Notes under the pieces: model-generated
What the model was told of the DNA's origin: nothing
What the model saw: the letters and a program-made list of their open reading frames with translations, nothing else
Databases searched by the model: none
Shown: positions 1 to 64,000 of the stretch, one piece after another
Numbering within the stretch: position 1 is the stretch's first letter
Layout: the number at the start of each line of letters is the position of its first letter
Translations under genes and position numbers: made by a program
NCBI GenBank assembly: GCA_017622085.1
Contig: JAGARU010000146.1
Coordinates: 62,001-126,000, forward strand
Direction of reading: 5' to 3'
Length of the DNA stretch: 64,000 bases
Source of the DNA: Clostridia bacterium
GTDB lineage: Bacteria > Bacillota > Clostridia > Oscillospirales > CAG-272

Positions 1-425
1 GCACGGAGTGAGCGGAACGGAAGAACAAAGAGGGCTCTGACGTAATCCATAAGAAGCACGGCGGAGAAGCTCTTTTGCCCGGTAGCAACGTATACGAAAT
101 AGCAATAGGTCAGAATAGCATAGCCATAGGCGAAAAAGCTTAAGAAGGAATTGGCGGAGAGCATGGGAACGGCGGATAGGAGGATCGCCGACACACCTAC
201 AGCGATGGGATAGGCGCGGAGCTTGATTTTTGCGACGGTCAAAAGGATTGCCGTCCCAATATAAAGGAGGGCTACTAAAAGGAGTCCTCCCAAGGGATAC
301 TCCCCTACCGGGAAGGCGGTACAAAACAGGAAGGCGCACAGGTAGGTAAGCCAGGCAAGGATGCATTCCGGAATTTTATACGCACGCATTGGTTTTTGTA
401 CGGTGGATTCTACGGTTTCGTTCAT
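1..425 (-). CDS. multi-pass membrane protein, truncated by the window edge
   Basis: Reading down from an ATG at 425 behind an AAGGAG Shine-Dalgarno site, the frame stays open to base 1, so about 141 N-terminal residues are visible. After a short charged N-terminus (MNETVESTVQKPMRAY) the protein has several hydrophobic stretches of transmembrane length with few charges between them. It lies 13 bp downstream of an XRE regulator and a DUF2975 gene on the same strand. That trio is common in Firmicutes, where the third gene is often a DUF4153/DUF4173-type membrane protein; the family here is inferred from neighbours only. Function unknown. Confidence 0.7.
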   Translation of the reverse strand, partial: MNETVESTVQKPMRAYKIPECILAWLTYLCAFLFCTAFPVGEYPLGGLLLVALLYIGTAILLTVAKIKLRAYPIAVGVSAILLSAVPMLSANSFLSFFAYGYAILTYCYFVYVATGQKSFSAVLLMDYVRALFVLPFRSLR

Positions 426-438
426 GATAACTCCTTTC

Positions 439-642
439 TTAGTCCTCGCGGAACTCGAGAATATCCTCCACTTGGCAATCCAGCGCGCGGCAGATGGCGT
501 CAAGTGTGGAGAAGCGAATGGCTTTGGCTTTGTTGTTTTTTAAAATCGACAGATTGGCCAGAGTGATACCCACCTTATCGGACAGCTCGTTTAAGGACAT
601 TTTGCGCTTGGCCATCATGACATCCAGGTTAATTACGATCAT
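439..642 (-). CDS. small XRE/Cro-type HTH regulator
   Basis: A 67-residue protein that is almost entirely one Cro/C1-type helix-turn-helix. Residues about 12-55 contain the paired helices (MSLNELSDKVGITLANLSIL, then FSTLDAICRALDC), and it ends with an acidic tail. I chose the ATG at 642 because a GAGGTG ribosome site lies just upstream; an in-frame GTG four codons earlier is possible. The DUF2975 stop codon sits only 8 bp upstream, so the two are co-transcribed and probably translationally coupled. Such stand-alone HTH proteins usually repress their own membrane-protein operon; that role is inferred from arrangement. Confidence 0.85.
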   Translation of the reverse strand: MIVINLDVMMAKRKMSLNELSDKVGITLANLSILKNNKAKAIRFSTLDAICRALDCQVEDILEFRED

Positions 643-650
643 TGGGCACC

Positions 651-1124
651 TCACACGGTCAAGTCGTTCTCAGACTTGATGGCGGTGGCCTCCTCGATCA
701 CGTTCTTAACCACGCGCACGCAAAGGCCCAAAAAGCCGGCCAAAAGGGTGATGCAGAGGGCAACACGGAAATAAATGCCTACGGCAATGAAAATAAATCC
801 GATCAGGAAACAACACCAGGAGATGCCGCGGATGAGGCGGATGCTACCCGGCGTAAAGACCAGCTCGCGACGAACGCGCAAAAGCAGGCGGAGCAAAAGG
901 ACGTCGGTGAAAACGGTAACGGCCAAAATAGCATAAGCCATGGCGTACAAAAGGATCACATCCGTATACGTCAGGGTGCTATGGCCGTGCATGGTATCAT
1001 GAATGCGGATCAGCGTCTCCATAATGCGCGGCATAAAGGCGGCGCCAAGCACACACATAACGAACAAGAGGCCGGAAGCGGTCAGGGATAAGTGGAGGGA
1101 GCGTTGCTTTGGAATTGTAAGCAT
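651..1124 (-). CDS. DUF2975-family membrane protein
   Basis: A 157-residue protein with four predicted transmembrane segments (roughly residues 12-33, 57-80, 100-122 and 123-142). The short soluble loop between helices 2 and 3 carries the LLRVRRELVFTPGSIRLIR stretch typical of DUF2975 proteins. The family is almost always paired with a small XRE regulator, as here. It is first in a three-gene minus-strand unit starting from the promoter at 1155-1183. Biochemical role unknown; DUF2975/XRE pairs are thought to act in membrane-linked signalling or stress, but nothing here proves that. A GGAGAA ribosome site precedes the ATG. Confidence 0.8.
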   Translation of the reverse strand: MLTIPKQRSLHLSLTASGLLFVMCVLGAAFMPRIMETLIRIHDTMHGHSTLTYTDVILLYAMAYAILAVTVFTDVLLLRLLLRVRRELVFTPGSIRLIRGISWCCFLIGFIFIAVGIYFRVALCITLLAGFLGLCVRVVKNVIEEATAIKSENDLTV

Positions 1125-1154
1125 AGGATTCTCCTTTTGGTTCTCTTTGTTCCT

Positions 1155-1183
1155 ATCCTATCACACGTCAGTCTGTTTGTCAA
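1155..1183 (-). promoter_or_regulatory. sigma-A promoter of the DUF2975/XRE unit
   Basis: On the minus strand a TTGACA -35 (1178-1183) is separated by 17 bp from a TAGGAT -10 (1155-1160), with an extended -10 TG. It lies about 30 bp upstream of the DUF2975 start codon. Confidence 0.7.
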
Positions 1184-1190
1184 TATATTT

Positions 1191-1207
1191 TTATCGTTTT
1201 TCGATAA
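1191..1207. promoter_or_regulatory. candidate operator, perfect inverted repeat
   Basis: TTATCG-TTTTT-CGATAA is a perfect 6+6 bp inverted repeat with a 5 bp spacer. It lies between the -35 boxes of two divergent promoters (minus -35 at 1178-1183, plus -35 at 1219-1224). It could be a binding site for the XRE regulator at 439-642, but this is position-based inference. Confidence 0.4.
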
Positions 1208-1218
1208 TATTTTTTGCC

Positions 1219-1247
1219 TTGCATTTCTTGCGGGGGTATGGTATAAT
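1219..1247 (+). promoter_or_regulatory. sigma-A promoter of the endonuclease/phosphatase-family gene
   Basis: TTGCAT (1219-1224), a 17 bp spacer and a perfect TATAAT (1242-1247) preceded by TGG, an extended -10. The gene start follows 33 bp downstream. Confidence 0.7.
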
Positions 1248-1279
1248 AAGGAAAATTCTAAGAAACGGCGGTACAGACC

Positions 1280-2032
1280 ATGGAACTTAAGGTTATGTCT
1301 TTTAATTTACGGTATGAGAACGATTATGACGGAATTAACGCCTTTAAGCACCGCAAGCCACAGATTTTGCAGGTGATCCGGGAGGAAAATCCGGACCTCA
1401 TCGGCTTTCAGGAGGGCACGGATTCCATGCGCGCCTGGCTCAGGGATCAATTGACCGACTATCTGGTGCTGGGCTGTGGTAGAAATGCTGATTACACGGG
1501 CGAGAGCGGACCCATCGCCATTCGCCGAGATCGGTTGAGTCTTCTTTCCTACCGCACGGTTTGGCTTTCTCCGACGCCGGACGTGCCCGGCAGCCGTTAT
1601 GTGGACAGTGACCAGAGCTCCTGCCCTCGGATCTATCAGGAGGCACGGATGGTGCTGCCCGGCTCCAAACAAATCTTGCGTCTGATCAACGTACACACCG
1701 ACCATGCAGGTGAGATAGCTCGGATGCTGGAGGTAAAGCAGCTTCTGTCGGAGCTTGGTGACCCCGGAGAGGACGTGCTGATTTACACCGGCGATTTTAA
1801 TGCAACGCCGGAGGCGCCTGAGATCCGCTACATGACGGAGGCTCGGCCCGAGCTGGGGCTTCGGGATGCTACGTCTGAGCTTGGCGGAACCTTCCATGAT
1901 TTTGGACGGATGGAGCCCATTAAGATCGACTATCTTTTCACAAATGCAAGCTTCCGCGACACCCGTCAGATTCACTGGGAGCCGGACTATATATCCGACC
2001 ACGACCCCGTGGTAACGACGCTTGTTTTTTAA
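1280..2032 (+). CDS. endonuclease/exonuclease/phosphatase (EEP) family protein
   Basis: A 250-residue cytoplasmic protein of the DNase I/EEP metal-dependent phosphoesterase fold. The family landmarks appear in order: MSFNLRYEN near the N-terminus (Asn metal/phosphate site), LIGFQEG at about 40-46 (metal-binding Glu), INVHTDHAG at about 137-145, TGDFNATPEAPEI at about 171-183 (catalytic Asp/Asn), IDYLF at about 215-219, and the terminal SDHDPVV (catalytic His). Length fits single-domain members. No signal peptide is present, so it acts in the cytoplasm. The substrate cannot be read from sequence; relatives act on nucleic acids, phospholipids or sugar phosphates. The ATG lacks a strong Shine-Dalgarno site. 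Confidence 0.85.
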   Translation: MELKVMSFNLRYENDYDGINAFKHRKPQILQVIREENPDLIGFQEGTDSMRAWLRDQLTDYLVLGCGRNADYTGESGPIAIRRDRLSLLSYRTVWLSPTPDVPGSRYVDSDQSSCPRIYQEARMVLPGSKQILRLINVHTDHAGEIARMLEVKQLLSELGDPGEDVLIYTGDFNATPEAPEIRYMTEARPELGLRDATSELGGTFHDFGRMEPIKIDYLFTNASFRDTRQIHWEPDYISDHDPVVTTLVF

Positions 2033-2055
2033 GGGTGGGTTATTTTTAAAAACAC

Positions 2056-2084
2056 TTGAAATCGGGTGGAAACTGTGCTATAAT
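2056..2084 (+). promoter_or_regulatory. sigma-A promoter of the DtxR-type regulator
   Basis: TTGAAA (2056-2061), 17 bp, TATAAT (2079-2084) with an extended -10 TGC immediately before it. It lies 30 bp upstream of the GTG start. Confidence 0.75.
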
Positions 2085-2113
2085 AGCAGAAACACCTTGA
2101 AAGGAGTGATACC

Positions 2114-2482
2114 GTGCAAATTCAGGAATCGGGCGAGATGTATCTCGAAACCATTTATATTTTATCGAAAAAGATTCCCTCGGTTCGCTCCATTGACGTA
2201 TGCGAGCACATGGGTTACTCCAAGCCATCGGTCAGTCGGGCGGTTGGCCTTTTGAAAAACGGTGGATTTATTACCGTTTCCGGCGACGGGTATCTGTCCT
2301 TAACGGAGGCCGGACTGGAAATTGCCGAGAAAATGTATGAGCGGCACACCATCCTCGCGGATCTTTTGGTTCGTTTGGGCGTAGAGCCGGACGTAGCTGC
2401 GGAGGATGCCTGCAAGATTGAACACAGCATCAGCGATGCATCCTTTGAGGCGATTAAGAAGTATATCTCAAAATTACAATAA
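2114..2482 (+). CDS. DtxR/MntR-family metal-dependent transcriptional regulator
   Basis: A 122-residue winged-helix metalloregulator. The N-terminal DNA-binding half (about 1-65, including SKPSVSRAVGLLKNGGFI) is followed by the dimerisation/metal half. Aligned to known family ligands, the metal positions are Met9, Glu12, His78, Cys100, Glu103 and His104. Met and Cys at positions 9 and 100 are the DtxR/IdeR (iron) pattern, where MntR has Asp and Glu, so Fe(II) sensing is more likely than Mn(II); this rests on a by-eye alignment. It lacks the C-terminal SH3-like domain. The GTG start has an ideal AAGGAG site 7 bp upstream. No metal transporter lies nearby, so its targets are elsewhere. Confidence 0.85.
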   Translation: MQIQESGEMYLETIYILSKKIPSVRSIDVCEHMGYSKPSVSRAVGLLKNGGFITVSGDGYLSLTEAGLEIAEKMYERHTILADLLVRLGVEPDVAAEDACKIEHSISDASFEAIKKYISKLQ

Positions 2483-2486
2483 GGAA

Positions 2487-2522
2487 AGCAGCATTGGCCG
2501 AAGGCCGATGCTGCTTTTTTTT
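2487..2522 (+). terminator. Rho-independent terminator after the DtxR-type gene
   Basis: A long near-perfect hairpin (AGCAGCATTGGCC / GGCCGATGCTGCT) is followed at once by a run of nine T residues. Confidence 0.9.
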
Positions 2523-2563
2523 GAGATGCGAGACATTTTTTCGTCTTTTTGACAAGTTATCCC

Positions 2564-2592
2564 TTGTTTTTATTGCTGAGATGTGGTAAAAT
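2564..2592 (+). promoter_or_regulatory. likely malQ promoter
   Basis: TTGTTT (2564-2569), 17 bp, TAAAAT (2587-2592) with an extended -10 TGG. A better -35 (TTGACA, 2549-2554) lies upstream but at the wrong spacing, so the extended -10 probably compensates for the weak -35. Confidence 0.55.
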
Positions 2593-2615
2593 AGTCGAAA
2601 AGGAGTGATGCAACG

Positions 2616-4049
2616 ATGAAACGTTCCAGCGGTGTTTTAATGCACATTACGTCCCTTTGGGGCGAGTATTCCTGCGGCGGCCTTGGTACGGCGGCCAAGG
2701 AATGGATCGATTTTCTGGCAGATGCCAAATTTACTTACTGGCAGACCCTTCCCTTCTGTCTGCCCGATGAATACAATTCCCCCTACAAGTCCTTCTCTGC
2801 CTTCAGCGGCAACCCTTACTTTATCGATCTTCCCACCTTGGCGTATCAGGGCTTGATCACCCGTGAGGAGCTGGACGCTTCTCTGCAGGAGGGACCCTAT
2901 GCCTGTGAATTTGATCGGTTGGGCAAGGAGAGAATCGCGCTTTTGAAGCGCGCGGCCACCCGCTTTACCGACGTTAAAAAGATGAATGCCTTCTATAAAA
3001 CCCATAAGCACACGGAGGAATTCTGCAAGTTTATGGCCTTGAAGGAGGCCAACGGTATGAAGCCGTGGTCCAAATGGAAGACCGAAGAGTATGACCCGGA
3101 TACGTTCTTTGCCTGGAAGTTTATCCAGTACACCGTATTCTCCCAGTGGTTTGCCATTAAGAAATATGCCAATGAAAAGGGTATCAAGATCATTGGTGAC
3201 ATTCCGATTTACGTAGATATTGACAGCTCCGACGTTTGGGCTTCTCCCGAGCTTTATCAGCTGGACGAGAACCATAAGCCCAAAAAGGTGGCCGGTGTTC
3301 CGCCGGATTACTTCTCCGAGGACGGACAAAAGTGGGGCAACCCCTTGTACGACTGGGATAAGATGGCAGAGGACGGCTTTGCCTGGTGGCGTGACCGTAT
3401 GGCCTTTATGTGCGAGCTGTTTGACGGAGTTCGGATCGACCACTTCCGTGGTCTGGAATCTTATTTCTCCATCCCTGCCAAGGCTAAGACGGCGCGGAAC
3501 GGAAAATGGGTGAAGGGCCCCGGCATGCCCTTGATCAACGCATTGAAGGAGGCTTGCGGCGACAAGCTGATCATTGCGGAGGATCTTGGTGAGATCACGC
3601 CGGAGGTAAAAGCGTTGGTTGAGGAAAGTGGATTCCCCGGCATGCGCGTTATGCAGTTCGGCTTCTTGGGTGATGCGGATTCTCCCCATTTGCCTCACAA
3701 TTATAACAACAACTGTATTGCCTATACGGGCACCCACGACAACAACACCCTCCTCGGCTTTGTATGGGATCTGAGCGTGGAGGACCGTGAGCGGTTCTTA
3801 AGCTACATTGGCTACGAAAGCCCTGCGTGGGATCAGTGCTATGACTTTGTGATCCGCACCATGATGGCCAGCCATGCCGGCTTGGTTGTCTTCCCTGTGC
3901 AGGACCTTTTGAAGTACGGAAAGGATACGCGCATTAACACCCCCGGTGTGAGCGCCGGAAACTGGGCCTTCCGCATAACGAAGGAGCAATTTGAGACACT
4001 GAACAAGCATCTCTACCGTTATTGGAACGAGCTTTACAGCCGCGATTAA
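2616..4049 (+). CDS. malQ: 4-alpha-glucanotransferase (amylomaltase, GH77)
   Basis: This cytosolic enzyme transfers alpha-1,4-glucan segments between maltodextrins and releases glucose. The protein has 477 residues, the usual length of compact bacterial amylomaltases. GH77 hallmarks are visible: GVLMHITSLWGEYSCGGLG at the N-terminus, the nucleophile motif VRIDHFRG (Asp about 274), the acid/base motif IAEDLGEITPEV (Glu about 322) and YTGTHDNNTLLGF (Asp about 375). The ATG at 2616 has an AAGGAG site 10 bp upstream. It is monocistronic and convergent with a maltodextrin-type ABC transporter operon sharing the terminator at 4057-4094, so imported maltodextrins are its likely substrate. Confidence 0.97.
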   Translation: MKRSSGVLMHITSLWGEYSCGGLGTAAKEWIDFLADAKFTYWQTLPFCLPDEYNSPYKSFSAFSGNPYFIDLPTLAYQGLITREELDASLQEGPYACEFDRLGKERIALLKRAATRFTDVKKMNAFYKTHKHTEEFCKFMALKEANGMKPWSKWKTEEYDPDTFFAWKFIQYTVFSQWFAIKKYANEKGIKIIGDIPIYVDIDSSDVWASPELYQLDENHKPKKVAGVPPDYFSEDGQKWGNPLYDWDKMAEDGFAWWRDRMAFMCELFDGVRIDHFRGLESYFSIPAKAKTARNGKWVKGPGMPLINALKEACGDKLIIAEDLGEITPEVKALVEESGFPGMRVMQFGFLGDADSPHLPHNYNNNCIAYTGTHDNNTLLGFVWDLSVEDRERFLSYIGYESPAWDQCYDFVIRTMMASHAGLVVFPVQDLLKYGKDTRINTPGVSAGNWAFRITKEQFETLNKHLYRYWNELYSRD

Positions 4050-4056
4050 ATGCAAA

Positions 4057-4094
4057 AAGACTTTATACGGATTTTCCGTATAAAGTCTTTTTTT
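4057..4094. terminator. bidirectional terminator between malQ and the ABC operon
   Basis: A perfect 14 bp stem (AAGACTTTATACGG / CCGTATAAAGTCTT) with a 5 nt loop has T-runs on both strands. It lies between the stops of two convergent genes. Confidence 0.9.
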
Positions 4095-5958
4095 AATTAT
4101 AGAGGATGACGTCGTCGGCATCGCTGATATAAGTGAGACGGTGGAGATCGGGGATGAGACATATGCAGCCTGCGATCTCCGCGCCGGTCTCCGCTAAGAG
4201 GGTCTGGGTTTCCGTCTGGGCAAGAATATATTTATGAGCGCCGTAATCGAGGTATCGGGTGACGGTGGCGCGAATGCCGTGATCCGACACGGTGAGGGCA
4301 TCTGGCGGTATCTTATAACGAAGCTTCTTTTTTAGGATAGCTACACCTGCAGTTTTGATCAGTTCCTCCAAAATATCATCCGGCAGGGGAAGTTCTGCTT
4401 CGCCTACCGTAAGATGAAACTCCGTTTTTTTGTGTCCGCCCTCCCGTATGCGGCGCCGGATAACAGACCCGAACAGTGTAGAACTCTCCAGCAGGGGCGG
4501 CTGGATGATCTTTCCCTCCTGGAACCACGTAATTTTGCGGAAATCCGGAGCAAGTCCGGTATAGGTAACGCCGACTCCGAAGGTGGCGGTAGTGAACAGG
4601 AGGTGATCTCCGTGCCTAAGGTGGATAAGGGTCTTTTGCTCTACCGTTTCCCGGCAGACAATGTTAAAATTGCCGTATTTGCCATTGGCAAGCGCATCCA
4701 CGGGAACCTCTGCCATATACGTGCCGCTTTCCAATTGAAGAGCGGGTGGAAGCGGGATCGAAATATCTTCCCACGTTGCGGTATTTCCCGATACCGTGAC
4801 GGTCAGATGATTGCTTTGTGGAATACGGGGACACACATTCTCTCCGGTATCTGAGTCAAAAAAGTGGGCGAAGCTCAGATCAAAGGTAATGGGAATCCGA
4901 CAGCCGGGCAAAGGAAGAGGTGCATCGTCCACGGAGCGGAGTACCACCTCTGTGCCGTGCTCGGTGACGGTCAGGGCTTCTGTGCCAAGGTCGCCGTAGA
5001 TCAGGCTCTCGTCTCCCAGCTCCTCAGTATGGGAGACGGTGCACCAGGCAGTATCACTTCCCTGCTCGGGCGCGATGCGGATTCGTTCTGCACGAATGCC
5101 CAGCACGCAGGGGCGAGCACCAGAACGCACCTGGGGATGCATTTTTGGGAAAAGCTCCCGGGGACACGGAAACGTGGCATCGGTGTGAGCAATAGAAACG
5201 GTGGCGTTAGCTTCATTTACGGTGGCAGTATAGAAATTCATTTGCGGCGATCCAATAAATCCAGCGACGAAACGGTTGCAGGGGTGGTTGTACAGATTTT
5301 TCGGAGTATCGATCTGCTGAATGCGGCCGTCCTTCATGACTACGATGCGGGTGCCCATGGTCATAGCCTCAGTCTGATCGTGAGTGACGTAGATGAAGGT
5401 GGTATTAAGCTTGGCGTGGAGCTTGCGGATCTCAGCACGCATTTGAGTGCGGAGCTTGGCATCCAGGTTGGACAGAGGCTCGTCAAACAGAAACACCTTG
5501 GGTTCCCGAACGATGGCACGTCCCAAGGCAACGCGCTGGCGTTGACCACCAGACATGGCCTTAGGCTTGCGATCCAGATATTCCGTAATGCCTAAAATTT
5601 CAGCCGCCTCCAGCACCCGACGGTGGATCTCCTCGTTTGGAAGCTTACGGATCCTCAAACCAAAAGCCATATTTTCATATACGGTGATATGGGGGTAAAG
5701 AGCGTAGTTTTGGAAGACCATGGCGATATCCCGATCTTTTGGTTCTACATCGTTCACCAAATGACCGTCAATGTAGACCTCACCGTTTGAGATATCCTCA
5801 AGGCCGGCAATCATGCGGAGAGTGGTGGATTTACCGCATCCGGAGGGACCGACGAACACGATGAACTCCTTGTCCTCAATGGACATACAAAAATCCTTGA
5901 CCGCCTTGGTGCCGCCGGGATAGATTTTATATACGTGACTTAATTTAACGCTTGCCAT
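4093..5958 (-). CDS. sugar ABC transporter ATPase (MalK/UgpC-like) with an extra-long C-terminus
   Basis: This protein powers carbohydrate import at the inner face of the membrane. The N-terminal 240 residues are a textbook nucleotide-binding domain: Walker A GPSGCGKST (38-46), Q-loop Gln83, signature MSGGQRQR (135-142), Walker B VFLFDEP (155-161) and H-loop His193. TOBE-like regulatory modules follow. MalK/UgpC/MsmK proteins are normally about 360-380 residues; this one is 621, leaving about 250 C-terminal residues of beta-rich sequence I cannot assign. The gene is last in binding protein-permease-permease-ATPase order, 3 bp after the second permease. The sequence reads cleanly, with no sign of frameshift. 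Confidence 0.93.
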   Translation of the reverse strand: MASVKLSHVYKIYPGGTKAVKDFCMSIEDKEFIVFVGPSGCGKSTTLRMIAGLEDISNGEVYIDGHLVNDVEPKDRDIAMVFQNYALYPHITVYENMAFGLRIRKLPNEEIHRRVLEAAEILGITEYLDRKPKAMSGGQRQRVALGRAIVREPKVFLFDEPLSNLDAKLRTQMRAEIRKLHAKLNTTFIYVTHDQTEAMTMGTRIVVMKDGRIQQIDTPKNLYNHPCNRFVAGFIGSPQMNFYTATVNEANATVSIAHTDATFPCPRELFPKMHPQVRSGARPCVLGIRAERIRIAPEQGSDTAWCTVSHTEELGDESLIYGDLGTEALTVTEHGTEVVLRSVDDAPLPLPGCRIPITFDLSFAHFFDSDTGENVCPRIPQSNHLTVTVSGNTATWEDISIPLPPALQLESGTYMAEVPVDALANGKYGNFNIVCRETVEQKTLIHLRHGDHLLFTTATFGVGVTYTGLAPDFRKITWFQEGKIIQPPLLESSTLFGSVIRRRIREGGHKKTEFHLTVGEAELPLPDDILEELIKTAGVAILKKKLRYKIPPDALTVSDHGIRATVTRYLDYGAHKYILAQTETQTLLAETGAEIAGCICLIPDLHRLTYISDADDVILYN

Positions 5959-5961
5959 GCT

Positions 5962-6819
5962 TTATCCTTTCACCGAACCGCCCGTTACACCGGCGATATA
6001 GTATTTTTGCAGCCAAAGAAACAGAAGTGTAATGGGTACGGCAATAACAATGCCGCCGGCACAGAACCGGGTAAAGTAGGTGGCAATATGCTCCCGATCG
6101 AGAAACGTATACATTCCGACAGCTACGTTATAGCTGGTTGGGTTGCCGAAGGCAATGAGGGAGGCATACATATAATCGCCCCACGGGCCCATGAAGCCCA
6201 TCAGCGCCGTATAGATGACGATGGGCTTGGCCAAGGGGAGGACGATCTTCAAGAATACGGTATGGCGATCGGCGCCGTCAATCCGTGCGGCCTCGTCCAG
6301 AGCACGGGGAACGGTATCAAAATAGCCTTTGGCAATATAATAGCTCATACCGGAGCTGCCGGTATAGACCAGAATCAGACCGAGGATGCTTTGAGTAAGG
6401 CCGATGAGCTTTAAAATAAAGTACACGGCGATCATGGACATGAAACCCGGGAACATTCCTAACACCAAAATCAGGTTCATCAGCGCCTTTCGACCGCGGA
6501 AGCGCATACGGGACAGCGTATAACTGACCATAAGCACCATGACCGTTTGCACGGCAGAAACCACAATAGACACGATGAGCGTATTACGAAACCATCTGGG
6601 AAAATCCGTATCCCGGAAGAGAGAGAGAAAGTTGTCAAAGGTCCACACCTTGGGGAACACGTAGTTTACCATGCCGGTGGATTCTCCGCGGAAGGCCTGC
6701 AAAAGCAGGTAGAAAAAGGGCAAGAGCCACAGGATGGATAAAAAACAAAGGACGGTATAGGTAAGAACGTTCGAGGTTCTTTCCCTTTGCTTTTTGCTTG
6801 CCCATTTTTGTTCTGTCAT
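5962..6819 (-). CDS. carbohydrate ABC transporter permease (MalG-like)
   Basis: A 285-residue inner-membrane permease with six predicted transmembrane helices. The cytoplasmic EAA loop (about residues 175-195, ALDEAARIDGADRHTVFLKI followed by LPLAKP) docks the ATPase. Length and the C-terminal LQKYYIAGVTGGSVKG signature are typical of the MalG group (CUT1 sugar transporters). Its ATG overlaps the stop of the upstream permease by 4 nt (ATGA), so the two are translationally coupled. With malQ convergent, maltose or maltodextrin is the most likely substrate (inference). Confidence 0.95.
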   Translation of the reverse strand: MTEQKWASKKQRERTSNVLTYTVLCFLSILWLLPFFYLLLQAFRGESTGMVNYVFPKVWTFDNFLSLFRDTDFPRWFRNTLIVSIVVSAVQTVMVLMVSYTLSRMRFRGRKALMNLILVLGMFPGFMSMIAVYFILKLIGLTQSILGLILVYTGSSGMSYYIAKGYFDTVPRALDEAARIDGADRHTVFLKIVLPLAKPIVIYTALMGFMGPWGDYMYASLIAFGNPTSYNVAVGMYTFLDREHIATYFTRFCAGGIVIAVPITLLFLWLQKYYIAGVTGGSVKG

Positions 6820-8345
6820 TGAAAATCATCCTCATTTCTGACCGATTTTGTATTGTTATAGACCAAGAGCGAAAAGGTGGCGATGAGGATAAACACCATG
6901 ATGCCGATGACGGAGGCCATCTTATAGTCACCGGACTCGGCCATGGTCAGCTTATAGAGCCACGTAATCAGCAGGTCGGTGTAGCCCGCCGGAGTCTCGT
7001 ATTTCAAGGTGGTCGGGCCGCCTCCGGTTAAGAGATAAATGACGCCAAAATTATTGATGTTGCCGATGAAGGTTGTGATAAGATAGGGGGTGGTTACGAA
7101 AAGCATATACGGAAGGGTGATCTTTCGGTAGACAAGAAGGGGTCCTGCGCCGTCCATGCGGGCAGACTCGTAAAGCTCGGCAGGAATGTTTAAAAGAATT
7201 CCCGTGGCTACCAGCATAATATACGGAACGCCCACCCAGATGTTGATCAGAATCACCATAATACGGGCATACATACCGGCGGACAGGAATGGAATGCGGG
7301 CGGATATGAGACCGTAGCTCATCAGAATACCGTTTACGATGCCGTCATCGGCAAACATTCTGGACACCAGCAAAAGTGACACAAACTGGGGCACAGCAAT
7401 GGTGAGGACGAGAATGGTGCGGAAGATGCTTTTGCCGCGGATGCCCTTTTTATTGATCAGTATTGCCACGATCATGCCAAGGAAGTAATTGGTAAAGGTG
7501 GCAAAAAAGGCCCAGATCACCGTCCATATAAGGATATGGCCAAAGGTATAGCCAAATCGGTCGCCGGCGGTTGCACGGCCGATGCCGAGAACGGCGGCAA
7601 AATTATCGAGGCCGACCCAATCGAAGAGCTTGCCGGGTGGCAGGTGGGCGGCATCGTAATTTGTAAAAGCAATGAGCACCATAAAAACGATGGGGATGAC
7701 GGTAAAGATCAGGATTCCGGACAGAGGGAGCGCCAAGAGGGTTTTATAATACTGCCGATCCGTCAGGGCGCGGATGTCCTCCCGTGCGGTGGGAAGTGGG
7801 AGGCCCATATCGCGACGGAGCTCAGCTTCCCCGTTTTCCCGACAGGAGCGATACCAGACGTAGAGATAGGCGGCGATAAAAAAGAGGGTGAGGGTGCCGT
7901 AAAGAAGAATCAAGAGGCTATTATCCACGTAGCGGGTAAACTGCAGGCCGGTTTCCGGATCGGTGTAGGTTTCGGCGGCCACGTCACCCAAGGTACCCAT
8001 GGACAGGAGATAACGCCAGCCGAAGAGAATCATATAGAGGAGAAAGATCCCCTGAAAGGTAAGATACAAAAGGCCACGAAGGATTTGTCCTCGTGCCAGC
8101 TGACCAAAGCCCATGAGGAGGTAGGACGTACGGGTAGCGATTCCTCCGTCACGAAAGGTGGTATAGAGGGTAGTAAAAATGGAGGCGATGCTTTTCCCTG
8201 CCCGACCGATGCCCCGCGGGATGGCTCGGAATGCGTTTACAATACGTTTTGGGAGGACGGCAAGCGCAGAACGAACGGAATGGAGTATGCGGCGGGGGCC
8301 GGTGAGCTTCAAATATTCTAAGCTTGTACGGTTAGGAGACGACAT
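6816..8345 (-). CDS. carbohydrate ABC transporter permease (MalF-like, extended N-terminus)
   Basis: A 509-residue permease. The last ~300 residues form the MalF-type core with six helices and the EAA loop ELYESARMDGAG followed by PLLVYRKITLP. The first ~200 residues are extra: a basic amphipathic N-terminus, then at least two hydrophobic segments (LRGLLYLTFQGIFLLYMILF and LLILLYGTLTLFFIAAYLYV) before the conserved LTDRQYYKTLLALP entry. CUT1 permeases are usually about 300 residues, although enteric MalF is also long (about 514) with extra N-terminal helices. The start overlaps the binding-protein stop by 14 nt, implying coupling. Confidence 0.92.
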   Translation of the reverse strand: MSSPNRTSLEYLKLTGPRRILHSVRSALAVLPKRIVNAFRAIPRGIGRAGKSIASIFTTLYTTFRDGGIATRTSYLLMGFGQLARGQILRGLLYLTFQGIFLLYMILFGWRYLLSMGTLGDVAAETYTDPETGLQFTRYVDNSLLILLYGTLTLFFIAAYLYVWYRSCRENGEAELRRDMGLPLPTAREDIRALTDRQYYKTLLALPLSGILIFTVIPIVFMVLIAFTNYDAAHLPPGKLFDWVGLDNFAAVLGIGRATAGDRFGYTFGHILIWTVIWAFFATFTNYFLGMIVAILINKKGIRGKSIFRTILVLTIAVPQFVSLLLVSRMFADDGIVNGILMSYGLISARIPFLSAGMYARIMVILINIWVGVPYIMLVATGILLNIPAELYESARMDGAGPLLVYRKITLPYMLFVTTPYLITTFIGNINNFGVIYLLTGGGPTTLKYETPAGYTDLLITWLYKLTMAESGDYKMASVIGIMVFILIATFSLLVYNNTKSVRNEDDFQ

Positions 8346-9588
8346 CGTTTTTTAAATACTCCGTGAGATCATCAAGCACCGCTTGCAATTGGGCATCCGT
8401 GTAAGAATCGTAGGTTCCGGCATCCACGTCCGAACCGAGAGCGCCCAGCTTTGTCCAGAAGTTATTGCTACACTGGGGCTGGGAGGGCGAGGTGGCCATC
8501 TGGATTTGGAGGGCGGTGAGCGCTTTGTCGTTTTGAACCTCATCGGAGGCCTTAGCGGCGATATTGGCAGGTCCCCAGCCGGCGGCGAGATACCGTTCCA
8601 GCTGAACCGCGCCGCTGGTAAGGTAGGCGGCCAGCCTATGGGAGGCCTTGACGGCTTCCTCGCTCTGGGTGGGGTTAACACCCATCAGCTTGTAGCCCGA
8701 CCACGTACTCATCTGAGCGGGGTCGCCCGTAAAGTCCATATACGGCAAGGGTGCAACACCGTAATGATCGCCAAGGAAGGAACGAATGGTGACGGCATCC
8801 CAAGGGCCGCTGACGGCGGCTGCCGCCTTGCCTCCGGTCGGGTTGAACTGGGAGGCAAAATCAGTGCTCTGCTGGAAGCCGCTATGGCGCGCGGTAGCAA
8901 TCATAGCCTTTAAGGCCTTCAGACCGTTTGCGGAATTAAAATCACAATCGACGCGGACGATATTCCCTTCCTCATTTGCCTCGGTGGTATAATGGCATCC
9001 GGCGCCAAAGAAAAAGGAAACGATATACCATCCGTTGCGGATATCCATATAGAACTTTTTGCCGGCGGTATCGGCATCTGAAAGAATGGCGGTTAAGCTG
9101 GTGGGGTCTTTGATGACGGAGGTGTCGTAATACATCATATATCCGTTATCGGCGGTGAGCGGATAAGCGTACATAGTGTCGCCCACGGTGGCGGCCGATA
9201 CGGCGCCCGGGTCATTTTCCTGCTCTGCCTGCACCCGATAGGTGCCGCCCAAGGGAGAGAGGGCTCCGGCACGGATCAAGCGGCCAAGCTGGTCCTGGGC
9301 AAAGGCATACACATCGGCGCCTGCTTCCACGTCCGTTTGCATCTGGGAGGCGGTTTCACCCTCGCTCATGGCGACTACGGTAATCTGAAATTGTTCGGCA
9401 AGATCGGGGTTTTCCTCTAAGAAACGGTCACAGCTCTGTCTTGTAAATTCGACTACGTTTTCTGCCGCCCAGACAGTTATGGTCTCTTTGCCGGTGATGC
9501 CCATGCAAGAGGTCAAGACGGCGGAAAGCAAGAGCAAAGCCAGGCATAAGCTTACTATTTTTTTCATCGACTGATCGATATCGCTCAT
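8332..9588 (-). CDS. sugar-binding lipoprotein of the ABC transporter (MalE-like)
   Basis: The extracytoplasmic solute-binding protein that delivers sugar to the permeases. The 418-residue product has a signal peptide ending in a lipobox (LLSAVLTSC, about residues 20-28), so it is lipid-anchored on the outer face of the membrane. The mature part is a cluster-B binding protein, with ITVWAAENVVEFTRQ at the N-terminus and GYMMYYDTSVI and AAVSGPWD further on. I chose the ATG at 9588 over upstream in-frame starts because AGGAAGGAAA lies about 9 bp before it. First gene of the four-gene import operon. Confidence 0.93.
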   Translation of the reverse strand: MSDIDQSMKKIVSLCLALLLLSAVLTSCMGITGKETITVWAAENVVEFTRQSCDRFLEENPDLAEQFQITVVAMSEGETASQMQTDVEAGADVYAFAQDQLGRLIRAGALSPLGGTYRVQAEQENDPGAVSAATVGDTMYAYPLTADNGYMMYYDTSVIKDPTSLTAILSDADTAGKKFYMDIRNGWYIVSFFFGAGCHYTTEANEEGNIVRVDCDFNSANGLKALKAMIATARHSGFQQSTDFASQFNPTGGKAAAAVSGPWDAVTIRSFLGDHYGVAPLPYMDFTGDPAQMSTWSGYKLMGVNPTQSEEAVKASHRLAAYLTSGAVQLERYLAAGWGPANIAAKASDEVQNDKALTALQIQMATSPSQPQCSNNFWTKLGALGSDVDAGTYDSYTDAQLQAVLDDLTEYLKNDVVS

Positions 9589-9660
9589 AAGAGAGCGTTT
9601 CCTTCCTCGCGAATTTCTGTATCTTATCTTTTCAAAATCCATGTGCTTTATACACCAAAA

Positions 9661-9693
9661 TAAAAAATCGCACACCGAGATCGGTGTGCGATT
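9661..9693 (-). terminator. terminator of the SLC13-like transporter gene
   Basis: A perfect 13 bp stem (AATCGCACACCGA / TCGGTGTGCGATT) is followed on the minus strand by a T-run. It also separates this gene from the ABC operon start. Confidence 0.9.
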
Positions 9694-9705
9694 CTGACTC
9701 TTTTA

Positions 9706-10977
9706 TCAAATTCCGTACATAAGCCAAATGTAGATGTATGCGGGAACGATGGCGGCGAGGGTAAAGGGAATGCCAATGCGGAAGAAGTCGCTGTTTTTAA
9801 CCTCATAGCCCTCACGGCGAAGGATACCGATACCGGTGATATTGGCCGATGCGCCAATGGGAGTACAGTTTCCGCCAAGAGTAGCGCCGCTGAGCAAGCC
9901 AAAGTAAAGAACGGTGGGATCTACGTTCAGCGCGGTAGCCAAGCCGGCAATCACGGGGATCATGGTAGCAACATAGGGAATGTTATCAATAAAGGCCGAG
10001 ATCAAAACAGAGGCCCAAACGATTACGGTATAGAGAATAAACAGGTTTCCACCGCCTGCCTTAGCCAGAAGTCCGGCAGCCGCGTCAATTACGCCGGCCT
10101 CGGTGATGCCACCGATCATAAGGAAGAGACCGACGAGGAGGCCGATGGTCTGGAAGTCGATATCCTTCAAGGGATCGACGATGGCGCGGAGATTCTTCTT
10201 TTTAATGAAGTTGATTACAAGGCCGATGACGAGCAATACGCAACAGATGAGACCATTGGTGATCGAAGGCTTGTTGGGAATGAAGGAAGCGCAAATCAAA
10301 AGAACGATCGTGCCTACCAAAAGCACGCTGGGAATATAGTCTTTTACTACGGTACGCTCCGCAAGCTTCGGGATGGGCTGTTTTTCCCGACGGAAAAGGA
10401 AGTAGAGAATAATGGCGGAAAGAACCGCGCCAAGCTCAACAGCAAAGAAGATGGAAGGTCTGCTCTTGTACCAGAAGAAGTCAAGGAAGCTCATATCAAG
10501 AGCGGAGCCAAGCATAATAGCGGTAGTATCGCCTACCAAGGTGGCCGCGCCCTGAAGGTTGCTGGAAACGGCGATACCAATAATGAAGGGCACGGGATTG
10601 GTATTCAGCTTTTTACAGATGGCGAGGGCTACGGGGGCAATCATAAGCACGGTAGCTACGTTATCCACAAAAGCGGAAATCACACCGGCGAAAAGGCCAA
10701 GGCAAACAGCTGCCCACTGTATATTAGGCACTTTTTCCATGATCAAGTCGGCCAAAAGTGCGGGCATTTTGCTCTCGATAAACAGAGAGACAAGACCCAT
10801 GGTACCGGCAATCATCATAAGTACGTTAAAGTCAAGAGACGGGAAAACTTGATTCAAGGGCAAAATGCCTGCCACAATAAAAATAATGCCGGAAGCAATA
10901 GCGATGTAGGGGCGATACTTGGAAAACACAAGCATCAAAACGTAGGTGATGGCAAAAAGGATAAGTGCCGGGATCAT
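9706..10977 (-). CDS. SLC13/ArsB-NhaD superfamily ion transporter
   Basis: A 423-residue integral membrane protein with about ten or eleven hydrophobic segments arranged as two homologous halves. Each half has a re-entrant signature: AFVDNVATVLMIAP and SSNLQGAATLVGDTTAIMLG in the first, AFIDNIPYVATMIPV and GATLGGNCTPIGASANI in the second. These belong to the ion transporter superfamily of ArsB, NhaD and DASS (SLC13) carriers. The substrate (an anion such as arsenite or a dicarboxylate, or Na+/H+ exchange) cannot be decided. The ATG at 10977 has a GGAGGAATT site; upstream in-frame codons are not needed. Monocistronic, with its own promoter and terminator. Confidence 0.88.
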   Translation of the reverse strand: MIPALILFAITYVLMLVFSKYRPYIAIASGIIFIVAGILPLNQVFPSLDFNVLMMIAGTMGLVSLFIESKMPALLADLIMEKVPNIQWAAVCLGLFAGVISAFVDNVATVLMIAPVALAICKKLNTNPVPFIIGIAVSSNLQGAATLVGDTTAIMLGSALDMSFLDFFWYKSRPSIFFAVELGAVLSAIILYFLFRREKQPIPKLAERTVVKDYIPSVLLVGTIVLLICASFIPNKPSITNGLICCVLLVIGLVINFIKKKNLRAIVDPLKDIDFQTIGLLVGLFLMIGGITEAGVIDAAAGLLAKAGGGNLFILYTVIVWASVLISAFIDNIPYVATMIPVIAGLATALNVDPTVLYFGLLSGATLGGNCTPIGASANITGIGILRREGYEVKNSDFFRIGIPFTLAAIVPAYIYIWLMYGI

Positions 10978-11011
10978 GAAATTCCTCCAAAGCGCAAATG
11001 GTCTTTCTATC

Positions 11012-11040
11012 ATTGTATCATATTTGTGCCTTACCGTCAA
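11012..11040 (-). promoter_or_regulatory. sigma-A promoter of the SLC13-like gene
   Basis: TTGACG (11035-11040), a 17 bp spacer and TACAAT (11012-11017) with an extended -10 TGA, read on the minus strand. Confidence 0.8.
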
Positions 11041-11077
11041 GAAAAACGGCGCGTTTTGTTACAACGCGCCGTTTTTT
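11041..11077 (-). terminator. terminator of the pyrimidine operon
   Basis: An 11 bp GC-rich stem (AACGGCGCGTT / AACGCGCCGTT) with T-runs on both strands lies 6 bp after the pyrB stop. Confidence 0.9.
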
Positions 11078-11082
11078 GTTGC

Positions 11083-12153
11083 TTATTTTACTTCCGAATC
11101 GCAATAGACACAACGGTTGACCCCGTCCATGGAGCGATAGCAGTGAGCCAGCTCCTGCTCGCAAGAGGTGATGCAACCCGGATTATGACATCGGAGGTGA
11201 CTCACCTCGGAGGGGAGCTGGGATACGGCTGTATTCAGGGAGTCATCGGAGAGGAGCTTAAGGATCAAGGCCATACGGATAAACTTTCCGTTTCTGGCCT
11301 GCTTGAAGTAGCAGGCGCGGGGATCGTTATCCACAGCGACGCTGATCTCGTTTACGCGGGGGAGCGGATGCAGGATGGCCATGTCGGACTTTGCCTTTTC
11401 CAGCTTTTCCACATTCAATACGTAGCTATCCTTAAGGCGCTCATACTCATCCATGTCGGCAAAGCGCTCCCGCTGGATGCGGGTCATGTAGAGGATATCC
11501 AGCTCCGGAAGAGCGGCCTCCAGATCCACGGTTTCTGTATAAGCCATGTGCTCCTTATCCAGCACGTCTTCCTTTACGTAATCGGGGATGGCCAGCTCGG
11601 CAGGAGAGATCAGAACGATCTTGATGCCGGTATAGCGGGACAGAGCTGCAATCAGAGAATGGACGGTACGGCCGTATTTCAGATCTCCGCAGAAGCCTAC
11701 GGTAAGGTCGTGCAGTCTGCCCTTCTCACGAGAGATGGTAAGCAGGTCCGTTAAGGTCTGGGTGGGATGGAAGTGGCCGCCGTCGCCTGCGTTGATCACA
11801 GGGATGGAAGCGTTATTGGCGGCAACCAGAGGCGCGCCGGCCTTAGGGTGTCGCATAGCAATAATATCGGCGTAGCCGCTGACAATCTTAGCGGTATCGG
11901 CAACGCTCTCGCCCTTAGAAGCAGAGGAGCTGCCGGCCTCTGAGAAGCCAAGAACACTTCCGCCCAAATCCAGCATGGCCGCCTCAAAGCTGAGACGGGT
12001 GCGGGTGGAGGGCTCAAAGAACAGCGTGGCCAATTTCTTTCCCTTACAAGCCTCGGCGTATTTTGCTGGATTTTCAATCATGTCGTTTGCTGTATCGATC
12101 ATCTCGTACAGCTCTTCAACTGAGAGATCCAGGATATCAATAAGACTTCTCAT
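11083..12153 (-). CDS. pyrB: aspartate carbamoyltransferase fused to a PyrI-like zinc domain
   Basis: Catalyses carbamoyl phosphate + L-aspartate to N-carbamoyl-L-aspartate, the committed step of pyrimidine synthesis. Residues 1-305 are a complete catalytic chain with the carbamoyl-phosphate loop [12 protein letters not shown] (47-58), the SSSASKGES loop with Ser and Lys (75-83), HPTQTLTDL (129-137) and HPLPRVNEI (262-270). A further 50 residues carry Cys322-x4-Cys327 and Cys348-x2-Cys351, matching the zinc-binding domain of the regulatory chain PyrI (Cx4C...Cx2C). The PyrI nucleotide-binding domain is missing and no separate pyrI is seen. Last gene of the operon, 24 bp after pyrE. Confidence 0.96.
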
Positions 12154-12177
12154 TTATTATCCTTTCCCGTGGGCAAG

Positions 12178-12834
12178 TTAAGCCTTGGCACCGTTTACAG
12201 CAAGATAATTCTTGATGCGGGTAACGTTTTCTTCGTTTGCGGGATCTTCCTCAAGATACTCGATGATGTCGTACACGTCAACGATGGAGTATACGGGGAA
12301 GCCGAACTGCTCCTCGATCTCCTGCATAGCGCCCTTCTCGGTCTGACCCTTTTCCTTGCGGTCAACCATGATGAAGGTTGCGGCTACCTTAACATCCTCA
12401 AGGTGGGAGAGGATCTCCATGCTCTCGCGGATTGCGGTTCCGGCGGTGATAACGTCCTCGATAATAACGACCTCTTCGCCGGCGGTAGGAACGTAGCCTA
12501 CGAACACGCCGCCCTCACCGTGATCCTTTGCTTCCTTACGGTTGAAGAAGAAAGGAACGTTAAGATCCTTCTTGGAAAGAGCAACGGCGGCGGATACGGC
12601 AAGGGAGATTCCCTTGTATGCGGGGCCATAGAGAACGGCCTTCTTTGCGCCCAGCTTTTCAAAATAAGCCTTGGCGTAGAACTCGCCCAGCTTAGCAATA
12701 TCGTCACCGGTCTTGATCATGCCGGCGTTGATGAAATAGGGGATCTTTCGGCCGCTCTTGGCGGTGAAATCACCAAACTTAAGAACGCCTGCGCTTTCCA
12801 AAAACTGAATAAATTCTCTCTTATATCCTTCCAT
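12178..12834 (-). CDS. pyrE: orotate phosphoribosyltransferase
   Basis: Converts orotate and PRPP to OMP. The 218-residue protein has the type I PRTase fold, with the PRPP-binding motif VVIIEDVITAGTAI at about residues 125-138 and the AYKGISLAVSAAVAL loop (about 75-90). I chose the ATG at 12834 because a GGAGGGA site lies just upstream; a longer in-frame reading adds 13 residues without support. It follows pyrF by 16 bp. Confidence 0.96.
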   Translation of the reverse strand: MEGYKREFIQFLESAGVLKFGDFTAKSGRKIPYFINAGMIKTGDDIAKLGEFYAKAYFEKLGAKKAVLYGPAYKGISLAVSAAVALSKKDLNVPFFFNRKEAKDHGEGGVFVGYVPTAGEEVVIIEDVITAGTAIRESMEILSHLEDVKVAATFIMVDRKEKGQTEKGAMQEIEEQFGFPVYSIVDVYDIIEYLEEDPANEENVTRIKNYLAVNGAKA

Positions 12835-12850
12835 TTTACTTCCCTCCTGA

Positions 12851-13549
12851 TTAGTCAACAAATTCTGCAACACAACGCTCGTAAGCGGCTACGGGGTCCT
12901 CTGCGGCGGTGATGGGACGGCCTACTACGATGTAGTCGGAGCCGATCTTCTTTGCTTCAGCAGGGGTCATAACGCGCTTCTGATCGCCGATGTCGCCGTC
13001 TGCAAAGCGAACGCCGGGGGTAACGGTTACGAAGTCGCTTCCGCAACGCTCGTGAACCTTGCCTGCCTCAAGGGGAGAGCAAACTACACCGTCAAGACCT
13101 GCGATCTTGGCATTATGCGCATAGTGCATAACGACCTCGGCGATGGGCTCCTTGATCAGAAGATCCTTCTCCATGCTTTCCTGGTCGGTGGAGGTAAGCT
13201 GGGTAACGGCTATGAGCATGGGGCGGGTTCCGTCAGGACGGGTAAGGCCCTCAATGGCGGCCTCCATCATGCGGGTAGTGCCGGCGGCGTGAAGGTTGGT
13301 CATATCTACATCCAGGCGAGAAAGAACAGCCATGGATTTCTTTACGGTGTTGGGGATGTCGTGGAGCTTAAGATCCAGGAAGATCTTATGGCCGCGGCGC
13401 TTGATCTCGCGAACGATCTCCGGGCCCTCGGCATAGTAGAGTTCCATACCGATCTTTACAAAGGGCTTTCTGCCGGTGAAACGGTCAAGGAAAGCAAAGG
13501 TTTTTGCTGCGCTGTCAAAGTCACATGCGATAATTACGTCTTTTCCCAT
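12851..13549 (-). CDS. pyrF: orotidine 5'-phosphate decarboxylase
   Basis: Decarboxylates OMP to UMP, the last step of the pathway. The 232-residue TIM-barrel protein carries the catalytic [13 protein letters not shown] motif (about residues 57-69, Lys-Asp tetrad) and the phosphate-gripper end [12 protein letters not shown] (about 210-221). Length and motif match group 1 (E. coli/B. subtilis type) enzymes. Strong GGAGGAG site before the ATG. It lies 1 bp after the pyrD stop in an overlapping run of pyr genes. Confidence 0.97.
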
Positions 13550-13550
13550 T

Positions 13551-14462
13551 TTATTTTACTCCTCCTATAATTTCACTGAGAGATTCGATGCCATAGCGCT
13601 CCATTACCTTGGGTAGCTCGGCGATAATATCGCGGCACGCGAAGGGATTGACCAGATTGGCGGCACCGACCTCAACGGCGGTAGCACCGGCCAGCATCAT
13701 TTCGATCACGTCCTCGGCGGTGGTAACGCCACCCATGCCCACAACGGGAATGTCTACGGCGTGGGCTACCTGATATACCATGCGAACGGCCACGGGAAAA
13801 ATAGCGCTTCCGGAGAAGCCGCCCATTTTATTAGCGATAACCGGCTTTCTGGTACGGAGATCAATGCGCATGCCCAGCAAGGTATTGATCAAACTGATAC
13901 CGTCCGCACCGGCGGCCTCGCAGGCTTTGGCGATGGACACGATATCGGTAACGTTGGGAGAAAGCTTGATGAGTATGGGCTTTTTGGTTACCTGCTTTAC
14001 GGCGCGGGTAACCTCAGCTGCGGCCTCGGGAGAGGTACCAAAGCTCATACCGCCGCCATGTACATTGGGGCAGCTGACATTGACCTCCAGCCAGCCTACC
14101 TGATCGCAGGCATCCAGCTTTTCACAGGTGTAGGCATAGTCCTCAACAGAGAATCCGCTGACGTTAGCCATAACCTTTTTATGGAAGCATTTCGCGAGCT
14201 TGGGAAGCTCCTCGGAAATAACGGCCTCCACGCCGGGGTTCTGGAGTCCCACGGCATTGATCATGCCGGCCGGACACTCGGCAATACGGGGGGTGGGGTT
14301 ACCGAAGCGGGGATCCTTGGTGGTTCCCTTGAAGGAGAAGGTTCCCAGCAGATTGATGTCATAGAGCTCGGCGAACTCATAGCCGAAGCCGAAGGTTCCG
14401 CTGGCGGGGATAATGGGATTATCCAGCTCGATGCCGCAGAGATTTACATTCATTTTTCCCAT
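13551..14462 (-). CDS. pyrD: dihydroorotate dehydrogenase, catalytic subunit (class 1B)
   Basis: Oxidises dihydroorotate to orotate using FMN; electrons pass through PyrK to NAD+. The 303-residue protein has the class 1 barrel with [13 protein letters not shown] (about 14-26), the catalytic Cys loop [12 protein letters not shown] (about 128-139; Cys is the class 1 base) and the FMN phosphate site [20 protein letters not shown] (about 237-256). Pairing with pyrK marks it as the NAD-dependent heterotetrameric 1B type rather than the fumarate-dependent 1A type. Its start overlaps the pyrK stop by 13 bp. Confidence 0.97.
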
Positions 14463-15187
14463 AAGATCTCCTCCTTTTTAAGGACGGGGCCTTCCTTGCA
14501 GATACGCTTGTTTCCGTAGATGGTTTTGCAGGAGCATCCCATGCATGCGCCGAAGCCGCATCCCATGCGCTCCTCAAAGCTGAACTGGCCCTCGGTTTCC
14601 GATGCGCGGAAGATGGCCTTCAGCATGGGCTCAGGTCCGCAGGTATAGAAGTAGGAATACGGTGCCTCTGCCATGGCGTTCGTAACAAAGCCCTTAACGC
14701 CGTAGGAGCCGTCCACGGTGGTAACGGTAACGTCTGCACCGAGGGCGCGGAATTCCTCCTCATAGAAGACCTCAGACTTGGTATTGAAGCCGAGGATGGC
14801 ACGAACCTTTTTGCCCTCGGCGATCAGCTGCTTCGCCAGCATATAAAGGGGCGGTACGCCAACGCCACCGCCCAGCAAGAGGGGGGCATTGCCGGAAAGG
14901 GTAAGATCATAGCCGTTGCCGAGACCGCTGAGCACGTCCAGAGTTTCGCCCTCGGACATACGGCTCATAGCCTCGGTTCCCTTGCCTACCACCTTATAGA
15001 GGATGGTAAGCTCGCCGTCTACGCAGTCACAGACGGAGATGGGACGGCGGAGGAAGAAGCCGTCCAGCTTAATATTTACAAACTGTCCCGGCGCGGTGAT
15101 GGCAGAGGTGTCCCCTGCCAGTCGCATCCGATACACGGAATCGGTGAGAGCCGTGTTTTCTGTAATTGTAAAGAGTCCTTGTTTCAT
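14450..15187 (-). CDS. pyrK: dihydroorotate dehydrogenase electron-transfer subunit
   Basis: Carries electrons from PyrD FMN to NAD+ through a 2Fe-2S cluster and FAD. The 245-residue protein has a ferredoxin-reductase-like layout: FAD binding RRPISVCDC (about 47-55), an NAD-binding GGGVGVPPLYMLA (about 104-116), and a C-terminal cluster with MGCGFGACMGCSCKT (Cx4Cx2C) and a fourth Cys in RICKEGP. It is translated from a GGAGAAGG site and overlaps pyrD, consistent with an equimolar complex. Confidence 0.96.
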   Translation of the reverse strand: MKQGLFTITENTALTDSVYRMRLAGDTSAITAPGQFVNIKLDGFFLRRPISVCDCVDGELTILYKVVGKGTEAMSRMSEGETLDVLSGLGNGYDLTLSGNAPLLLGGGVGVPPLYMLAKQLIAEGKKVRAILGFNTKSEVFYEEEFRALGADVTVTTVDGSYGVKGFVTNAMAEAPYSYFYTCGPEPMLKAIFRASETEGQFSFEERMGCGFGACMGCSCKTIYGNKRICKEGPVLKKEEILWEK

Positions 15188-15196
15188 GCCTTCTCC

Positions 15197-18100
15197 TTAT
15201 GCGTCAATGGTGGAGATACGAAGAGTGATCTCGTCAAGAACGTCCAGAAGAACCTTGACGGTATCCAGAGACGTGAAGAGGGTTACGTTGTTTTCGGTAG
15301 CCAGCTTACGGATCTCGTGGCCGTCGTGGATCTGATCGGTAGCACCGATGTTGGAGGTGTTGATGATATAAGCGATATGACCCTGACGGATGGAGTCGGC
15401 CAGTTCTTCACTGCCTTCGCTGAGCTTGCTGATCACGTGAGTGCGGATGCCGTTTGCCTTGAGGAAGGCGGCAGTGCCTTCGGTTGCCTCGATGTTGAAG
15501 CCAAGGTCGTAGAAGCGGCGGATCAGGGGCAGAGCCTCCTCCTTATCCGCATCGGCGATGGTTGCAAAGACGGTACCGTAGTTCTGAAGGTGGGTGCCGG
15601 AGGCCTGAAGCGCCTTATAAAGGGCACGGTAGAGAACGTCATCGTATCCAATGGCCTCACCGGTGGACTTCATCTCGGGAGAGAGGTAAGCGTCAAGGCC
15701 GCGGAGCTTATTGTAGGAGAACACGGGCACCTTTACGTACCAGCGCTTTTTCTCAGCAGGATAGATATCGAAGATTCCCTGCTCCTTCAGGCTCTTGCCG
15801 AGGATAACCTCGGTAGCAATATCTGCCAGGCTGTAGCCGGTTGCCTTGGAAAGGAACGGAACGGTACGGGAGGAACGGGGATTAACCTCGATGATGAACA
15901 CATTATCGTTCTTATCGACGATGAACTGGATGTTGTAAAGGCCAACGATACCGATACCGAGGCCAAGCTTCTTGGCATACTGAAGGATAGTTCCCTTCAC
16001 CTTATCGGAGATGGAGAAGGTGGGATATACGCTGATGGAGTCACCGGAGTGAACGCCGGTACGCTCTACCAGCTCCATGATGCCGGGAACGAATACGTCG
16101 CGGCCATCACAGATGGCATCGACCTCGACCTCCTTACCGATGATGTACTTATCAACCAGAACAGGCTTGTCCTCATCGATCTCAACGGCGGTCTTAAGGT
16201 AGTGGCGAAGCTGAGCTTCATTTGCTACGATCTGCATCGCGCGTCCGCCCAGAACGAAGGAGGGACGAACCAGAACAGGATAGCCGATCTCTGCTGCAGC
16301 AGCAACGCCGTCCTCGATCTTGGTAACGGCGCGACCCTTTGCGCGAGGGATGTTATACTCGTTCAGTAGGTTCTCAAACTGGTTTCTGTCCTCTGCCTTG
16401 GCAATAGCGGCACAGTCAGTACCGATAATCTTTACGCCGCGCTCGTTGAGAGGATCCGCCAGGTTGATGGCTGTCTGTCCACCAAGAGAAGCGATTACGC
16501 CGACGGGCTGCTCAAACTCGATGATGTTCATAACATCCTCGGGAGTAAGGGGCTCGAAGTAAAGCTTATCGGCGGTGGTATAGTCGGTAGAAACCGTCTC
16601 GGGGTTATTATTGATGATGATTGCCTCGTAGCCGGCATTCTTGATGGTCTGTACGGCGTGTACGGTGGAGTAGTCAAACTCTACGCCCTGACCGATACGG
16701 ATGGGGCCTGCGCCGAGAACCACGATCTTCTTCTTGTCGGTAAGAACCGATGCGTTCTCTCCCGTGTAGGAAGAGTAGAAGTACGGGATATACGCGCCGG
16801 TGTGGCAGGTATCTACCATCTTGAATACGGGGAATAGATTGTGCTCCTTACGGAAGCGGTATACGTCCAGCTCAGCACACTTCCACATACGGGCTACGTA
16901 CTTATCGGAGAAGCCCATTTTCTTGGCGGCGGTGAGGGTGGCAAGATCGTTAGGATTTGCCTTAAGGGTCTCCTCCATATCCACAATGCGCTTGATGGCC
17001 TCAAGGAAGTAGGGGGTGATCTTGGTGATCTCGTAGAGTTCCTCAACGGTTACGCCGCGGTAGATCAGCTCGGCGATGGCGTAGATATTATCGTCACGGA
17101 AATCGTGGATGTAGCTGAGAATGTCCTCGGTGGACATATTATCAAACTTGTGGTGATATACGTGGTTCACGCCGATCTCAAGGGAGCGCATACCCTTAAG
17201 GAGACATTCCTCAAGGCAGGAGCCGATGCCCATGACCTCACCGGTAGCCTTCATCTGGGTGCCGAGGGTGTTGGAGGCGGCGGTAAACTTATCGAAGGGG
17301 AAACGGGGGAGCTTAGCGATGCAGTAATCCAGGCGGGGCTCGAAGGCGGCGTTGGTGTTGGCGATCTTGATATCCTCAAGAAGCATACCTACGGCGATCT
17401 TTGCGGTTACGCGGGCAATGGGATAGCCGGATGCCTTGGAGGCAAGTGCGGAGGAACGGGATACGCGGGGGTTAACCTCGATGAGGTAATACTGGCTGGA
17501 GTGAGGATCCAGCGCGAACTGTACGTTACAGCCGCCCTCGATCTTAAGCTCACGAATGATCTTGATCGCAGAGTCGTTGAGCATCTTCTTATCGTGCTCA
17601 GACAGAGTCATGATGGGGGCAACAACCAGAGAGTCACCGGTATGTACGCCTACGGGGTCGATATTCTCCATACCGCAAATGGTAATGGCGTGGTCGGCCG
17701 AGTCGCGCATAACCTCGAACTCAATTTCCTTGTAGCCCTTAACGCTCTTTTCGATCAGAACCTGGTGTACGGGAGAAAGCTTGAAGGCGTTGATACCGAT
17801 TTCCACCAGCTCTTCCTCATTGTAAGCAAATCCGCCGCCGGTACCGCCAAGAGTGAAGGCAGGGCGAAGAACAACGGGATAGCCAATCTCAGCGGCCGCG
17901 CGCTTTGCCTCTTCCAGATTGTAGGTGATTTGGGAAGGGATAACAGGCTCGCCGATGGACTGGCAGAGCTCCTTGAACAGCTCTCTGTCCTCGGCGCGCT
18001 CAATGGACTCGCTGGAGGTGCCGAGAAGCTCGGTATGGCACTCCTTGAGAACGCCCTTCTTTTCTAACTGCATAGCGAGGTTCAGACCGGTCTGGCCACC

Positions 18101-18370
18101 GATGCCGGGAACGATTGCGTCCGGACGCTCGTAGCGGAGGATCTTTGCAACGTACTCAAGGGTAAGGGGCTCCATGTAAACCTTATCCGCAATGGTGGTG
18201 TCGGTCATGATGGTAGCGGGATTGGAATTTACAAGGACGACCTCGTAGCCCTCTTCCTTCAGCGCAAGACACGCCTGGGTGCCTGCATAGTCAAATTCAG
18301 CCGCCTGACCGATTACAATGGGGCCGGAGCCGATAATAAGAATTTTTTTAAGATCTGTTCTTTTTGCCAT
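15197..18370 (-). CDS. carB: carbamoyl-phosphate synthase, large subunit
   Basis: Makes carbamoyl phosphate from bicarbonate, ATP and ammonia in three steps. The 1057-residue protein has the full duplicated synthetase: first ATP-grasp half (IIGSGPIVIGQAAEFDYAG at the N-terminus, LRPAFTLGGTGGG at about 170), the oligomerisation region, and a second half (LGAGPIRIGQGVEFDYS at about 554, VRPSFVLGGRAMQIV at about 705). A C-terminal MGS-like allosteric domain covers about 930-1057. Full length, no gap. The glutaminase subunit gene carA is not in this operon or window; it must be elsewhere, or free ammonia is used. It lies 26 bp after pyrC and 9 bp before pyrK. Confidence 0.97.
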   Translation of the reverse strand: MAKRTDLKKILIIGSGPIVIGQAAEFDYAGTQACLALKEEGYEVVLVNSNPATIMTDTTIADKVYMEPLTLEYVAKILRYERPDAIVPGIGGQTGLNLAMQLEKKGVLKECHTELLGTSSESIERAEDRELFKELCQSIGEPVIPSQITYNLEEAKRAAAEIGYPVVLRPAFTLGGTGGGFAYNEEELVEIGINAFKLSPVHQVLIEKSVKGYKEIEFEVMRDSADHAITICGMENIDPVGVHTGDSLVVAPIMTLSEHDKKMLNDSAIKIIRELKIEGGCNVQFALDPHSSQYYLIEVNPRVSRSSALASKASGYPIARVTAKIAVGMLLEDIKIANTNAAFEPRLDYCIAKLPRFPFDKFTAASNTLGTQMKATGEVMGIGSCLEECLLKGMRSLEIGVNHVYHHKFDNMSTEDILSYIHDFRDDNIYAIAELIYRGVTVEELYEITKITPYFLEAIKRIVDMEETLKANPNDLATLTAAKKMGFSDKYVARMWKCAELDVYRFRKEHNLFPVFKMVDTCHTGAYIPYFYSSYTGENASVLTDKKKIVVLGAGPIRIGQGVEFDYSTVHAVQTIKNAGYEAIIINNNPETVSTDYTTADKLYFEPLTPEDVMNIIEFEQPVGVIASLGGQTAINLADPLNERGVKIIGTDCAAIAKAEDRNQFENLLNEYNIPRAKGRAVTKIEDGVAAAAEIGYPVLVRPSFVLGGRAMQIVANEAQLRHYLKTAVEIDEDKPVLVDKYIIGKEVEVDAICDGRDVFVPGIMELVERTGVHSGDSISVYPTFSISDKVKGTILQYAKKLGLGIGIVGLYNIQFIVDKNDNVFIIEVNPRSSRTVPFLSKATGYSLADIATEVILGKSLKEQGIFDIYPAEKKRWYVKVPVFSYNKLRGLDAYLSPEMKSTGEAIGYDDVLYRALYKALQASGTHLQNYGTVFATIADADKEEALPLIRRFYDLGFNIEATEGTAAFLKANGIRTHVISKLSEGSEELADSIRQGHIAYIINTSNIGATDQIHDGHEIRKLATENNVTLFTSLDTVKVLLDVLDEITLRISTIDA

Positions 18371-18396
18371 AGATACCTCCGATATAGTTCCAAAGC

Positions 18397-19611
18397 TTAT
18401 TGCTTTTGATATACAATGTTACCGCCGCATACGGTGAGAAGATTCTCGCCGAAGAGGCGTTCTCCCTCAAAGGGAGTGGCGTGACCGGCGGAAAGGAATT
18501 CGGCCGGGTCGACGATAATTTCCTTGTTCAAGTCCCAAACGGACCAATCGTTACCCATGGGGATGCCGAAGCGCTCTCTTGGGTTGATGGCCAGAAGCCG
18601 TATCAGCCGATCCATAGAAAGAATGCCCGGCTTTACCAGCTTGGTATACAGAACTGGCAATGCGGTTTCAAGACCGACAATGCCGAAGGCGCTCTTTTCA
18701 AGACCCCGGGATTTTTCCTCGGCTGAGTGGGGCGCATGGTCAGTAGCGATCATATCGATGGTGCCGTCAAGGATGCCCTCAACGAGTGCTTCCCTGTCCT
18801 GCTTGTCCCGAAGGGGAGGATTCATTTTGAACCGTCCCTCCTCTCGGAGATCGCTGTCATCCATGACCAGGTAATGGGGGCCGGTCTCACAGGTAATATT
18901 GACGCCGTCCTTTTTGGCCTGGCGGATCAGCTCCACGCTTTCCTTGGCGGAAATATGGCAGACGTGATACGCACAGCCAATCTCCTTTACCAGCTCGATG
19001 TCGCGCTTGATCTGAAGATACTCGCTCTCCGAGCAGATACCCCGGTGGCCGTGGGCCTTGGCGTAAGCACCGTCGTGAATGTAGCCGCCGTGGAGCAGGT
19101 CGTTTACCTCGCAATGTGCAACGATCATTTTGCCGAGACGCTTAGCCTCCATCATGGCCTGTCGCATCATGGAATCACTCTGCACGCCGCGGCCGTCGTC
19201 GGAAAAGGCGATAACCTGATCAGCAATGGCGGACATGGCAGAAAGTGTCTCACCCCGCTGTCCTACGGTAATGGTTCCATAGGGATATACGTGAATGGAT
19301 GCATCCCGAGCAATAAGATCCGTTTGCATCCGGACGTTTTCCGGCGAATCCGGCGCGGGGTTCAGGTTGGGCATAGTGCAAACGGCGGTGTATCCACCTC
19401 TTGCCGCGGACGCACTGCCGCTTTTTATCGTCTCTTTATAAGAAAAGCCCGGCTCTCTGAAATGCACATGCACATCACAAAAACCGGGAAAAATAACGTA
19501 ATTATCCGCAATAGTAAAAAGACGAGCGGTGGGTTTAACGTCCTTTGCAGAGGACAAATCGGAAACGAAGGATGCTGCGTTTTTCAAATTCTGCATAACT
19601 TCTGCTTTCAT
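18397..19611 (-). CDS. pyrC: dihydroorotase
   Basis: Cyclises N-carbamoyl-aspartate to dihydroorotate. The 404-residue amidohydrolase carries the metal motif FCDVHVHFREPG (about 42-53), TMPNLNPAPDS (about 80-90), AHCEVND (about 154-160) and the catalytic DMIATDHAPHS (about 282-292). This is the longer, type I (B. subtilis PyrC-like) class. I set the start at the ATG at 19611 because an AAAGGAG site lies 8 bp upstream. The open frame runs 57 codons further upstream through the structured leader and should not be taken as coding. First gene of the pyr operon. Confidence 0.95.
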   Translation of the reverse strand: MKAEVMQNLKNAASFVSDLSSAKDVKPTARLFTIADNYVIFPGFCDVHVHFREPGFSYKETIKSGSASAARGGYTAVCTMPNLNPAPDSPENVRMQTDLIARDASIHVYPYGTITVGQRGETLSAMSAIADQVIAFSDDGRGVQSDSMMRQAMMEAKRLGKMIVAHCEVNDLLHGGYIHDGAYAKAHGHRGICSESEYLQIKRDIELVKEIGCAYHVCHISAKESVELIRQAKKDGVNITCETGPHYLVMDDSDLREEGRFKMNPPLRDKQDREALVEGILDGTIDMIATDHAPHSAEEKSRGLEKSAFGIVGLETALPVLYTKLVKPGILSMDRLIRLLAINPRERFGIPMGNDWSVWDLNKEIIVDPAEFLSAGHATPFEGERLFGENLLTVCGGNIVYQKQ

Positions 19612-19635
19612 CGTAATCTCCTTTGCAATTTTCAT

Positions 19636-19747
19636 AAAAAAAGCCTCGCCCGAGGACAAGACCATAGACCCGTATATGACGCCATCCGCCTTGGGATGAC
19701 AGGGTTTTTGCCATCTTGTCAACATCACGGTATCAGCTGAACGCTTT
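19636..19747 (-). promoter_or_regulatory. structured 5' leader of the pyrimidine operon (possible attenuator)
   Basis: Between promoter and pyrC the transcript can fold into three nested helices: GACAAGA/TCTTGTC (19714-19720 with 19655-19661), ACCC/GGGT (19702-19705 with 19668-19671), and GTCATCC/GGATGGC (19694-19700 with 19681-19687). A short GC hairpin (CCTC-GGGC-GAGG, 19644-19655) and seven T residues follow, 25 nt before the pyrC start codon. The last base of the outer helix overlaps the terminator stem, so mutually exclusive folding is possible. It lacks the PyrR-binding loop spacing (GUCC-NGN-GAGGCU), and no pyrR is nearby. The ligand or protein is unknown. Confidence 0.55.
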
Positions 19748-19753
19748 TCCAAT

Positions 19754-19782
19754 ATTATAACACTTTTTACCCCTGTTGTCAA
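19754..19782 (-). promoter_or_regulatory. promoter of the pyrimidine operon
   Basis: Consensus sigma-A promoter on the minus strand: TTGACA (19777-19782), 17 bp, TATAAT (19754-19759). It is about 140 bp upstream of pyrC. Confidence 0.9.
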
Positions 19783-19809
19783 CAGATTTCAACCCTCTTC
19801 CCTTCGTGT

Positions 19810-19848
19810 TTTTAGAGAAAAAGCGGCAAGATTTCTCTTGCCGCTTTG
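19810..19848 (-). terminator. terminator of the purine operon
   Basis: A 12 bp stem (AAAGCGGCAAGA / TCTTGCCGCTTT) lies 5 bp beyond the fhs stop, with T-rich sequence following on the minus strand. It separates the purine operon from the pyrimidine promoter. Confidence 0.85.
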
Positions 19849-19853
19849 TTGAT

Positions 19854-21527
19854 TTAGAACAGACCGGAAATTTTTCCGTTTTCGTCTACGTCGATGCGGT
19901 TGGCCGCAGGAACCTTAGGCAAACCGGGCATGGTCATAATGTCTCCTGTGAGGGCTACAATGAAGCCAGCGCCGGCCGAAACCTTTACGTTGCGAACGGT
20001 AACGGTGAAGCCTTCCGGTGCACCAAGCTTAGTAGCATCGTCAGAGAAGCTGTACTGCGTTTTTGCCATACATACGGGCAGATGATCGAAGCCGAGGGAA
20101 GCAAGCTTGGCGATCTCCTTTTTAGCCGCAGGAGCAAAAGTAACGCCCTCGCCGCCGTATACGCGGCGGACGATAGTCTCGATCTTTTCCTCGATGGTAC
20201 CATCCAGCTCATAGCTGAAGGAGAAGTCGTTCTCCTCTTCGCAAAGACGCACGACCTCTTCGGCCAGAGCCACACCGCCGTTGCCGCCATCGGCCCAAAC
20301 AGTGGAGAGAACCACGTTAACGCCGAGCGCACGGCACTTTTCGATTACCAGCTCGATCTCCGCATCCGTATCCGTGGGGAAACGGTTAACGGCTACCACG
20401 CAGGGGAGCTTATACACGTTTTTGATATTGGAAACGTGACGGAGGAGATTGGGAATTCCCTTTTCAAGAGACTCCAGATTCTCCGTGCCAAGCTCAGTTT
20501 TGGGAGTTCCGCCGTGCATCTTGAGTGCGCGGACGGTGGCTACTACTACAACGGCGCTGGGGGTAAGGCCGGCATAGCGGCACTTGATATCAAGGAACTT
20601 TTCCGCGCCCAGATCCGCACCGAAGCCTGCCTCGGTGATGGCATAGTCGCTGAGCCTCATAGCCATCTTGGTGGCGATAACGGAGTTACAGCCGTGGGCA
20701 ATGTTTGCGAAGGGGCCGCCGTGCACGAAGGCGGGCGTTCCCTCCAAGGTCTGAACCAGATTGGGCTTGAGGGCGTCCTTAAGCAGGGCGGCCATAGCAC
20801 CCACGGCGTTCAGATCGCCTGCAGTAACGGGCTTTTCATCGTAGGTATAGGCTACCACGATGCGAGCAAGACGTTCCTTCAGATCGCTGATGGAATTTGC
20901 AAGGCAGAATACCGCCATAATCTCGGAGGCAACGGTAATATCGAAACCATCCTCACGGGGCACGCCGTTGACACGGCCGCCAAGACCGTCGGTTACGTAG
21001 CGGAGCTGACGGTCGTTCATATCCACGCAACGCTTCCAGGTGATGCGACGGGGATCGATGTTCAGAGCATTTCCCTGATAGATGTGGTTATCCAGCATGG
21101 CGGCCAGCAGGTTGTTGGCAGCGCCAATGGCGTGGAAGTCTCCGGTAAAGTGAAGGTTGATATCCTCCATGGGAACGACCTGGGCATATCCGCCGCCAGT
21201 CGCACCGCCCTTGATACCGAACACGGGACCAAGAGAAGGCTCGCGGAGAGCAACGGCACAGTTTTTGCCGATCTTACGCATACCGTCGGCCAAGCCGATG
21301 GTCGTGGTGGTCTTACCCTCGCCTGCAGGAGTGGGGGTGATCGCGGTAACGAGGATCAGCTTGCCATCCTTGCGGTCGGAGTCGTTCAAGAGAGAGTAAT
21401 CTACCTTTGCTTTGTACTTTCCGTACTGTTCCAGATACTGCTCGTCTACACCGGCCACCTTGGCGATCTCGGTGATGGGCTGCATTTTGGCGGCCTGAGC
21501 AATTTCAATGTCGGTTAAAAATGCCAT
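19854..21527 (-). CDS. fhs: formate-tetrahydrofolate ligase
   Basis: ATP-dependent formation of 10-formyl-THF from formate and THF, in the cytosol. The 557-residue protein has the usual length, with the ATP P-loop [14 protein letters not shown] (about 67-80), [15 protein letters not shown] (about 103-117) and [13 protein letters not shown] (about 130-142). Its ATG overlaps the purL stop by one base (TAATG), and the Shine-Dalgarno AAAGGAG lies in the last purL codons. As last gene of the purine operon it makes the formyl donor used by PurN and AICAR formyltransferase. The acetyl-CoA pathway is another role of this enzyme, but the context points to purines. Confidence 0.97.
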
Positions 21528-24500
21528 TATTTTACTCCTTTGAAGTATTTCACGGCGGACTCGAACATCTTCATGTCGAAGGCTCCGTCTACGTTCTTAT
21601 AGAGGCCGTTGCCGATACGCTCGCTATGTCCCATCTTACCGAACACGCGGCCGTCGGGAGAGGTGATACCCTCAATGGCGGCGATGGAGCCGTTGGGATT
21701 GAACTGGATATCGTCGGTAGCGTGACCGTCAAGGTCCACGTACTGGGTTGCGATCTGACCGTTGGCGGCAAGCTGACGAACCAGTTCGTCGGAGGCGAGG
21801 AAGCGTCCCTCACCATGGGAGATAGCAACGGTATAAATATCGCCTACATTGGTAGCGGCAAGCCAGGGAGACTTATTGGATGCAATTCTGGTACGAACCA
21901 GCTTGGACTGGTGGCGAGAGATGGTATTAAAGGTAAGAGTTGCGGAATTTTCATCGGTATCGATGATCTTGCCGTAGGGCACAAGTCCCAGCTTAATGAG
22001 AGCCTGGAATCCGTTACAGATACCGCACATCAAGCCGTCGCGGTCGTTAAGCAGGGTGTGCACACCCTCTTTGATGGCCTCATTGCGGAAGAAGGCCATG
22101 ATGAACTTGCCGGAGCCATCGGGCTCGTCACCGCCGGAGAAGCCACCGGGAACAAAAATCATCTGCGCGTCCTTCAGCTCCTTGGCGAAGGTCTCAACCG
22201 AGGCGGAAATGCCGGCAGCAGACAGGTTATTGATCACCATGATCTTAGCATCGGCACCGGCATCACGCATGACCTTGGCGGTATCGTACTCACAGTTGGT
22301 GCCGGGGAATACGGGGATGAGCACCTTGGGACGGGCGTTCAGGATGGCGGGAGCGGCGCGGGTCTCTGCGTTATAGGAGAAGGTTTCGATCTTAGTCTTG
22401 GGAGCGTTGGTATGAATGGGGTATACGCTCTCCAGCTTTTCCTCATAGAGAGCATCCAGATGAGCCATATCCAGCTTCTCTTCCCCATAGGTGATAGCAC
22501 CGTCATCAGTGAAGGTACCCACGGTCTGTCCTTCGGTATCGGCATCTACCTCCAGAAGGAATGCGCCGTAGCAATAGCCGAAGATATCGTTGACCGACAG
22601 AGCGGAATCAAGGAAGCGGAAGCCGAGGCCGTTACCGATACACATCTTATATACGGCTTCTGCCATACCGCCCATGGTGGGAGTATATGCGGAATACACC
22701 TTACCCGCACGCATCATGGCGGTTACCTTGCGGAAAGTTTCCATTAAGGATGCGGGATTGGGCAGTCCGTTTTCATCATACTTGGGGCAAAGACAGATCA
22801 GCTTATGGCCCGCGGCCTTGGCGTCGTTAGAGATGACCTCGGTGGTCTTGCCGGTGGTTACGGCAAAGGAAACCAGCGTGGGAGGAACGTCCAGCTGCTC
22901 GAAGGAGCCGCTCATGGAGTCCTTACCGCCGATGGAGGCAATGCCCAGATCCAGCTGAGCCTTGAAGGAGCCAAGGAGGGCGGCCAGAGGCTTGCCCCAT
23001 CTTGCGGCGTCACGGCCGGGCTTTTCAAAGTATTCCTGGAAGGTAAGGTACACGTCCTCGAAGGATGCGCCGGTGGCGATCATCTTGGAAACGCTCTCTA
23101 CAACAGCGAGGTAAGCGCCGTGGTAGGGGCTTTTAGAGGTAATGAAGGGATTGTAGCCCCATGCCATATAAGAGCAATCGTCCGTGTGCTTCTGCTCAAC
23201 GGAGATCTTATGAACCATAGCCTGAATGGGGGTGCGCTGGTGCTTACCGCCGAAGGGCATCAGCACAGTGCCGGCTCCGATGGTGGAGTCAAAGCGCTCG
23301 GAAAGACCGCGCTTGGAGCAGACATTAAGGTCGGAAACCAGCTCCTCATAAGCCTTGGTAAAGTTATCCACGGGTGCTTTTGCGTAGCACTCGGGCTTAA
23401 CGGGGGCAATATCGATATGCTTTTCTGCACCGTTGGAGTTCAAGAACTCACGAGAGAGGTCAACGATGGTCTTTCCATTCCAATGCATACGGAGTCTGGG
23501 CTCTTCGGTTACGTGAGCAACCACGGTTGCCTCCAGGTTTTCGCTGAGGGCGAGAGCCATAAAGGCCTCGGCATCCTTGGGCTCTACAACAACGGCCATA
23601 CGCTCCTGAGACTCGCTGATGGCAAGCTCGGTGCCGTCAAGACCCTCGTATTTCTTGGGAACGGCATTCAGATCGATATCAAGGCCGTCGGCCAGCTCGC
23701 CTACGGCAACGGATACGCCGCCGGCGCCGAAGTCGTTACAGCGCTTGATCATGCGGGTCGCCTCGGGATTGCGGAAGAGACGCTGGAGCTTTCTCTCCTC
23801 GGGTGCGTTACCCTTCTGCACCTCAGCGCCGCAAGTCTCAACGGACTGAAGGTTATGTGCCTTGGAGGAACCGGTTGCGCCGCCGATACCGTCACGACCG
23901 GTACGGCCACCGAGAAGGATAACTACGTCACCGTCCTCGGGACGCTCTCGGCGAACGTTCTCTGCGGGAGCGGCAGCAATAACGGCACCGATCTCCATGC
24001 GCTTTGCGGCGTAGCCGTCGTGGTAAACCTCGTCTACCATGCCGGTTGCAAGACCGATCTGGTTACCGTAGGAGGAGTAGCCAGCGGCGGCGGTGGTTAC
24101 GATCTTACGCTGGGGAAGCTTACCCTTAATAGTCTCGGAAACGGGCTTCAGGGGATCGGCCGCGCCGGTTACGCGCATAGCTGCGTAAACGTAGGAGCGT
24201 CCGGACAGAGGGTCACGGATGGCACCGCCGATGCAGGTGGCTGCGCCACCAAAGGGCTCGATTTCCGTGGGGTGATTATGGGTCTCGTTCTTGAAGAGGA
24301 GGAGCCAGGGCTCTTTTACGCCGTCCGCCTCGATCTCGATCTTGACGGTGCAGGCATTGATCTCCTCGGACTCGTCCAGCTTATCAAGCAGGCCCTTCTG
24401 CTTCAGATACTTGGTGGCAAGAGTCGCAATATCCATCAGATTGATGGGCTTGGTGCGGCCAAGCTGGCGTCGAACCTCTACGTACTCATTATACGCATCT

Positions 24501-25225
24501 TCCAACAGCTTATCCTCAAACGTTACATTATCGATGGTGGTAAGGAAGGTGGTATGACGGCAATGGTCGGACCAATAGGTATCGATCATGCGGATCTCGG
24601 TAATGGTGGGGTCGCGCTTTTCCGATGCAAAGTACTTCTGGCAGAAGGCAATATCATCGGCATCCATAGCGAGACCGTACTTGGCAACGAAGGCCTTAAG
24701 CTCATCGGCGTTCAGCTGAAGGAAGCCGTGGAGGGTTTCAACCTCGGTAGGAATCTCGTAGTTTGCAAGGAGGGTTTCGGGCATAGCAAGTGCCGCCTCA
24801 CGTGCTTCTACGGGGTTGATTACGTACTTTTTGATCTCGGCAAGATCGGCATCCGTGAGAGCTCCGTCAAGGACATACACCTTTGCGGTACGGATGGTGG
24901 GACGGTCGCCCTGGGAGATAATCTGGATGCACTGTGCGGCAGAGTCGGCGCGCTGGTCAAACTGGCCGGGAAGATACTCTACAGCGAAAACGGTGCTTCC
25001 CTCCGCCTTCAGCTCGGGATAGGTGATATCCAGCTGAGGCTCGGAAAATACGGTTCGGGAGGCCTCTGCAAACAGGTCGGCAGAAATGTTTTCGGCATCG
25101 TAGCGGTTTATAATGCGCACGCCGGTCAGACCTTCAATGCCGATCAGATTTTTAAGCTCGGCCAAAAGAGCATGAGCCTCATGGGCAAGCTCCGGCTTCT
25201 TTTCAACAAATATACGGTAAACCAT
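21527..25225 (-). CDS. purL: phosphoribosylformylglycinamidine synthase, single-chain
   Basis: Converts FGAR to FGAM with ATP and glutamine. This 1232-residue protein fuses what many Firmicutes encode as PurS, PurL and PurQ. An N-terminal PurS-like part covers about 1-200. The duplicated synthetase core contains [13 protein letters not shown] (about 222-234), [20 protein letters not shown] (about 300-319) and GGKDSMSG (about 765-772). A C-terminal class I glutaminase (from about 975) has [10 protein letters not shown], the nucleophile motif [11 protein letters not shown] (about 1090-1100) and a terminal His/Glu. A clean GGAGGATAA site precedes the ATG. It lies 4 bp after purD and overlaps fhs by one base. 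Confidence 0.97.
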
Positions 25226-25229
25226 CCGG

Positions 25230-26504
25230 TTATTTATCCTCCTTCAAAGCTTTCATGGCTCTTGCGCCGATGTCGTGGCGGAAGAACGCGTTATCAAAGT
25301 GAATTTCGTTTACGTAGGAATAGGCCTTCTCAATGGCGGCAGGAAGATTCTCTGCCGTGGCGGTAACGCCCAACACGCGGCCGCCGGAGGTAAGGAGCTT
25401 ACCGTCCTTCAATGCGGCACCGGCTACGTACACGTTTTGTGCACGGGAAGCGGGAATCGTGATCTCGTAACCCTTTTCGTACGCGGTGGGATAGCCCTCG
25501 GAGGCCATGATAACACAACAGGCGGCGCCGGTGGAGAACTTGACCTCAACCTCGGAAAGGCGCTCCTCGGTAACGGCCTGCATCACGGTAAGGAGGTCAC
25601 TTTCAAGCAGGGGCAGGACAACCTGGGTTTCGGGGTCACCGAAGCGGCAGTTATACTCGATTACCTTGGGGCCGTTCGGGGTGAGCATGAGACCGAAGTA
25701 GAGACAGCCCTTGAAGGTTCTGCCCTCGGCATTCATGGCATTCATGGTCGGCAGGAAGATGGTCTCCATGCAGGTGGAGGCAATATCCGCAGTATAGTAG
25801 GGGTTGGGAGCAATGGTTCCCATGCCACCGGTGTTAAGGCCGGTATCATGATCCCCTGCCCGCTTATGGTCCATGGAGGAAACCATGGGAACGACGGTTT
25901 TACCGTCGGTAAAGGCGAGGACGGAAACCTCGGGGCCGGTGAGGAACTCTTCAATTACAATGTGGTCGCCACTCTTGCCGAACACCTTATCCTCCATCAT
26001 GGAGCGGACGGCGTCCTTGGCCTCGTCGCGGGTCATGGCGATAATAACGCCCTTACCAAGCGCCAGGCCGTCGGCCTTGATAACGGTGGGAATGGGGGCG
26101 CTCTCAAGATAAGCAAGTGCCGCATCCATATCATCGAAGACCTCGTAGGCGGCGGTGGGAATGCCGTATTTCTTCATCAGGTTCTTGGAGAAGACCTTAC
26201 TTCCCTCAATGATTGCCGCATTGGCACGAGGGCCGAAGCAAGGAATGCCCTTGGCCTCCAAGGCATCCACGGCACCGAGCACCAGGGGATCGTCGGGTGC
26301 AACGATGGCGTAATCGATCTTATTTTCTGTGGCGAAAGCAACGATGGCGTCGATATCCTTAGCACCGATATTTACGCACTGGGCATCTGCGGCGATACCG
26401 CCGTTGCCGGGGAGAGCGTAAATTGCTTCAACCGACTTGTTTTCTTTTACTTTTTTGATGATGGCGTGTTCTCTTCCGCCACCGCCGACAACAAGTACTT
26501 TCAT
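25230..26504 (-). CDS. purD: phosphoribosylamine-glycine ligase (GAR synthetase)
   Basis: Joins phosphoribosylamine and glycine with ATP to form GAR. The 424-residue ATP-grasp enzyme begins with MKVLVVGGGGREHAI and contains the conserved KADGLALGKGVIIA loop (about 141-154), GPEVSVLAFTDG (about 191-202), NTGGMGTIAPNP (about 226-237) and EYNCRFGDPETQ (about 282-293). I took the ATG at 26504 with a GGAAGAAGAAAG site. It follows AICAR formyltransferase after an 84 bp spacer holding two hairpins. Confidence 0.97.
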   Translation of the reverse strand: MKVLVVGGGGREHAIIKKVKENKSVEAIYALPGNGGIAADAQCVNIGAKDIDAIVAFATENKIDYAIVAPDDPLVLGAVDALEAKGIPCFGPRANAAIIEGSKVFSKNLMKKYGIPTAAYEVFDDMDAALAYLESAPIPTVIKADGLALGKGVIIAMTRDEAKDAVRSMMEDKVFGKSGDHIVIEEFLTGPEVSVLAFTDGKTVVPMVSSMDHKRAGDHDTGLNTGGMGTIAPNPYYTADIASTCMETIFLPTMNAMNAEGRTFKGCLYFGLMLTPNGPKVIEYNCRFGDPETQVVLPLLESDLLTVMQAVTEERLSEVEVKFSTGAACCVIMASEGYPTAYEKGYEITIPASRAQNVYVAGAALKDGKLLTSGGRVLGVTATAENLPAAIEKAYSYVNEIHFDNAFFRHDIGARAMKALKEDK

Positions 26505-26543
26505 TCTTTCTTCTTCCCTTTCTGTTGGATTTGGAAGCATTAT

Positions 26544-26579
26544 CCCCACATGGGGTGCCCGAAAGGGGTGCTTTCGGGC
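26544..26579. repeat. paired hairpins between AICAR formyltransferase and purD
   Basis: Two adjacent perfect inverted repeats: CCCCA-CA-TGGGG (26544-26555) and GCCCGAAAG-GGGTG-CTTTCGGGC (26557-26579). No T-run follows on the transcribed strand, so they look like RNA-processing or partial-attenuation structures inside the operon rather than full terminators. Confidence 0.55.
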
Positions 26580-26588
26580 AAATCTGTC

Positions 26589-27773
26589 TTAGTGGTGGAA
26601 CAGGCGCATGCCGGTGAAGGCCATAACCATGTTGTTCTTATCGCACTCAGCGATAACAAGATCGTCACGGATGGATCCGCCGGGCTCGGCAACGTAGGTT
26701 ACGCCGGAGGCAAAGGCGCGCTTGATGTTATCTGCGAAGGGGAAGAAAGCGTCCGAGGCAAGAGCCACGCCGGAGAAGCCGGCAAGCCATTCCGCACGCT
26801 CTTTTGCGGTGATGGGGGCGGGCTGCTCGGTGAAGTAGTTCTGCCAGATACCATCTGCGCAAACGTCCTCTTCGTTGCCGTTGATGTAGCCATCAATAAC
26901 GTTGTCACGTTCGGGACGACCCATGGTGGGGATGAAGGGGAGATTCAGCGCCTTGGGGTGCTGGCGCATAAGCCAGGTATCGGCCTTGGTACCAGCAAGT
27001 CTGGTACAATGGATACGGCTCTGCTGACCTGCGCCAACGCCGATAGCCTGGCCATCGATGGCGTAGCATACGGAGTTGGACTGGGTATATTTAAGGGTGA
27101 TCAGTGCCACGATCAGGTCACGTTTTGCGGACTCGGGCAGATCCTTATTTGCGGTAACGATATTCTCAAGCAGGTGCTCGCCGATCTTAAACTCGTTTCT
27201 TCCCTGTTCAAAGGTGATACCGTACACATCCTTAGTCTCGATGGGTGCGGGCTTATAGTTGGGATCAATCTGTACGATGTTATAGCCGCCCTTGCGCTTA
27301 CCCTTGAGGATCTCGAGAGCCTCGGGCTCGTAGCCGGGAGCGATGATTCCGTCGGAAACCTCGCGAGCGAGGAGCTTAGCGGTGGTAACGTCACAAACGT
27401 CGGACAGGGCTACCCAGTCACCGAAGGAGCAAAGACGGTCGGTGCCGCGGGCGCGAACGTAGGCACACGCGAGGGGGGACTCGTCAAGTCCCTCAAAGCC
27501 GTCAACGAAGCAAGCCTTCTTGAGGGAGTCGCTGAGCGGAAGGCCAACGGCGGCGGAAGTGGGAGAAACGTGCTTGAAGGAGGTTGCGGCGGGAAGGCCA
27601 AGGGCTTCCTTCAGCTCCTTAACCAGCTGCCAGGAGTTGAATGCGTCAAGGAAGTTGATGTAGCCGGGGCGACCGTTCAAAACAGTGATGGGAAGCTCGC
27701 TGCCGTCCTTCATAAAGATGCGGGAGGGCTTCTGGTTGGGGTTACAGCCGTATTTAAGTTCAAATTCGTTCAT
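26589..27773 (-). CDS. stand-alone AICAR formyltransferase
   Basis: Formylates AICAR with 10-formyl-THF to FAICAR. The 394-residue protein matches only the transformylase part of bifunctional PurH, with LKYGCNPNQKPSRIF at the N-terminus, the catalytic-region motif ATSFKHVSPTSAAVGLPLSD (about 81-100), TQSNSVCYAIDGQAIGVGAGQQSR (Lys replaced by an SN context) and SDAFFPFADNI. The MGS-like cyclohydrolase domain of normal PurH (about 510 residues) is absent, and that activity is supplied by the separate gene at 28282-28998. I chose the ATG at 27773 for its GGAGATAATT site. Such stand-alone formyltransferases are known in Clostridia. Confidence 0.93.
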   Translation of the reverse strand: MNEFELKYGCNPNQKPSRIFMKDGSELPITVLNGRPGYINFLDAFNSWQLVKELKEALGLPAATSFKHVSPTSAAVGLPLSDSLKKACFVDGFEGLDESPLACAYVRARGTDRLCSFGDWVALSDVCDVTTAKLLAREVSDGIIAPGYEPEALEILKGKRKGGYNIVQIDPNYKPAPIETKDVYGITFEQGRNEFKIGEHLLENIVTANKDLPESAKRDLIVALITLKYTQSNSVCYAIDGQAIGVGAGQQSRIHCTRLAGTKADTWLMRQHPKALNLPFIPTMGRPERDNVIDGYINGNEEDVCADGIWQNYFTEQPAPITAKERAEWLAGFSGVALASDAFFPFADNIKRAFASGVTYVAEPGGSIRDDLVIAECDKNNMVMAFTGMRLFHH

Positions 27774-27802
27774 AATTATCTCCTTGTTGTTTGACATTCA
27801 AT

Positions 27803-28285
27803 TCAAATAATCCGTCTCCAGATCTCACAGATCTCGCAATCAGCATGGGAGTCATTGGGATCCTCCGCCAAAAGCGCTTGTTGAGTCCTTGTAACCAACT
27901 CATACGTTGGAATCAGGCCGTACTCTGTAAGATCATCGTATGGAATGGATGCAAAACTTCCGTCACAAGCTGTGATCGAGCTGATTCCACTAAATTCTTC
28001 CACCAAATCATACCCACAAAAGGTAAAACCTTTCGTCTCAAGTGATGTACAGGGCGTTTCAGAGGGACGCGTAATGCATGCAATGATCTGCTCCGTAGGC
28101 TGTATCGCCACTTGGGGATCATCAATTTCAGACATCTCAAAGTTCAGACAATCAAATGAAACAATCTCGCTACAAGTAATTTTATATTGATTGTAGCGCT
28201 TTATTTCTTCCGTATTGAAGCACCGTGTGGACTTAAAGTAATGTATCTTTCCATAAATGGTCGGGCCATCAAAATAAATGCTCAT
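27803..28285 (-). CDS. hypothetical protein inside the purine operon
   Basis: A 160-residue soluble protein with no signal peptide or membrane segment; I do not recognise its family with confidence. Visible features are an aromatic-rich N-terminus (MSIYFDGPTIYGKIHYFKST), a central FCGYDLVEEFSGISSITACD stretch and a C-terminal region with YGLIPTYE and HADCEICEIWRRI (two Cys two residues apart). Its ATG overlaps the IMP cyclohydrolase stop by 4 nt (ATGA), so it is translationally coupled. The DNA is visibly more AT-rich than the flanking pur genes, suggesting recent insertion. The C-terminal pattern vaguely recalls immunity-type proteins, but that is only an impression. Confidence 0.8.
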   Translation of the reverse strand: MSIYFDGPTIYGKIHYFKSTRCFNTEEIKRYNQYKITCSEIVSFDCLNFEMSEIDDPQVAIQPTEQIIACITRPSETPCTSLETKGFTFCGYDLVEEFSGISSITACDGSFASIPYDDLTEYGLIPTYELVTRTQQALLAEDPNDSHADCEICEIWRRII

Positions 28286-28998
28286 GCGTTTTTATTTACC
28301 ACTCTGGTTTCGCTCTCGCCGGTGGCGATGTCGATGTAGCGAACGAAGAGGGACACCTTATTATCGGCGTTCAGGTTGGTCCAGATCAGGTCGGTCAGAG
28401 TATCGATATCCACGGCGGGAAGCTCAAGGGTCTTGGGCTCGCCCTCAAAGGAAGGAAGCGGATTGCCGTCTCCGTTGTAGGTATGGATAAACTTAGCACG
28501 ACCGGCGATGGGATTGGAGTAAGCGTAGGTGAAGCGCTCGCAGGAGCTATCGTCGCCCTCGGCGCTCTTGAGGATGGACATCGCAAAGTTCATGCCGTCC
28601 TGCTCGCGGCGGATAATGCCGGAGATGCGAGGGGTGAAGTTGGGCTTATCGTCCTCGAACTCCCGGGTACGGAGTGCCTGCTCGAAGGTCATCTGCTTAT
28701 CCATCAAGTCGTAGATGGTATCGGTCTGGTCGCCATTGGTTACAATGGTCTTGTTGCCCAGAACGCGAACGGGATAGTAGATAATCAGATGGGGGTCTAC
28801 CATCTTGGATTCGTCGAAGGCCTTGGTACGCATGGCGTCGCCCTCGAGAACGAATACACGGTTGCGGCTGTTTTCGCTACGGCCCATGATAAAGTAGGCG
28901 GTAACGGCCTTTTTTCCATCGGCGCTCTTACCGATCATAATACCTCTGCCGTGGTAGGCAAGAGAGTTAAGCTCGTCTTTAATGGAGTTGATTTTCAT
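28282..28998 (-). CDS. IMP cyclohydrolase, PurO-like family
   Basis: Closes the ring of FAICAR to give IMP. The 238-residue protein resembles the archaeal PurO-type cyclohydrolase family (PF07826) rather than the MGS-like domain of PurH: LAYHGRGIMIGKSADGKKAV near the N-terminus, AYFIMGRSENSRNRVF (about 37-52), PHLIIYYPVR (about 78-87) and NFTPRISGI (about 131-139). It lies next to the stand-alone AICAR formyltransferase, separated only by the hypothetical gene, so together they replace bifunctional PurH. Good GGAGAG site before the ATG. It is 2 bp after purN. Confidence 0.92.
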   Translation of the reverse strand: MKINSIKDELNSLAYHGRGIMIGKSADGKKAVTAYFIMGRSENSRNRVFVLEGDAMRTKAFDESKMVDPHLIIYYPVRVLGNKTIVTNGDQTDTIYDLMDKQMTFEQALRTREFEDDKPNFTPRISGIIRREQDGMNFAMSILKSAEGDDSSCERFTYAYSNPIAGRAKFIHTYNGDGNPLPSFEGEPKTLELPAVDIDTLTDLIWTNLNADNKVSLFVRYIDIATGESETRVVNKNA

Positions 28999-29000
28999 AA

Positions 29001-29642
29001 TTACTCTCCTTCAATATACACTTTACCGTCTTTTACGGTGATCTTGTCTTCACAGAACAGCTTGACGGCCTCGGGAAGGATCTTCCATTCGGCCTCCTCC
29101 ATGATGCGTCTCTGGAGGGTTTCGGGTGTGTCGTCTTGCTTTACTGCCACGGCCTTTTGAAGCACGATGGGGCCGGCGTCACACTCGGGAGTAACGATAT
29201 GCACGGTAGCACCGGACACCTTAACGCCTTTGGCAAGCGCTGCCTCGTGGACATGAAGTCCGTAGAAGCCCTTGCCGCAGAAGGAAGGAATCAAGGCAGG
29301 ATGAACATTCAAGATTCTGTTCGGGAATGCATTATAAAGCTGCTCGTCAAAGATGGTGAGAAAGCCCGCCAAAACAACGAGGTCAATCCCTTCTGCCTTG
29401 AGAGCATCTACGATATCCTTGGTGTAGGCTGCGATATCATTATACGCTTTTCTCGCAATTACCTTAGAGGGAATATCGTTGTTTTTCGCACGCTCGAGGC
29501 CATAAACTTCAGGCTTGGAGGAAATAGCAAGGGTAATTTTTCCATTGCCGAGGTCTCCGCGCTTCTCTGCATCAATCAGCGCTTGGAAATTCGTTCCGCC
29601 GCCGGACAGAAGTACGCCGATTTTTGTAATCTTTGTTTCCAT
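29001..29642 (-). CDS. purN: phosphoribosylglycinamide formyltransferase
   Basis: Formylates GAR with 10-formyl-THF. The 213-residue protein carries IGVLLSGGGTNFQALIDA at the N-terminus, GFLTIFDEQL (about 91-100), HPALIPSFCGKGFYGLHVHE (about 112-131, catalytic Asn/His region: ILNVHPALIP), and SGATVHIVTPECDAGPI (about 140-156, catalytic Asp). The start ATG overlaps the purM stop by one base (TGATG); a TTG two codons upstream is less likely. Confidence 0.96.
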   Translation of the reverse strand: METKITKIGVLLSGGGTNFQALIDAEKRGDLGNGKITLAISSKPEVYGLERAKNNDIPSKVIARKAYNDIAAYTKDIVDALKAEGIDLVVLAGFLTIFDEQLYNAFPNRILNVHPALIPSFCGKGFYGLHVHEAALAKGVKVSGATVHIVTPECDAGPIVLQKAVAVKQDDTPETLQRRIMEEAEWKILPEAVKLFCEDKITVKDGKVYIEGE

Positions 29643-30691
29643 CAGCAAAGAATCACCCCGTCGTCGCCCTCAATGATTTCACCGATGACGTATGCGGTCT
29701 CACCGTTGGCGGTAAGGATCTCAAGAGCCTTATCTACTTCACCTGCAGGCACAACAACGCTCATACCAACACCCATATTATAGGTATTATACATATCTCT
29801 TTCGGGCACGTTGCCAACCTCTGCAATCAGATTAAAGATGGGAAGCACCTTAACAGCGCTCTTATCGATCTTCGCAGTCAAGCCCTTAGGAATGGATCTC
29901 GGAATATTTTCGTAGAAGCCGCCGCCCGTAATGTGGGAAATTCCCTTAACGTCAACCTGCTCAAGCAGAGCAAGAATGCTCTTAACGTAAATCTTGGTGG
30001 GAGTAAGGAGCGTTTCGGCAATGCTCTTTCCGCCCAGCTTTTCATTGGGAACGTAGAGAGCATCGGGATTCTTATCGATTTCAAACACCTTACGGCAAAG
30101 GGAGAAGCCATTGGAGTGAACGCCTGTAGAAGCAAGTGCGATCACAACGTCACCCGCTGCCATACGGGTATTGTCAAGGATCTTTTTCTTATCTACGATA
30201 CCTACGGCAAAGCCAGCCAGGTCGTAATCCTCAACGGGCATCATGCCGGGATGCTCGGCAGTCTCGCCGCCGATCAGCGCCGCGCCGGACTGAACACAGC
30301 CCTCGGCAACACCGCCAACGATGGAGGCGATCTTTTCGGGAATATTCTTGCCGCAAGCAATATAGTCGAGGAAGAACAGGGGCTTGGCGCCGCAACAAAT
30401 AATATCGTTTACACACATGGCAACAGCGTCGATACCGATGGTGTCGTGCTTATCCATGAGGATCGCCATTTTAACCTTTGTGCCGCAACCGTCGGTACCG
30501 GAAACGAGAACAGGCTCCTCCATGCCGGCAATGGGCAGGCCGAAGCATCCGCCGAAGCCGCCTACGTCATCAAGGCATCCCTCGTTTTTGGTGCGGGCAA
30601 TGTGCTTTTTCATAAGTTCAACGGCCTTGTAGCCGGCGGTAATATCTACGCCTGCTGCAGCGTAGCTTTCGGATTTAGAATTTGAATGCAT
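29642..30691 (-). CDS. purM: phosphoribosylformylglycinamidine cyclo-ligase (AIR synthetase)
   Basis: ATP-dependent closure of the imidazole ring from FGAM to AIR. The 349-residue length is standard. Motifs are AAAGVDITAGYKAVELMK (about 11-28), GTDGCGTKVKMA (about 65-76), MCVNDIICCGAKPLFFLDY (about 92-110, metal Asp), GGETAEHPGMM (about 142-152) and HITGGGFYENIPR (about 256-268). A GGAAGAA site lies before the ATG. It is 32 bp downstream of purF and overlaps purN by one base. Confidence 0.97.
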   Translation of the reverse strand: MHSNSKSESYAAAGVDITAGYKAVELMKKHIARTKNEGCLDDVGGFGGCFGLPIAGMEEPVLVSGTDGCGTKVKMAILMDKHDTIGIDAVAMCVNDIICCGAKPLFFLDYIACGKNIPEKIASIVGGVAEGCVQSGAALIGGETAEHPGMMPVEDYDLAGFAVGIVDKKKILDNTRMAAGDVVIALASTGVHSNGFSLCRKVFEIDKNPDALYVPNEKLGGKSIAETLLTPTKIYVKSILALLEQVDVKGISHITGGGFYENIPRSIPKGLTAKIDKSAVKVLPIFNLIAEVGNVPERDMYNTYNMGVGMSVVVPAGEVDKALEILTANGETAYVIGEIIEGDDGVILC

Positions 30692-30723
30692 AATAATTCT
30701 TCCTTTCCGTAATTATCGTCAAT

Positions 30724-32151
30724 TTATTCTTTTCCGTTCCAACAATAGGTGCAAAGCTTACAAGGATCAATACCAATTGCCTTTATAATACCTTCAAGCG
30801 ACTGGAACTCGAGAGAGGAGAAGTTAAATTTCTTACAAATAGCCGCACGCAGATTCTTTCCACGCTCGGTCTCACCATCGCTGTATTCCTCAAGATACTT
30901 AAAGCCCTCTTCGCCCTCCAGCTCCATGATCGTGCGACGAGCAAGAAGCTCCATCTCACTGTTCGAACGTGAGAAATTGAGGTACTTGCAGCTATACATG
31001 ATGGGAGGGCATCCGGAACGCATATGTACAGCCTTTGCGCCGTTTTCATAAAGGAATTCCACAGTCTCTTGGAGCTGGGTTCCGCGGACGATGGAATCGT
31101 CCACAAAAAGAAGATTCTTATCCACAATAAGATCGTGAATGGGAATCTGCTTCATTTTTGCAACCCGTTCCCTTTCCACCTGGCGTTGAGGAGTGAAGCT
31201 CCGTGCCCAAGTAGGAGTGTATTTAATATACGGACGGGCGAAAGGAATGTGGCTTTGATTCGCATAACCGATAGCGTGTGGAGTGCCCGAATCCGGTAAT
31301 CCGCTGACATAATCTACATCCTTGGCACTTCCTACCTTGGCATCGTACGCTGCCATGATCGCACCGTCTCTTACACGCATAGTCTCCACATTCACGCCCT
31401 CATAGGTGGATGCGGGATAACCGTAATAGGTCCAAAGGAAGGAGCAAATTCGCATCTTCTCGCCGGGTGCGACAAGCTGCTCTATTCCCTTATTGAGAGA
31501 AATCTCCACGATTTCACCGGGTCCAAGCTCCTTAACAACTTCAAAATCCAACTTATCACATGCAAAGGACTCAAAGGATACACAATACTCACCGTCACGC
31601 TCTCCAATCTCTACAGGGAGTCGACCCACAAGATCACGAGCCGCAATAATGTTTCCACCGTCCTTCAGGATCAGAATAGATGCTGTGCCTTCAATCGATT
31701 GCTGTGCAAACCGAATACCATCCGCAAAAGAATCTTTTTGACTGATGAGGGCAGCAAGAAGCTCCAATGAATTAACTCGGCCGCCCGTCATTGCGGAATA
31801 ATAACCGCCACTGTTTGAGAAATACTGCTCAATCAGTTCATTTGCATTATTGATTACACCCACCATACAGATAGCAAAAGTACCGAGCTTAGACCGTATA
31901 AGTAGAGGCTGAGGATCGGAATCGCTAATGCACCCAATGGCACTATTTCCCCTCATTTCGTCGAAAATATGCTCAAACTTGGTGCGGAAAGGCGAATTTG
32001 AGATATTGTGAATATCTCTCTGCAAGCCAATCCGCTCGTCGTATGCAGCCATTCCTCCACGACTGGTTCCTAAATGCGAATGATAATCGGTTCCGAAGAA
32101 CACGTCAGCAATGCAGTCATGCTTCGAAACAACTCCAAAAAATCCACCCAT
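30724..32151 (-). CDS. purF: amidophosphoribosyltransferase-like protein lacking the N-terminal Cys
   Basis: PurF makes phosphoribosylamine from PRPP, using ammonia released from glutamine. This 475-residue protein has both family domains: an N-terminal glutaminase-like fold (about 1-235, GGFFGVVSKHDC, GTSRGGMAAYD) and a phosphoribosyltransferase domain with LLFVDDSIVRGTQLQE (about 350-365) and SGLPDSGTPHAIGYA (about 277-291). Normal PurF begins Met-Cys-Gly and uses the exposed Cys as nucleophile; here the start reads Met-Gly-Gly. The ATG at 32151 has an ideal GGAGAT site, so the Cys is absent. C-terminal Cys-rich CKLCTYC may bind metal. Role in the first pathway step is inferred from operon position. 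Confidence 0.9.
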   Translation of the reverse strand: MGGFFGVVSKHDCIADVFFGTDYHSHLGTSRGGMAAYDERIGLQRDIHNISNSPFRTKFEHIFDEMRGNSAIGCISDSDPQPLLIRSKLGTFAICMVGVINNANELIEQYFSNSGGYYSAMTGGRVNSLELLAALISQKDSFADGIRFAQQSIEGTASILILKDGGNIIAARDLVGRLPVEIGERDGEYCVSFESFACDKLDFEVVKELGPGEIVEISLNKGIEQLVAPGEKMRICSFLWTYYGYPASTYEGVNVETMRVRDGAIMAAYDAKVGSAKDVDYVSGLPDSGTPHAIGYANQSHIPFARPYIKYTPTWARSFTPQRQVERERVAKMKQIPIHDLIVDKNLLFVDDSIVRGTQLQETVEFLYENGAKAVHMRSGCPPIMYSCKYLNFSRSNSEMELLARRTIMELEGEEGFKYLEEYSDGETERGKNLRAAICKKFNFSSLEFQSLEGIIKAIGIDPCKLCTYCWNGKE

Positions 32152-32164
32152 GTATATCTCCAAT

Positions 32165-32263
32165 GCCGCCTCTGCGGCTTTCTATCAATTTGCGTATTCA
32201 CGCCGAGGCGGCTGTGGCGCATTTTCCTCCTGTAGGAGGGCAAAACAAGTCACAGCCGTCGGC
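32165..32263 (-). repeat. large structured intergenic stem-loop between purC and purF
   Basis: In the transcript, GCCGACGGCTGTG (32251-32263) pairs with CACAGCCGCCTCGGC (32202-32216), enclosing a perfect CCTCC-TACA-GGAGG hairpin (32226-32239). A second hairpin, GCCGC-AGAG-GCGGC (32165-32178), stands 13 bp before the purF start codon. No T-run follows, so it is not a terminator. Possible roles are RNA processing or tuning of purF translation. Confidence 0.6.
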
Positions 32264-32288
32264 ATTCTTATGTTCTGTTATGCCGAAA

Positions 32289-32969
32289 TCAAGCGAAGAA
32301 GAGCTCGGAGAGAGTCATCGGATCGATGTACTCGCCGTTCTTATATACGCGCATATTTCCGGATGCAATCTCATCGATGAGCATTACGTCTCCGTTTGCA
32401 TCGTAACCGAATTCAAACTTGATATCGTAAAGGATCAGACCCTTTTCCTTCAGATCGTCTGCTACAATCTGAGTGATCTTCTGGGTCATTTCCTTGATGT
32501 CGTCATACTGCTGAGCAGTCATAACGCCAAGGTCTACAAGGCCATCCTTAGTTACCAAGGGATCGCCCTTCGCATCGTTCTTGAAGGTGGTTTCTACGTA
32601 CGCAGGAAGGTCTGCACCCTCCTCGATGTAGTCGCTGTAGCGGCGGTAGAAGCTACCAACTGCCTTATGGCGGCAAATAACCTCAAGACCGTGGCCGAAT
32701 GCCTTTGCGGGGAGAACCTCCATAGTGGTGTCGTCCAGGTTGGCGCTGATATAGTGGGTTTTAATTCCGGCCGCATTTACTTTCTCAAAGAAGTAAATGG
32801 ACATGCGAAGATTTACGTCTCCCACGCCGTCAATGGTGAGACCAACGGAATTTTCGCCGGGATCGAACACACCGTCTTTTCCGGTGCAATCATCCTTGAA
32901 CTTCAAAAGGTAATTTCCGTTATCAAGTGCAAAAACGTCTTTGGTTTTACCGGTGTAAACATGTCTCAT
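32289..32969 (-). CDS. purC: SAICAR synthetase
   Basis: Joins CAIR and aspartate with ATP to give SAICAR. The 226-residue protein has the ATP-binding N-terminus ([13 protein letters not shown]), [16 protein letters not shown] (about 91-106), [26 protein letters not shown] (about 183-208, split here as FEFGYD, LIDEI and SGNMR) and the usual length. In many organisms this last motif reads DE(I/V)LTPDSSR; here SGNMR replaces it, as in some clostridial PurC proteins. It follows the PHP-domain gene by 15 bp. Confidence 0.94.
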
Positions 32970-32984
32970 AGGTTTAATCTCCTT

Positions 32985-34034
32985 TTATTTATCTAAATAA
33001 TCTTTCACAAAATAAGTATGGGTGTGTGCGTTATTGCCACGGGAATCACGCACGGTTATGCGGAAGTACACGTCGCTCTCTCGGAGGGGGAACTCCGCGT
33101 GAGTGATCGTCTCATTTTCGGGCGCGGTCACGTGGCGGTCGCATCGGCCGTATCCGTTGATGTAGATGCTCTCAACGGGGGAGCATTCCACAACGATGGT
33201 ATTGTTTTCTACGTACAGCTCCTTGAACTGAGGAGGATTATCTCTACCGCTTGCGCAGTAGATATGTCCCTTTTCCATAGCCTCGATGACTTGATCGTAC
33301 TTCAGCTCCTTGGCGCCGATGAAGGTGGAGCCGCCGAAGGATTCTCTTACGCTGTCGCCGTGGTTGTGGTTATCGTCGCCCATGGTACAAACAAGATTAT
33401 ACATGCCGTTTCGGAGCATATCGTCGTAGATGTAGGGGCAATACTCGCTACCGGTCTCGAGCTCGGTGGCGTAGTTGAGGATCTCCAAGCCCCAAAGGCC
33501 TTCCACATTCAGATAATCCTCGCGCTCGTTCAAGGACCAATAGGGATGGTTAAGCTGTACCAGAAAGCCCGCCTCATTGCAACGCTTGACCGTCTCGTTG
33601 ACACTCTCGCGAGTGCAGACACGATGATATCCATCGCCCCGGAACACATCCTTGTATTCTTCCCTTCTCCATCCGAGGTTTTCGAAGGAAGAAGCTGGCT
33701 GGAAGGTGTTATGGGGGTCCTTTGCAAAAATGTTCAGGTGGAAGCACTTGGTTCTCGGCCAATTGGCACTTTCAACGCCAAAGATCTGCGGGAAGGAAGG
33801 CTCGGATTCCGTCAAGGAATACTCGGAGCTGGTCAGGGCTAAGAAGGTATCGTCCGTAAGATCCGAGTGGTCAAGCAGGATCTCATGGTCGGAGTAGGCA
33901 ACGATGGAGTAGCCGTGGGACTTATAGACCTCCTTGACCTTTTCCGGAGTATATGCACCGTCGGAGCACACCGTGTGGCAATGCATATTGGCCCGGTACC
34001 AGTTTACGCCATTGGGTAACAAATATTTTTTCAT
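32985..34034 (-). CDS. PHP-domain metal-dependent phosphoesterase in the purine operon
   Basis: A 349-residue soluble protein of the PHP superfamily. Metal-binding motifs are NMHCHTVCSDGAYTPEKV (about 15-32, HxH), YSDHEI (about 47-52), LNHPYWS (about 156-162), and TMGDDNHNH (about 217-225). The C-terminal part (about 260-349) is beta-rich with YINGYGRCDRH. PHP proteins hydrolyse phosphoesters of nucleotides, DNA or sugars such as histidinol phosphate; the substrate here is unknown. It sits between purE (27 bp) and purC (15 bp) under the same riboswitch, so a purine-linked role is likely. ATG at 34034 has a GGAAGAA site. Confidence 0.88.
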   Translation of the reverse strand: MKKYLLPNGVNWYRANMHCHTVCSDGAYTPEKVKEVYKSHGYSIVAYSDHEILLDHSDLTDDTFLALTSSEYSLTESEPSFPQIFGVESANWPRTKCFHLNIFAKDPHNTFQPASSFENLGWRREEYKDVFRGDGYHRVCTRESVNETVKRCNEAGFLVQLNHPYWSLNEREDYLNVEGLWGLEILNYATELETGSEYCPYIYDDMLRNGMYNLVCTMGDDNHNHGDSVRESFGGSTFIGAKELKYDQVIEAMEKGHIYCASGRDNPPQFKELYVENNTIVVECSPVESIYINGYGRCDRHVTAPENETITHAEFPLRESDVYFRITVRDSRGNNAHTHTYFVKDYLDK

Positions 34035-34061
34035 ATTGATTCTTCCTTTGCTGACAACCAC

Positions 34062-34559
34062 TTAGTGATTCAGCTGAGCGGCGATGGCGGCGTCCTTTTT
34101 GAGGACGGCCTCGGCATCGGCCCTACGCTTATCATCCAGACGCTGAGCAAGTGCCTCATCGCTAAGAGCAAGAATCTGTGCAGCAAGAAGAGCGGCGTTG
34201 CCTCCGCCGTTAATAGCAACGGTGGCTACCGGGATGCCAGTGGGCATCTGCACAGTGGAAAGCAAGGCATCCATACCGTCAAGAACGCTGGATTTACAAG
34301 GGATTCCGATGACGGGTAAGGTGGTTCGTGCGGCCAGGGCTCCTGCCAGGTGAGCAGCCATGCCGGCGGCGGCAATGATAACGCCGAAGCCGTTCTTTTT
34401 CGCATCCGCGGCAAAAGTTCCGGCCTCCTCAGGCGTTCTGTGGGCAGAATACACGTGCACCTCAAAGGGAATATCGAGAGACGTGAGCATATCGGTAGCT
34501 TTGGTGATAATGGGAAGGTCACTGTCGCTACCCATAACGATACCAACTTTTTTAACCAT
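34062..34559 (-). CDS. purE: N5-carboxyaminoimidazole ribonucleotide mutase / AIR carboxylase
   Basis: Provides CAIR for PurC. The 165-residue protein contains [20 protein letters not shown] (about 5-24), YSAHRTPE (about 40-47, catalytic His) and [25 protein letters not shown] (about 65-89, split as [11 protein letters not shown] and TLPVIGIP), with [11 protein letters not shown] later. No purK lies beside it. PurE may work as a class I enzyme with PurK elsewhere, or accept CO2 directly like class II. First gene of the operon, with GGAGG 7 bp before the ATG at 34559. The ZTP riboswitch lies immediately upstream. Confidence 0.97.
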
Positions 34560-34590
34560 AATTGCCTCCTTGAAAACTATTTTGATACTG

Positions 34591-34706
34591 CAAAACAAAA
34601 AGGGCGCACTTACCCCTCATAACGGTTCAGTGTGCCCAGACGGTCGGCTTTGTACGATCTCTGTTCCACTGTGTTACTCACATTTATCCGTCAGTCGCAG
34701 AGATTA
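34591..34706 (-). promoter_or_regulatory. ZTP (pfl) riboswitch with intrinsic terminator controlling the purine operon
   Basis: The RNA forms P1 ATCTCTG/CAGAGAT (34698-34704 with 34657-34663) and an internal TGTG/CACA hairpin. The diagnostic pseudoknot is GACGG (34688-34692) with CCGTC (34639-34643), inside the conserved GCCGACCGTCTGGGCA block. The GGGCA at the 3' edge (34633-34637) also starts a terminator stem (GGGCACAC / GTGCGCCC, 34630-34637 with 34602-34609) ending in a U-rich run. Ligand binding by the aptamer would block that terminator. ZTP/ZMP accumulates when 10-formyl-THF is short, so the switch turns the operon on, including fhs. Confidence 0.87.
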
Positions 34707-34730
34707 CATTAAAGAATGATCAACATGGTT

Positions 34731-34759
34731 ATTCTACCATTTTCACCCCTTCTTGTCAA
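34731..34759 (-). promoter_or_regulatory. promoter of the purine operon
   Basis: TTGACA (34754-34759), a 17 bp spacer and TAGAAT (34731-34736) with an extended -10 TGG, on the minus strand. Transcription would start about 20 nt before riboswitch helix P1. Confidence 0.9.
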
Positions 34760-34811
34760 GTGGTAATATCGACACGACTTGATGTTTTTCGCACATCTAC
34801 TTTCGCTATAT

Positions 34812-34840
34812 TTGACAAATCGCCAAATTTATGGTACATT
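34812..34840 (+). promoter_or_regulatory. promoter of mutY
   Basis: TTGACA (34812-34817), 17 bp, TACATT (34835-34840) on the plus strand, divergent from the purine promoter. A second TTGACA-like box overlaps none of the purine elements. Confidence 0.75.
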
Positions 34841-34864
34841 AGTGACAAAGAACGGAGGTGGCAT

Positions 34865-35932
34865 ATGGATATTCTGACAGGCAAAGAGGCAATGGCCGCG
34901 GCAATTCCCAGCTTAATCCAATGGTACAGAAAAAACAAAAAATCGGTGCCGTGGAGGGAGATTTCTACCCCTTATGGTGTATGGATCTCGGAGATCATGT
35001 TGCAGCAGACAAGAATTTCCACGGTGATCCCATACTACCAACGCTTTCTTGCGGAAATACCCGACGTCACCGCACTGGCAAAGATTTCAGACGATCGGCT
35101 GATGAAGCTATGGGAAGGACTTGGGTACTACTCCCGGGCGAGGAATTTAAAGAAGGCCGCTCTTGCCATTTGTGAAGAGCACGGCGGCGCTTTGCCGGCA
35201 GACTATGAGGCCTTGCGGGCGTTGCCGGGAATCGGTGATTACACAGCGGGGGCAATTGCCTCCATCGCCTTTGGACTTCCCTGCCCGGCGGTTGACGGAA
35301 ACGTACTGCGGGTGGTAATGCGCTATCTTGGTGAATATGACGATATCGCCAAAGGCTCCGTGAAAGCGGAGGTTACCCGGATGCTGGCCGAGATTTATCC
35401 CACAGGCAAGGATGCCTCCGATCTGACCGAGGGCTTGATGGAGGTGGGCGAGGTTGCCTGCTTGCCAAACGGAGAGCCCTTATGTGAAAATTGCCCTTTA
35501 CGGGAAGATTGTCGGGCGCGGCGCGAGGGATTGACGGATGAATTGCCCGTCAAGGCACCGAAAAAGGCGCGGACGGTTGAGGAGCGTGCCATCCTTATTC
35601 TGCGTTGCAGAGATCGGTATGCTTTGCGGAAGCGTCCGGCAAAGGGACTGCTTGCCGGAATGTGGGAGCTTCCCTCTCTCCCCATTGACGGAGAGTTTTC
35701 CCTCTCCGAGGCCGCCGGTATGCTGGGAATTACGGTGCTTAGGGCTGAGGCTATCACAGAAGCGGTACACGTATTTTCTCACGTAGAGTGGCATATGAAG
35801 GGATTCCTTTTGGACTGTGCCCGTGAGACTGAGGGATTCGTATGGGTCAGCCGGGAGGAGATCCGGGAGAATTATGCGATTCCTGCGGCGTTTCGGGCAT
35901 TTCGGAAGCACATCCTGTCGGATGAGGCTTGA
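34865..35932 (+). CDS. mutY: A/G-specific adenine glycosylase
   Basis: Removes adenine mispaired with 8-oxoguanine. The 355-residue protein has the HhH-GPD core: WISEIMLQQTRISTV (about 37-51, catalytic Glu), LRALPGIGDYTAGAIASIAFG (about 118-138, split as LRALPGIGDY and AGAIASIAFG) and PAVDGNVLRV (catalytic Asp about 145). The 4Fe-4S loop is Cx7Cx2Cx5C (CLPNGEPLCENCPLREDC), one residue longer in the first spacer than the classic Cx6. A C-terminal NUDIX-like domain for 8-oxoG recognition starts at about 235. The ATG at 34865 has a GGAGGTG site; longer readings run through the promoter. Confidence 0.96.
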   Translation: MDILTGKEAMAAAIPSLIQWYRKNKKSVPWREISTPYGVWISEIMLQQTRISTVIPYYQRFLAEIPDVTALAKISDDRLMKLWEGLGYYSRARNLKKAALAICEEHGGALPADYEALRALPGIGDYTAGAIASIAFGLPCPAVDGNVLRVVMRYLGEYDDIAKGSVKAEVTRMLAEIYPTGKDASDLTEGLMEVGEVACLPNGEPLCENCPLREDCRARREGLTDELPVKAPKKARTVEERAILILRCRDRYALRKRPAKGLLAGMWELPSLPIDGEFSLSEAAGMLGITVLRAEAITEAVHVFSHVEWHMKGFLLDCARETEGFVWVSREEIRENYAIPAAFRAFRKHILSDEA

Positions 35933-35987
35933 AAGATTGCCCCGCTTGTGATAGAATACTCTTGATACTTGACGTAAGGAGACTGAA

Positions 35988-36725
35988 ATGGAACGAGCCG
36001 TTATTATTACCGGGGCCTCCGGCGGAATTGGGCAGGCGACAGCCCGCGTATTCGCCGCTCACGGTTGGAATTTGGTTTTAGGTTATAACAGAAACAAAGA
36101 ACGAGCCGAGGCCTTGGCGCAGGAATTGGCGCAAGAATTTTCCGTGCGGGCAGTTGCCTTTGGGGGCGATCTTTCCGATCCCTCTGCGTGCCGGCGGATC
36201 GTTGCCAAAGCGATTTTTGAATTTGGCCGGGTGGACGCTTTGGTTGCCAATGCGGGAATCGCTGAGTCCCGTTTGTTTACGGAAACAACGCCGGAGGAAT
36301 TCCGGACTATGATGGACACCAATCTGGGCAGTGTATTCTACACCTGTCAGGCGGCGGCAAAGGAGATGATTGCGGCCGGTGGCGGTGCCATGGTTACCGT
36401 TTCCTCCATCTGGGGACAGGTAGGTGCGGCCATGGAAGTGGCATACTCTGCCGCAAAGGCCGGGGTGATCGGACTTACCAAGGCCTTAGCCAAGGAGCTG
36501 GCGCCCTCTTGCGTTCGGGTCAACTGCGTTTGCCCCGGAGTGATCGACACGGAGATGAACAAGGATTACTCCCCCGAGGTTATGGAGCGCTTGGCTGAGC
36601 AGACCCCGCTTGGACGCATCGGTACGCCCGAGGAGGTTGCCGAGAGCATTTATTTCCTTTCCTCCGAGGCTTCCGGCTTTGTGACGGGACAGGTTCTTGG
36701 GGTAAATGGCGGATTTGTCATTTAA
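35988..36725 (+). CDS. short-chain dehydrogenase/reductase (FabG-like)
   Basis: A 245-residue classical SDR that reduces a carbonyl with NAD(P)H. The cofactor motif TGASGGIGQA (about 8-17), NAG (about 87-89), and the catalytic Ser-Tyr-x3-Lys (VSSIWG at about 138, AYSAAKAG with Tyr about 151 and Lys about 155) are all present. Length and the C-terminal GQVLGVNGGFVI match 3-oxoacyl-ACP reductases. It is not among fatty-acid genes, so the substrate may be different. Its start lies 55 bp after mutY, with TAAGGAG 8 bp upstream and a possible extended -10 (TGATAGAAT) in the gap. Confidence 0.88.
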   Translation: MERAVIITGASGGIGQATARVFAAHGWNLVLGYNRNKERAEALAQELAQEFSVRAVAFGGDLSDPSACRRIVAKAIFEFGRVDALVANAGIAESRLFTETTPEEFRTMMDTNLGSVFYTCQAAAKEMIAAGGGAMVTVSSIWGQVGAAMEVAYSAAKAGVIGLTKALAKELAPSCVRVNCVCPGVIDTEMNKDYSPEVMERLAEQTPLGRIGTPEEVAESIYFLSSEASGFVTGQVLGVNGGFVI

Positions 36726-36728
36726 TAC

Positions 36729-36757
36729 TTGCTTTTTGAACCGATTCGTGATACAAT
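36729..36757 (+). promoter_or_regulatory. promoter of pnuC and its leader
   Basis: TTGCTT (36729-36734), 17 bp, TACAAT (36752-36757) with an extended -10 TGA. It begins just after the SDR stop codon. Confidence 0.75.
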
Positions 36758-36763
36758 ACGGAT

Positions 36764-36850
36764 CGAATAACTGCCACCGGGTAGTGTGATGCTTAGCATC
36801 CGTTTGCGCGTCGTTAGGTCTTTGAAGACGCGCATGCGGATGCTTTTTTT
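36764..36850 (+). promoter_or_regulatory. attenuator-type leader RNA of pnuC (class not recognised)
   Basis: A strong two-part terminator, GCATCCG/CGGATGC (36796-36802 with 36837-36843) enclosing GCGCGTC/GACGCGC (36806-36812 with 36827-36833), ends in seven T residues 5 bp before the pnuC ribosome site. An upstream GATGC (36788-36792) can pair with GCATC (36796-36800), destroying the terminator base. This is a classic antiterminator arrangement. The preceding 25 nt, with CTGCCACCGGGTAGTGTG, would be the sensing part. It does not match TPP, FMN, preQ1 or ZTP consensus elements that I know. A very small riboswitch or a protein-binding attenuator is possible. Confidence 0.7.
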
Positions 36851-36861
36851 GTGGAGGATTT

Positions 36862-37554
36862 ATGCGACGGTTACTGACGTACTTTTCGCGGGGGGAGCTA
36901 GCTTTGTGGTTCTCTTCCCTTGCTTTGATTCTTGCTTCCTTTTTCCTGTTTGACCGGGAAAGCTATCTGACCCTTGCGGCATCGATTGTGGGGGTTACTT
37001 CTCTGATCTTTTGTGCCAAGGGAAATCCCATTGGGCAGGCGTTGATGGTAATTTTCAGCGTGCTTTACGGCATCATTTCCTACTCCTTTGCCTATTACGG
37101 AGAGATGATTACGTATCTTGGCATGACGGCGCCGATGGCTTTGTTTTCTCTGATTGCGTGGCTGGTGCATCCCTATAAGGGAAATCGGGCTGAGGTGGCA
37201 GTGAATCGGCTGAGATGGCGGGAGATTCCCTTTCTTATCGTTTTAACAGCGGCGGTGACGGTGGGCTTCTACTTTATTTTGGACGCCTTTGGGACGGCAA
37301 ACATTGTGCCAAGCACTTTGTCCGTTGCCACCAGCTTCGGAGCGGTATATCTGACCTTCCGGCGGTGTCCTTACTTTGCTTTGATCTATGCGGCGAACGA
37401 TCTGGTACTGATCGTTTTGTGGGCTTTGGCGGCGAGAACGGACATTTCTTATCTATCCGTAATCATCTGCTTTGCCGTTTTCTTGGTGAACGACCTTTAC
37501 GGCTTTATCAGCTGGCAAAGGATGGCACGGCGGCAAACAGAAACCAAAATATAA
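36862..37554 (+). CDS. pnuC: PnuC-family vitamin/nucleoside transporter
   Basis: A 230-residue inner-membrane protein with seven hydrophobic segments, in the PnuC family that carries nicotinamide riboside, or in related clades thiamine or riboflavin. Family features are FCAKGNPIGQALMVIFSVLYG (about 49-69, split FCAKGNPIGQ and FSVLYGIISY), TYLGMTAPMA (about 92-101), SVATSFGAVYLTFRRC (about 152-167) and VNDLYGFISW near the C-terminus. The ATG has a GGAGG site 7 bp upstream, placed just beyond the leader terminator. With that attenuator, its expression probably follows a cofactor level. NAD precursor uptake is the most likely role. Confidence 0.88.
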   Translation: MRRLLTYFSRGELALWFSSLALILASFFLFDRESYLTLAASIVGVTSLIFCAKGNPIGQALMVIFSVLYGIISYSFAYYGEMITYLGMTAPMALFSLIAWLVHPYKGNRAEVAVNRLRWREIPFLIVLTAAVTVGFYFILDAFGTANIVPSTLSVATSFGAVYLTFRRCPYFALIYAANDLVLIVLWALAARTDISYLSVIICFAVFLVNDLYGFISWQRMARRQTETKI

Positions 37555-37558
37555 CACA

Positions 37559-37587
37559 AGGGCTACCCCATTTTCAGGGTAGCCCTT
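37559..37587. terminator. hairpin between pnuC and the convergent membrane-protein gene
   Basis: A perfect 11 bp stem (AAGGGCTACCC / GGGTAGCCCTT) with an 8 nt loop lies between two convergent stops. The T-run on the plus strand is short, so termination may be moderate. Confidence 0.7.
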
Positions 37588-37608
37588 TGCCTATTATGTA
37601 GCTTGATC

Positions 37609-38184
37609 TTATTTGAACGTTACAGAACCGACGTCGCGCTTGCTATGCATCTTTACCTGCGCGCCACAACGGGGACAGTGATAATACTCGGTTACCTTCT
37701 GGGATCCGGAAACGGAGTCAGAGTACCAAGTCAGTTCAATCTCATTGCTGGCGGTATCGCCATCATGCTTCAGGCTGTAACCGCACTTGCGACAGGTAAG
37801 CCGATTGGCAAAGAAGAATACGAGAACAACAAAGCCTGCAATTGCGGCCTTGATTCCATCCCCGTTGGTGCCGGGAATCGTGTTCATGCGCTGGATGAAA
37901 TAAACCACGAATGCAAGAGCAGTATACATAACAACGGAGAAATAGAAACGCATACAATTGATACGGCTTAAAACTGCACCCAAAAGACCTTTTCTCTCTA
38001 CCAACGCCTTTTTGATATGGAACACGCGGCGACCAATACCGGAAAGGAGCAAAAGTACGGTCATGCCAACCAGATATCCGATCTGGGGAGTCTCATATTC
38101 CATAGTTCCAAAGTAGATACCGAAACAATAAAACGCGGCAGCAAAAGAACCAACCCAAAGAAGTAAACCAACAAGCTTTCTCAT
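37609..38184 (-). CDS. membrane protein with a C-terminal zinc ribbon, function unknown
   Basis: A 191-residue protein with four predicted transmembrane segments (about 5-25, 36-52, 79-98 and 110-127) and a soluble C-terminal tail. That tail has two Cys pairs, CRKCG (about 131-135) and CPRCG (about 170-174), which should form a zinc ribbon. I do not recognise a named family. The gene stands alone between the pnuC terminator and the TPR gene. Nothing shows how it is regulated. Confidence 0.8.
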   Translation of the reverse strand: MRKLVGLLLWVGSFAAAFYCFGIYFGTMEYETPQIGYLVGMTVLLLLSGIGRRVFHIKKALVERKGLLGAVLSRINCMRFYFSVVMYTALAFVVYFIQRMNTIPGTNGDGIKAAIAGFVVLVFFFANRLTCRKCGYSLKHDGDTASNEIELTWYSDSVSGSQKVTEYYHCPRCGAQVKMHSKRDVGSVTFK

Positions 38185-38328
38185 AAAGCCTCCATAATAA
38201 ATATTAAGTTTGATTTCTCCTCAAAACGACCTTTTCCGAGAGAAATCCGCATTTATTGTACTCCTTCCGGCGTGCGTTGTCAATCTGTGAAACCCGACAA
38301 TGTTGCTTAACTTTGCTGAAATCTGTAT

Positions 38329-39159
38329 TTAGTCGTTTTCGTCCAGGATATAGCGGACGGCAAGCTCGATCTTTTTGCGGTCGGCACCGGCCGCGGCGGC
38401 TTGGCAAAGGGCTTTTTCGTAGGCCTCCTCGTCTCCCATGGCGGCGTAGGCAATGGAACGGGCGGAATGAGCCGGAATCAAATTCGCGTTTATAGCGAGA
38501 GCCTTTTCGGCGTATTCCAATGCGCCCTCGTATTCGGCCTCTCGTACGTACAGATTGGCAATGTTACTATAAGCGTTGGCGTTTTGAGGATCCACCTTAA
38601 GGGCACGCTCATAGGCCTCGATGGCGCGGGCGTTATTGCCTAAGCGCTGGTAGCAGATACCGGCGTTGGACAGAACGGTGGAATTGGGGGTAAGGGCGGC
38701 GGCCTTTTCATACCATTCGGCGGCTTGGAGATAATACGTTCCATCGTCGTAGCAGAGGCCGAGGAAGGTAGCGACGGCAAAGCGATCGGTGGTGGATTCC
38801 ACCTCCGGCCAGAGGCGATCCAGATGCTTGATCGCCACAAGGGGCTTATCGGCGTTAAAGGCATTCAAGGCCTTTAAGAACTCTTTTTCTCCCTTGGGAT
38901 TACCAAGAAAGGCGTTGCCCATCAAATCGTTATAATGCTTGCGGTAAAAGGCAATGGTACGCTTGGGGGCGCGGCGGCCGCCGAAGGCTTTGATCAAGGT
39001 AAAGACCGAGCCGATGAGCAAGAGAATGGCGCGGGTGACTGTGTTTTGAGAGAGTGTGTCGGTTTGCAAATATTCACGAACGGCAAGGCCAATGATGGCA
39101 ACGTCCAACAGTAAGACTAGGACGGTAACGAGTATGAGCACGGCTTTTCTTTTTTTCAC
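38329..39159 (-). CDS. membrane-anchored TPR-repeat protein
   Basis: A 276-residue protein with two N-terminal hydrophobic segments (about 6-28 and 42-58) and a cytosolic or exported helical domain. At least three tetratricopeptide units are visible between about 125 and 235: YYLQAAEWYEKAAALTPNS, NNARAIEAYERALKVDPQNA and EYEGALEYAEKALAINANL. TPRs mediate protein-protein contacts; the partner is unknown. The start is a GTG with an ideal GGAGG site 6 bp upstream. It is monocistronic. Confidence 0.85.
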   Translation of the reverse strand: MKKRKAVLILVTVLVLLLDVAIIGLAVREYLQTDTLSQNTVTRAILLLIGSVFTLIKAFGGRRAPKRTIAFYRKHYNDLMGNAFLGNPKGEKEFLKALNAFNADKPLVAIKHLDRLWPEVESTTDRFAVATFLGLCYDDGTYYLQAAEWYEKAAALTPNSTVLSNAGICYQRLGNNARAIEAYERALKVDPQNANAYSNIANLYVREAEYEGALEYAEKALAINANLIPAHSARSIAYAAMGDEEAYEKALCQAAAAGADRKKIELAVRYILDEND

Positions 39160-39217
39160 AGCGGGCCTCCTTGGATTTTTTCTAAATTATATAACAGGTG
39201 TATGCCGTTGTCAAGAA

Positions 39218-39252
39218 AAAAGCCCTCACTCCGCTTTTGGAGTGGGGCTTTT
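39218..39252 (-). terminator. terminator of the polysaccharide deacetylase pair
   Basis: A 14-15 bp stem with one mismatch (AAAAGCCCTCACTCC / GGAGTGGGGCTTTT) is followed by a T-run on the minus strand, 1 bp after the stop codon. Confidence 0.9.
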
Positions 39253-39253
39253 C

Positions 39254-39925
39254 TTATGAGAGAAGCTCGGATACGGTGACAAAGCGGAAGCCTTGTTCTT
39301 GAAGGGCAGGAATGATGATATCCAACGTTTTTATGGTATTGGCGACGCTTGGATGATAGTCGTGAAAAAGGATGATGTCGCCGTTATCGGTGCTTTCCAT
39401 AATATTTTTTACCATTTTATCCACCGGCTCGTGTGCCCAATCACGGGTATCCACGTCCCAGAGGACGATGCGATATCCAAGCTCCTCCGCCAAAGAAAGA
39501 AACTGGGCGCTCATGGCACCTTGGGGTGGGCGGATCAGGTTAACGCCGTAATCCGTCAGGTCGTAGATCCTTTTGGCGGTATCCGTTACCTCCCGGAGCA
39601 TATCCTCGTAGCTCATGGTGCGCATGCTTTTGTGGTTATAGGTGTGGTTGCCGATCTCATGCCCCTCCTCGTAAGCACGGAGGAGTGGGGCGGGATAATT
39701 TTCCGCATTGACGCCCACTGCGAAGAAGGTAGCCTTGACATTATGCTTTTCAAGGACGTCAAGGATGCGATCCGTGTAGGTGGGATGGGGGCCGTCGTCA
39801 AAGGTAAGAGCGATGGTACGCTCCTCCCGACTGCCATGAGTATACACGTTATCGTCCTCTATGAGAGTAACAGGGGTAAAGACAAGGGTGGCGGCGAGGA
39901 GGGTGGAGACAAGCTGCGTCCACAT
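39254..39925 (-). CDS. secreted polysaccharide deacetylase (NodB/CE4 domain)
   Basis: A 223-residue protein with an N-terminal signal or anchor segment (about 1-20) and a CE4 domain that removes N-acetyl groups from peptidoglycan or chitin-like glycans. Motifs are MT1 TFDDGPHPTYTDRI (about 40-53), MT2 HEIGNHTYNHKSM (about 88-100, metal His pair), MT3 RPPQGAMS (about 131-138) and MT5 ILFHDYH (about 185-191). The metal-binding Asp/His/His triad is complete. It follows the PdaA-type gene by 3 bp, with its ribosome site inside that gene. The two probably act together on the cell wall or cortex. Confidence 0.93.
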   Translation of the reverse strand: MWTQLVSTLLAATLVFTPVTLIEDDNVYTHGSREERTIALTFDDGPHPTYTDRILDVLEKHNVKATFFAVGVNAENYPAPLLRAYEEGHEIGNHTYNHKSMRTMSYEDMLREVTDTAKRIYDLTDYGVNLIRPPQGAMSAQFLSLAEELGYRIVLWDVDTRDWAHEPVDKMVKNIMESTDNGDIILFHDYHPSVANTIKTLDIIIPALQEQGFRFVTVSELLS

Positions 39926-39928
39926 ACG

Positions 39929-40702
39929 TTAGCCCTTTTTCAGTTCGTCCAAGGTGCCGAATCGGTAGCCTTGGGCCTTCCACTCTGCGATCAGACGGGG
40001 GAGGATCTTGGCGTTGGTCTCCGAGGTGGGGTGAAACAGGAGAATAGCGCCGTTATGGGTATTTTCCATCACCTTTTTCATGGCCTCCTCCTCGCTCATT
40101 TGATGCTTATTGTCCCAATCGGCATAGGCGAAGCTCCAGAAAACCGTGGTGTAGCCAAGCTCCGTAGCAAATTGGAGGTTCTGCTCGCTGAACTTGCCCT
40201 CCGGAGGGCGGTAGAATTTTGCCATTTTGGCTCCGATTTTCTCCTCATACAAGCGCTCAAGGCCGGTGAGCTCTGCCTCAAACTCTGCAATATCCGTTAC
40301 CTTTGTCATATCCCGGTGTTTCATGGTATGGTTACAGACCGTATGGCCCTCGGCGGCCATGCGCTTGACCAGATCCGTATTTTTTAGGATGAGATTGTCG
40401 AGAATAAAGAAGGCGGCGGGAACGTTTTCGTCCTTCAGGGTGTTGAGGATCTTTTCCACGTTTCCGTTTTCATATCCGGCATCAAAGGTCAGATAAAGGA
40501 CCTTTTCTTCGCTGGTATCTCCGTGATTTTTGTCAACGTAATAGGCGTTATACTGCTCGATGACGGCCATATTCGAGTCCAGGGTGGGCTGCTTGTGCTC
40601 CTTATTCCGCTTGCAGTACCAGCCGGCGGGGGCGGCATAGGCGGTGAAGGTGACGGTTGCCGCCATGGCAAGGGACGACAGGGTCAGGATCAATTTTTTC
40701 AT
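39929..40702 (-). CDS. delta-lactam-forming peptidoglycan deacetylase (PdaA-like)
   Basis: A 257-residue secreted CE4 enzyme. A Sec signal peptide (MKKLILTLSSLAMAATVTFT, cleaved near AYA) is followed by a PdaA-type insert and the motifs YLTFDAGYENG (about 78-88), CNHTMKHRDM (about 132-141), RPPEGKFSEQN (about 173-183) and ILLFHPTSE (about 226-234). The Ala-Gly-Tyr-Glu-Asn-Gly variant of motif 1 is characteristic of PdaA, which makes muramic delta-lactam in spore cortex. I chose the ATG at 40702 for its AAGGAGAT site. Proximity to the sigma-F operon fits a sporulation role. Confidence 0.88.
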   Translation of the reverse strand: MKKLILTLSSLAMAATVTFTAYAAPAGWYCKRNKEHKQPTLDSNMAVIEQYNAYYVDKNHGDTSEEKVLYLTFDAGYENGNVEKILNTLKDENVPAAFFILDNLILKNTDLVKRMAAEGHTVCNHTMKHRDMTKVTDIAEFEAELTGLERLYEEKIGAKMAKFYRPPEGKFSEQNLQFATELGYTTVFWSFAYADWDNKHQMSEEEAMKKVMENTHNGAILLFHPTSETNAKILPRLIAEWKAQGYRFGTLDELKKG

Positions 40703-40865
40703 GGTTATCTCCTTTTTTGTATCGTTGCGTACAGGCTCAGTATGTGTAGGTTTTGGCGCGGTCAGCCTAAGAAGTTTTATGCTGCGCGCCCTTATTTTGC
40801 CCTGTATGGCGAGGGATCGGCGAGGAAAAACTACGGTTACAAGCACAAACAAGGAGGTGTCCGGT

Positions 40866-41036
40866 GTGAAGATCAATCCCATTACAGCGACAGCCATCGG
40901 TATGGCGGTCGGCTCGGTGGCTACGGTTATGCTGAGTGGCAAAAAAATCAGCGCAAGGAAGGTGACCCGGGAAATGAAGGAAATGGCAAATGGAGTTTCC
41001 TCCATGCTGTCCTGCACGGGTCGTGGCAGACGGTAA
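40866..41036 (+). CDS. small membrane-associated protein, function unknown
   Basis: A 56-residue protein translated from a GTG at 40866 with a perfect AAGGAGG site 9 bp upstream. The frame is open further upstream, but no other ribosome site supports it. The N-terminal half is a single transmembrane segment (ITATAIGMAVGSVATVML), followed by a basic, helical tail (KKISARKVTREMKEMANGVS). No family recognised. It lies between the divergent PdaA-type gene and the spoIIA operon and has its own terminator, so it may be a small sporulation protein (position-based inference). Confidence 0.7.
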   Translation: MKINPITATAIGMAVGSVATVMLSGKKISARKVTREMKEMANGVSSMLSCTGRGRR

Positions 41037-41042
41037 GAATAC

Positions 41043-41077
41043 GCGGCACGGATTGTTTCGTGCCGCTTTATTTTTTG
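41043..41077 (+). terminator. terminator after the small membrane protein
   Basis: An 8 bp GC-rich stem (GCGGCACG / CGTGCCGC) is followed by TTTATTTTTT. Confidence 0.85.
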
Positions 41078-41157
41078 TCCGTGACTCATTGTGACAAGAT
41101 TCTCATTTTTTACATAGTACAATGGGGACACTCAACTACAAAAGGAAGGTGAAAAAT

Positions 41158-41505
41158 TTGGCTGAAACCGGAAATTTAACAATCCGACAGGAGGATGCCA
41201 CCCTCCGTTTTACGATTCTTGGAGACATCGATCACCACGGGGCGAAGGATCTACGGGAGTCCATGGACTCGGCGCTGTTCTTTTATCGTCCCAGCGTTTG
41301 CGTGATCAATCTCTCCCGGGTGGAGTTCATGGACAGTTCCGGGCTTGGATTGATTCTTGGGCGAAGGACAGGCGCGGAGGAGATTGGAGCGGAGCTGATT
41401 TTGGAGGATCCGTCCGAGAGCGTAAAAAAAATTTTGGGTCTGGCCGGGATCGAACGGCTGATCAAGATCCGATACGGAGGAAACGATGAAAAAATACGTG
41501 AATGA
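41158..41505 (+). CDS. spoIIAA: anti-sigma F factor antagonist
   Basis: A 115-residue STAS-domain protein. When dephosphorylated by SpoIIE in the forespore it displaces SpoIIAB from sigma F; the phosphorylation site is the Ser in FMDSSGLG (about residue 57). The best start is a TTG at 41158 with AAGGAAGG about 9 bp upstream. The in-frame ATG at 41122 overlaps the putative TACAAT -10 box (41118-41123), so it cannot be the main start if that box is used. Overlaps spoIIAB by 20 bp. In Bacillus this operon is under sigma H and sigma F. Confidence 0.93.
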   Translation: MAETGNLTIRQEDATLRFTILGDIDHHGAKDLRESMDSALFFYRPSVCVINLSRVEFMDSSGLGLILGRRTGAEEIGAELILEDPSESVKKILGLAGIERLIKIRYGGNDEKIRE

Positions 41506-41914
41506 AATGAAGGTGGTGTTCCCTTCCCACTCCGCAAACGAAGGGCTTTGTCGGTCGGTGGTGGCATCCTTTGTGGCGCAGTTCAATCCGACCATTGAGG
41601 AGATTTCCGACATCAAGTGTGCCGTATCGGAGGCGGTGACCAATGCCATTGTACATGGGTATCGGTATGCGCCGGGTGAGATTGCGCTACGGGTCCGGGC
41701 AGACGAGGAGCGGTGTATGTATTTAGAGATCAAGGACAAGGGATGCGGCATTGAAAACGTAGAGGTAGCGATGCAACCCCTATATACCACCGATCCGGAG
41801 GGAGAGCGGAGTGGCATGGGCTTTGCAGTGATGCAGACCTTTACAGATCGGCTGTCCGTCCGCAGTAAAATAGGGCGCGGAACGGTGGTGTCCATGCGGA
41901 AAAAGCTCTCCTGA
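41486..41914 (+). CDS. spoIIAB: anti-sigma F factor / SpoIIAA serine kinase
   Basis: A 142-residue GHKL-type ATPase that holds sigma F inactive and phosphorylates SpoIIAA. ATP-lid motifs are the N-box VSEAVTNAIVHGYRY (about 46-60), the G1 box EIKDKGCGIENV (about 81-92) and the G2 box RSGMGFAVMQTF (about 109-120). Length equals B. subtilis SpoIIAB. Ribosome site GGAGG lies in the end of spoIIAA. The forespore-specific partner switch with sigF follows directly downstream. Confidence 0.96.
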   Translation: MKKYVNEMKVVFPSHSANEGLCRSVVASFVAQFNPTIEEISDIKCAVSEAVTNAIVHGYRYAPGEIALRVRADEERCMYLEIKDKGCGIENVEVAMQPLYTTDPEGERSGMGFAVMQTFTDRLSVRSKIGRGTVVSMRKKLS

Positions 41915-41950
41915 ATGCTCCCGGTACATAAAACGTGAGGGGGCGATGTT

Positions 41951-42679
41951 CTGAAAAACGAATCGGATTACGGGCGGAACAGCGAGCTGATCCGCCGGTC
42001 ACAGGCAGGAGACGAAAGGGCTACCGCGGATTTGGTGGAGCTGAATATGGGTCTGGTGCGCTCCATTTGCTATCGGTTCCGGGATCGGGGGGTGGATATG
42101 GAGGATCTGATCCAGATCGGCTCCATTGGAATGCTGAAGGCCATTCGTAGCTTTGAGGTGGATCGGGGAAATGCCTTTTCCACCTACTGCGTGCCGCTGA
42201 TCATTGGAGAGATCCGGCGGTTTTTACGGGATGACGGGCTGATCAAGGTGAGCCGTGTATACAAGCGGAACGGGATGCTTTTGATGCGCAAGCGCGAGGA
42301 GCTGGCGGCGGAGCGTGGAAGTGAGCCCCATCTTTCCGAGGTAGCGGAGGCCTGTGGATTATCTCTTGAGGAGGCGACGCTGGCACTGGATGCCACCTCC
42401 TCCGTGCACTCCATTTCCGATCTGATCGGGGATGACGAGGAATTCACCTTGGAGCAGACCTTGGCGGGAGAAAATAACATTGAGCGGCGTCTGGAACAGT
42501 TGGAGCTATCGGAGGCCATTGGAAAGCTTCCGCCGCTGTGGCGGAAAATCTTATATTTCCGCTTTTATCGGGAGCTTTCCCAACAGCAAACTGCCGATCG
42601 GCTGGGGTTGACTCAGGTAAAAATCTCCCGGGAGGAGAAAAAAATCTTCTCCTCTTTACGGACAGAGCTGGCAAAATAA
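41951..42679 (+). CDS. sigF: forespore sigma factor F
   Basis: A 242-residue sigma-70 family factor, the first forespore-specific sigma. Region 2 (NMGLVRSICYRFRDRGVDME, DLIQIGSIGMLKAI), region 3 (HLSEVAEACGLSLEEATLAL) and region 4 (SQQQTADRLGLTQVKISREE) are all present. No ATG, GTG or TTG start exists in frame before the conserved N-terminus (NSELIRRSQAGDERATADLV). The nearest stop is at 41936-41938 and the only near-cognate start is CTG at 41951, with GAGGGGG about 8 bp upstream. The next usable start (GTG, 42032) would remove region 1.2/2.1 residues. Confidence 0.88.
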   Translation: MKNESDYGRNSELIRRSQAGDERATADLVELNMGLVRSICYRFRDRGVDMEDLIQIGSIGMLKAIRSFEVDRGNAFSTYCVPLIIGEIRRFLRDDGLIKVSRVYKRNGMLLMRKREELAAERGSEPHLSEVAEACGLSLEEATLALDATSSVHSISDLIGDDEEFTLEQTLAGENNIERRLEQLELSEAIGKLPPLWRKILYFRFYRELSQQQTADRLGLTQVKISREEKKIFSSLRTELAK

Positions 42680-42684
42680 AATAG

Positions 42685-42733
42685 CGCGGACGGTCTTCTG
42701 CCCTTTGGCAGTCGGTCGTCCGCGGTATTTTTA
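42685..42733 (+). terminator. terminator of the spoIIA operon
   Basis: CGCGGACG (42685-42692) pairs with CGTCCGCG (42717-42724), enclosing a further CTGCC/GGCAG helix and followed by a T-rich tail. It overlaps the end of the convergent transporter gene. Confidence 0.85.
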
Positions 42734-44488
42734 TTTGTTGTTCAGCCCTGCAAAAGAATACTTCGACTCATATTCCTCGAACATTTCCGCAAAGTCGGCG
42801 TTAACACGAACATTGCGAAGAGACTCATGCAGATTCATGTTATTGGCAGCTGCATCAGCCACGCAGCCGGCGATGTTGGAGCAATGGTCTGAGGTTCGCT
42901 CCAGATTGGTCAAAATGTCCGAAAGAACAAAGCCCGCTTCAATAGAGCAATTACCCTGCTGAAGGCGCAAAATATGATTGGTTCGGAGCTGCTCCTTCAG
43001 ACTATCGATAACCTCCTCCAGCGGCTCAACCTTTTGCGCCGCCAGCATATCGTTGTGAAGAAACGCAGCAAGAGACAAATCAATGATCTCTTCAACAGCC
43101 GCACCAATAATCTGCAGTTCCTTTATTGCTTCCGGTGAGAATTTCAGCTCCTTCTCTCGAATTTCCTCTGCCGACTCAACCAGATTGACACTGTGGTCGG
43201 AGATACGCTCTGCGTCTCCGATTACTTTCAGAATCTTAGCGGATTCCGCATGGTCAGCATCACTGACCTGATGCATGCTGAGCTTTAAAAGGTATGTGCT
43301 GAGAATATCCTCGTAGTGGTCATTGCGCTCCTCAAGCTCGCGTACAGACTCCGCAAGCTCCTCGGTATAATTCCAAATGGAAGAAATACCGCTCTTGAGG
43401 GCACGGGCTGACTCCATTGCCATCTCTTCCGCCACCTTGCGGCAACGCTCAAGAGCAATGGGAGGGGTGTTAAGAAGACGATCATCCAGCTCGGACACAG
43501 TCTCCGGAGCCTCAGAATCAGGGACGATCTTTTTCACCAGCTTCTCAAGCCACTTTGCCATGGGGAACAAAAGAACTACGCAAAGGAGATTGAAAACAGA
43601 GTGCACTACAGCAATGCCAAAGCGTTCTGCCGGATCACCCAGAATAGCCGGAGTGAAAATTGCACGGACAACAGAAAAGACCGCGAGCCATACAACTGTA
43701 CCTATCACGTTAAAAGAAAGATGCACAATCGCAGCGCGCTTCGCATTTTTGGTGGTTCCAACAGCGGAAAGAAGCGCTGTGATACAAGTACCGATGTTCT
43801 GACCCATAATAATGGGAATTGCCGCACCATAGGTAACCTGCCCCGTCACTGCCAAAGCCTGGAGAATACCAACGGATCCAGAGCTGGACTGGATGATCGC
43901 GGTCAGAATCGCACCCGCAAGCACGCCGAGAATCGGGTTTTGGAACATGATAAACAATTCACGGAATGCCGGAACCTCAGAAAGACCCGACACCGCACCC
44001 GACATGGTGTCCATGCCGAACATAAGAGTGGCAAAGCCCAGAAGAATAACACCTGTATCCCGCTTCTTACTTCCCTTGCAGAACATATAAAGAACGATAC
44101 CAAGCAGAGCAAGGACCGGCGTAAATGACGTAGGCTTCAAAAGCTGCACAAACAAGTTATCGCCTTCAATCTGGCCCAAACTAAGAATCCAAGCGGTAAC
44201 GGTAGTACCAATATTGGCGCCCATGATTACATTGATAGATTGTGCCAAGGTCATAAGGCCCGAGTTTACAAAACCGACCACCATAACTGTAGTAGCCGAC
44301 GAGCTCTGAATCACGGCGGTTACACAAAGGCCGGTCAAAAGGCCTGCCAAAGGCTTTGTGGTCAACTTGCCGAGTAAACTGCGGAGCTTGGAGCCCGCAC
44401 GGCGCTCCAGAGCTTGTCCCATAATATTCATACCAAACAAAAACAGAGACAATCCGCCAATTAAGGTTAAAATGTCAAAAACATCCAT
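42731..44488 (-). CDS. Na+/phosphate cotransporter with a PhoU-like C-terminus
   Basis: A 585-residue inner-membrane protein of the NptA/PNaS family. The membrane part holds two inverted repeats with the family QSSS motifs (AVIQSSSATTVMVVGF at about 59-74; AIIQSSSGSVGILQAL at about 196-211) and the GANIGTTVTAWI and GQNIGTCITALL helices. The C-terminal ~210 residues are charged and helical, matching a PhoU-like domain that regulates uptake. It drives phosphate import with sodium. Monocistronic and convergent with the sigF operon. Confidence 0.94.
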   Translation of the reverse strand: MDVFDILTLIGGLSLFLFGMNIMGQALERRAGSKLRSLLGKLTTKPLAGLLTGLCVTAVIQSSSATTVMVVGFVNSGLMTLAQSINVIMGANIGTTVTAWILSLGQIEGDNLFVQLLKPTSFTPVLALLGIVLYMFCKGSKKRDTGVILLGFATLMFGMDTMSGAVSGLSEVPAFRELFIMFQNPILGVLAGAILTAIIQSSSGSVGILQALAVTGQVTYGAAIPIIMGQNIGTCITALLSAVGTTKNAKRAAIVHLSFNVIGTVVWLAVFSVVRAIFTPAILGDPAERFGIAVVHSVFNLLCVVLLFPMAKWLEKLVKKIVPDSEAPETVSELDDRLLNTPPIALERCRKVAEEMAMESARALKSGISSIWNYTEELAESVRELEERNDHYEDILSTYLLKLSMHQVSDADHAESAKILKVIGDAERISDHSVNLVESAEEIREKELKFSPEAIKELQIIGAAVEEIIDLSLAAFLHNDMLAAQKVEPLEEVIDSLKEQLRTNHILRLQQGNCSIEAGFVLSDILTNLERTSDHCSNIAGCVADAAANNMNLHESLRNVRVNADFAEMFEEYESKYSFAGLNNK

Positions 44489-44528
44489 AATATTCCTTTC
44501 TTTTCCTCACTCTTCCTCTTTAGACCAT

Positions 44529-45716
44529 TCACACGTGAAGTTCTTCATTTGGGCCAACAAGAAAGAGTCGAGCCTCATCAAAGGACTGACGCAAGGCCTT
44601 GGCTGCGGCCGATTCCCGATCGAACTTCTCTTTACGCACAGCGCGCAAAAGGATATTTTTCGGTGTATCCTCCGGGTCGATCAGTTCAAGAGCCGCTACC
44701 TCGTAGCCCTCGCTTTCCAGTCGCAGAAGGCGCATAGCGTCCGTTGCCGCGTCCGCCAGCTTTTGGCGAAGCATGGAATGGCGGGTAATAAAGGACAGCG
44801 TAGGACAGTTTAAGGTATGGTTCAGCTCGTGGTGGCAACAAGGGGTGGACAGGATCACGCCGGCGCGGCAAGCGGCGGCTTTATGAAGCACGATGTCCGT
44901 AGCAATATCACAGGCGTGGAGAGAAATTACCAGATCCGGGGTACGGGCGGGGGTAAAATCGTTAATGTCCATACAATGGAAGGCGAGGCCGTCAAAGCCT
45001 ACGTCGGAGGCGACGGAGGTGCAGTATTCAATGACGTCGGCCTTCAGATCCACGCCGACCATTTCCGTCTTTCGCTGCTTCAAAACAGCGAAATAGTAAT
45101 ATACGGCGAAGCTGAGGTAGCTTTTTCCGCAACAGAGGTCAAGGATATACAGGTCTCCCTCGGCGGGAATGTGAGACTCAACCTCCTCGATGTGACGGAG
45201 AAACTGATTGATCTGGCGGAATTTGGACCGTTTTTTGTCGTAGAGGCAGCCATTTTTATCGCTGACGCCCAGGCGGATGAGAAACTCCTCCGAGCCGGTA
45301 AGGAGGTACTCCTTTTCCCTGTCGTGGGAGGCGACCTCCGCGCGGGTCAGGGGCTTGTCCGAGGCAAGGGAACGGAGAACCTTATCCGCACCGATGGCCG
45401 TGGAACTTCCGCTTTTGGAGGTACGGAGCTCTGCGTCGCCGGCGGTGGTGAGGACGTTGATCTGTCCGTAGCCGGAGAGTAGCTCCGGCAAGGCGGCCGG
45501 CACGTGGGCCAGCTCCGTATTTACGTGGCGAGCTTTGCCGTCGCGGTAGAAGGTTTCCGTTTGGAGCACCACACGGTTGCCCACCTTTTTGAGGGAGGCA
45601 ACGGCCTTTAAAACCGATCGGTCGGCGCTTTTGGAGAGAACCACCTTTTTCAGGCTCTCCCGTCGGATGGCGACCTGGATCAGCTCTTCAATTTTCGATT
45701 TGGGAGTATCGCTCAT
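44529..45716 (-). CDS. SAM-dependent methyltransferase (Methyltransf_32-like)
   Basis: A 395-residue cytosolic protein. The N-terminal ~180 residues have no clear family but are basic and beta-rich, possibly an RNA-binding region. The C-terminal half is a class I methyltransferase: motif I LYILDLCCGKSYLSFAVY (about 194-211), VGVDLKADVIEYC (about 225-237), and the LVISLHACDIATD motif (about 265-277) seen in the PF13679 family (TRM13/RRNAD-like). CCHHELN follows. Relatives modify RNA, but the target is unknown. It overlaps plsY by 4 bp, last in a four-gene operon with der and the DUF512 gene. Confidence 0.85.
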   Translation of the reverse strand: MSDTPKSKIEELIQVAIRRESLKKVVLSKSADRSVLKAVASLKKVGNRVVLQTETFYRDGKARHVNTELAHVPAALPELLSGYGQINVLTTAGDAELRTSKSGSSTAIGADKVLRSLASDKPLTRAEVASHDREKEYLLTGSEEFLIRLGVSDKNGCLYDKKRSKFRQINQFLRHIEEVESHIPAEGDLYILDLCCGKSYLSFAVYYYFAVLKQRKTEMVGVDLKADVIEYCTSVASDVGFDGLAFHCMDINDFTPARTPDLVISLHACDIATDIVLHKAAACRAGVILSTPCCHHELNHTLNCPTLSFITRHSMLRQKLADAATDAMRLLRLESEGYEVAALELIDPEDTPKNILLRAVRKEKFDRESAAAKALRQSFDEARLFLVGPNEELHV

Positions 45717-46528
45717 TTCTTTTCTCCGTTGTTACGATTGGCGGTTTTATCAAGGGCGGCAAGCTCCTCGGCCTCGGCTTCTTTTCTCTTTCGGCGGTTG
45801 GACTTGAAGACCTTACCAAACTCAAACTTACGCTCCTCCTTGTTCCAAAGGCGCTTGATGTTATCCTTATGGCGGAAAATAACCAGAGCGGCAATGGTAA
45901 CGGCGATCAGGTTATGGAAGCCGGCGCCGCTGAAGCTATTGAGCAGGACGGGATAGAGCATGGCGCACATAATGGAGGCCAAGGAAATAAACTTGGTGCC
46001 TCCGGCCATGATGGCGAAGATAATGAATTCAGCAAGGAAGGTCAAGGGGCTGGAAAACAGCATAACGGCGGCCGTTGCGGCAACGCCCTTGCCACCGCGC
46101 ATACGGTAGAAGATCGGAAAGATCTGACCGATGACGGCAAACAGGGCCGACATATACATGCCCTCAATGCCAAAGATCGTACGGCCCACGGCCAAGGCGA
46201 GTCCGGTTTTCAAAAATTCACCGAGGATGGTAAGCACGCCGGCCTTGCCGCCGAACACGCGTGCCATATTGGTGGCACCGGCATTTTTACTGCCTAATTC
46301 ACGGATATCCTGCTTATACACGCGCTTGGACAGGATAATGCCCACGTTCAAGCTACCGATGAGGTACGCAAGGACAGCACAAGCGAGGAATCCGAGCAGC
46401 ATCGGAATAATAACGGCGGCCGCAGTGGGCTGCTCGTGGGTGGACAGATAGTCACCAAGGAAGCCATAGCGCAAAATGCGGTCGACTCCGGTCAGCTCCG
46501 GAATGGTTACGATTGTATCTCCGTTCAT
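45713..46528 (-). CDS. plsY: glycerol-3-phosphate acyltransferase PlsY
   Basis: Transfers acyl groups from acyl phosphate to glycerol 3-phosphate at the membrane, the first step of phospholipid synthesis. The 271-residue protein has the PlsY motifs GSLNVGIILSK (about 55-65), LGSKNAGATNMARVFGGKAG (about 74-93) and RMRGGKGVAAT (about 144-154), plus about five hydrophobic segments. It is longer than the usual ~200 residues, with an extra ~45-residue N-terminus and a charged C-terminal tail rich in Lys/Glu. Start at 46528 has a GGAAAGGAGA site. der lies 16 bp upstream. Confidence 0.94.
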   Translation of the reverse strand: MNGDTIVTIPELTGVDRILRYGFLGDYLSTHEQPTAAAVIIPMLLGFLACAVLAYLIGSLNVGIILSKRVYKQDIRELGSKNAGATNMARVFGGKAGVLTILGEFLKTGLALAVGRTIFGIEGMYMSALFAVIGQIFPIFYRMRGGKGVAATAAVMLFSSPLTFLAEFIIFAIMAGGTKFISLASIMCAMLYPVLLNSFSGAGFHNLIAVTIAALVIFRHKDNIKRLWNKEERKFEFGKVFKSNRRKRKEAEAEELAALDKTANRNNGEKK

Positions 46529-46544
46529 ATTCTCTCTCCTTTCC

Positions 46545-47885
46545 TCAACGGACGTCCGGGGCGGTCTCGCCGCGCTCACGGATGACAAGGCGAATGGGTG
46601 TGCCCTTAAAACCGAAGGTGTTGCGCAGGCAGTTCTCAATGTATCTCTGATACGAGAAGTGGAACAGCTCTGCATTGTTACAGAAGAGGACGAAGGTGGG
46701 CGGTGCTACGGTGGACTGGGTCATGTAGTAGATCTTCAGACGGCGTCCCTTATCGGACGGAGGCTGGGTTCTGGTCATGGCCTCGTTCAGAATGTCGTTG
46801 AGCATACCGGTGGAGATACGCATATTGGTCTGATTGTGGACGTAATTGATCTCCTCAAAGAGGCGATTGACTCTCTGGCCGGTCATAGCGGACAGGAACA
46901 GAATGGGAGCGTAGGTCATGTAGGCCAGGGACTCGTAGATCTTTTTTGTGAACTGGTTGGTGGTATTGTTATCCTTATCGATCAGATCCCACTTATTGAC
47001 CACGACGATGGTTGCCTTACCGGCCTCGTGAGCGATACCTGCGATCTTCTCATCCTGTTCGGTGATGCCCTCGGAGGCATCGATTACAAGGACGCACACG
47101 TCGGCACGCTCAACGGCCATTTTGGCGCGGAGAACGCTGAACTTTTCTACGCGGTCCTCCACCTTTTTCTGGCGGCGCATACCGGCGGTATCGATAAAGT
47201 TATACTTGCCGTGTTCGTTTTCAAAGCGGGTATCGATGGCATCACGGGTGGTACCGGCGATGTTGGATACGATCAGACGGTCCTCCCCGAGAATGCGGTT
47301 AATCAGAGAGGACTTACCGGCGTTGGGCTTGCCGATCACAGCGACGTTGATCACGTCCTCCTCCTCGGCATCGTCACCCTGAGCGGGGAGATGGGCGATG
47401 ATCTCGTCCAAAAGGTCGCCGGTTCCGCTACCGTGAACGGAGGAAACGGCGATGGGATCGATCTTGAAGCCGAGCTCATAGAACTCATAGAACTCACCGG
47501 GGAGCGCGCCTACGCTATCCACCTTATTGATGCAGGGGATGACGGGCTTACCGGAGCGCTTGAGCATGGTGGCAATGCTACGGTCATCGGCCAGAAGGCC
47601 GGTGGTCACGTCGCACACGAATACGATGACCTCAGCGGTATCGATGGCAAGCTGAGCCTGCTCTCTCATTTTTTTCAAAATAATATCGTCGGTCTTGGGC
47701 TCGATACCTCCGGTATCCACTACCATCAGCTTTCGGCCGTTCCACTCCGTCTCGCCATAGATGCGGTCGCGGGTGACACCGGGGGTGTCCTCCACGATGG
47801 AGCGGCGTTCACCGATCAGTTTATTAAACAGGGTACTTTTGCCTACGTTGGGGCGACCAACGATGGCAATAACAGATTTTGACAT
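46545..47885 (-). CDS. der: ribosome-biogenesis GTPase Der (EngA)
   Basis: An essential GTPase for assembly of the 50S ribosomal subunit. The 446-residue protein has two tandem G domains: G1 GRPNVGKSTLFN (about 8-19), G3 DTGG and G4 NKVD in the first; GKPNAGKSSLIN (about 185-196), DTAG and NKWD in the second. A C-terminal KH-like domain (about 355-446) follows. Standard length. A GGAGG site stands 5 bp before the ATG. Co-transcribed with the DUF512 gene upstream. Confidence 0.97.
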   Translation of the reverse strand: MSKSVIAIVGRPNVGKSTLFNKLIGERRSIVEDTPGVTRDRIYGETEWNGRKLMVVDTGGIEPKTDDIILKKMREQAQLAIDTAEVIVFVCDVTTGLLADDRSIATMLKRSGKPVIPCINKVDSVGALPGEFYEFYELGFKIDPIAVSSVHGSGTGDLLDEIIAHLPAQGDDAEEEDVINVAVIGKPNAGKSSLINRILGEDRLIVSNIAGTTRDAIDTRFENEHGKYNFIDTAGMRRQKKVEDRVEKFSVLRAKMAVERADVCVLVIDASEGITEQDEKIAGIAHEAGKATIVVVNKWDLIDKDNNTTNQFTKKIYESLAYMTYAPILFLSAMTGQRVNRLFEEINYVHNQTNMRISTGMLNDILNEAMTRTQPPSDKGRRLKIYYMTQSTVAPPTFVLFCNNAELFHFSYQRYIENCLRNTFGFKGTPIRLVIRERGETAPDVR

Positions 47886-47917
47886 TTTATCCTCCGTGCC
47901 GTTTTACGGCTTTATTT

Positions 47918-49228
47918 TCATGATTCCAGATTCAGGACAGCGCATACGAAATCCGCGCCGTCGCACTCGGTTAAGCGCACTTTTGTGTTCAGCTTTTCGG
48001 AGAGCTCATCCACGGACATGCCGCAGAGGAACAGGTCTCCCTCGCTTCGTACGGTGTTGCGGGAAATTAAGATCTCCTCGCCCAAGGGTTCGCCCTGCAA
48101 CTGCTCATAAATATCCTTGCCGGTCAGAAGGCCGGTAACGGTAATGTGGCCGCCGAAGAACTTGTTTTTGATACAACGGACATTGCAGGTAAGATTCGGG
48201 CACAGCGCCTCCAGCTTTTTTGCCATTTGGAAGATCTGTCCGTAGGCGGCCTCCCCTGTAGGAATGGTTACGTGACGCTTGATCTGCCGCTCTTCCTCGC
48301 TTAACGTAAGCAGGAAGGCGTTGAATTCCGTATCCAGGGAGCGGAGCATACCGACGCCGTCCTCGATCTGGGCGTAGTCGCCGTAGTACTCGTCCTCCGG
48401 GATGGGCAGACCGGCGCGCAAATAGAATTCATCGGCGCAGAAGAACAGCCGCTTACCGCATTCTGCCTCATATTGATCGGAAATGGCATCCACCTGTCGG
48501 ATGACGGCCGCACACTCCTCGGGCGTGAAGGGCTCAAGGGGATATAGACCCTCCCGGAAGGCGGTAAGACCGGCGGGAACGATGGCGGTACACTGCATTT
48601 TAGGGCCAAGAGCGGCCAGGTCGTGCAGGGTTCTCGAAAGCTCCTCCCCGTCGTTGATGCCGCGGCACAGGACGATCTGGCAATGGAGCTCGCATCCCCC
48701 CTCGGCCAAGCGGCGAAGATAGGACAGCGTCTCCCCTGCCCGTTTGTTTTTCATCATCCGGCGGCGCAGCTCAGGGTTAGTGGTATGGACGGAAATATTG
48801 ATGGGAGAAATGTGCATATCGATGATGCGCTGGATCTCCCAATCCTCAAGGTTGGTCATGGTGATATAATTGCCATGAAGGAAGGACAGGCGGGAGTCGT
48901 CGTCCTTGAAATAAAGAGTTTCCCGCAATCCTTTGGGCAGCTGATCGATAAAGCAGAACACGCATTGATTACGGCAGGAGTGCTTACGGTCCATCAGCGG
49001 GGTCTCAAACTCCAGGCCGATATCGTCGTAGGTCTTTTTCTCAATTTTGGCGATCACGGGCATTCCGTCCCGTGTAAGCTGGAGCTCAAGAGACTTATCA
49101 GCCAGATAGAAGCGATAATCCAGCACGTCCCGGATGGGATTGCCGTTGATGCTGACCAAAACGTCCGTTTCCCGGATGCCGGCGCGCTCCGCCAAGGAGT
49201 GCGGTCGGACTTCTGCGATTGTTACCAT
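47918..49228 (-). CDS. DUF512 family radical-SAM/PDZ protein
   Basis: A 436-residue protein of the DUF512 family. An N-terminal PDZ-like domain (LAERAGIRETDVLVSINGNP, about 12-31) precedes the radical-SAM cluster motif CRNQCVFC (Cys85, Cys89, Cys92; Cx3Cx2C). VHTTNPELR (about 148-156), which often contacts SAM in this family, and a C-terminal Cys-containing domain (LEALCPNLTCNVRCIKN) follow. Function unknown despite wide conservation in Firmicutes next to der. It is first in the operon from the promoter at 49307-49335. Confidence 0.9.
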   Translation of the reverse strand: MVTIAEVRPHSLAERAGIRETDVLVSINGNPIRDVLDYRFYLADKSLELQLTRDGMPVIAKIEKKTYDDIGLEFETPLMDRKHSCRNQCVFCFIDQLPKGLRETLYFKDDDSRLSFLHGNYITMTNLEDWEIQRIIDMHISPINISVHTTNPELRRRMMKNKRAGETLSYLRRLAEGGCELHCQIVLCRGINDGEELSRTLHDLAALGPKMQCTAIVPAGLTAFREGLYPLEPFTPEECAAVIRQVDAISDQYEAECGKRLFFCADEFYLRAGLPIPEDEYYGDYAQIEDGVGMLRSLDTEFNAFLLTLSEEERQIKRHVTIPTGEAAYGQIFQMAKKLEALCPNLTCNVRCIKNKFFGGHITVTGLLTGKDIYEQLQGEPLGEEILISRNTVRSEGDLFLCGMSVDELSEKLNTKVRLTECDGADFVCAVLNLES

Positions 49229-49306
49229 CGGTTTACCTTGACCGCGCTGAATCAGCGGCCGATTCCTTTCCTCATATGAGCATAGATACCCATGTTATCC
49301 CATGGT

Positions 49307-49335
49307 ATTATACACCAAAATTCCCGAAAGGTCAA
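49307..49335 (-). promoter_or_regulatory. promoter of the DUF512-der-plsY-methyltransferase operon
   Basis: TTGACC (49330-49335), 17 bp, TATAAT (49307-49312) on the minus strand with an extended -10 TG. It lies about 80 bp upstream of the first gene. Confidence 0.8.
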
Positions 49336-49362
49336 GGAATTCCCGAAATTCCCTTTCAAATT

Positions 49363-50040
49363 TCACCGGAGGTGGGCGTAAAGTCGCTCAAGAACAGACT
49401 TTTCAATGCGGGAAACGTAGGAACGGGAAATGCCCAGCTTACGTGCCACCTCCCGCTGGGTAACGGGAGGTTCATTATTTAAGCCGTACCGGAGCACCAT
49501 GACGGTTTTTTCCCTCTCTGTCAGGCGGGTGCGGATGTAATCGATGGCCTTTTTGCTTTGCAGCTTACGGTCGATGTCGTCGGCAATGGTATCCTCCACG
49601 CTTATGATATCGATGTAGGTCAAGGGGTTACCGTCCTTATCCATATCGATGGTTTCGTTGATGGAGACCTCACAGGCGGTCTTTTTCTGGCCGCGGAACA
49701 GCATGAGGATCTCGTTCTGAATGCATTTGGCGCCGTAGGTGGCAAAGCGGGCGCCGTTGCGACAATCAAAGGAATCCACCGCCTTGATCAACCCTACGGT
49801 GCCCACAGAAACAAGATCGTCCTGATTTTTGCTGGAGGCGTAATATTTCCTCACTACGTGGGATACTAAGCGAAGATTGTGCTCGATGAGCTTATCTCTG
49901 GCGGCGCGGTCGCCTTCTCTCATTTTTAAAAAGTACTCCGTTTCCACAGCCTTCGGCAAGGGCGGCGGGAATTTCCGCTCGTCGGCAACGCCTAAGATCA
50001 TGTACACAAAATTCAGAAAAACTGATAAAATTGAACGCAT
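49363..50040 (-). CDS. sigK: mother-cell sigma factor K (pro-sigma K)
   Basis: Late mother-cell sigma factor of sporulation. The 225-residue product has a hydrophobic pro-sequence (MRSILSVFLNFVYMILGV) before the conserved FPPPLPKAVETEYFL start of the mature factor. Region 2 (DKLIEHNLRLVSHVVRKYY, DDLVSVGTVGLIKAVDSF) and the region 4 helix-turn-helix (VTQREVARKLGISRSYVSRI) follow. The pro-sequence implies processing by SpoIVFB, unlike C. difficile SigK. The gene is contiguous, not split by a skin element. The ATG at 50040 has a GGAGGAG site. Confidence 0.93.
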   Translation of the reverse strand: MRSILSVFLNFVYMILGVADERKFPPPLPKAVETEYFLKMREGDRAARDKLIEHNLRLVSHVVRKYYASSKNQDDLVSVGTVGLIKAVDSFDCRNGARFATYGAKCIQNEILMLFRGQKKTACEVSINETIDMDKDGNPLTYIDIISVEDTIADDIDRKLQSKKAIDYIRTRLTEREKTVMVLRYGLNNEPPVTQREVARKLGISRSYVSRIEKSVLERLYAHLR

Positions 50041-50199
50041 AGCTCCTCCTTTGCCGCTCTTTGGCGGTATCCAATCTATATGTTTATTTCCAGTTTTTTG
50101 TGCCTGTGGAAATGATTTTCTTTCCTTATTCCACATGAAAGCGGTCGGATTGGGAACGATACTATTGTCCGTGCAACTGTGCGGATCGGAGGATTTTTT

Positions 50200-50412
50200 A
50201 TGTGGATCGATAAAATCGCCCTGGCGCTGGTTATCATCGGCGCACTGAACTGGGGTAGCATCGGTCTGTTCAGCTTTGATATCGTTGCCTGGATCGGTGG
50301 CGGCCCTGCCGCCCTCATCAGCCGCATCATCTATTCCGTCGTTGCTCTTGCCGGAATCTGGTGCATTTCTCTTTTGTTCCGCGATACCGAAGTTGAGTCT
50401 GACCGCGCTTAA
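50200..50412 (+). CDS. DUF378-family small membrane protein
   Basis: A 70-residue protein with two transmembrane helices and the family signature LVIIGALNWGSIGLFSFD (about 11-28), similar to B. subtilis YuzA. Function unknown. The ATG at 50200 has GGAGG 7 bp upstream. It diverges from sigK across about 160 bp, so both may be transcribed during sporulation (position-based inference). Confidence 0.88.
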   Translation: MWIDKIALALVIIGALNWGSIGLFSFDIVAWIGGGPAALISRIIYSVVALAGIWCISLLFRDTEVESDRA

Positions 50413-50429
50413 TCCCGTCAATATGCACG

Positions 50430-50459
50430 AAAAAGGAAGCAAACGCTTCCTTTTTCTTT
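50430..50459 (+). terminator. terminator after the DUF378 gene
   Basis: AAAAAGGAAGC (50430-50440), loop AAAC, GCTTCCTTTTT (50445-50455), then more T residues. Confidence 0.9.
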
Positions 50460-50472
50460 GTTAATTGTGCAA

Positions 50473-50501
50473 TTGACAATTTTGCACTTTAGTTGTATAA
50501 T
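50473..50501 (+). promoter_or_regulatory. promoter of serC-serA
   Basis: Consensus TTGACA (50473-50478), 17 bp, TATAAT (50496-50501). The leader to serC is about 70 nt, AT-rich, without an obvious hairpin. Confidence 0.9.
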
Positions 50502-50577
50502 GAGTGAAATCGATATTTTTGTATTTTTATACATGGATATATTTAATTTTTTACTTGCTTCCCTGGAGGTTTTTATT

Positions 50578-51672
50578 ATGGAAGAAAGAGTTTTCAATTT
50601 TTCTGCAGGTCCTTCTATGCTCCCCTTGCCCGTGCTTCAGCGTGCTGCTGACGAACTGGTGGTTTATCCCGGCGCCGGGATGTCCGTAATGGAGATGAGC
50701 CATCGATCTCCTGCTTACGAGGCTATCATCGGGGAGGCAGAGACTCTTCTCCGTAAGCTGATGAACATTCCCGAAAATTACAAGGTACTGTTCCTTCAGG
50801 GCGGTGCCTCCACTCAGTTTGCCGCAGTTCCCCTGAACCTGATCGGCAAGACCGGCAAGGCGGACTACATCGTTTCCGGCCAGTTCTCCGGTAAGGCCTT
50901 CAAGGAGGCTCAGAAGATGGGCTACGACGTAAAGTGCGTTGCTACCTCTAAGGAGGATAACTTCACCTACATTCCTGAGGTTACCCGCGATGCCTTCCGT
51001 CCCGATGCTTCCTACGTTCACATCTGCTTCAACAACACCATTTACGGCACCAAGTACAACTATATCCCCGACACCGGTGATATTCCTCTGGTTGCCGATA
51101 TGTCCTCCTGCATCATCTCCGAGCCCGTGGACGTTTCCAAGTTCGGTGTGATCTATGCAGGCGCACAGAAGAACATGGCTCCTGCCGGCATGACTCTTGT
51201 TATCGTTCGCGAGGATCTGCTTGAATATGCCGATCCCAAGATGCCCACCATGCTTGAGTGGAAGACCATGGCAGAAAACGGTTCTATGTACAATACTCCT
51301 CCCTGCTATACCATCTACATGGCTAAGCTGGTTTACGAGTGGATCCTTTCCCTTGGCGGTCTTGACGTCATGAAGAAGATGAACGAGGAAAAGGCGGCTC
51401 TTCTCTACGACTATCTGGATAATCAGGACTACTACATCGCTCCCGTTAAGCCCCAGTGCCGTTCCTTGATGAACGTTACCTTCGTGACCGGAGACGCGGA
51501 GCTTGACAAGAAGTTTGCATCCGAGGCCGGCAAGGCAGGTCTTAAGAATCTGAAGGGTCACCGTTCCGTTGGCGGTATGCGTGCTTCCATCTACAACGCA
51601 ATGCCCAAGGCCGGTGTTGAGGCTCTCATCGAATTCATGAAGAAATTTGCCGCAGAAAATCCCAAGGCATAA
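50578..51672 (+). CDS. serC: phosphoserine aminotransferase
   Basis: PLP enzyme converting 3-phosphohydroxypyruvate and glutamate to phosphoserine. The 364-residue protein has FNFSAGPSMLPLPVL at the N-terminus, QGGASTQFAAVPLNL (about 80-94, phosphate binding), DMSSCIISEPVDVSKFG (about 174-190, PLP Asp) and the Schiff-base Lys in GAQKNMAPAG (about 194-203). GHRSVGGMRASIYN is close to the end. I chose the ATG at 50578 for its GGAGG site; a longer reading covers the promoter. First of a two-gene serine pathway. Confidence 0.97.
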   Translation: MEERVFNFSAGPSMLPLPVLQRAADELVVYPGAGMSVMEMSHRSPAYEAIIGEAETLLRKLMNIPENYKVLFLQGGASTQFAAVPLNLIGKTGKADYIVSGQFSGKAFKEAQKMGYDVKCVATSKEDNFTYIPEVTRDAFRPDASYVHICFNNTIYGTKYNYIPDTGDIPLVADMSSCIISEPVDVSKFGVIYAGAQKNMAPAGMTLVIVREDLLEYADPKMPTMLEWKTMAENGSMYNTPPCYTIYMAKLVYEWILSLGGLDVMKKMNEEKAALLYDYLDNQDYYIAPVKPQCRSLMNVTFVTGDAELDKKFASEAGKAGLKNLKGHRSVGGMRASIYNAMPKAGVEALIEFMKKFAAENPKA

Positions 51673-51687
51673 GTGAGGAATATTACC

Positions 51688-52848
51688 ATGGAAATTAAAC
51701 TTTTAAATAAGATCTCTCCCGTTATCTACAATGAGCTTGACGCGGAGAAATACACCTTCTCCGAAACTGCGGAGAACCCCGATGCCATTATGGTTCGCTC
51801 TGCGGCCATGCACGACCTTACCTTCCCCAAGTCTGTTAAGGCCATTGCCCGCTGCGGTGCAGGTGTAAACAACATCCCCGTTGAGCGCTGTGCAGAAGAG
51901 GGTATCGTTGTCTTCAACACCCCCGGCGCCAATGCGAACAGCGTTAAGGAGCTCGCTATCGCAGCGATCCTTCTTGCCTCCCGTAACATTGTGGGCGGTA
52001 TTGCATGGAGCAACACGCTGGCCGGCAATGAGCTTGGCGTAGCCAAGGCCGTTGAGAAGGGCAAGAGCAAGTTTGGCGGCTGTGAAATTCAGGGTAAGAC
52101 CCTTGGCGTAATCGGTCTCGGTGCCATCGGCGGTATGGTTGCAAACGCGGCCATCGATCTTGGCATGAAGGTTATCGGCTACGACCCCTTCATCACCGTT
52201 AAGGCGGCTTGGAACCTTTCCCGCGCCATTACGGCGGCTGCCTCCTATGAGGAAGTCTTCAAGAAGGCGGATTACATCACCTTGCACGTTCCTGCAACCA
52301 AGGATACCAAGAACATGATCAACGCAGAGTCCATTGCCACCATGAAGGACGGCGTTAAGATCATTAACCTCTCCCGTGCGGATCTTGTTTGTGCGGCAGA
52401 TCTGAAGGCCGCCACCGAGGCCGGAAAGGTTGCTTGCTACGTAACCGACTTCCCCACCGAGGAGACCATTAACACGGATAAATTCATCACCATTCCCCAC
52501 CTTGGCGCTTCCACCGAAGAGGCTGAGGACAACTGTGCGGTTATGGCGGCACGCCAGCTGGACGACTTCCTCGTAAACGGTAACATTACCAACAGCGTAA
52601 ACTATCCTGCCGTTTCCATGGAGAGATCCGGTGTAGCCCGTATTTGCATCCTGCACAAGAACATCCCCAACATGCTTGCCAGCATCTCCTCTGCCCTTTC
52701 CGCCGTTGGCCTGAACATCGAGAACATGGCGAACCGCTCCAAGGGAGACTACTCCTGCACACTTGTTGACGTAAACGAAGCGGTTCCTGCCGAGGCAATT
52801 GACAAGATCGCCGCTGTAGCCGGAATTGCTCGCGTATTCGTAGTTTAA
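51688..52848 (+). CDS. serA: D-3-phosphoglycerate dehydrogenase
   Basis: Oxidises 3-phosphoglycerate to 3-phosphohydroxypyruvate with NAD+. The 386-residue protein has the D-2-hydroxyacid dehydrogenase fold: NAD motif VIGLGAIGGMVAN (about 143-155), catalytic Arg in INLSRADLV (about 226-234), Glu in TDFPTEE and His in IPHLGASTEEAED (about 270-282). A C-terminal ACT domain (ARICILHKNIPNMLASISSA) probably gives serine feedback control. The start ATG at 51688 has a GAGGAAT site. Shorter than the E. coli-like long form, similar to clostridial SerA. Confidence 0.96.
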   Translation: MEIKLLNKISPVIYNELDAEKYTFSETAENPDAIMVRSAAMHDLTFPKSVKAIARCGAGVNNIPVERCAEEGIVVFNTPGANANSVKELAIAAILLASRNIVGGIAWSNTLAGNELGVAKAVEKGKSKFGGCEIQGKTLGVIGLGAIGGMVANAAIDLGMKVIGYDPFITVKAAWNLSRAITAAASYEEVFKKADYITLHVPATKDTKNMINAESIATMKDGVKIINLSRADLVCAADLKAATEAGKVACYVTDFPTEETINTDKFITIPHLGASTEEAEDNCAVMAARQLDDFLVNGNITNSVNYPAVSMERSGVARICILHKNIPNMLASISSALSAVGLNIENMANRSKGDYSCTLVDVNEAVPAEAIDKIAAVAGIARVFVV

Positions 52849-52856
52849 TCTTTAAA

Positions 52857-52899
52857 AAACGGTACCGCCCCGGTCGAAGATCGGGGCGGCGTTTTATCA
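52857..52899 (+). terminator. terminator of serC-serA
   Basis: CCGCCCCGGTC / GATCGGGGCGG hairpin with a GAA loop followed by GTTTTATC. Confidence 0.85.
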
Positions 52900-52913
52900 C
52901 AAGGAGGCACTGT

Positions 52914-53435
52914 ATGGAACTGATTCGGGTAACGGCCGAGGAATTTTCGGCGATTTATCGGGAAATGGAGAAAAACTTCATTTTGGAGGAGCGTCGGGAC
53001 GAGGATGCGGCGCGTGAAGTACTGGCGGAACCGCAGTTTACCCTCTACCACATGATAGACGGAGGCAAGCGCGTTGGCTTTGTGTCCACATGGCAAATTG
53101 AGGGCGTTCTGTTTATCGAGCACCTGGTAACCTATGAGGCTTACCGGAGGCACGGCTACGGCCGGGCGGTGCTGGACTGCTTGAAGGCTCAGGGGTTGCC
53201 CATTGTTCTGGAGGTGGAGCTCCCCACAACGGAGGAGGCCTCCGGGCGCATTGAGTTCTACAAGAAGGTGGGCTTCCACATAAACGACTATCCGTATCAC
53301 CAGCCATCCTACCGACCGGGTGGACAAGGGGTAGACATGATCCTCATGAGCTATCCGTGTGCGCTGGATGAGCCGGATCGAATCAAAAACGTACTGTATC
53401 GGACGGTATATCACGTGGGAGATGAAACGGTATGA
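52914..53435 (+). CDS. GNAT-family N-acetyltransferase
   Basis: A 173-residue acetyltransferase-fold protein. The acetyl-CoA pyrophosphate loop is RRHGYGRAVLD (about 79-89, the R/Q-x-x-G-x-G/A motif), preceded by strand 4 VLFIEHLVTYEAY. FYKKVGFHIND (about 113-123) is the usual C-terminal signature. Substrate unknown. GGAGG precedes the ATG, and its stop overlaps the NUDIX gene by 4 bp. Confidence 0.88.
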   Translation: MELIRVTAEEFSAIYREMEKNFILEERRDEDAAREVLAEPQFTLYHMIDGGKRVGFVSTWQIEGVLFIEHLVTYEAYRRHGYGRAVLDCLKAQGLPIVLEVELPTTEEASGRIEFYKKVGFHINDYPYHQPSYRPGGQGVDMILMSYPCALDEPDRIKNVLYRTVYHVGDETV

Positions 53436-53899
53436 GTCACGAAAACACAAACTGGGGACAGAGCGTTGCGGGCGTTGTGATCCGGGACGGAAAGGTTCTT
53501 TTGGCACGGCACACCTACGGGCGCGGAAACGGACTTCTGATCATTCCCGGCGGGTACGTGGACTATGGTGAGACGCCGCAGGATGCATTGAAGCGGGAGT
53601 TTTTGGAGGAGACCGGCGTTCTGGTTGAGCCACGCGCCCTGATTGGTGTGCGCTTTAATATGCACGACTGGTACGTAGTATTCCGGGCCGAGTACGTCTC
53701 AGGCGATGCCCGCCCGGACGGAGAAGAAAACAGCGAGGTGCTTTGGATTGACACCGAGGAGGCCATGGGGCGGGCGGACGTGCCCGACCTGACCAAATCT
53801 CTTCTTGCCGCCGCGCTTACGGCGGATGGTGGTGCGCTGACCCCGCACTCTTACGAAGGAAATCCCAAGCATACACCCTCCTCTCTTTGGTGCTCATAA
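53432..53899 (+). CDS. NUDIX hydrolase
   Basis: A 155-residue pyrophosphatase with a complete NUDIX box, GGYVDYGETPQDALKREFLE followed by ETGVLVEP (about 32-60; Gx5Ex7REUxEExGU), and the Arg-Glu metal site intact. Relatives clean up oxidised or toxic nucleotides or hydrolyse nucleoside-diphosphate linkages. The final residues after KHTPSS look like read-through into intergenic sequence, but the stop is in frame. Translationally coupled to the GNAT gene. Confidence 0.9.
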   Translation: MSHENTNWGQSVAGVVIRDGKVLLARHTYGRGNGLLIIPGGYVDYGETPQDALKREFLEETGVLVEPRALIGVRFNMHDWYVVFRAEYVSGDARPDGEENSEVLWIDTEEAMGRADVPDLTKSLLAAALTADGGALTPHSYEGNPKHTPSSLWCS

Positions 53900-53903
53900 A
53901 TTC

Positions 53904-53939
53904 AAGAGCCGTTGCAAGATCTTGCAACGGCTCTTTTTG
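53904..53939 (+). terminator. terminator after the NUDIX gene
   Basis: AAGAGCCGTTGCAAGA / TCTTGCAACGGCTCTT is a perfect 16 bp inverted repeat followed by T residues. Confidence 0.92.
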
Positions 53940-53940
53940 T

Positions 53941-55119
53941 TTATAAATTCAGAACGGTGGGAGAGCGTCGGAGATACTCGCCTGCCGATTTTTGCGTTTT
54001 CAGCGCCAAGGTATACAGCGCGTCGGCGCAGAGGGTAAGCTCGTACTGGGCGCGAGCCTCTTTGGGTAGCTTTTTGTAGGAGGCGGGCTTGGTTACCACG
54101 GGCACGGTGCATTGCTTGGCAAGGAATCCGGCATCCTTGCGCATGGCAAGAAGCTGAGTATAAAGGGGGCCTTGATCCAGGTCGGCATAGGTTACGCCGG
54201 TCATCGAATAGAGGGTAGCGCGGCGGATGTGGGCATCCGTATATTTTTTGGTGGCGACCATGCGGTGTAGCTCCGTCAAGGTCAAGGCATTTCGGGCGCT
54301 GTCTGCCAGTCGGTGAGCGAGGCCGGAGGACAATCCGGCAATCTCCTTCAGATGCTCCGGGGGAGTCAGTCTCAAATAGGCCAAAACCGAGACCGAGGGC
54401 AGGTTTCCGTCCGTATAGTTCCCTTCCGCCAGGGCGGCTTCATACAGGGGGCGTACAGCATCGGGAACGGAAGACAAAGGTTCCCCAATCTTAAGGCGAG
54501 CGCGGATGCCGGAGGCGGACATGATGGGCTGTTCTTCGTTGTCGTGATATCCGGCACCGATACGCTGAATCGGGCGAGGGATGATATGATATCCGTTTTT
54601 ACGAATGGCACGGACGTATTCGGCGGCAAGAATGTCGTTTGGAGATTCCGGGGCTGAGATTCCCCACTCGGCCAGCACCTCTGCGCGGACGGCGGCATAG
54701 GGGCGGTCGGAATTTTCAGCGGTGCGGGATTTTAAGGCCGCCTCGTAATCCGGGTTGTTCTGGATCTCGGCCATGCGTTCAAAGGCCGTCCGGTCGGGCG
54801 TTTCTGCGCCAAAATAAAGGTGGGTTGCGCCAAGGGCGGCGGCAATTTTCACCCCGGCAGAAGCAAAAAATTCAGCACCGGAGGCGGAAAAGGGATACGG
54901 AAGCTCAAAAACGGCATCGGCGCCGCCGAGAATGGCAGCCTCCGCCCGGAGGTATTTATCAAAGAGGGCGGCTTCCCCGCGCTCGGTAAAATTACCGGAC
55001 ATAATTGCCACGATCACGCCGCCCACGCCAATCTCTTCGCGGATGCGGGAAAGCAGATATTCGTGACCCAAATGGAAGGGATTGTACTCGCAGATTACAG
55101 CGGCAATTGCTTTTTTCAT
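53941..55119 (-). CDS. tmcAL: tRNA(Met) cytidine acetate ligase
   Basis: Makes N4-acetylcytidine in elongator tRNA(Met) from acetate and ATP through an acetyl-adenylate. The 392-residue protein has the nucleotidyltransferase-like N-terminus AVICEYNPFHLGHEYLLS (about 7-24, His-x-x-His), VAIMSGNFTERGE (about 37-49), NPFHLGH, and a C-terminal domain with LPSVSVLAYLRL. I chose ATG at 55119, with AAGGAG 11 bp upstream. It diverges from ackA, which interconverts acetate and acetyl phosphate; acetate is its substrate, so the pairing is functionally sensible. Confidence 0.94.
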   Translation of the reverse strand: MKKAIAAVICEYNPFHLGHEYLLSRIREEIGVGGVIVAIMSGNFTERGEAALFDKYLRAEAAILGGADAVFELPYPFSASGAEFFASAGVKIAAALGATHLYFGAETPDRTAFERMAEIQNNPDYEAALKSRTAENSDRPYAAVRAEVLAEWGISAPESPNDILAAEYVRAIRKNGYHIIPRPIQRIGAGYHDNEEQPIMSASGIRARLKIGEPLSSVPDAVRPLYEAALAEGNYTDGNLPSVSVLAYLRLTPPEHLKEIAGLSSGLAHRLADSARNALTLTELHRMVATKKYTDAHIRRATLYSMTGVTYADLDQGPLYTQLLAMRKDAGFLAKQCTVPVVTKPASYKKLPKEARAQYELTLCADALYTLALKTQKSAGEYLRRSPTVLNL

Positions 55120-55160
55120 CACTTTTTGCACTCCTTTCCCTTATTTTTTCGTTTTTGGTC

Positions 55161-55189
55161 TTGTATTTTTTGGGAGTTTCCTTTATAAT
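55161..55189 (+). promoter_or_regulatory. promoter of ackA
   Basis: TTGTAT (55161-55166), 17 bp, TATAAT (55184-55189). About 25 bp downstream lies an inverted repeat TTGAC-GCTTT-GTCAA (55216-55230) that could be an operator. Confidence 0.65.
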
Positions 55190-55277
55190 TGTTATATATT
55201 AAATATAATTGTTTTTTGACGCTTTGTCAACGGACAATTTGCGCCGACCGACGCGAATATATCGTTTTAAGAAAGGA

Positions 55278-55295
55278 CTGCCGCATACGCGGCAG
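55278..55295 (+). promoter_or_regulatory. stable hairpin in the ackA 5' leader
   Basis: CTGCCGC-ATAC-GCGGCAG is a perfect 7 bp stem with a tetraloop, 10 bp before the ackA ATG. The only Shine-Dalgarno-like AAGGA (55272-55276) lies on its 5' side, so the hairpin may bring it close to the start. Confidence 0.55.
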
Positions 55296-55305
55296 AAATG
55301 TGGAA

Positions 55306-56514
55306 ATGAAAGTTCTCGTAGTAAACGCAGGAAGCTCCTCCCTTAAGTATCAGCTCTTTGATACCGAAACCGAAGCCGTACTCGCTAAGGGTATTTGCGA
55401 AAGAATCGGTCTTGAAGGTAGCTTGATCGAGCACAAGAAGGCAGACGGAACCAAGGTTAAGAATGAAACTCCTATGGAAAATCACTCCGTTGCCACCAAG
55501 ATCGTTGTTGATATGCTGACCGACAAAGAGCACGGTTGCCTTACCTCCATGGATGAGATCCAGGCGGTTGGCCATCGCGTTGTGCATGGCGGTCCCTACT
55601 TCTTTGAAAGCTGCCTTGTTACCGACGAGGTGCTTGACAAGCTTAAGATGTGCGTAGACTTTGCTCCCCTGCACACTCCCCCCCACCTGATGGGTATTGC
55701 CGGCTGCACCGCTGTTATGCCGAACGTTCCTCAGGTTCTGGTATTTGATACCGCGTTCCATCAGACCATGCCTGACTATGCTTACACCTACCCGATCACC
55801 CGTGAGTTCATTGAGAAAGACAAGGTTCGCCGTTACGGCGCACACGGTACCTCTCACCGCTTTGTTACTAAGGAAATGCTGAAGCTCCTTAACAAGCCCG
55901 TTGAGGATACCAAGATCGTTACCTGCCACATCGGTAACGGCTCCTCCATCTCCGCAGTTAAGGGCGGTAAGGTTATTGACACCTCCATGGGCTTCACTCC
56001 CCTCGACGGTGTTGAAATGGGTACCCGTTGCGGATCCATCGACCCTGCAATCGTTACCTACATCATGAAGAAGACCGGCATGACCCCCGACCAGATGAGC
56101 GACTACATGAACAAGAAGTGCGGATTCCTTGGTGTTTCCGGCATTTCCTCCGACAGCCGCGACATTGAGGCCGCAATCCTTAAGGGTGACAAGAATGCGC
56201 TTCTTGCCGCTAATATTCTTGCTTACCAGATCAAGAAGTACATTGGCTCCTACTCTGCCGCAATGAACGGTCTTGACGCCGTTGTATTTACCGCCGGTAT
56301 GGGTGAGAACAACCCCGAGCTTCGTGAGCGTGTTTGCCGCGACATGGACTTCTACGGCATTGAGATCGACTTTGAGCTGAATGCCAAGGTTCTTCGTCAG
56401 GGTAACATCGTTGAGCTCTCTACCCCTAACTCCAAGGTTAAGGTTTACGTAATTCCTACGAACGAAGAGCTCATGATCGCAAAGGATACCGAGGATATCG
56501 TTTCCAAGCTTTAA
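55306..56514 (+). CDS. ackA: acetate kinase
   Basis: Converts acetyl phosphate and ADP to acetate and ATP, the energy-yielding end of acetate fermentation. The 402-residue ASKHA-fold protein has LVVNAGSSSLKYQLFD (about 3-18), HRVVHGGPYF (about 89-98), CHIGNGSSISAVKGGK (about 206-221) and FTAGMGENNPELRERV (about 329-344). I set the start at the ATG at 55306. No adjacent pta. Divergent from tmcAL. The 5' leader contains a hairpin and a three-codon micro-ORF (ATG TGG AAA TGA, 55298-55309) overlapping the start. Confidence 0.97.
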   Translation: MKVLVVNAGSSSLKYQLFDTETEAVLAKGICERIGLEGSLIEHKKADGTKVKNETPMENHSVATKIVVDMLTDKEHGCLTSMDEIQAVGHRVVHGGPYFFESCLVTDEVLDKLKMCVDFAPLHTPPHLMGIAGCTAVMPNVPQVLVFDTAFHQTMPDYAYTYPITREFIEKDKVRRYGAHGTSHRFVTKEMLKLLNKPVEDTKIVTCHIGNGSSISAVKGGKVIDTSMGFTPLDGVEMGTRCGSIDPAIVTYIMKKTGMTPDQMSDYMNKKCGFLGVSGISSDSRDIEAAILKGDKNALLAANILAYQIKKYIGSYSAAMNGLDAVVFTAGMGENNPELRERVCRDMDFYGIEIDFELNAKVLRQGNIVELSTPNSKVKVYVIPTNEELMIAKDTEDIVSKL

Positions 56515-56545
56515 TTTTTCCTATAAAAGGTCTGTCGCACGAAAA

Positions 56546-56677
56546 TTGCCTCCCCTGCACAAGGGGTGGCTACAGACGAAGGTTGCCGAGGGGTTGTAAC
56601 TGTTCCATTATGCACCCGAACAATCCCTCACCGCCTTCGGCGGAGCTCCCTTTACACAAGGGAGCCTTTTCTTTTTT
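56546..56677. repeat. palindromic intergenic repeat (MITE/REP-like) of gut Clostridia type
   Basis: A ~130 bp block made of two related inverted halves. The left hairpin is CCTCCCCTGCACAAGGGGTGG; the right hairpin GCTCCCTTTACACAAGGGAGC ends in a T-rich run. Between them GAAGGTTGCCGAGGGGTTGT and ACAATCCCTCACCGCCTTCG are imperfect inverses. I recall similar blocks ending CTCCCTTTACACAAGGGAG in many gut Firmicute genomes; only one copy is in this window. The right hairpin probably also terminates ackA transcription. Confidence 0.65.
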
Positions 56678-56709
56678 GTGCTTACGGGATGTCTTTTGGC
56701 TTTCGTTGG

Positions 56710-56738
56710 TTGAAGTTTCCCGTTGTTTATGATACAAT
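56710..56738 (+). promoter_or_regulatory. promoter of the metalloprotease gene
   Basis: TTGAAG (56710-56715), 17 bp, TACAAT (56733-56738) with an extended -10 TGA. GGAATT-AAC-AATTCC at 56740-56754, over the likely start of transcription, could be an operator. Confidence 0.7.
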
Positions 56739-56777
56739 AGGAATTAACAATTCCCTATTTAAAAGAGGTATATCATC

Positions 56778-59700
56778 ATGACAAAAGCAAAACAAAACGG
56801 CAACGCTGTAAAAAAGCTTCTTTTAGGTTTGGCAATTTTTATGCTGGTCCTTATCCTTTGCCCAATGGCGGTGGTACAAGCCGAGGAGCAAATCGTGGAG
56901 GTTGGCATCCCCGTGGAGGAGCATCCGGAGTTGTTTGGCACTCGCAGTATGCCTACTCACGGCGAAGGTAAAATTGTAGTCTTCCTTATTCAATTCCCGG
57001 ATTATATGAATGACAACCCGAAAGCCACGCAAGAGTATTACAATAAGCTTTATTTTAGTGGCGGATGGGAAAAATCAACACAAGGAAAAGAAACGGTTGC
57101 CAGCTTTTATAAAGAACAATCCTACGGAAAGCTGAATTTAAGCGGACAAGTATTTGATTGGTACACTGCCAAGCATGAGCGCTCTTATTACGATGATCGC
57201 AAAGCAGAGCTTGTAATGGAAGCTGCAGAATATTATCAGGCACAAGGGGTAGATTTTTCTCAATTTGACGGCGACGGTGACGGTACGATTGATGCAATTG
57301 TATTTCACTTTGCGGGAGAAACAACCACAGAGCGATATACACCTTGGTATCCCGGAGTGGCTTATGGTGTCTCCAACTATTTTGGTATAATTGATAATTT
57401 GAAGTTTACTACCATCGTTCAAGTAGATGAACGAGTCGGCGCTCATGACATGCATCTAATACGTACCATACGGCATGAACTTATGCACACCCTTGATATG
57501 CCTGACCTTTACGGAGAATCGTATTTTGGTTTAAAGCCTGCTGTGGACTTAATGGTTGGTAATCATGATTTTATAAACCCCTATTTTAAAATATTACTTG
57601 GGTGGATCGATACCGTAAAAGTTATTACAGAAAACTCACATAATGTTCAATTAGAATTATACAACAATGATACTGCAGATGACGTTGCCATCGTGACGGA
57701 CCGGTTTAATGGCTTTTTCGATGAATTTTTCATAATTGCATACAACGATTATCTGCACACCTCCGGTGTAATTTGGCATATTGATGCCCGACTAAATGAA
57801 GAGAAAACTACATTTTTATATTGCAATCTTCACTATGACCCTCGTCCTGATCGGGACAATCCTCACCGTACGGAGCACTTATCACCCTATCTGTTTGTTG
57901 AAGAGCTTTCCGCCGACCCAAAATATAATTTGATTTTTAGCAACATGGGCGGGCGTAACCTTACTGCATTCGGGCCGGATTCCATGTTAGCTCCCAATCA
58001 TTTGCCCTCCTCAGACACACATGATGGTAGGTATACCGGAATTCAAATTGAAAATTTTGAGGAGCATAATGAGGAATATTTGACCTTTGACGTTTCCTTT
58101 GTTGCCGATCATGTTGCTCCGCTTATTACAACCCAAGAAAGCGATTTGGAATTTAAGGAAACGATCAATTTACAGTTTAATGAGTACATATATGCAGGTG
58201 AGATGTGGGATGATATACAAATAACGGATATGGAAGGGAACCCATTAGATGCCTCCATACTTCTTACCCACTACCCCAGAAATAAAATTGAAATCACATT
58301 TAATGACGACTTGTATAAGAGGGGATATAAGCTTATATTCCCGGAAAACAGCGTTCAGGATTCCTCCGGAAACGGATTAGCTGCGACTACTCTCACTGCT
58401 TCTATAGAGAATTATCTATTTGCAATCAGCGAAAAACAGCTTCCCGGCACTGGCGCATATTTAAGAGACAATTCTAAGGCATATTTTTTCCCGAAAGAAG
58501 ATAGTATTCTTGTAATTACTGCGCTATGGGAAAACCATGAATATTGCAAAAAAATTGAGTTTATGCGACTGGATTACAATGGCAATGTGTTGAGCCAAAC
58601 TATTGTCGATAATCCACTTAGTAACACGACCATTGTCAACATAGCTGAAACAGGTGATGATCGCTATATATTCATGTGTTGTGATAAGGGTATGCCCTGT
58701 TTGTTCTTTTGTTTCGATGCAGAAGCAAAGTTGAAGTGGATCAATGAGGATTACCGTGATTTCTACGATATGGATGGTTATTTTGATTCTTCATTCATAA
58801 AAAAAACAGATGGAATCATGATTCGGCCGGCGGCGGGGTTGTTCGTTAACCACTTTGGAGGAAACGAATGGGTCCATCTCTCTTCAATTGACGGAACGAT
58901 CACTCCTATCGATTCGCTTAACATTGACAGGGAAAAGTTTTTGGCTGATGTAGGTGAAACCGTTCTGCCTGGTTTTCACACTTCAATTCGCCAATTTGGG
59001 GAGACGCTTTTGCGACAAAGCAGATATGAATCATCGGATGGAATGCATTATACTATTGTTGAAATCCTTAACCCTGTTACGTATGAGGTGGAGGATAAGA
59101 TAAAAATTACAGGTTCAACAGAAGATTCGTTTAATATTAGAGAATTTAAAGCAAATAAAAATGGAACCTTTTTGGTGTGCTACGAAATGGACCAAGGATG
59201 TGGAATCATTTTGTTTGACATAGAATGGAATGTTGTGAAATCATTGGATTTGGATTATGGCATGAATCGCACGATTGAATGGCTCGATGATGGTGGATTT
59301 TGTGTGATAGAGTTGACCTTCTCGGGCAACCATGCAAATTCTCATTATCACGTGCGTCGCTATGACCAATGTTTAAACTTGGTTTGGGAAACGGATGTAA
59401 TCGCTGAATTTGTATACTATTTCCACTCTCTGAGCGGAGAAGTCATGGCATATCGATCCATGTGGGAACCAAAAAGAGAATGCTATATCGATTATTACGG
59501 ACAAGAGGATGCTTACAAAAATGAGCACGTCCATAGTTTGGTTTCCGGCGCGGTGGCATCTACCTGTCTAAGTGAGGGCTACGACAATCACTGGCGTTGC
59601 ACGGAGTGCGGTTGTTGGTTCTCTTATGAGGATAAATCCTTGCTCCTTGATGCCGAAGCGTTGATTTTGCCCATCTCAGGGCACACAGAAGTAACGATTC

Positions 59701-60626
59701 CTCCCGTTGCGCCCACGTGCGCAACACTCGGTGCAACCGAAGGGTCTAAGTGCTCCATTTGTGATAAAATTTTTATTGCGCCCCAAGACATTCCCAAGAA
59801 TGATGATCACGTTTATACCGATTGGATTATGACCGAAGCTCCCACATGTGGTTCTGTGGGAACGGAGACAAGTACGTGTAATCTTTGCGGCAAAGAAAGC
59901 AGCCGTGAGATTCCTGCCACAGGAGAGCACAGCTACGGAGAATGGACGCTCAGCTATCGACCTTCTTGTGCACAGGCCGGAGCCGACCGAGCAAGATGTG
60001 CTGTCTGTGGACATTGGATTTACCGTGAAATTCCTCCAACCGGCGATCATCGTTACGGGCGAAATCCTATCGTGATCGAAGACGCTACGTGTATTGAAGC
60101 GGGCACGGCTACCTATCGGTGTGTCACTTGCTCCAAGACAGAAGCTCGCGAAATCCCCGCTACCGGTGAGCACGTTTACGGCGAGTGGGCTGTGACCAAG
60201 GCGGCGAGCTGTGTCGAGGCCGGTACCGAGGCGCGTGAGTGCAGCGTTTGCGGGAAGGTCGAGACCCGGGAGATTCCTGCCACCGGTGAGCACGTTTACG
60301 GCGAATGGGCTGTAACGACCGAGGCTTCCTGCGCGGCGGCCGGGGTCGAGACGCGGACTTGCGCTTGCGGTCTGACCGAAACACGTGAAATTGCAGCGAC
60401 CGGAGAGCATCTCTTTGGCGAATGGACCGTGAGCCGGGCGGCAACAGAGGAGCTGGAGGGCGAGGAGACCCGCGCTTGCACCGTTTGCGGCAAGGTGGAG
60501 ACCCGCTTGACGGAGAAGCTTCCCCCTGCGCCCAAAAACAATACGCCTATTATCGTAATTGCCATTGGCGCCGGTGTGGCGCTTGGCGGACTAACCATGT
60601 TCCTGGCTCGGCGGAAGAGAAAATAA
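56778..60626 (+). CDS. giant secreted M6-like metalloprotease with Cys-rich repeats and a membrane anchor
   Basis: A 1282-residue surface protein. Signal peptide about 1-35; catalytic domain with a calcium-type loop DGDGDGTID (about 164-172) and zinc motif HELMHTLDMPD (His233-Glu-x2-His237, then Pro-Asp, as in M6/immune-inhibitor-A peptidases). A bacterial Ig-like domain (about 450-555), a beta-rich stretch (about 560-910) and then about eight ~40-residue repeats (about 914-1245) follow, each near EIPATGEHxYGEW with Cys...CxxC. A final transmembrane helix (about 1255-1275) and RRKRK tail anchor it. The repeats may bind metal or a partner. The first three-quarters of the gene is AT-rich; the repeat region is GC-rich. 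Confidence 0.88.
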   Translation: MTKAKQNGNAVKKLLLGLAIFMLVLILCPMAVVQAEEQIVEVGIPVEEHPELFGTRSMPTHGEGKIVVFLIQFPDYMNDNPKATQEYYNKLYFSGGWEKSTQGKETVASFYKEQSYGKLNLSGQVFDWYTAKHERSYYDDRKAELVMEAAEYYQAQGVDFSQFDGDGDGTIDAIVFHFAGETTTERYTPWYPGVAYGVSNYFGIIDNLKFTTIVQVDERVGAHDMHLIRTIRHELMHTLDMPDLYGESYFGLKPAVDLMVGNHDFINPYFKILLGWIDTVKVITENSHNVQLELYNNDTADDVAIVTDRFNGFFDEFFIIAYNDYLHTSGVIWHIDARLNEEKTTFLYCNLHYDPRPDRDNPHRTEHLSPYLFVEELSADPKYNLIFSNMGGRNLTAFGPDSMLAPNHLPSSDTHDGRYTGIQIENFEEHNEEYLTFDVSFVADHVAPLITTQESDLEFKETINLQFNEYIYAGEMWDDIQITDMEGNPLDASILLTHYPRNKIEITFNDDLYKRGYKLIFPENSVQDSSGNGLAATTLTASIENYLFAISEKQLPGTGAYLRDNSKAYFFPKEDSILVITALWENHEYCKKIEFMRLDYNGNVLSQTIVDNPLSNTTIVNIAETGDDRYIFMCCDKGMPCLFFCFDAEAKLKWINEDYRDFYDMDGYFDSSFIKKTDGIMIRPAAGLFVNHFGGNEWVHLSSIDGTITPIDSLNIDREKFLADVGETVLPGFHTSIRQFGETLLRQSRYESSDGMHYTIVEILNPVTYEVEDKIKITGSTEDSFNIREFKANKNGTFLVCYEMDQGCGIILFDIEWNVVKSLDLDYGMNRTIEWLDDGGFCVIELTFSGNHANSHYHVRRYDQCLNLVWETDVIAEFVYYFHSLSGEVMAYRSMWEPKRECYIDYYGQEDAYKNEHVHSLVSGAVASTCLSEGYDNHWRCTECGCWFSYEDKSLLLDAEALILPISGHTEVTIPPVAPTCATLGATEGSKCSICDKIFIAPQDIPKNDDHVYTDWIMTEAPTCGSVGTETSTCNLCGKESSREIPATGEHSYGEWTLSYRPSCAQAGADRARCAVCGHWIYREIPPTGDHRYGRNPIVIEDATCIEAGTATYRCVTCSKTEAREIPATGEHVYGEWAVTKAASCVEAGTEARECSVCGKVETREIPATGEHVYGEWAVTTEASCAAAGVETRTCACGLTETREIAATGEHLFGEWTVSRAATEELEGEETRACTVCGKVETRLTEKLPPAPKNNTPIIVIAIGAGVALGGLTMFLARRKRK

Positions 60627-60670
60627 CGTAAAAAAACACCGACAATTCGGCGGAGCTTCGTAAAACAGTT

Positions 60671-60706
60671 AAACCGACCTATGTGCGAAACATAGGTCGG
60701 TTTTTT
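60671..60706 (+). terminator. terminator after the metalloprotease gene
   Basis: AAACCGACCTATGT / ACATAGGTCGGTTT with a GCGAA loop and a T-run. It overlaps the inner end of the left inverted repeat of the cassette. Confidence 0.9.
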
Positions 60707-60829
60707 CGATACTGAACATCGCGCACTACACCGAACGGCGTATAGAAGTGCGCCCTTTATCCATTCACTAAATTGGGGATAAACGCTTTATTAAACTGAA
60801 ACCTATAAATGAACTATAAAACGTAATTA

Positions 60830-61603
60830 CTATTTCTTTGCCCAGATAATCGCTCTGTGAGTATTCTCGCTAATAGGATTACCATGGTAATCTCCCCACT
60901 CGTTTTCGATAACAAAGCCAGCACGTTTTAACCATTCTCGAACTTGCTCAATAGCAGCAAAATGTTTTTCGGTCGGTATTTCTTGAATAAGATTACTTCC
61001 ATCAGCAAGTGTCATTTCAAATCTGCGAATAAACTTTGTGATACCGGTTTCCTTATCATACGTATTATTAAGCAATACCATTTTTCCAAAATTTCCTTCG
61101 CTGTCTGTTCCTTGCCATACTATATTAGGATTAGGATTATTGAACCATTTCTCGGGATAAAACGTATAGGCATAGTCGATGAGAACATGTCCTCCAGGCA
61201 TAAGCGCTTCAGCTGATTTTTTAATCATAAGTTCTTGTGCTTGCCTATAATCCATATCAGATACTATGTTGAATAAAAAATTAGCAGCCAAAAGCACGAC
61301 ATCAAATCCAGTTCCCCACTCATCATTAATGACATCTGACTTGTGCCAATGAATATTTTGAGTATTTGATATTTTTCTACTTATCCTATTTAGCATATGT
61401 TCATCAAAATCAAGCCCCGTAACATTATGCCCTGCATTTGCCATAGGCACAAGAAATCGCCCACTACCGCAGGCAATCTCCAAAATCCGCTTGGGTTCAA
61501 CACCTATAACAGATAATGCAAATTCCACATCATTAGTATCAGTTTCATTACAATCATACATCTCCGAATTCCACTTCGAGATGATATCTTTTTCGTAATA
61601 CAT
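60830..61603 (-). CDS. class I SAM-dependent methyltransferase (cassette gene)
   Basis: A 257-residue cytosolic methyltransferase. Motif I is ILEIACGSGRFLVPMA (about 40-55), followed by VTGLDFDEHML (about 61-71), DVVLLAANFLFN (about 100-111) and PGGHVLIDYAY (about 134-144). The C-terminus contains RREMTL-like strands and EQVREWLKRAGF. Target unknown: small-molecule and antibiotic methyltransferases share this fold. Ribosome site GGAGG 6 bp before the ATG. The DNA is far more AT-rich than neighbouring genes and lies alone within the inverted-repeat cassette, so it looks acquired. Confidence 0.88.
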   Translation of the reverse strand: MYYEKDIISKWNSEMYDCNETDTNDVEFALSVIGVEPKRILEIACGSGRFLVPMANAGHNVTGLDFDEHMLNRISRKISNTQNIHWHKSDVINDEWGTGFDVVLLAANFLFNIVSDMDYRQAQELMIKKSAEALMPGGHVLIDYAYTFYPEKWFNNPNPNIVWQGTDSEGNFGKMVLLNNTYDKETGITKFIRRFEMTLADGSNLIQEIPTEKHFAAIEQVREWLKRAGFVIENEWGDYHGNPISENTHRAIIWAKK

Positions 61604-61628
61604 TTTTTCCTCCGGTTTGTTTAGAGGG

Positions 61629-61685
61629 TTAAAACATTGTACCCCTCCTGATTGTATTGTTTCTGTTCATTGTTGTCTTTTTCAT
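61629..61685 (-). CDS. putative 18-residue leader peptide upstream of the cassette methyltransferase
   Basis: An ATG at 61685 behind an AAAGGAGTG site opens a short frame, MKKTTMNRNNTIRRGTMF, ending 25 bp before the methyltransferase ATG. Its own AGGAGG-containing codons (ATC AGG AGG) could also bind ribosomes. Such short upstream frames control translation of some resistance methyltransferases. Evidence is the ribosome site and position only. Confidence 0.4.
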   Translation of the reverse strand: MKKTTMNRNNTIRRGTMF

Positions 61686-61813
61686 ATAAAATCACTCCTT
61701 TACATTTGATAAAATGGATTAACCATCTGTTATTCAAGGACAGGCGCCGTGAATCGCCTTACTACACTTGTTAACTGTCTTATGAATACCCGCCATTGTC
61801 GGTGTTTTTTTAT

Positions 61814-63190
61814 TTATGCGGGATTTACTGCCAAGGGGTCGCCGAGGATCTTACGGACTTTTTTGCGATAGAGGATCACGTAGGCGATGACAAGGGTGGT
61901 GAAGGTGATCGTCCAAGAGAGAGGATAGACCATATAAAGCACGGTTACGTCCTTATAGGTATTAAAAACGGTAAGCACCCACACGATACGGAACAGGCAC
62001 GAGCCAAAGAAGGTGATGATGGTGGAGGTAAAGGAAAATCCGATGGAGCGGAGCATGGCCGTGCCTACCTCCATTAAGCCGCACAGGAAGTACGGGAATG
62101 CAACCAGAAGCAAGCGGTACTTTGCCACGGCAAGGACGGCGGGATCTGAATCAAAAATACCAACCAAGGTATCCGAGAAGGTATAGATCAAGGAGCCGAG
62201 GATAATACCGATCACCGTAACACAGCCTGCGCCGGTAAGAAAGACCTTTTTAAGGCGTTTGGGTTTTCGGGCGCCATAATTCTGAGAAGCGAAGGTAAGG
62301 ACGGTATGATAAAAGGCGTTGAGGATATTATAGAGATAGCCATCCACCTGTCCGGCGGCAGAATTGGCGTTAACATGCACGGGAGAAAGAGAGTTATAGC
62401 CCACCTGAAGCACTACGTTTGAAAGAGAGAACATCATTCCCTGCAGGCCTGCGGGGATGCCGATGCGCATGAAATCAAAGGCGGTACGCCAATCGATGCG
62501 GAGGCGGCGGAGATCCAAGCGGCAGGAGTCCTTCAGGCGCACCATATGGATGATGGACAGGATGGCGGAGATATACTGAGAAACAATAGTGGCGAGAGCT
62601 ACGCCGGCTACGCCCATATCAAAGACGATAACAAAAACAAGATTCAGCCCAATGTTGACCACGCCGCCGATGGAAGCGAAGATCAAGGGATTGATGGTAT
62701 CGCCGCGGGAGCGGAGCATACCGACGCAGAAGTTATAGACCATGTTTCCCACAGCGCCGCAGAAATAGATGCGCATATAGGAGGTAGCGCCGGCCAAAAA
62801 TTCCTCGCCGGTGTTCATCCAGCCAAGGGCAGTCGGGGTAATGATATAGCCGATAACACCGACAACCGCGCCCATGACGATGCTGAGAGCGATGGAGGTA
62901 TGTACGGTGCGGGTGACCTTGAGCTCGTCGCCCGATCCGATGGCACGGGCAAGGACTACGCAGACGCCGGCGCCGAGGCCAAAGAACAAACCGAGAATCA
63001 GATTGATGATAGCACCGGTACAGCCAATGGAGCCGATGGCGTTGGGATCATCGCAGAAATTACCGATAACGAACATATCGGCTGAGTTATAAAACAGCTG
63101 CAAGAGGCTGGTCAGAATGACCGGAACCGCATAGCGAAGCATACTGCCGAGGAGCGGGCCCTCGGTGATGTTCAGTTCTCTCTTTTTCAT
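61814..63190 (-). CDS. MATE-family efflux transporter
   Basis: A 458-residue inner-membrane antiporter exporting organic cations or drugs, driven by Na+ or H+. Twelve hydrophobic segments occur in two bundles. Conserved elements are LLQLFYNSADMFVIGNF (about 28-44), GLGAGVCVVLARAIGSGD (about 76-93) and the second-half equivalent FASQNYGARKPKRLKKV (about 299-315). N-terminal MKKRELNITEGPLLGSMLRY is typical of the DinF/NorM-like clostridial group. Start has GGGAGATT 5 bp upstream. Monocistronic; the cassette lies directly beyond its stop. Confidence 0.94.
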   Translation of the reverse strand: MKKRELNITEGPLLGSMLRYAVPVILTSLLQLFYNSADMFVIGNFCDDPNAIGSIGCTGAIINLILGLFFGLGAGVCVVLARAIGSGDELKVTRTVHTSIALSIVMGAVVGVIGYIITPTALGWMNTGEEFLAGATSYMRIYFCGAVGNMVYNFCVGMLRSRGDTINPLIFASIGGVVNIGLNLVFVIVFDMGVAGVALATIVSQYISAILSIIHMVRLKDSCRLDLRRLRIDWRTAFDFMRIGIPAGLQGMMFSLSNVVLQVGYNSLSPVHVNANSAAGQVDGYLYNILNAFYHTVLTFASQNYGARKPKRLKKVFLTGAGCVTVIGIILGSLIYTFSDTLVGIFDSDPAVLAVAKYRLLLVAFPYFLCGLMEVGTAMLRSIGFSFTSTIITFFGSCLFRIVWVLTVFNTYKDVTVLYMVYPLSWTITFTTLVIAYVILYRKKVRKILGDPLAVNPA

Positions 63191-63265
63191 GGAATCTCCC
63201 TTCCGGACAAGTATTATTCACGGAGAATTATATCACTAACCCATGGCAAATGCAACGGATTGGAC

Positions 63266-63300
63266 GAAAAAATTCCACCCAAAAAATTTGGGTGGAATTC
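63266..63300 (-). terminator. terminator of the pseudouridine synthase gene
   Basis: AATTCCACCC / GGGTGGAATT with an AAAAAATTT loop and a T-run on the minus strand, immediately after the stop codon. Confidence 0.88.
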
Positions 63301-63302
63301 GG

Positions 63303-64000
63303 TTATTTTTTCGGGAACAGGGGGGAGATCTTACCGTAGGAGAACTCGGAGAGGAAGTCGATATTTTCCCGGGTGGCGTAGAATTCCCTGCCGTTCAGGT
63401 AGGACAGGCATCCGTCGCTGAAGTTGAATTTGACGCGGTAAGAATAGAGGGCCTGGTGCTTATAGCCGATGCGGCGATCTGCCTGGTTGACGCCGTATTT
63501 ACCGTCGCCGAGAAGCGGGTGACCGATGGAGGACAGGTGGGCGCGGATCTGGTGGGTGCGGCCGGTGATCAGCTCGATGCGGAGCAAGGAGACGTCCTTA
63601 TCCTCGTCATAATCCACCACGGTGTATTTTGTGATGATCTCCTTGGCGGCAGGCGATTTGCGGTCGGTGACGTAGACCTTATTGTCCTTGGAATTTTTGA
63701 TCAGATAGCCCGTCAGGGTATCGGTTTTGCGGGCGGGACGTCCGTGGGCAGCGCAGAGGTACTGCTTATCCACCTTATCGGCGCGGATCTTTTCGTTCAT
63801 TTCCCGGAGGGCGGCGGCCGTTTTTGCGGCGATGACAAGCCCGCCGGTATTGCGGTCGATGCGGTTGCAGAGGGCCGGGGCAAAGGAATTTTCAGCGGTG
63901 GGATCGTACTCCCCTTTCCTGCAAAGATAGGACTGGATGTGGTAGATCAGGGTATTGCGGTCGGAGATACGGCCGTCGCCGTTGGTCTTACCGTCGCCGT
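63303..64000 (-). CDS. RluA-family pseudouridine synthase, N-terminus beyond the window
   Basis: Converts specific uridines in rRNA to pseudouridine. The open frame continues through the right edge, so about 231 C-terminal residues are visible. The catalytic motif is NRIDRNTGGLVIAAK (the Asp after Arg-Ile is the nucleophile; canonical HRLDRxTSG). LLRIELITGRTHQIRAHL (the GRTHQIR motif) and GHPLLGDGKYG follow. The GDGKTNGDGR and CRKGEYDPTAENSF stretches before the catalytic site match RluC/RluD-like enzymes of Clostridia. An internal ATG at 63800 is not the start. Which uridine it modifies is unknown. Confidence 0.92.
   Translation of the reverse strand, partial: GDGKTNGDGRISDRNTLIYHIQSYLCRKGEYDPTAENSFAPALCNRIDRNTGGLVIAAKTAAALREMNEKIRADKVDKQYLCAAHGRPARKTDTLTGYLIKNSKDNKVYVTDRKSPAAKEIITKYTVVDYDEDKDVSLLRIELITGRTHQIRAHLSSIGHPLLGDGKYGVNQADRRIGYKHQALYSYRVKFNFSDGCLSYLNGREFYATRENIDFLSEFSYGKISPLFPKK

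Follow-up and report, generated by a model that had tools for sequence, protein, structure and literature searches.

A probable guanidine-IV riboswitch with an additional hairpin in the leader of a pnuC-family gene from a Clostridia bacterium

Results

Anatomy of the pnuC leader

The window analyzed here is a 64,000-nucleotide stretch of contig JAGARU010000146.1 from a Clostridia bacterium (assembly GCA_017622085.1), and all positions given below are counted from its first letter. The gene under control of the leader occupies 36862-37554 on the plus strand and encodes a protein of 230 amino acids, which the initial annotation had called PnuC, correctly so, as the protein matches PF04973 (E 7e-33) and exceeds the cut-off of TIGR01528. 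It is preceded by a GGAGG ribosome site at 36853-36857 (+), and the upstream SDR gene ends with its stop codon at 36725. A likely promoter can be read from the sequence at 36729-36757 (+), with TTGCTT separated by 17 nt from TACAAT in an extended -10 context (TG-A-TACAAT); it was not called by a consensus scan, its -35 element agreeing at only three of six positions, and TTGACA/TATAAT-like pairs are present in many relatives at a comparable distance 5' of the first hairpin of the leader.

That first hairpin (P1), ACUGCC-ACCG-GGUAGU, spans 36770-36785 (+) in both the predicted fold and the alignment described below, and displays the loop A36776-C-C-G36779. It is followed at 36788-36800 (+) by a small intervening hairpin, GAUGC-UUA-GCAUC, whose arms (GAUGC, 36788-36792; GCAUC, 36796-36800) rival the terminator for its 5' arm. 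The two-tier intrinsic terminator itself extends over 36795-36844 (+), with lower arms at 36795-36803 and 36836-36844 and apical arms at 36805-36812 and 36827-36834, supported by the fold and by the alignment of 88 relatives, and it runs into a U7 tract at 36844-36850 (+). The terminator loop, GUUAGGUCUUUGAA, is 14 nt long (36813-36826, +), and its invariant columns include GGU at 36817-36819, the partner of a kissing strand ACC in the loop of hairpin 1 (36776-36778, +), and G36824. The strong two-tier terminator and the GAUGC/GCAUC antiterminator described in the initial annotation are thus all in place; the U-run and GGAGG are separated by 2 nt, however, and not by the 5 bp that had been given.

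The leader folds at -40.1 kcal/mol compared with -25.6 +/- 3.2 kcal/mol for shuffled sequences (z -4.6), and none of 200 shuffles was as low. In folds of partial transcripts the GAUGC/GCAUC hairpin persists to 36839 and has been replaced by the terminator by 36842. A leader peptide was considered and rejected, the frame in question being a 55-codon ORF (GTG at 36786) that overlaps the terminator and reads over pnuC in another frame.

Conservation and covariation among PnuC leaders

Relatives were drawn from a scan of named genomes, which gave at least 562 PnuC relatives of which 80 were kept, and from a family search, which matched in 64 of 146 genomes and from which 30 loci were taken; the two sets together comprise 110 PnuC loci, with some genomes occurring in both. 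The RNA is found upstream of PnuC at 101 of these 110 nearest loci, 93 recognized by pattern and eight by covariance model, one of the latter being partial at a contig end. Neither the pattern nor the covariance model found it at the remaining nine (L008, L012, L013, L015, L016, L031, L055, L078, and L109). The first five of these make up a small set of near PnuC relatives that have a different hairpin 5' of the gene and have apparently lost the switch.

Alignment of the leaders of homologous pnuC genes, as the initial annotation had proposed, was made from 94 parsed leaders, of which four were dropped as duplicate or overlong and two more (L069 and L076) were excluded, leaving 88 rows; the leaders are related to one another, and the counts that follow are not independent. 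The stem of hairpin 1 (columns 6-10/15-19) is 99.8% paired with changes on both sides at three pairs, and the two terminator stems are paired in 98.4% and 98.7% of cells, with covariation present. All three pairs of the kissing interaction ACC:GGU are standard in 88/88 rows, the outer pair being AU in 85 and GC in three (GCC:GGC). Across the 88 rows, 15 pairs changed on both sides compared with 6.3 in shuffles, and controls in which the structure was shifted by one to three columns were paired in only 28-41% of cells. The proposal of a riboswitch-type attenuator on pnuC is supported by this conservation and covariation. Sensing had been confined to about 25 nt upstream of the terminator, and this part of the proposal does not stand: the 14-nt terminator loop ranks among the most conserved stretches in the relatives and takes part in the kissing interaction, and it belongs to the sensor.

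The small hairpin (columns 32-36/46-50) is paired in 94.8% of cells of the 88 rows, both partners varying at its outer and inner pairs, and 62 of the 79 gap-free rows can pair fully both ways, as the small hairpin and as the terminator base. With a folding energy of -1.5 kcal/mol or lower between hairpin 1 and the 7-nt apical arm as the criterion, 123 of the 134 PnuC leaders that could be parsed have the small hairpin (11 lack it), as do 7 of the 35 parsed leaders that stand before other assigned genes (Fisher p 9e-17, a value inflated by relatedness); three of 137 PnuC leaders and six of 41 other leaders were unparsed, and ten leaders without an assigned gene were excluded, of which six could be parsed and five have the hairpin. 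By class, the hairpin occurs in 3/3 L120-like MATE leaders, 3/19 other MATE leaders, and 0/6 SMR leaders, and only 89 of the 123 PnuC hairpins beat composition shuffles at 0.05.

Assignment to an RNA class

Published work is cited throughout from text passages of the papers concerned. The search of the leader against Rfam 15 that had been suggested gave no family match, and the earlier statement that the RNA does not fit the TPP, FMN, ZTP, or preQ1 classes, all of which were included, is upheld. The best score at the leader, SR6_antitoxin with 19 bits against a cut-off of 55 (E 1.3), was taken as chance. Rfam 15 also failed to match the RNA at ten PnuC loci, where the sole match was a tRNA elsewhere, and did not report it at 12 loci where the RNA precedes other genes; annotation based on Rfam would therefore overlook the element, although its class has been published.

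That class is guanidine-IV, also known as GGAM-1 or the mepA motif, which is described as two hairpins joined by a pseudoknot, with the second hairpin acting as a terminator, upstream of sugE, MATE, and PnuC genes (PMC7736828). The same paper, from 2020, lists PnuC among the gene classes that go with this RNA, and published guanidine KDs for guanidine-IV are about 64-210 uM (PMC7736828, PMC11611296). Both the class and its association with PnuC are thus already known, and the leader had been called unrecognized in error. The nucleotides reported as essential in loop 2 of the Lactococcus lactis (L. lactis) RNA are G66, U67, and G72, with G62 less conserved (PMC7736828). By spacing only, G66, U67, and G72 map to G36818, U36819, and G36824, and the published G62 aligns with a U here if no one-base gap is introduced.

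An orphan variant, Gd4v, is separated from guanidine-IV by two features, D1 (G or not) and D2 (an extra hairpin), and the Gd4v construct retains G66 and U67 (PMC9788692). Since D1 is among the mutated positions and G66 and U67 are kept, D1 would be G72, which on our reading corresponds to G36824, again placed by spacing from the published text. D1 is G in 132/134 parsed PnuC leaders (89/89 plus 43/45), the window included, and likewise in 6/6 SMR and 21/22 MATE leaders; loop 2 is 14 nt long in 132/134 parsed PnuC leaders, and the D2 hairpin is absent in the window. Because D1 is G, D2 is absent, and the loop has 14 nt, the window RNA is of the guanidine-IV type. One Gd4v-like RNA was encountered, at L210:509-604, with a 22-nt loop holding an internal hairpin and a CCC:GGG kiss, upstream of an ornithine cyclodeaminase-family gene, a gene context that agrees with the published association of Gd4v (PMC9788692).

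The same RNA before other genes

A search model derived from the PnuC leaders matched in 22/398 genomes of the phylum and 78/391 genomes of the class. Of the 104 matches listed, 98 were examined for the downstream gene through similarity to a small number of reference proteins, with the outcome PnuC (47), MATE (23), PNPOx (8), SMR (6), radical SAM (2), DUF1989 (1), PPDK-like (1), and unassigned (10). Nine representative proteins were checked against Pfam and NCBIfam: for the SMR proteins SugE was the best match, though under the cut-off of that model, and the DUF1989 protein matched urea-amidolyase-associated families below their cut-offs. DUF1989 genes are partners of guanidine riboswitches. 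SMR genes are their standard partners (PMC7736828). The kissing pairing is also present in 6/6 parsed SMR and 22/22 parsed MATE leaders, and the second loops of the window RNA and of a SugE-type leader (L122) are identical except at a single base, which is compensated in the kissing pair.

Some of the remaining contexts are worth recording. PNPOx genes lie behind the RNA at L124, L126, L128, L139, L178, L179, L204, and L208, and the one PNPOx protein checked (L124) is nearest to 5-nitroimidazole reductases (Nim), under the model cut-off. At L130 and L131 the guanidine-IV-like RNA is 5' of a small radical SAM protein (PF04055 in L130), and one contig (L175) carries two copies 2.9 kb apart, at 550-640 and 3440-3530, the first before an unassigned gene and the second before pnuC. 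A plasmid search with the riboswitch found one unannotated Subdoligranulum record, and a plasmid search for the SugE-type leader gave no match.

The genome of the window contains a single strong copy of the RNA, and searches of this genome, which is 97.8% complete, found neither an SMR gene nor a riboswitch of the guanidine-I, -II, or -III class. A riboswitch-linked PnuC and an SMR protein (E below 1e-20) co-occur in 0/45 genomes, with SMR present in 23/391 genomes; the trend is the one that complementary occurrence would give, but it is not significant (p 0.09).

The riboswitch-linked PnuC proteins

A quick tree of PnuC proteins with long branches was made from 117 rows, 84 of them representatives of 168 riboswitch-linked proteins and 33 without the RNA, and it was used solely for the division of the riboswitch branch from all other rows. 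A supported branch places 84/84 riboswitch rows on one side, with 13 RNA-less rows among or beside them and 20 RNA-less rows opposite. Residues were compared with NmPnuC (4qtn) and with seven PnuC rows from the other side of the tree. At the WxxW motif, which according to one paper binds substrate (PMC7162841), the two tryptophans are replaced in the riboswitch branch by A (76/84) and Y (82/84), and an aspartate, D211, is present in 82/84 rows of this branch, with A, S, or G in the others.

Discussion

Guanidine is a toxic nitrogen compound, and the leader is very probably a guanidine-IV riboswitch that would sense it and act as a transcriptional ON switch controlling pnuC. Its ligand, its ON direction, and the kissing mechanism are those that we infer by analogy with published guanidine-IV work. 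Transcription would start near 36764, and hairpin 1 would fold first, followed by the GAUGC/GCAUC hairpin and then by the apical part of the terminator. With guanidinium present, ACC of hairpin 1 would kiss GGU of the terminator loop, closing a pocket formed by conserved loop nucleotides, and this kissing complex, together with the small hairpin holding the 5' arm, would hinder the lower terminator stem so that pnuC is transcribed. If guanidinium is absent, the 3' arm (CGGAUGC) would oust the small hairpin, complete the full terminator, and stop transcription 5' of pnuC.

The published mechanism of guanidine-IV is steric, setting the kissing complex against the growing terminator stem (PMC11611296, PMC7736828), and in the text passages of these two papers no mention was found of a hairpin that holds the terminator 5' arm. 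Comparison of the leaders and their folds suggests a role for the small hairpin as an antiterminator, though it may be a spacer only, as guanidine-IV RNAs in the literature are reported to switch without one.

Other readings of the locus are less probable. The initial annotation had considered a cofactor sensor plausible, and a riboswitch for NAD+, NMN, nicotinamide riboside (NR), or thiamine has in its favor that PnuC-family carriers transport NR, riboflavin, and also thiamine. A further point for it is that NAD+-II riboswitches stand before Streptococcus pnuC genes (PMC8632094). Such a sensor is nevertheless highly improbable, because the structure is that of guanidine-IV and SugE/SMR and MATE genes share the RNA; it also precedes a DUF1989 gene, there is no Rfam match to classes of this kind, NAD+-II uses a pseudoknot to the ribosome site and not a terminator (PMC8632094), and the PnuC branch linked to the riboswitch is without WxxW. 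Still less credible, and the least probable reading of all, is an attenuator that senses no ligand, or a simple terminator, separating the SDR gene from pnuC: the strong terminator and U7 tract do exist, but a plain terminator would not be expected to keep loop nucleotides invariant and a kissing pair covarying over 88 leaders.

A change of ligand within the fold deserves somewhat more consideration, although we regard it as improbable. The PnuC branch could have changed its ligand, for example to a substituted guanidine or to some other small cation, as Gd4v apparently did; variants of the fold exist (PMC9788692), the controlled gene differs from SugE, and the PnuC leaders, with their added hairpin, make up a recognizable branch. 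Against this, the loop is nearly identical to that of the SugE type, with L122 differing only at the compensated kissing base, and D1 is G and D2 absent in the window, whereas the Gd4v-like RNA of L210 differs at both.

Taking the leader as a guanidine-IV riboswitch, the question of what the PnuC protein transports follows. The authors of the 2020 study speculate that riboswitch-linked PnuC proteins export guanidine (PMC7736828), and in the accessible text on PnuC, guanidine, and transporter our literature search found no test of such export. The protein sequences and their riboswitch association suggest that a look-alike of the vitamin B3 transporter handles guanidine, and that this PnuC subfamily moves it, probably outward. 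More tentatively, with our belief falling just short of evenly balanced, we propose the combined view that the riboswitch PnuCs constitute a family of their own, guanidinium exporters derived from the vitamin-transporter fold, with WxxW lost and an acidic residue fixed, and that their riboswitches carry a dedicated three-strand antiterminator so far undescribed in the class. With one PnuC subfamily now tied to the switch and found to be without the substrate motif, the idea of guanidine export is directly testable, and genes of this subfamily should not be annotated as nicotinamide riboside transporters.

A true ZMP-ZTP riboswitch (RF01750, 50.3 bits against a cut-off of 39) is present in the window at a distance of 2 kb, on the opposite strand at 34627-34708 (-), directly 5' of a gene at 34062-34598 that we take to be purE-like, and it is a separate element. 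The NAD+-II riboswitch, or pnuC motif, of Streptococcus pnuC genes acts on translation, and is described with stems that are bulged and a pseudoknot that involves the ribosome site (PMC8632094); the window leader resembles it in its location before pnuC but shows none of these traits, and its loops pair with each other on a terminator platform. With Gd4v the window RNA shares the overall fold and the terminator, but Gd4v is without a G at D1 and carries the D2 hairpin on its terminator, whereas the window RNA has the G and lacks D2. To guanidine-IV the likeness is closest in structure and in context: the window and its relatives have two hairpins, a loop-loop pseudoknot, a terminator as the second hairpin, and a loop 2 with conserved GG(U/C)...G, with SugE/SMR, MATE, and PnuC genes downstream, and the difference is the extra hairpin that the PnuC branch and the L120-like MATE leaders have between the two.
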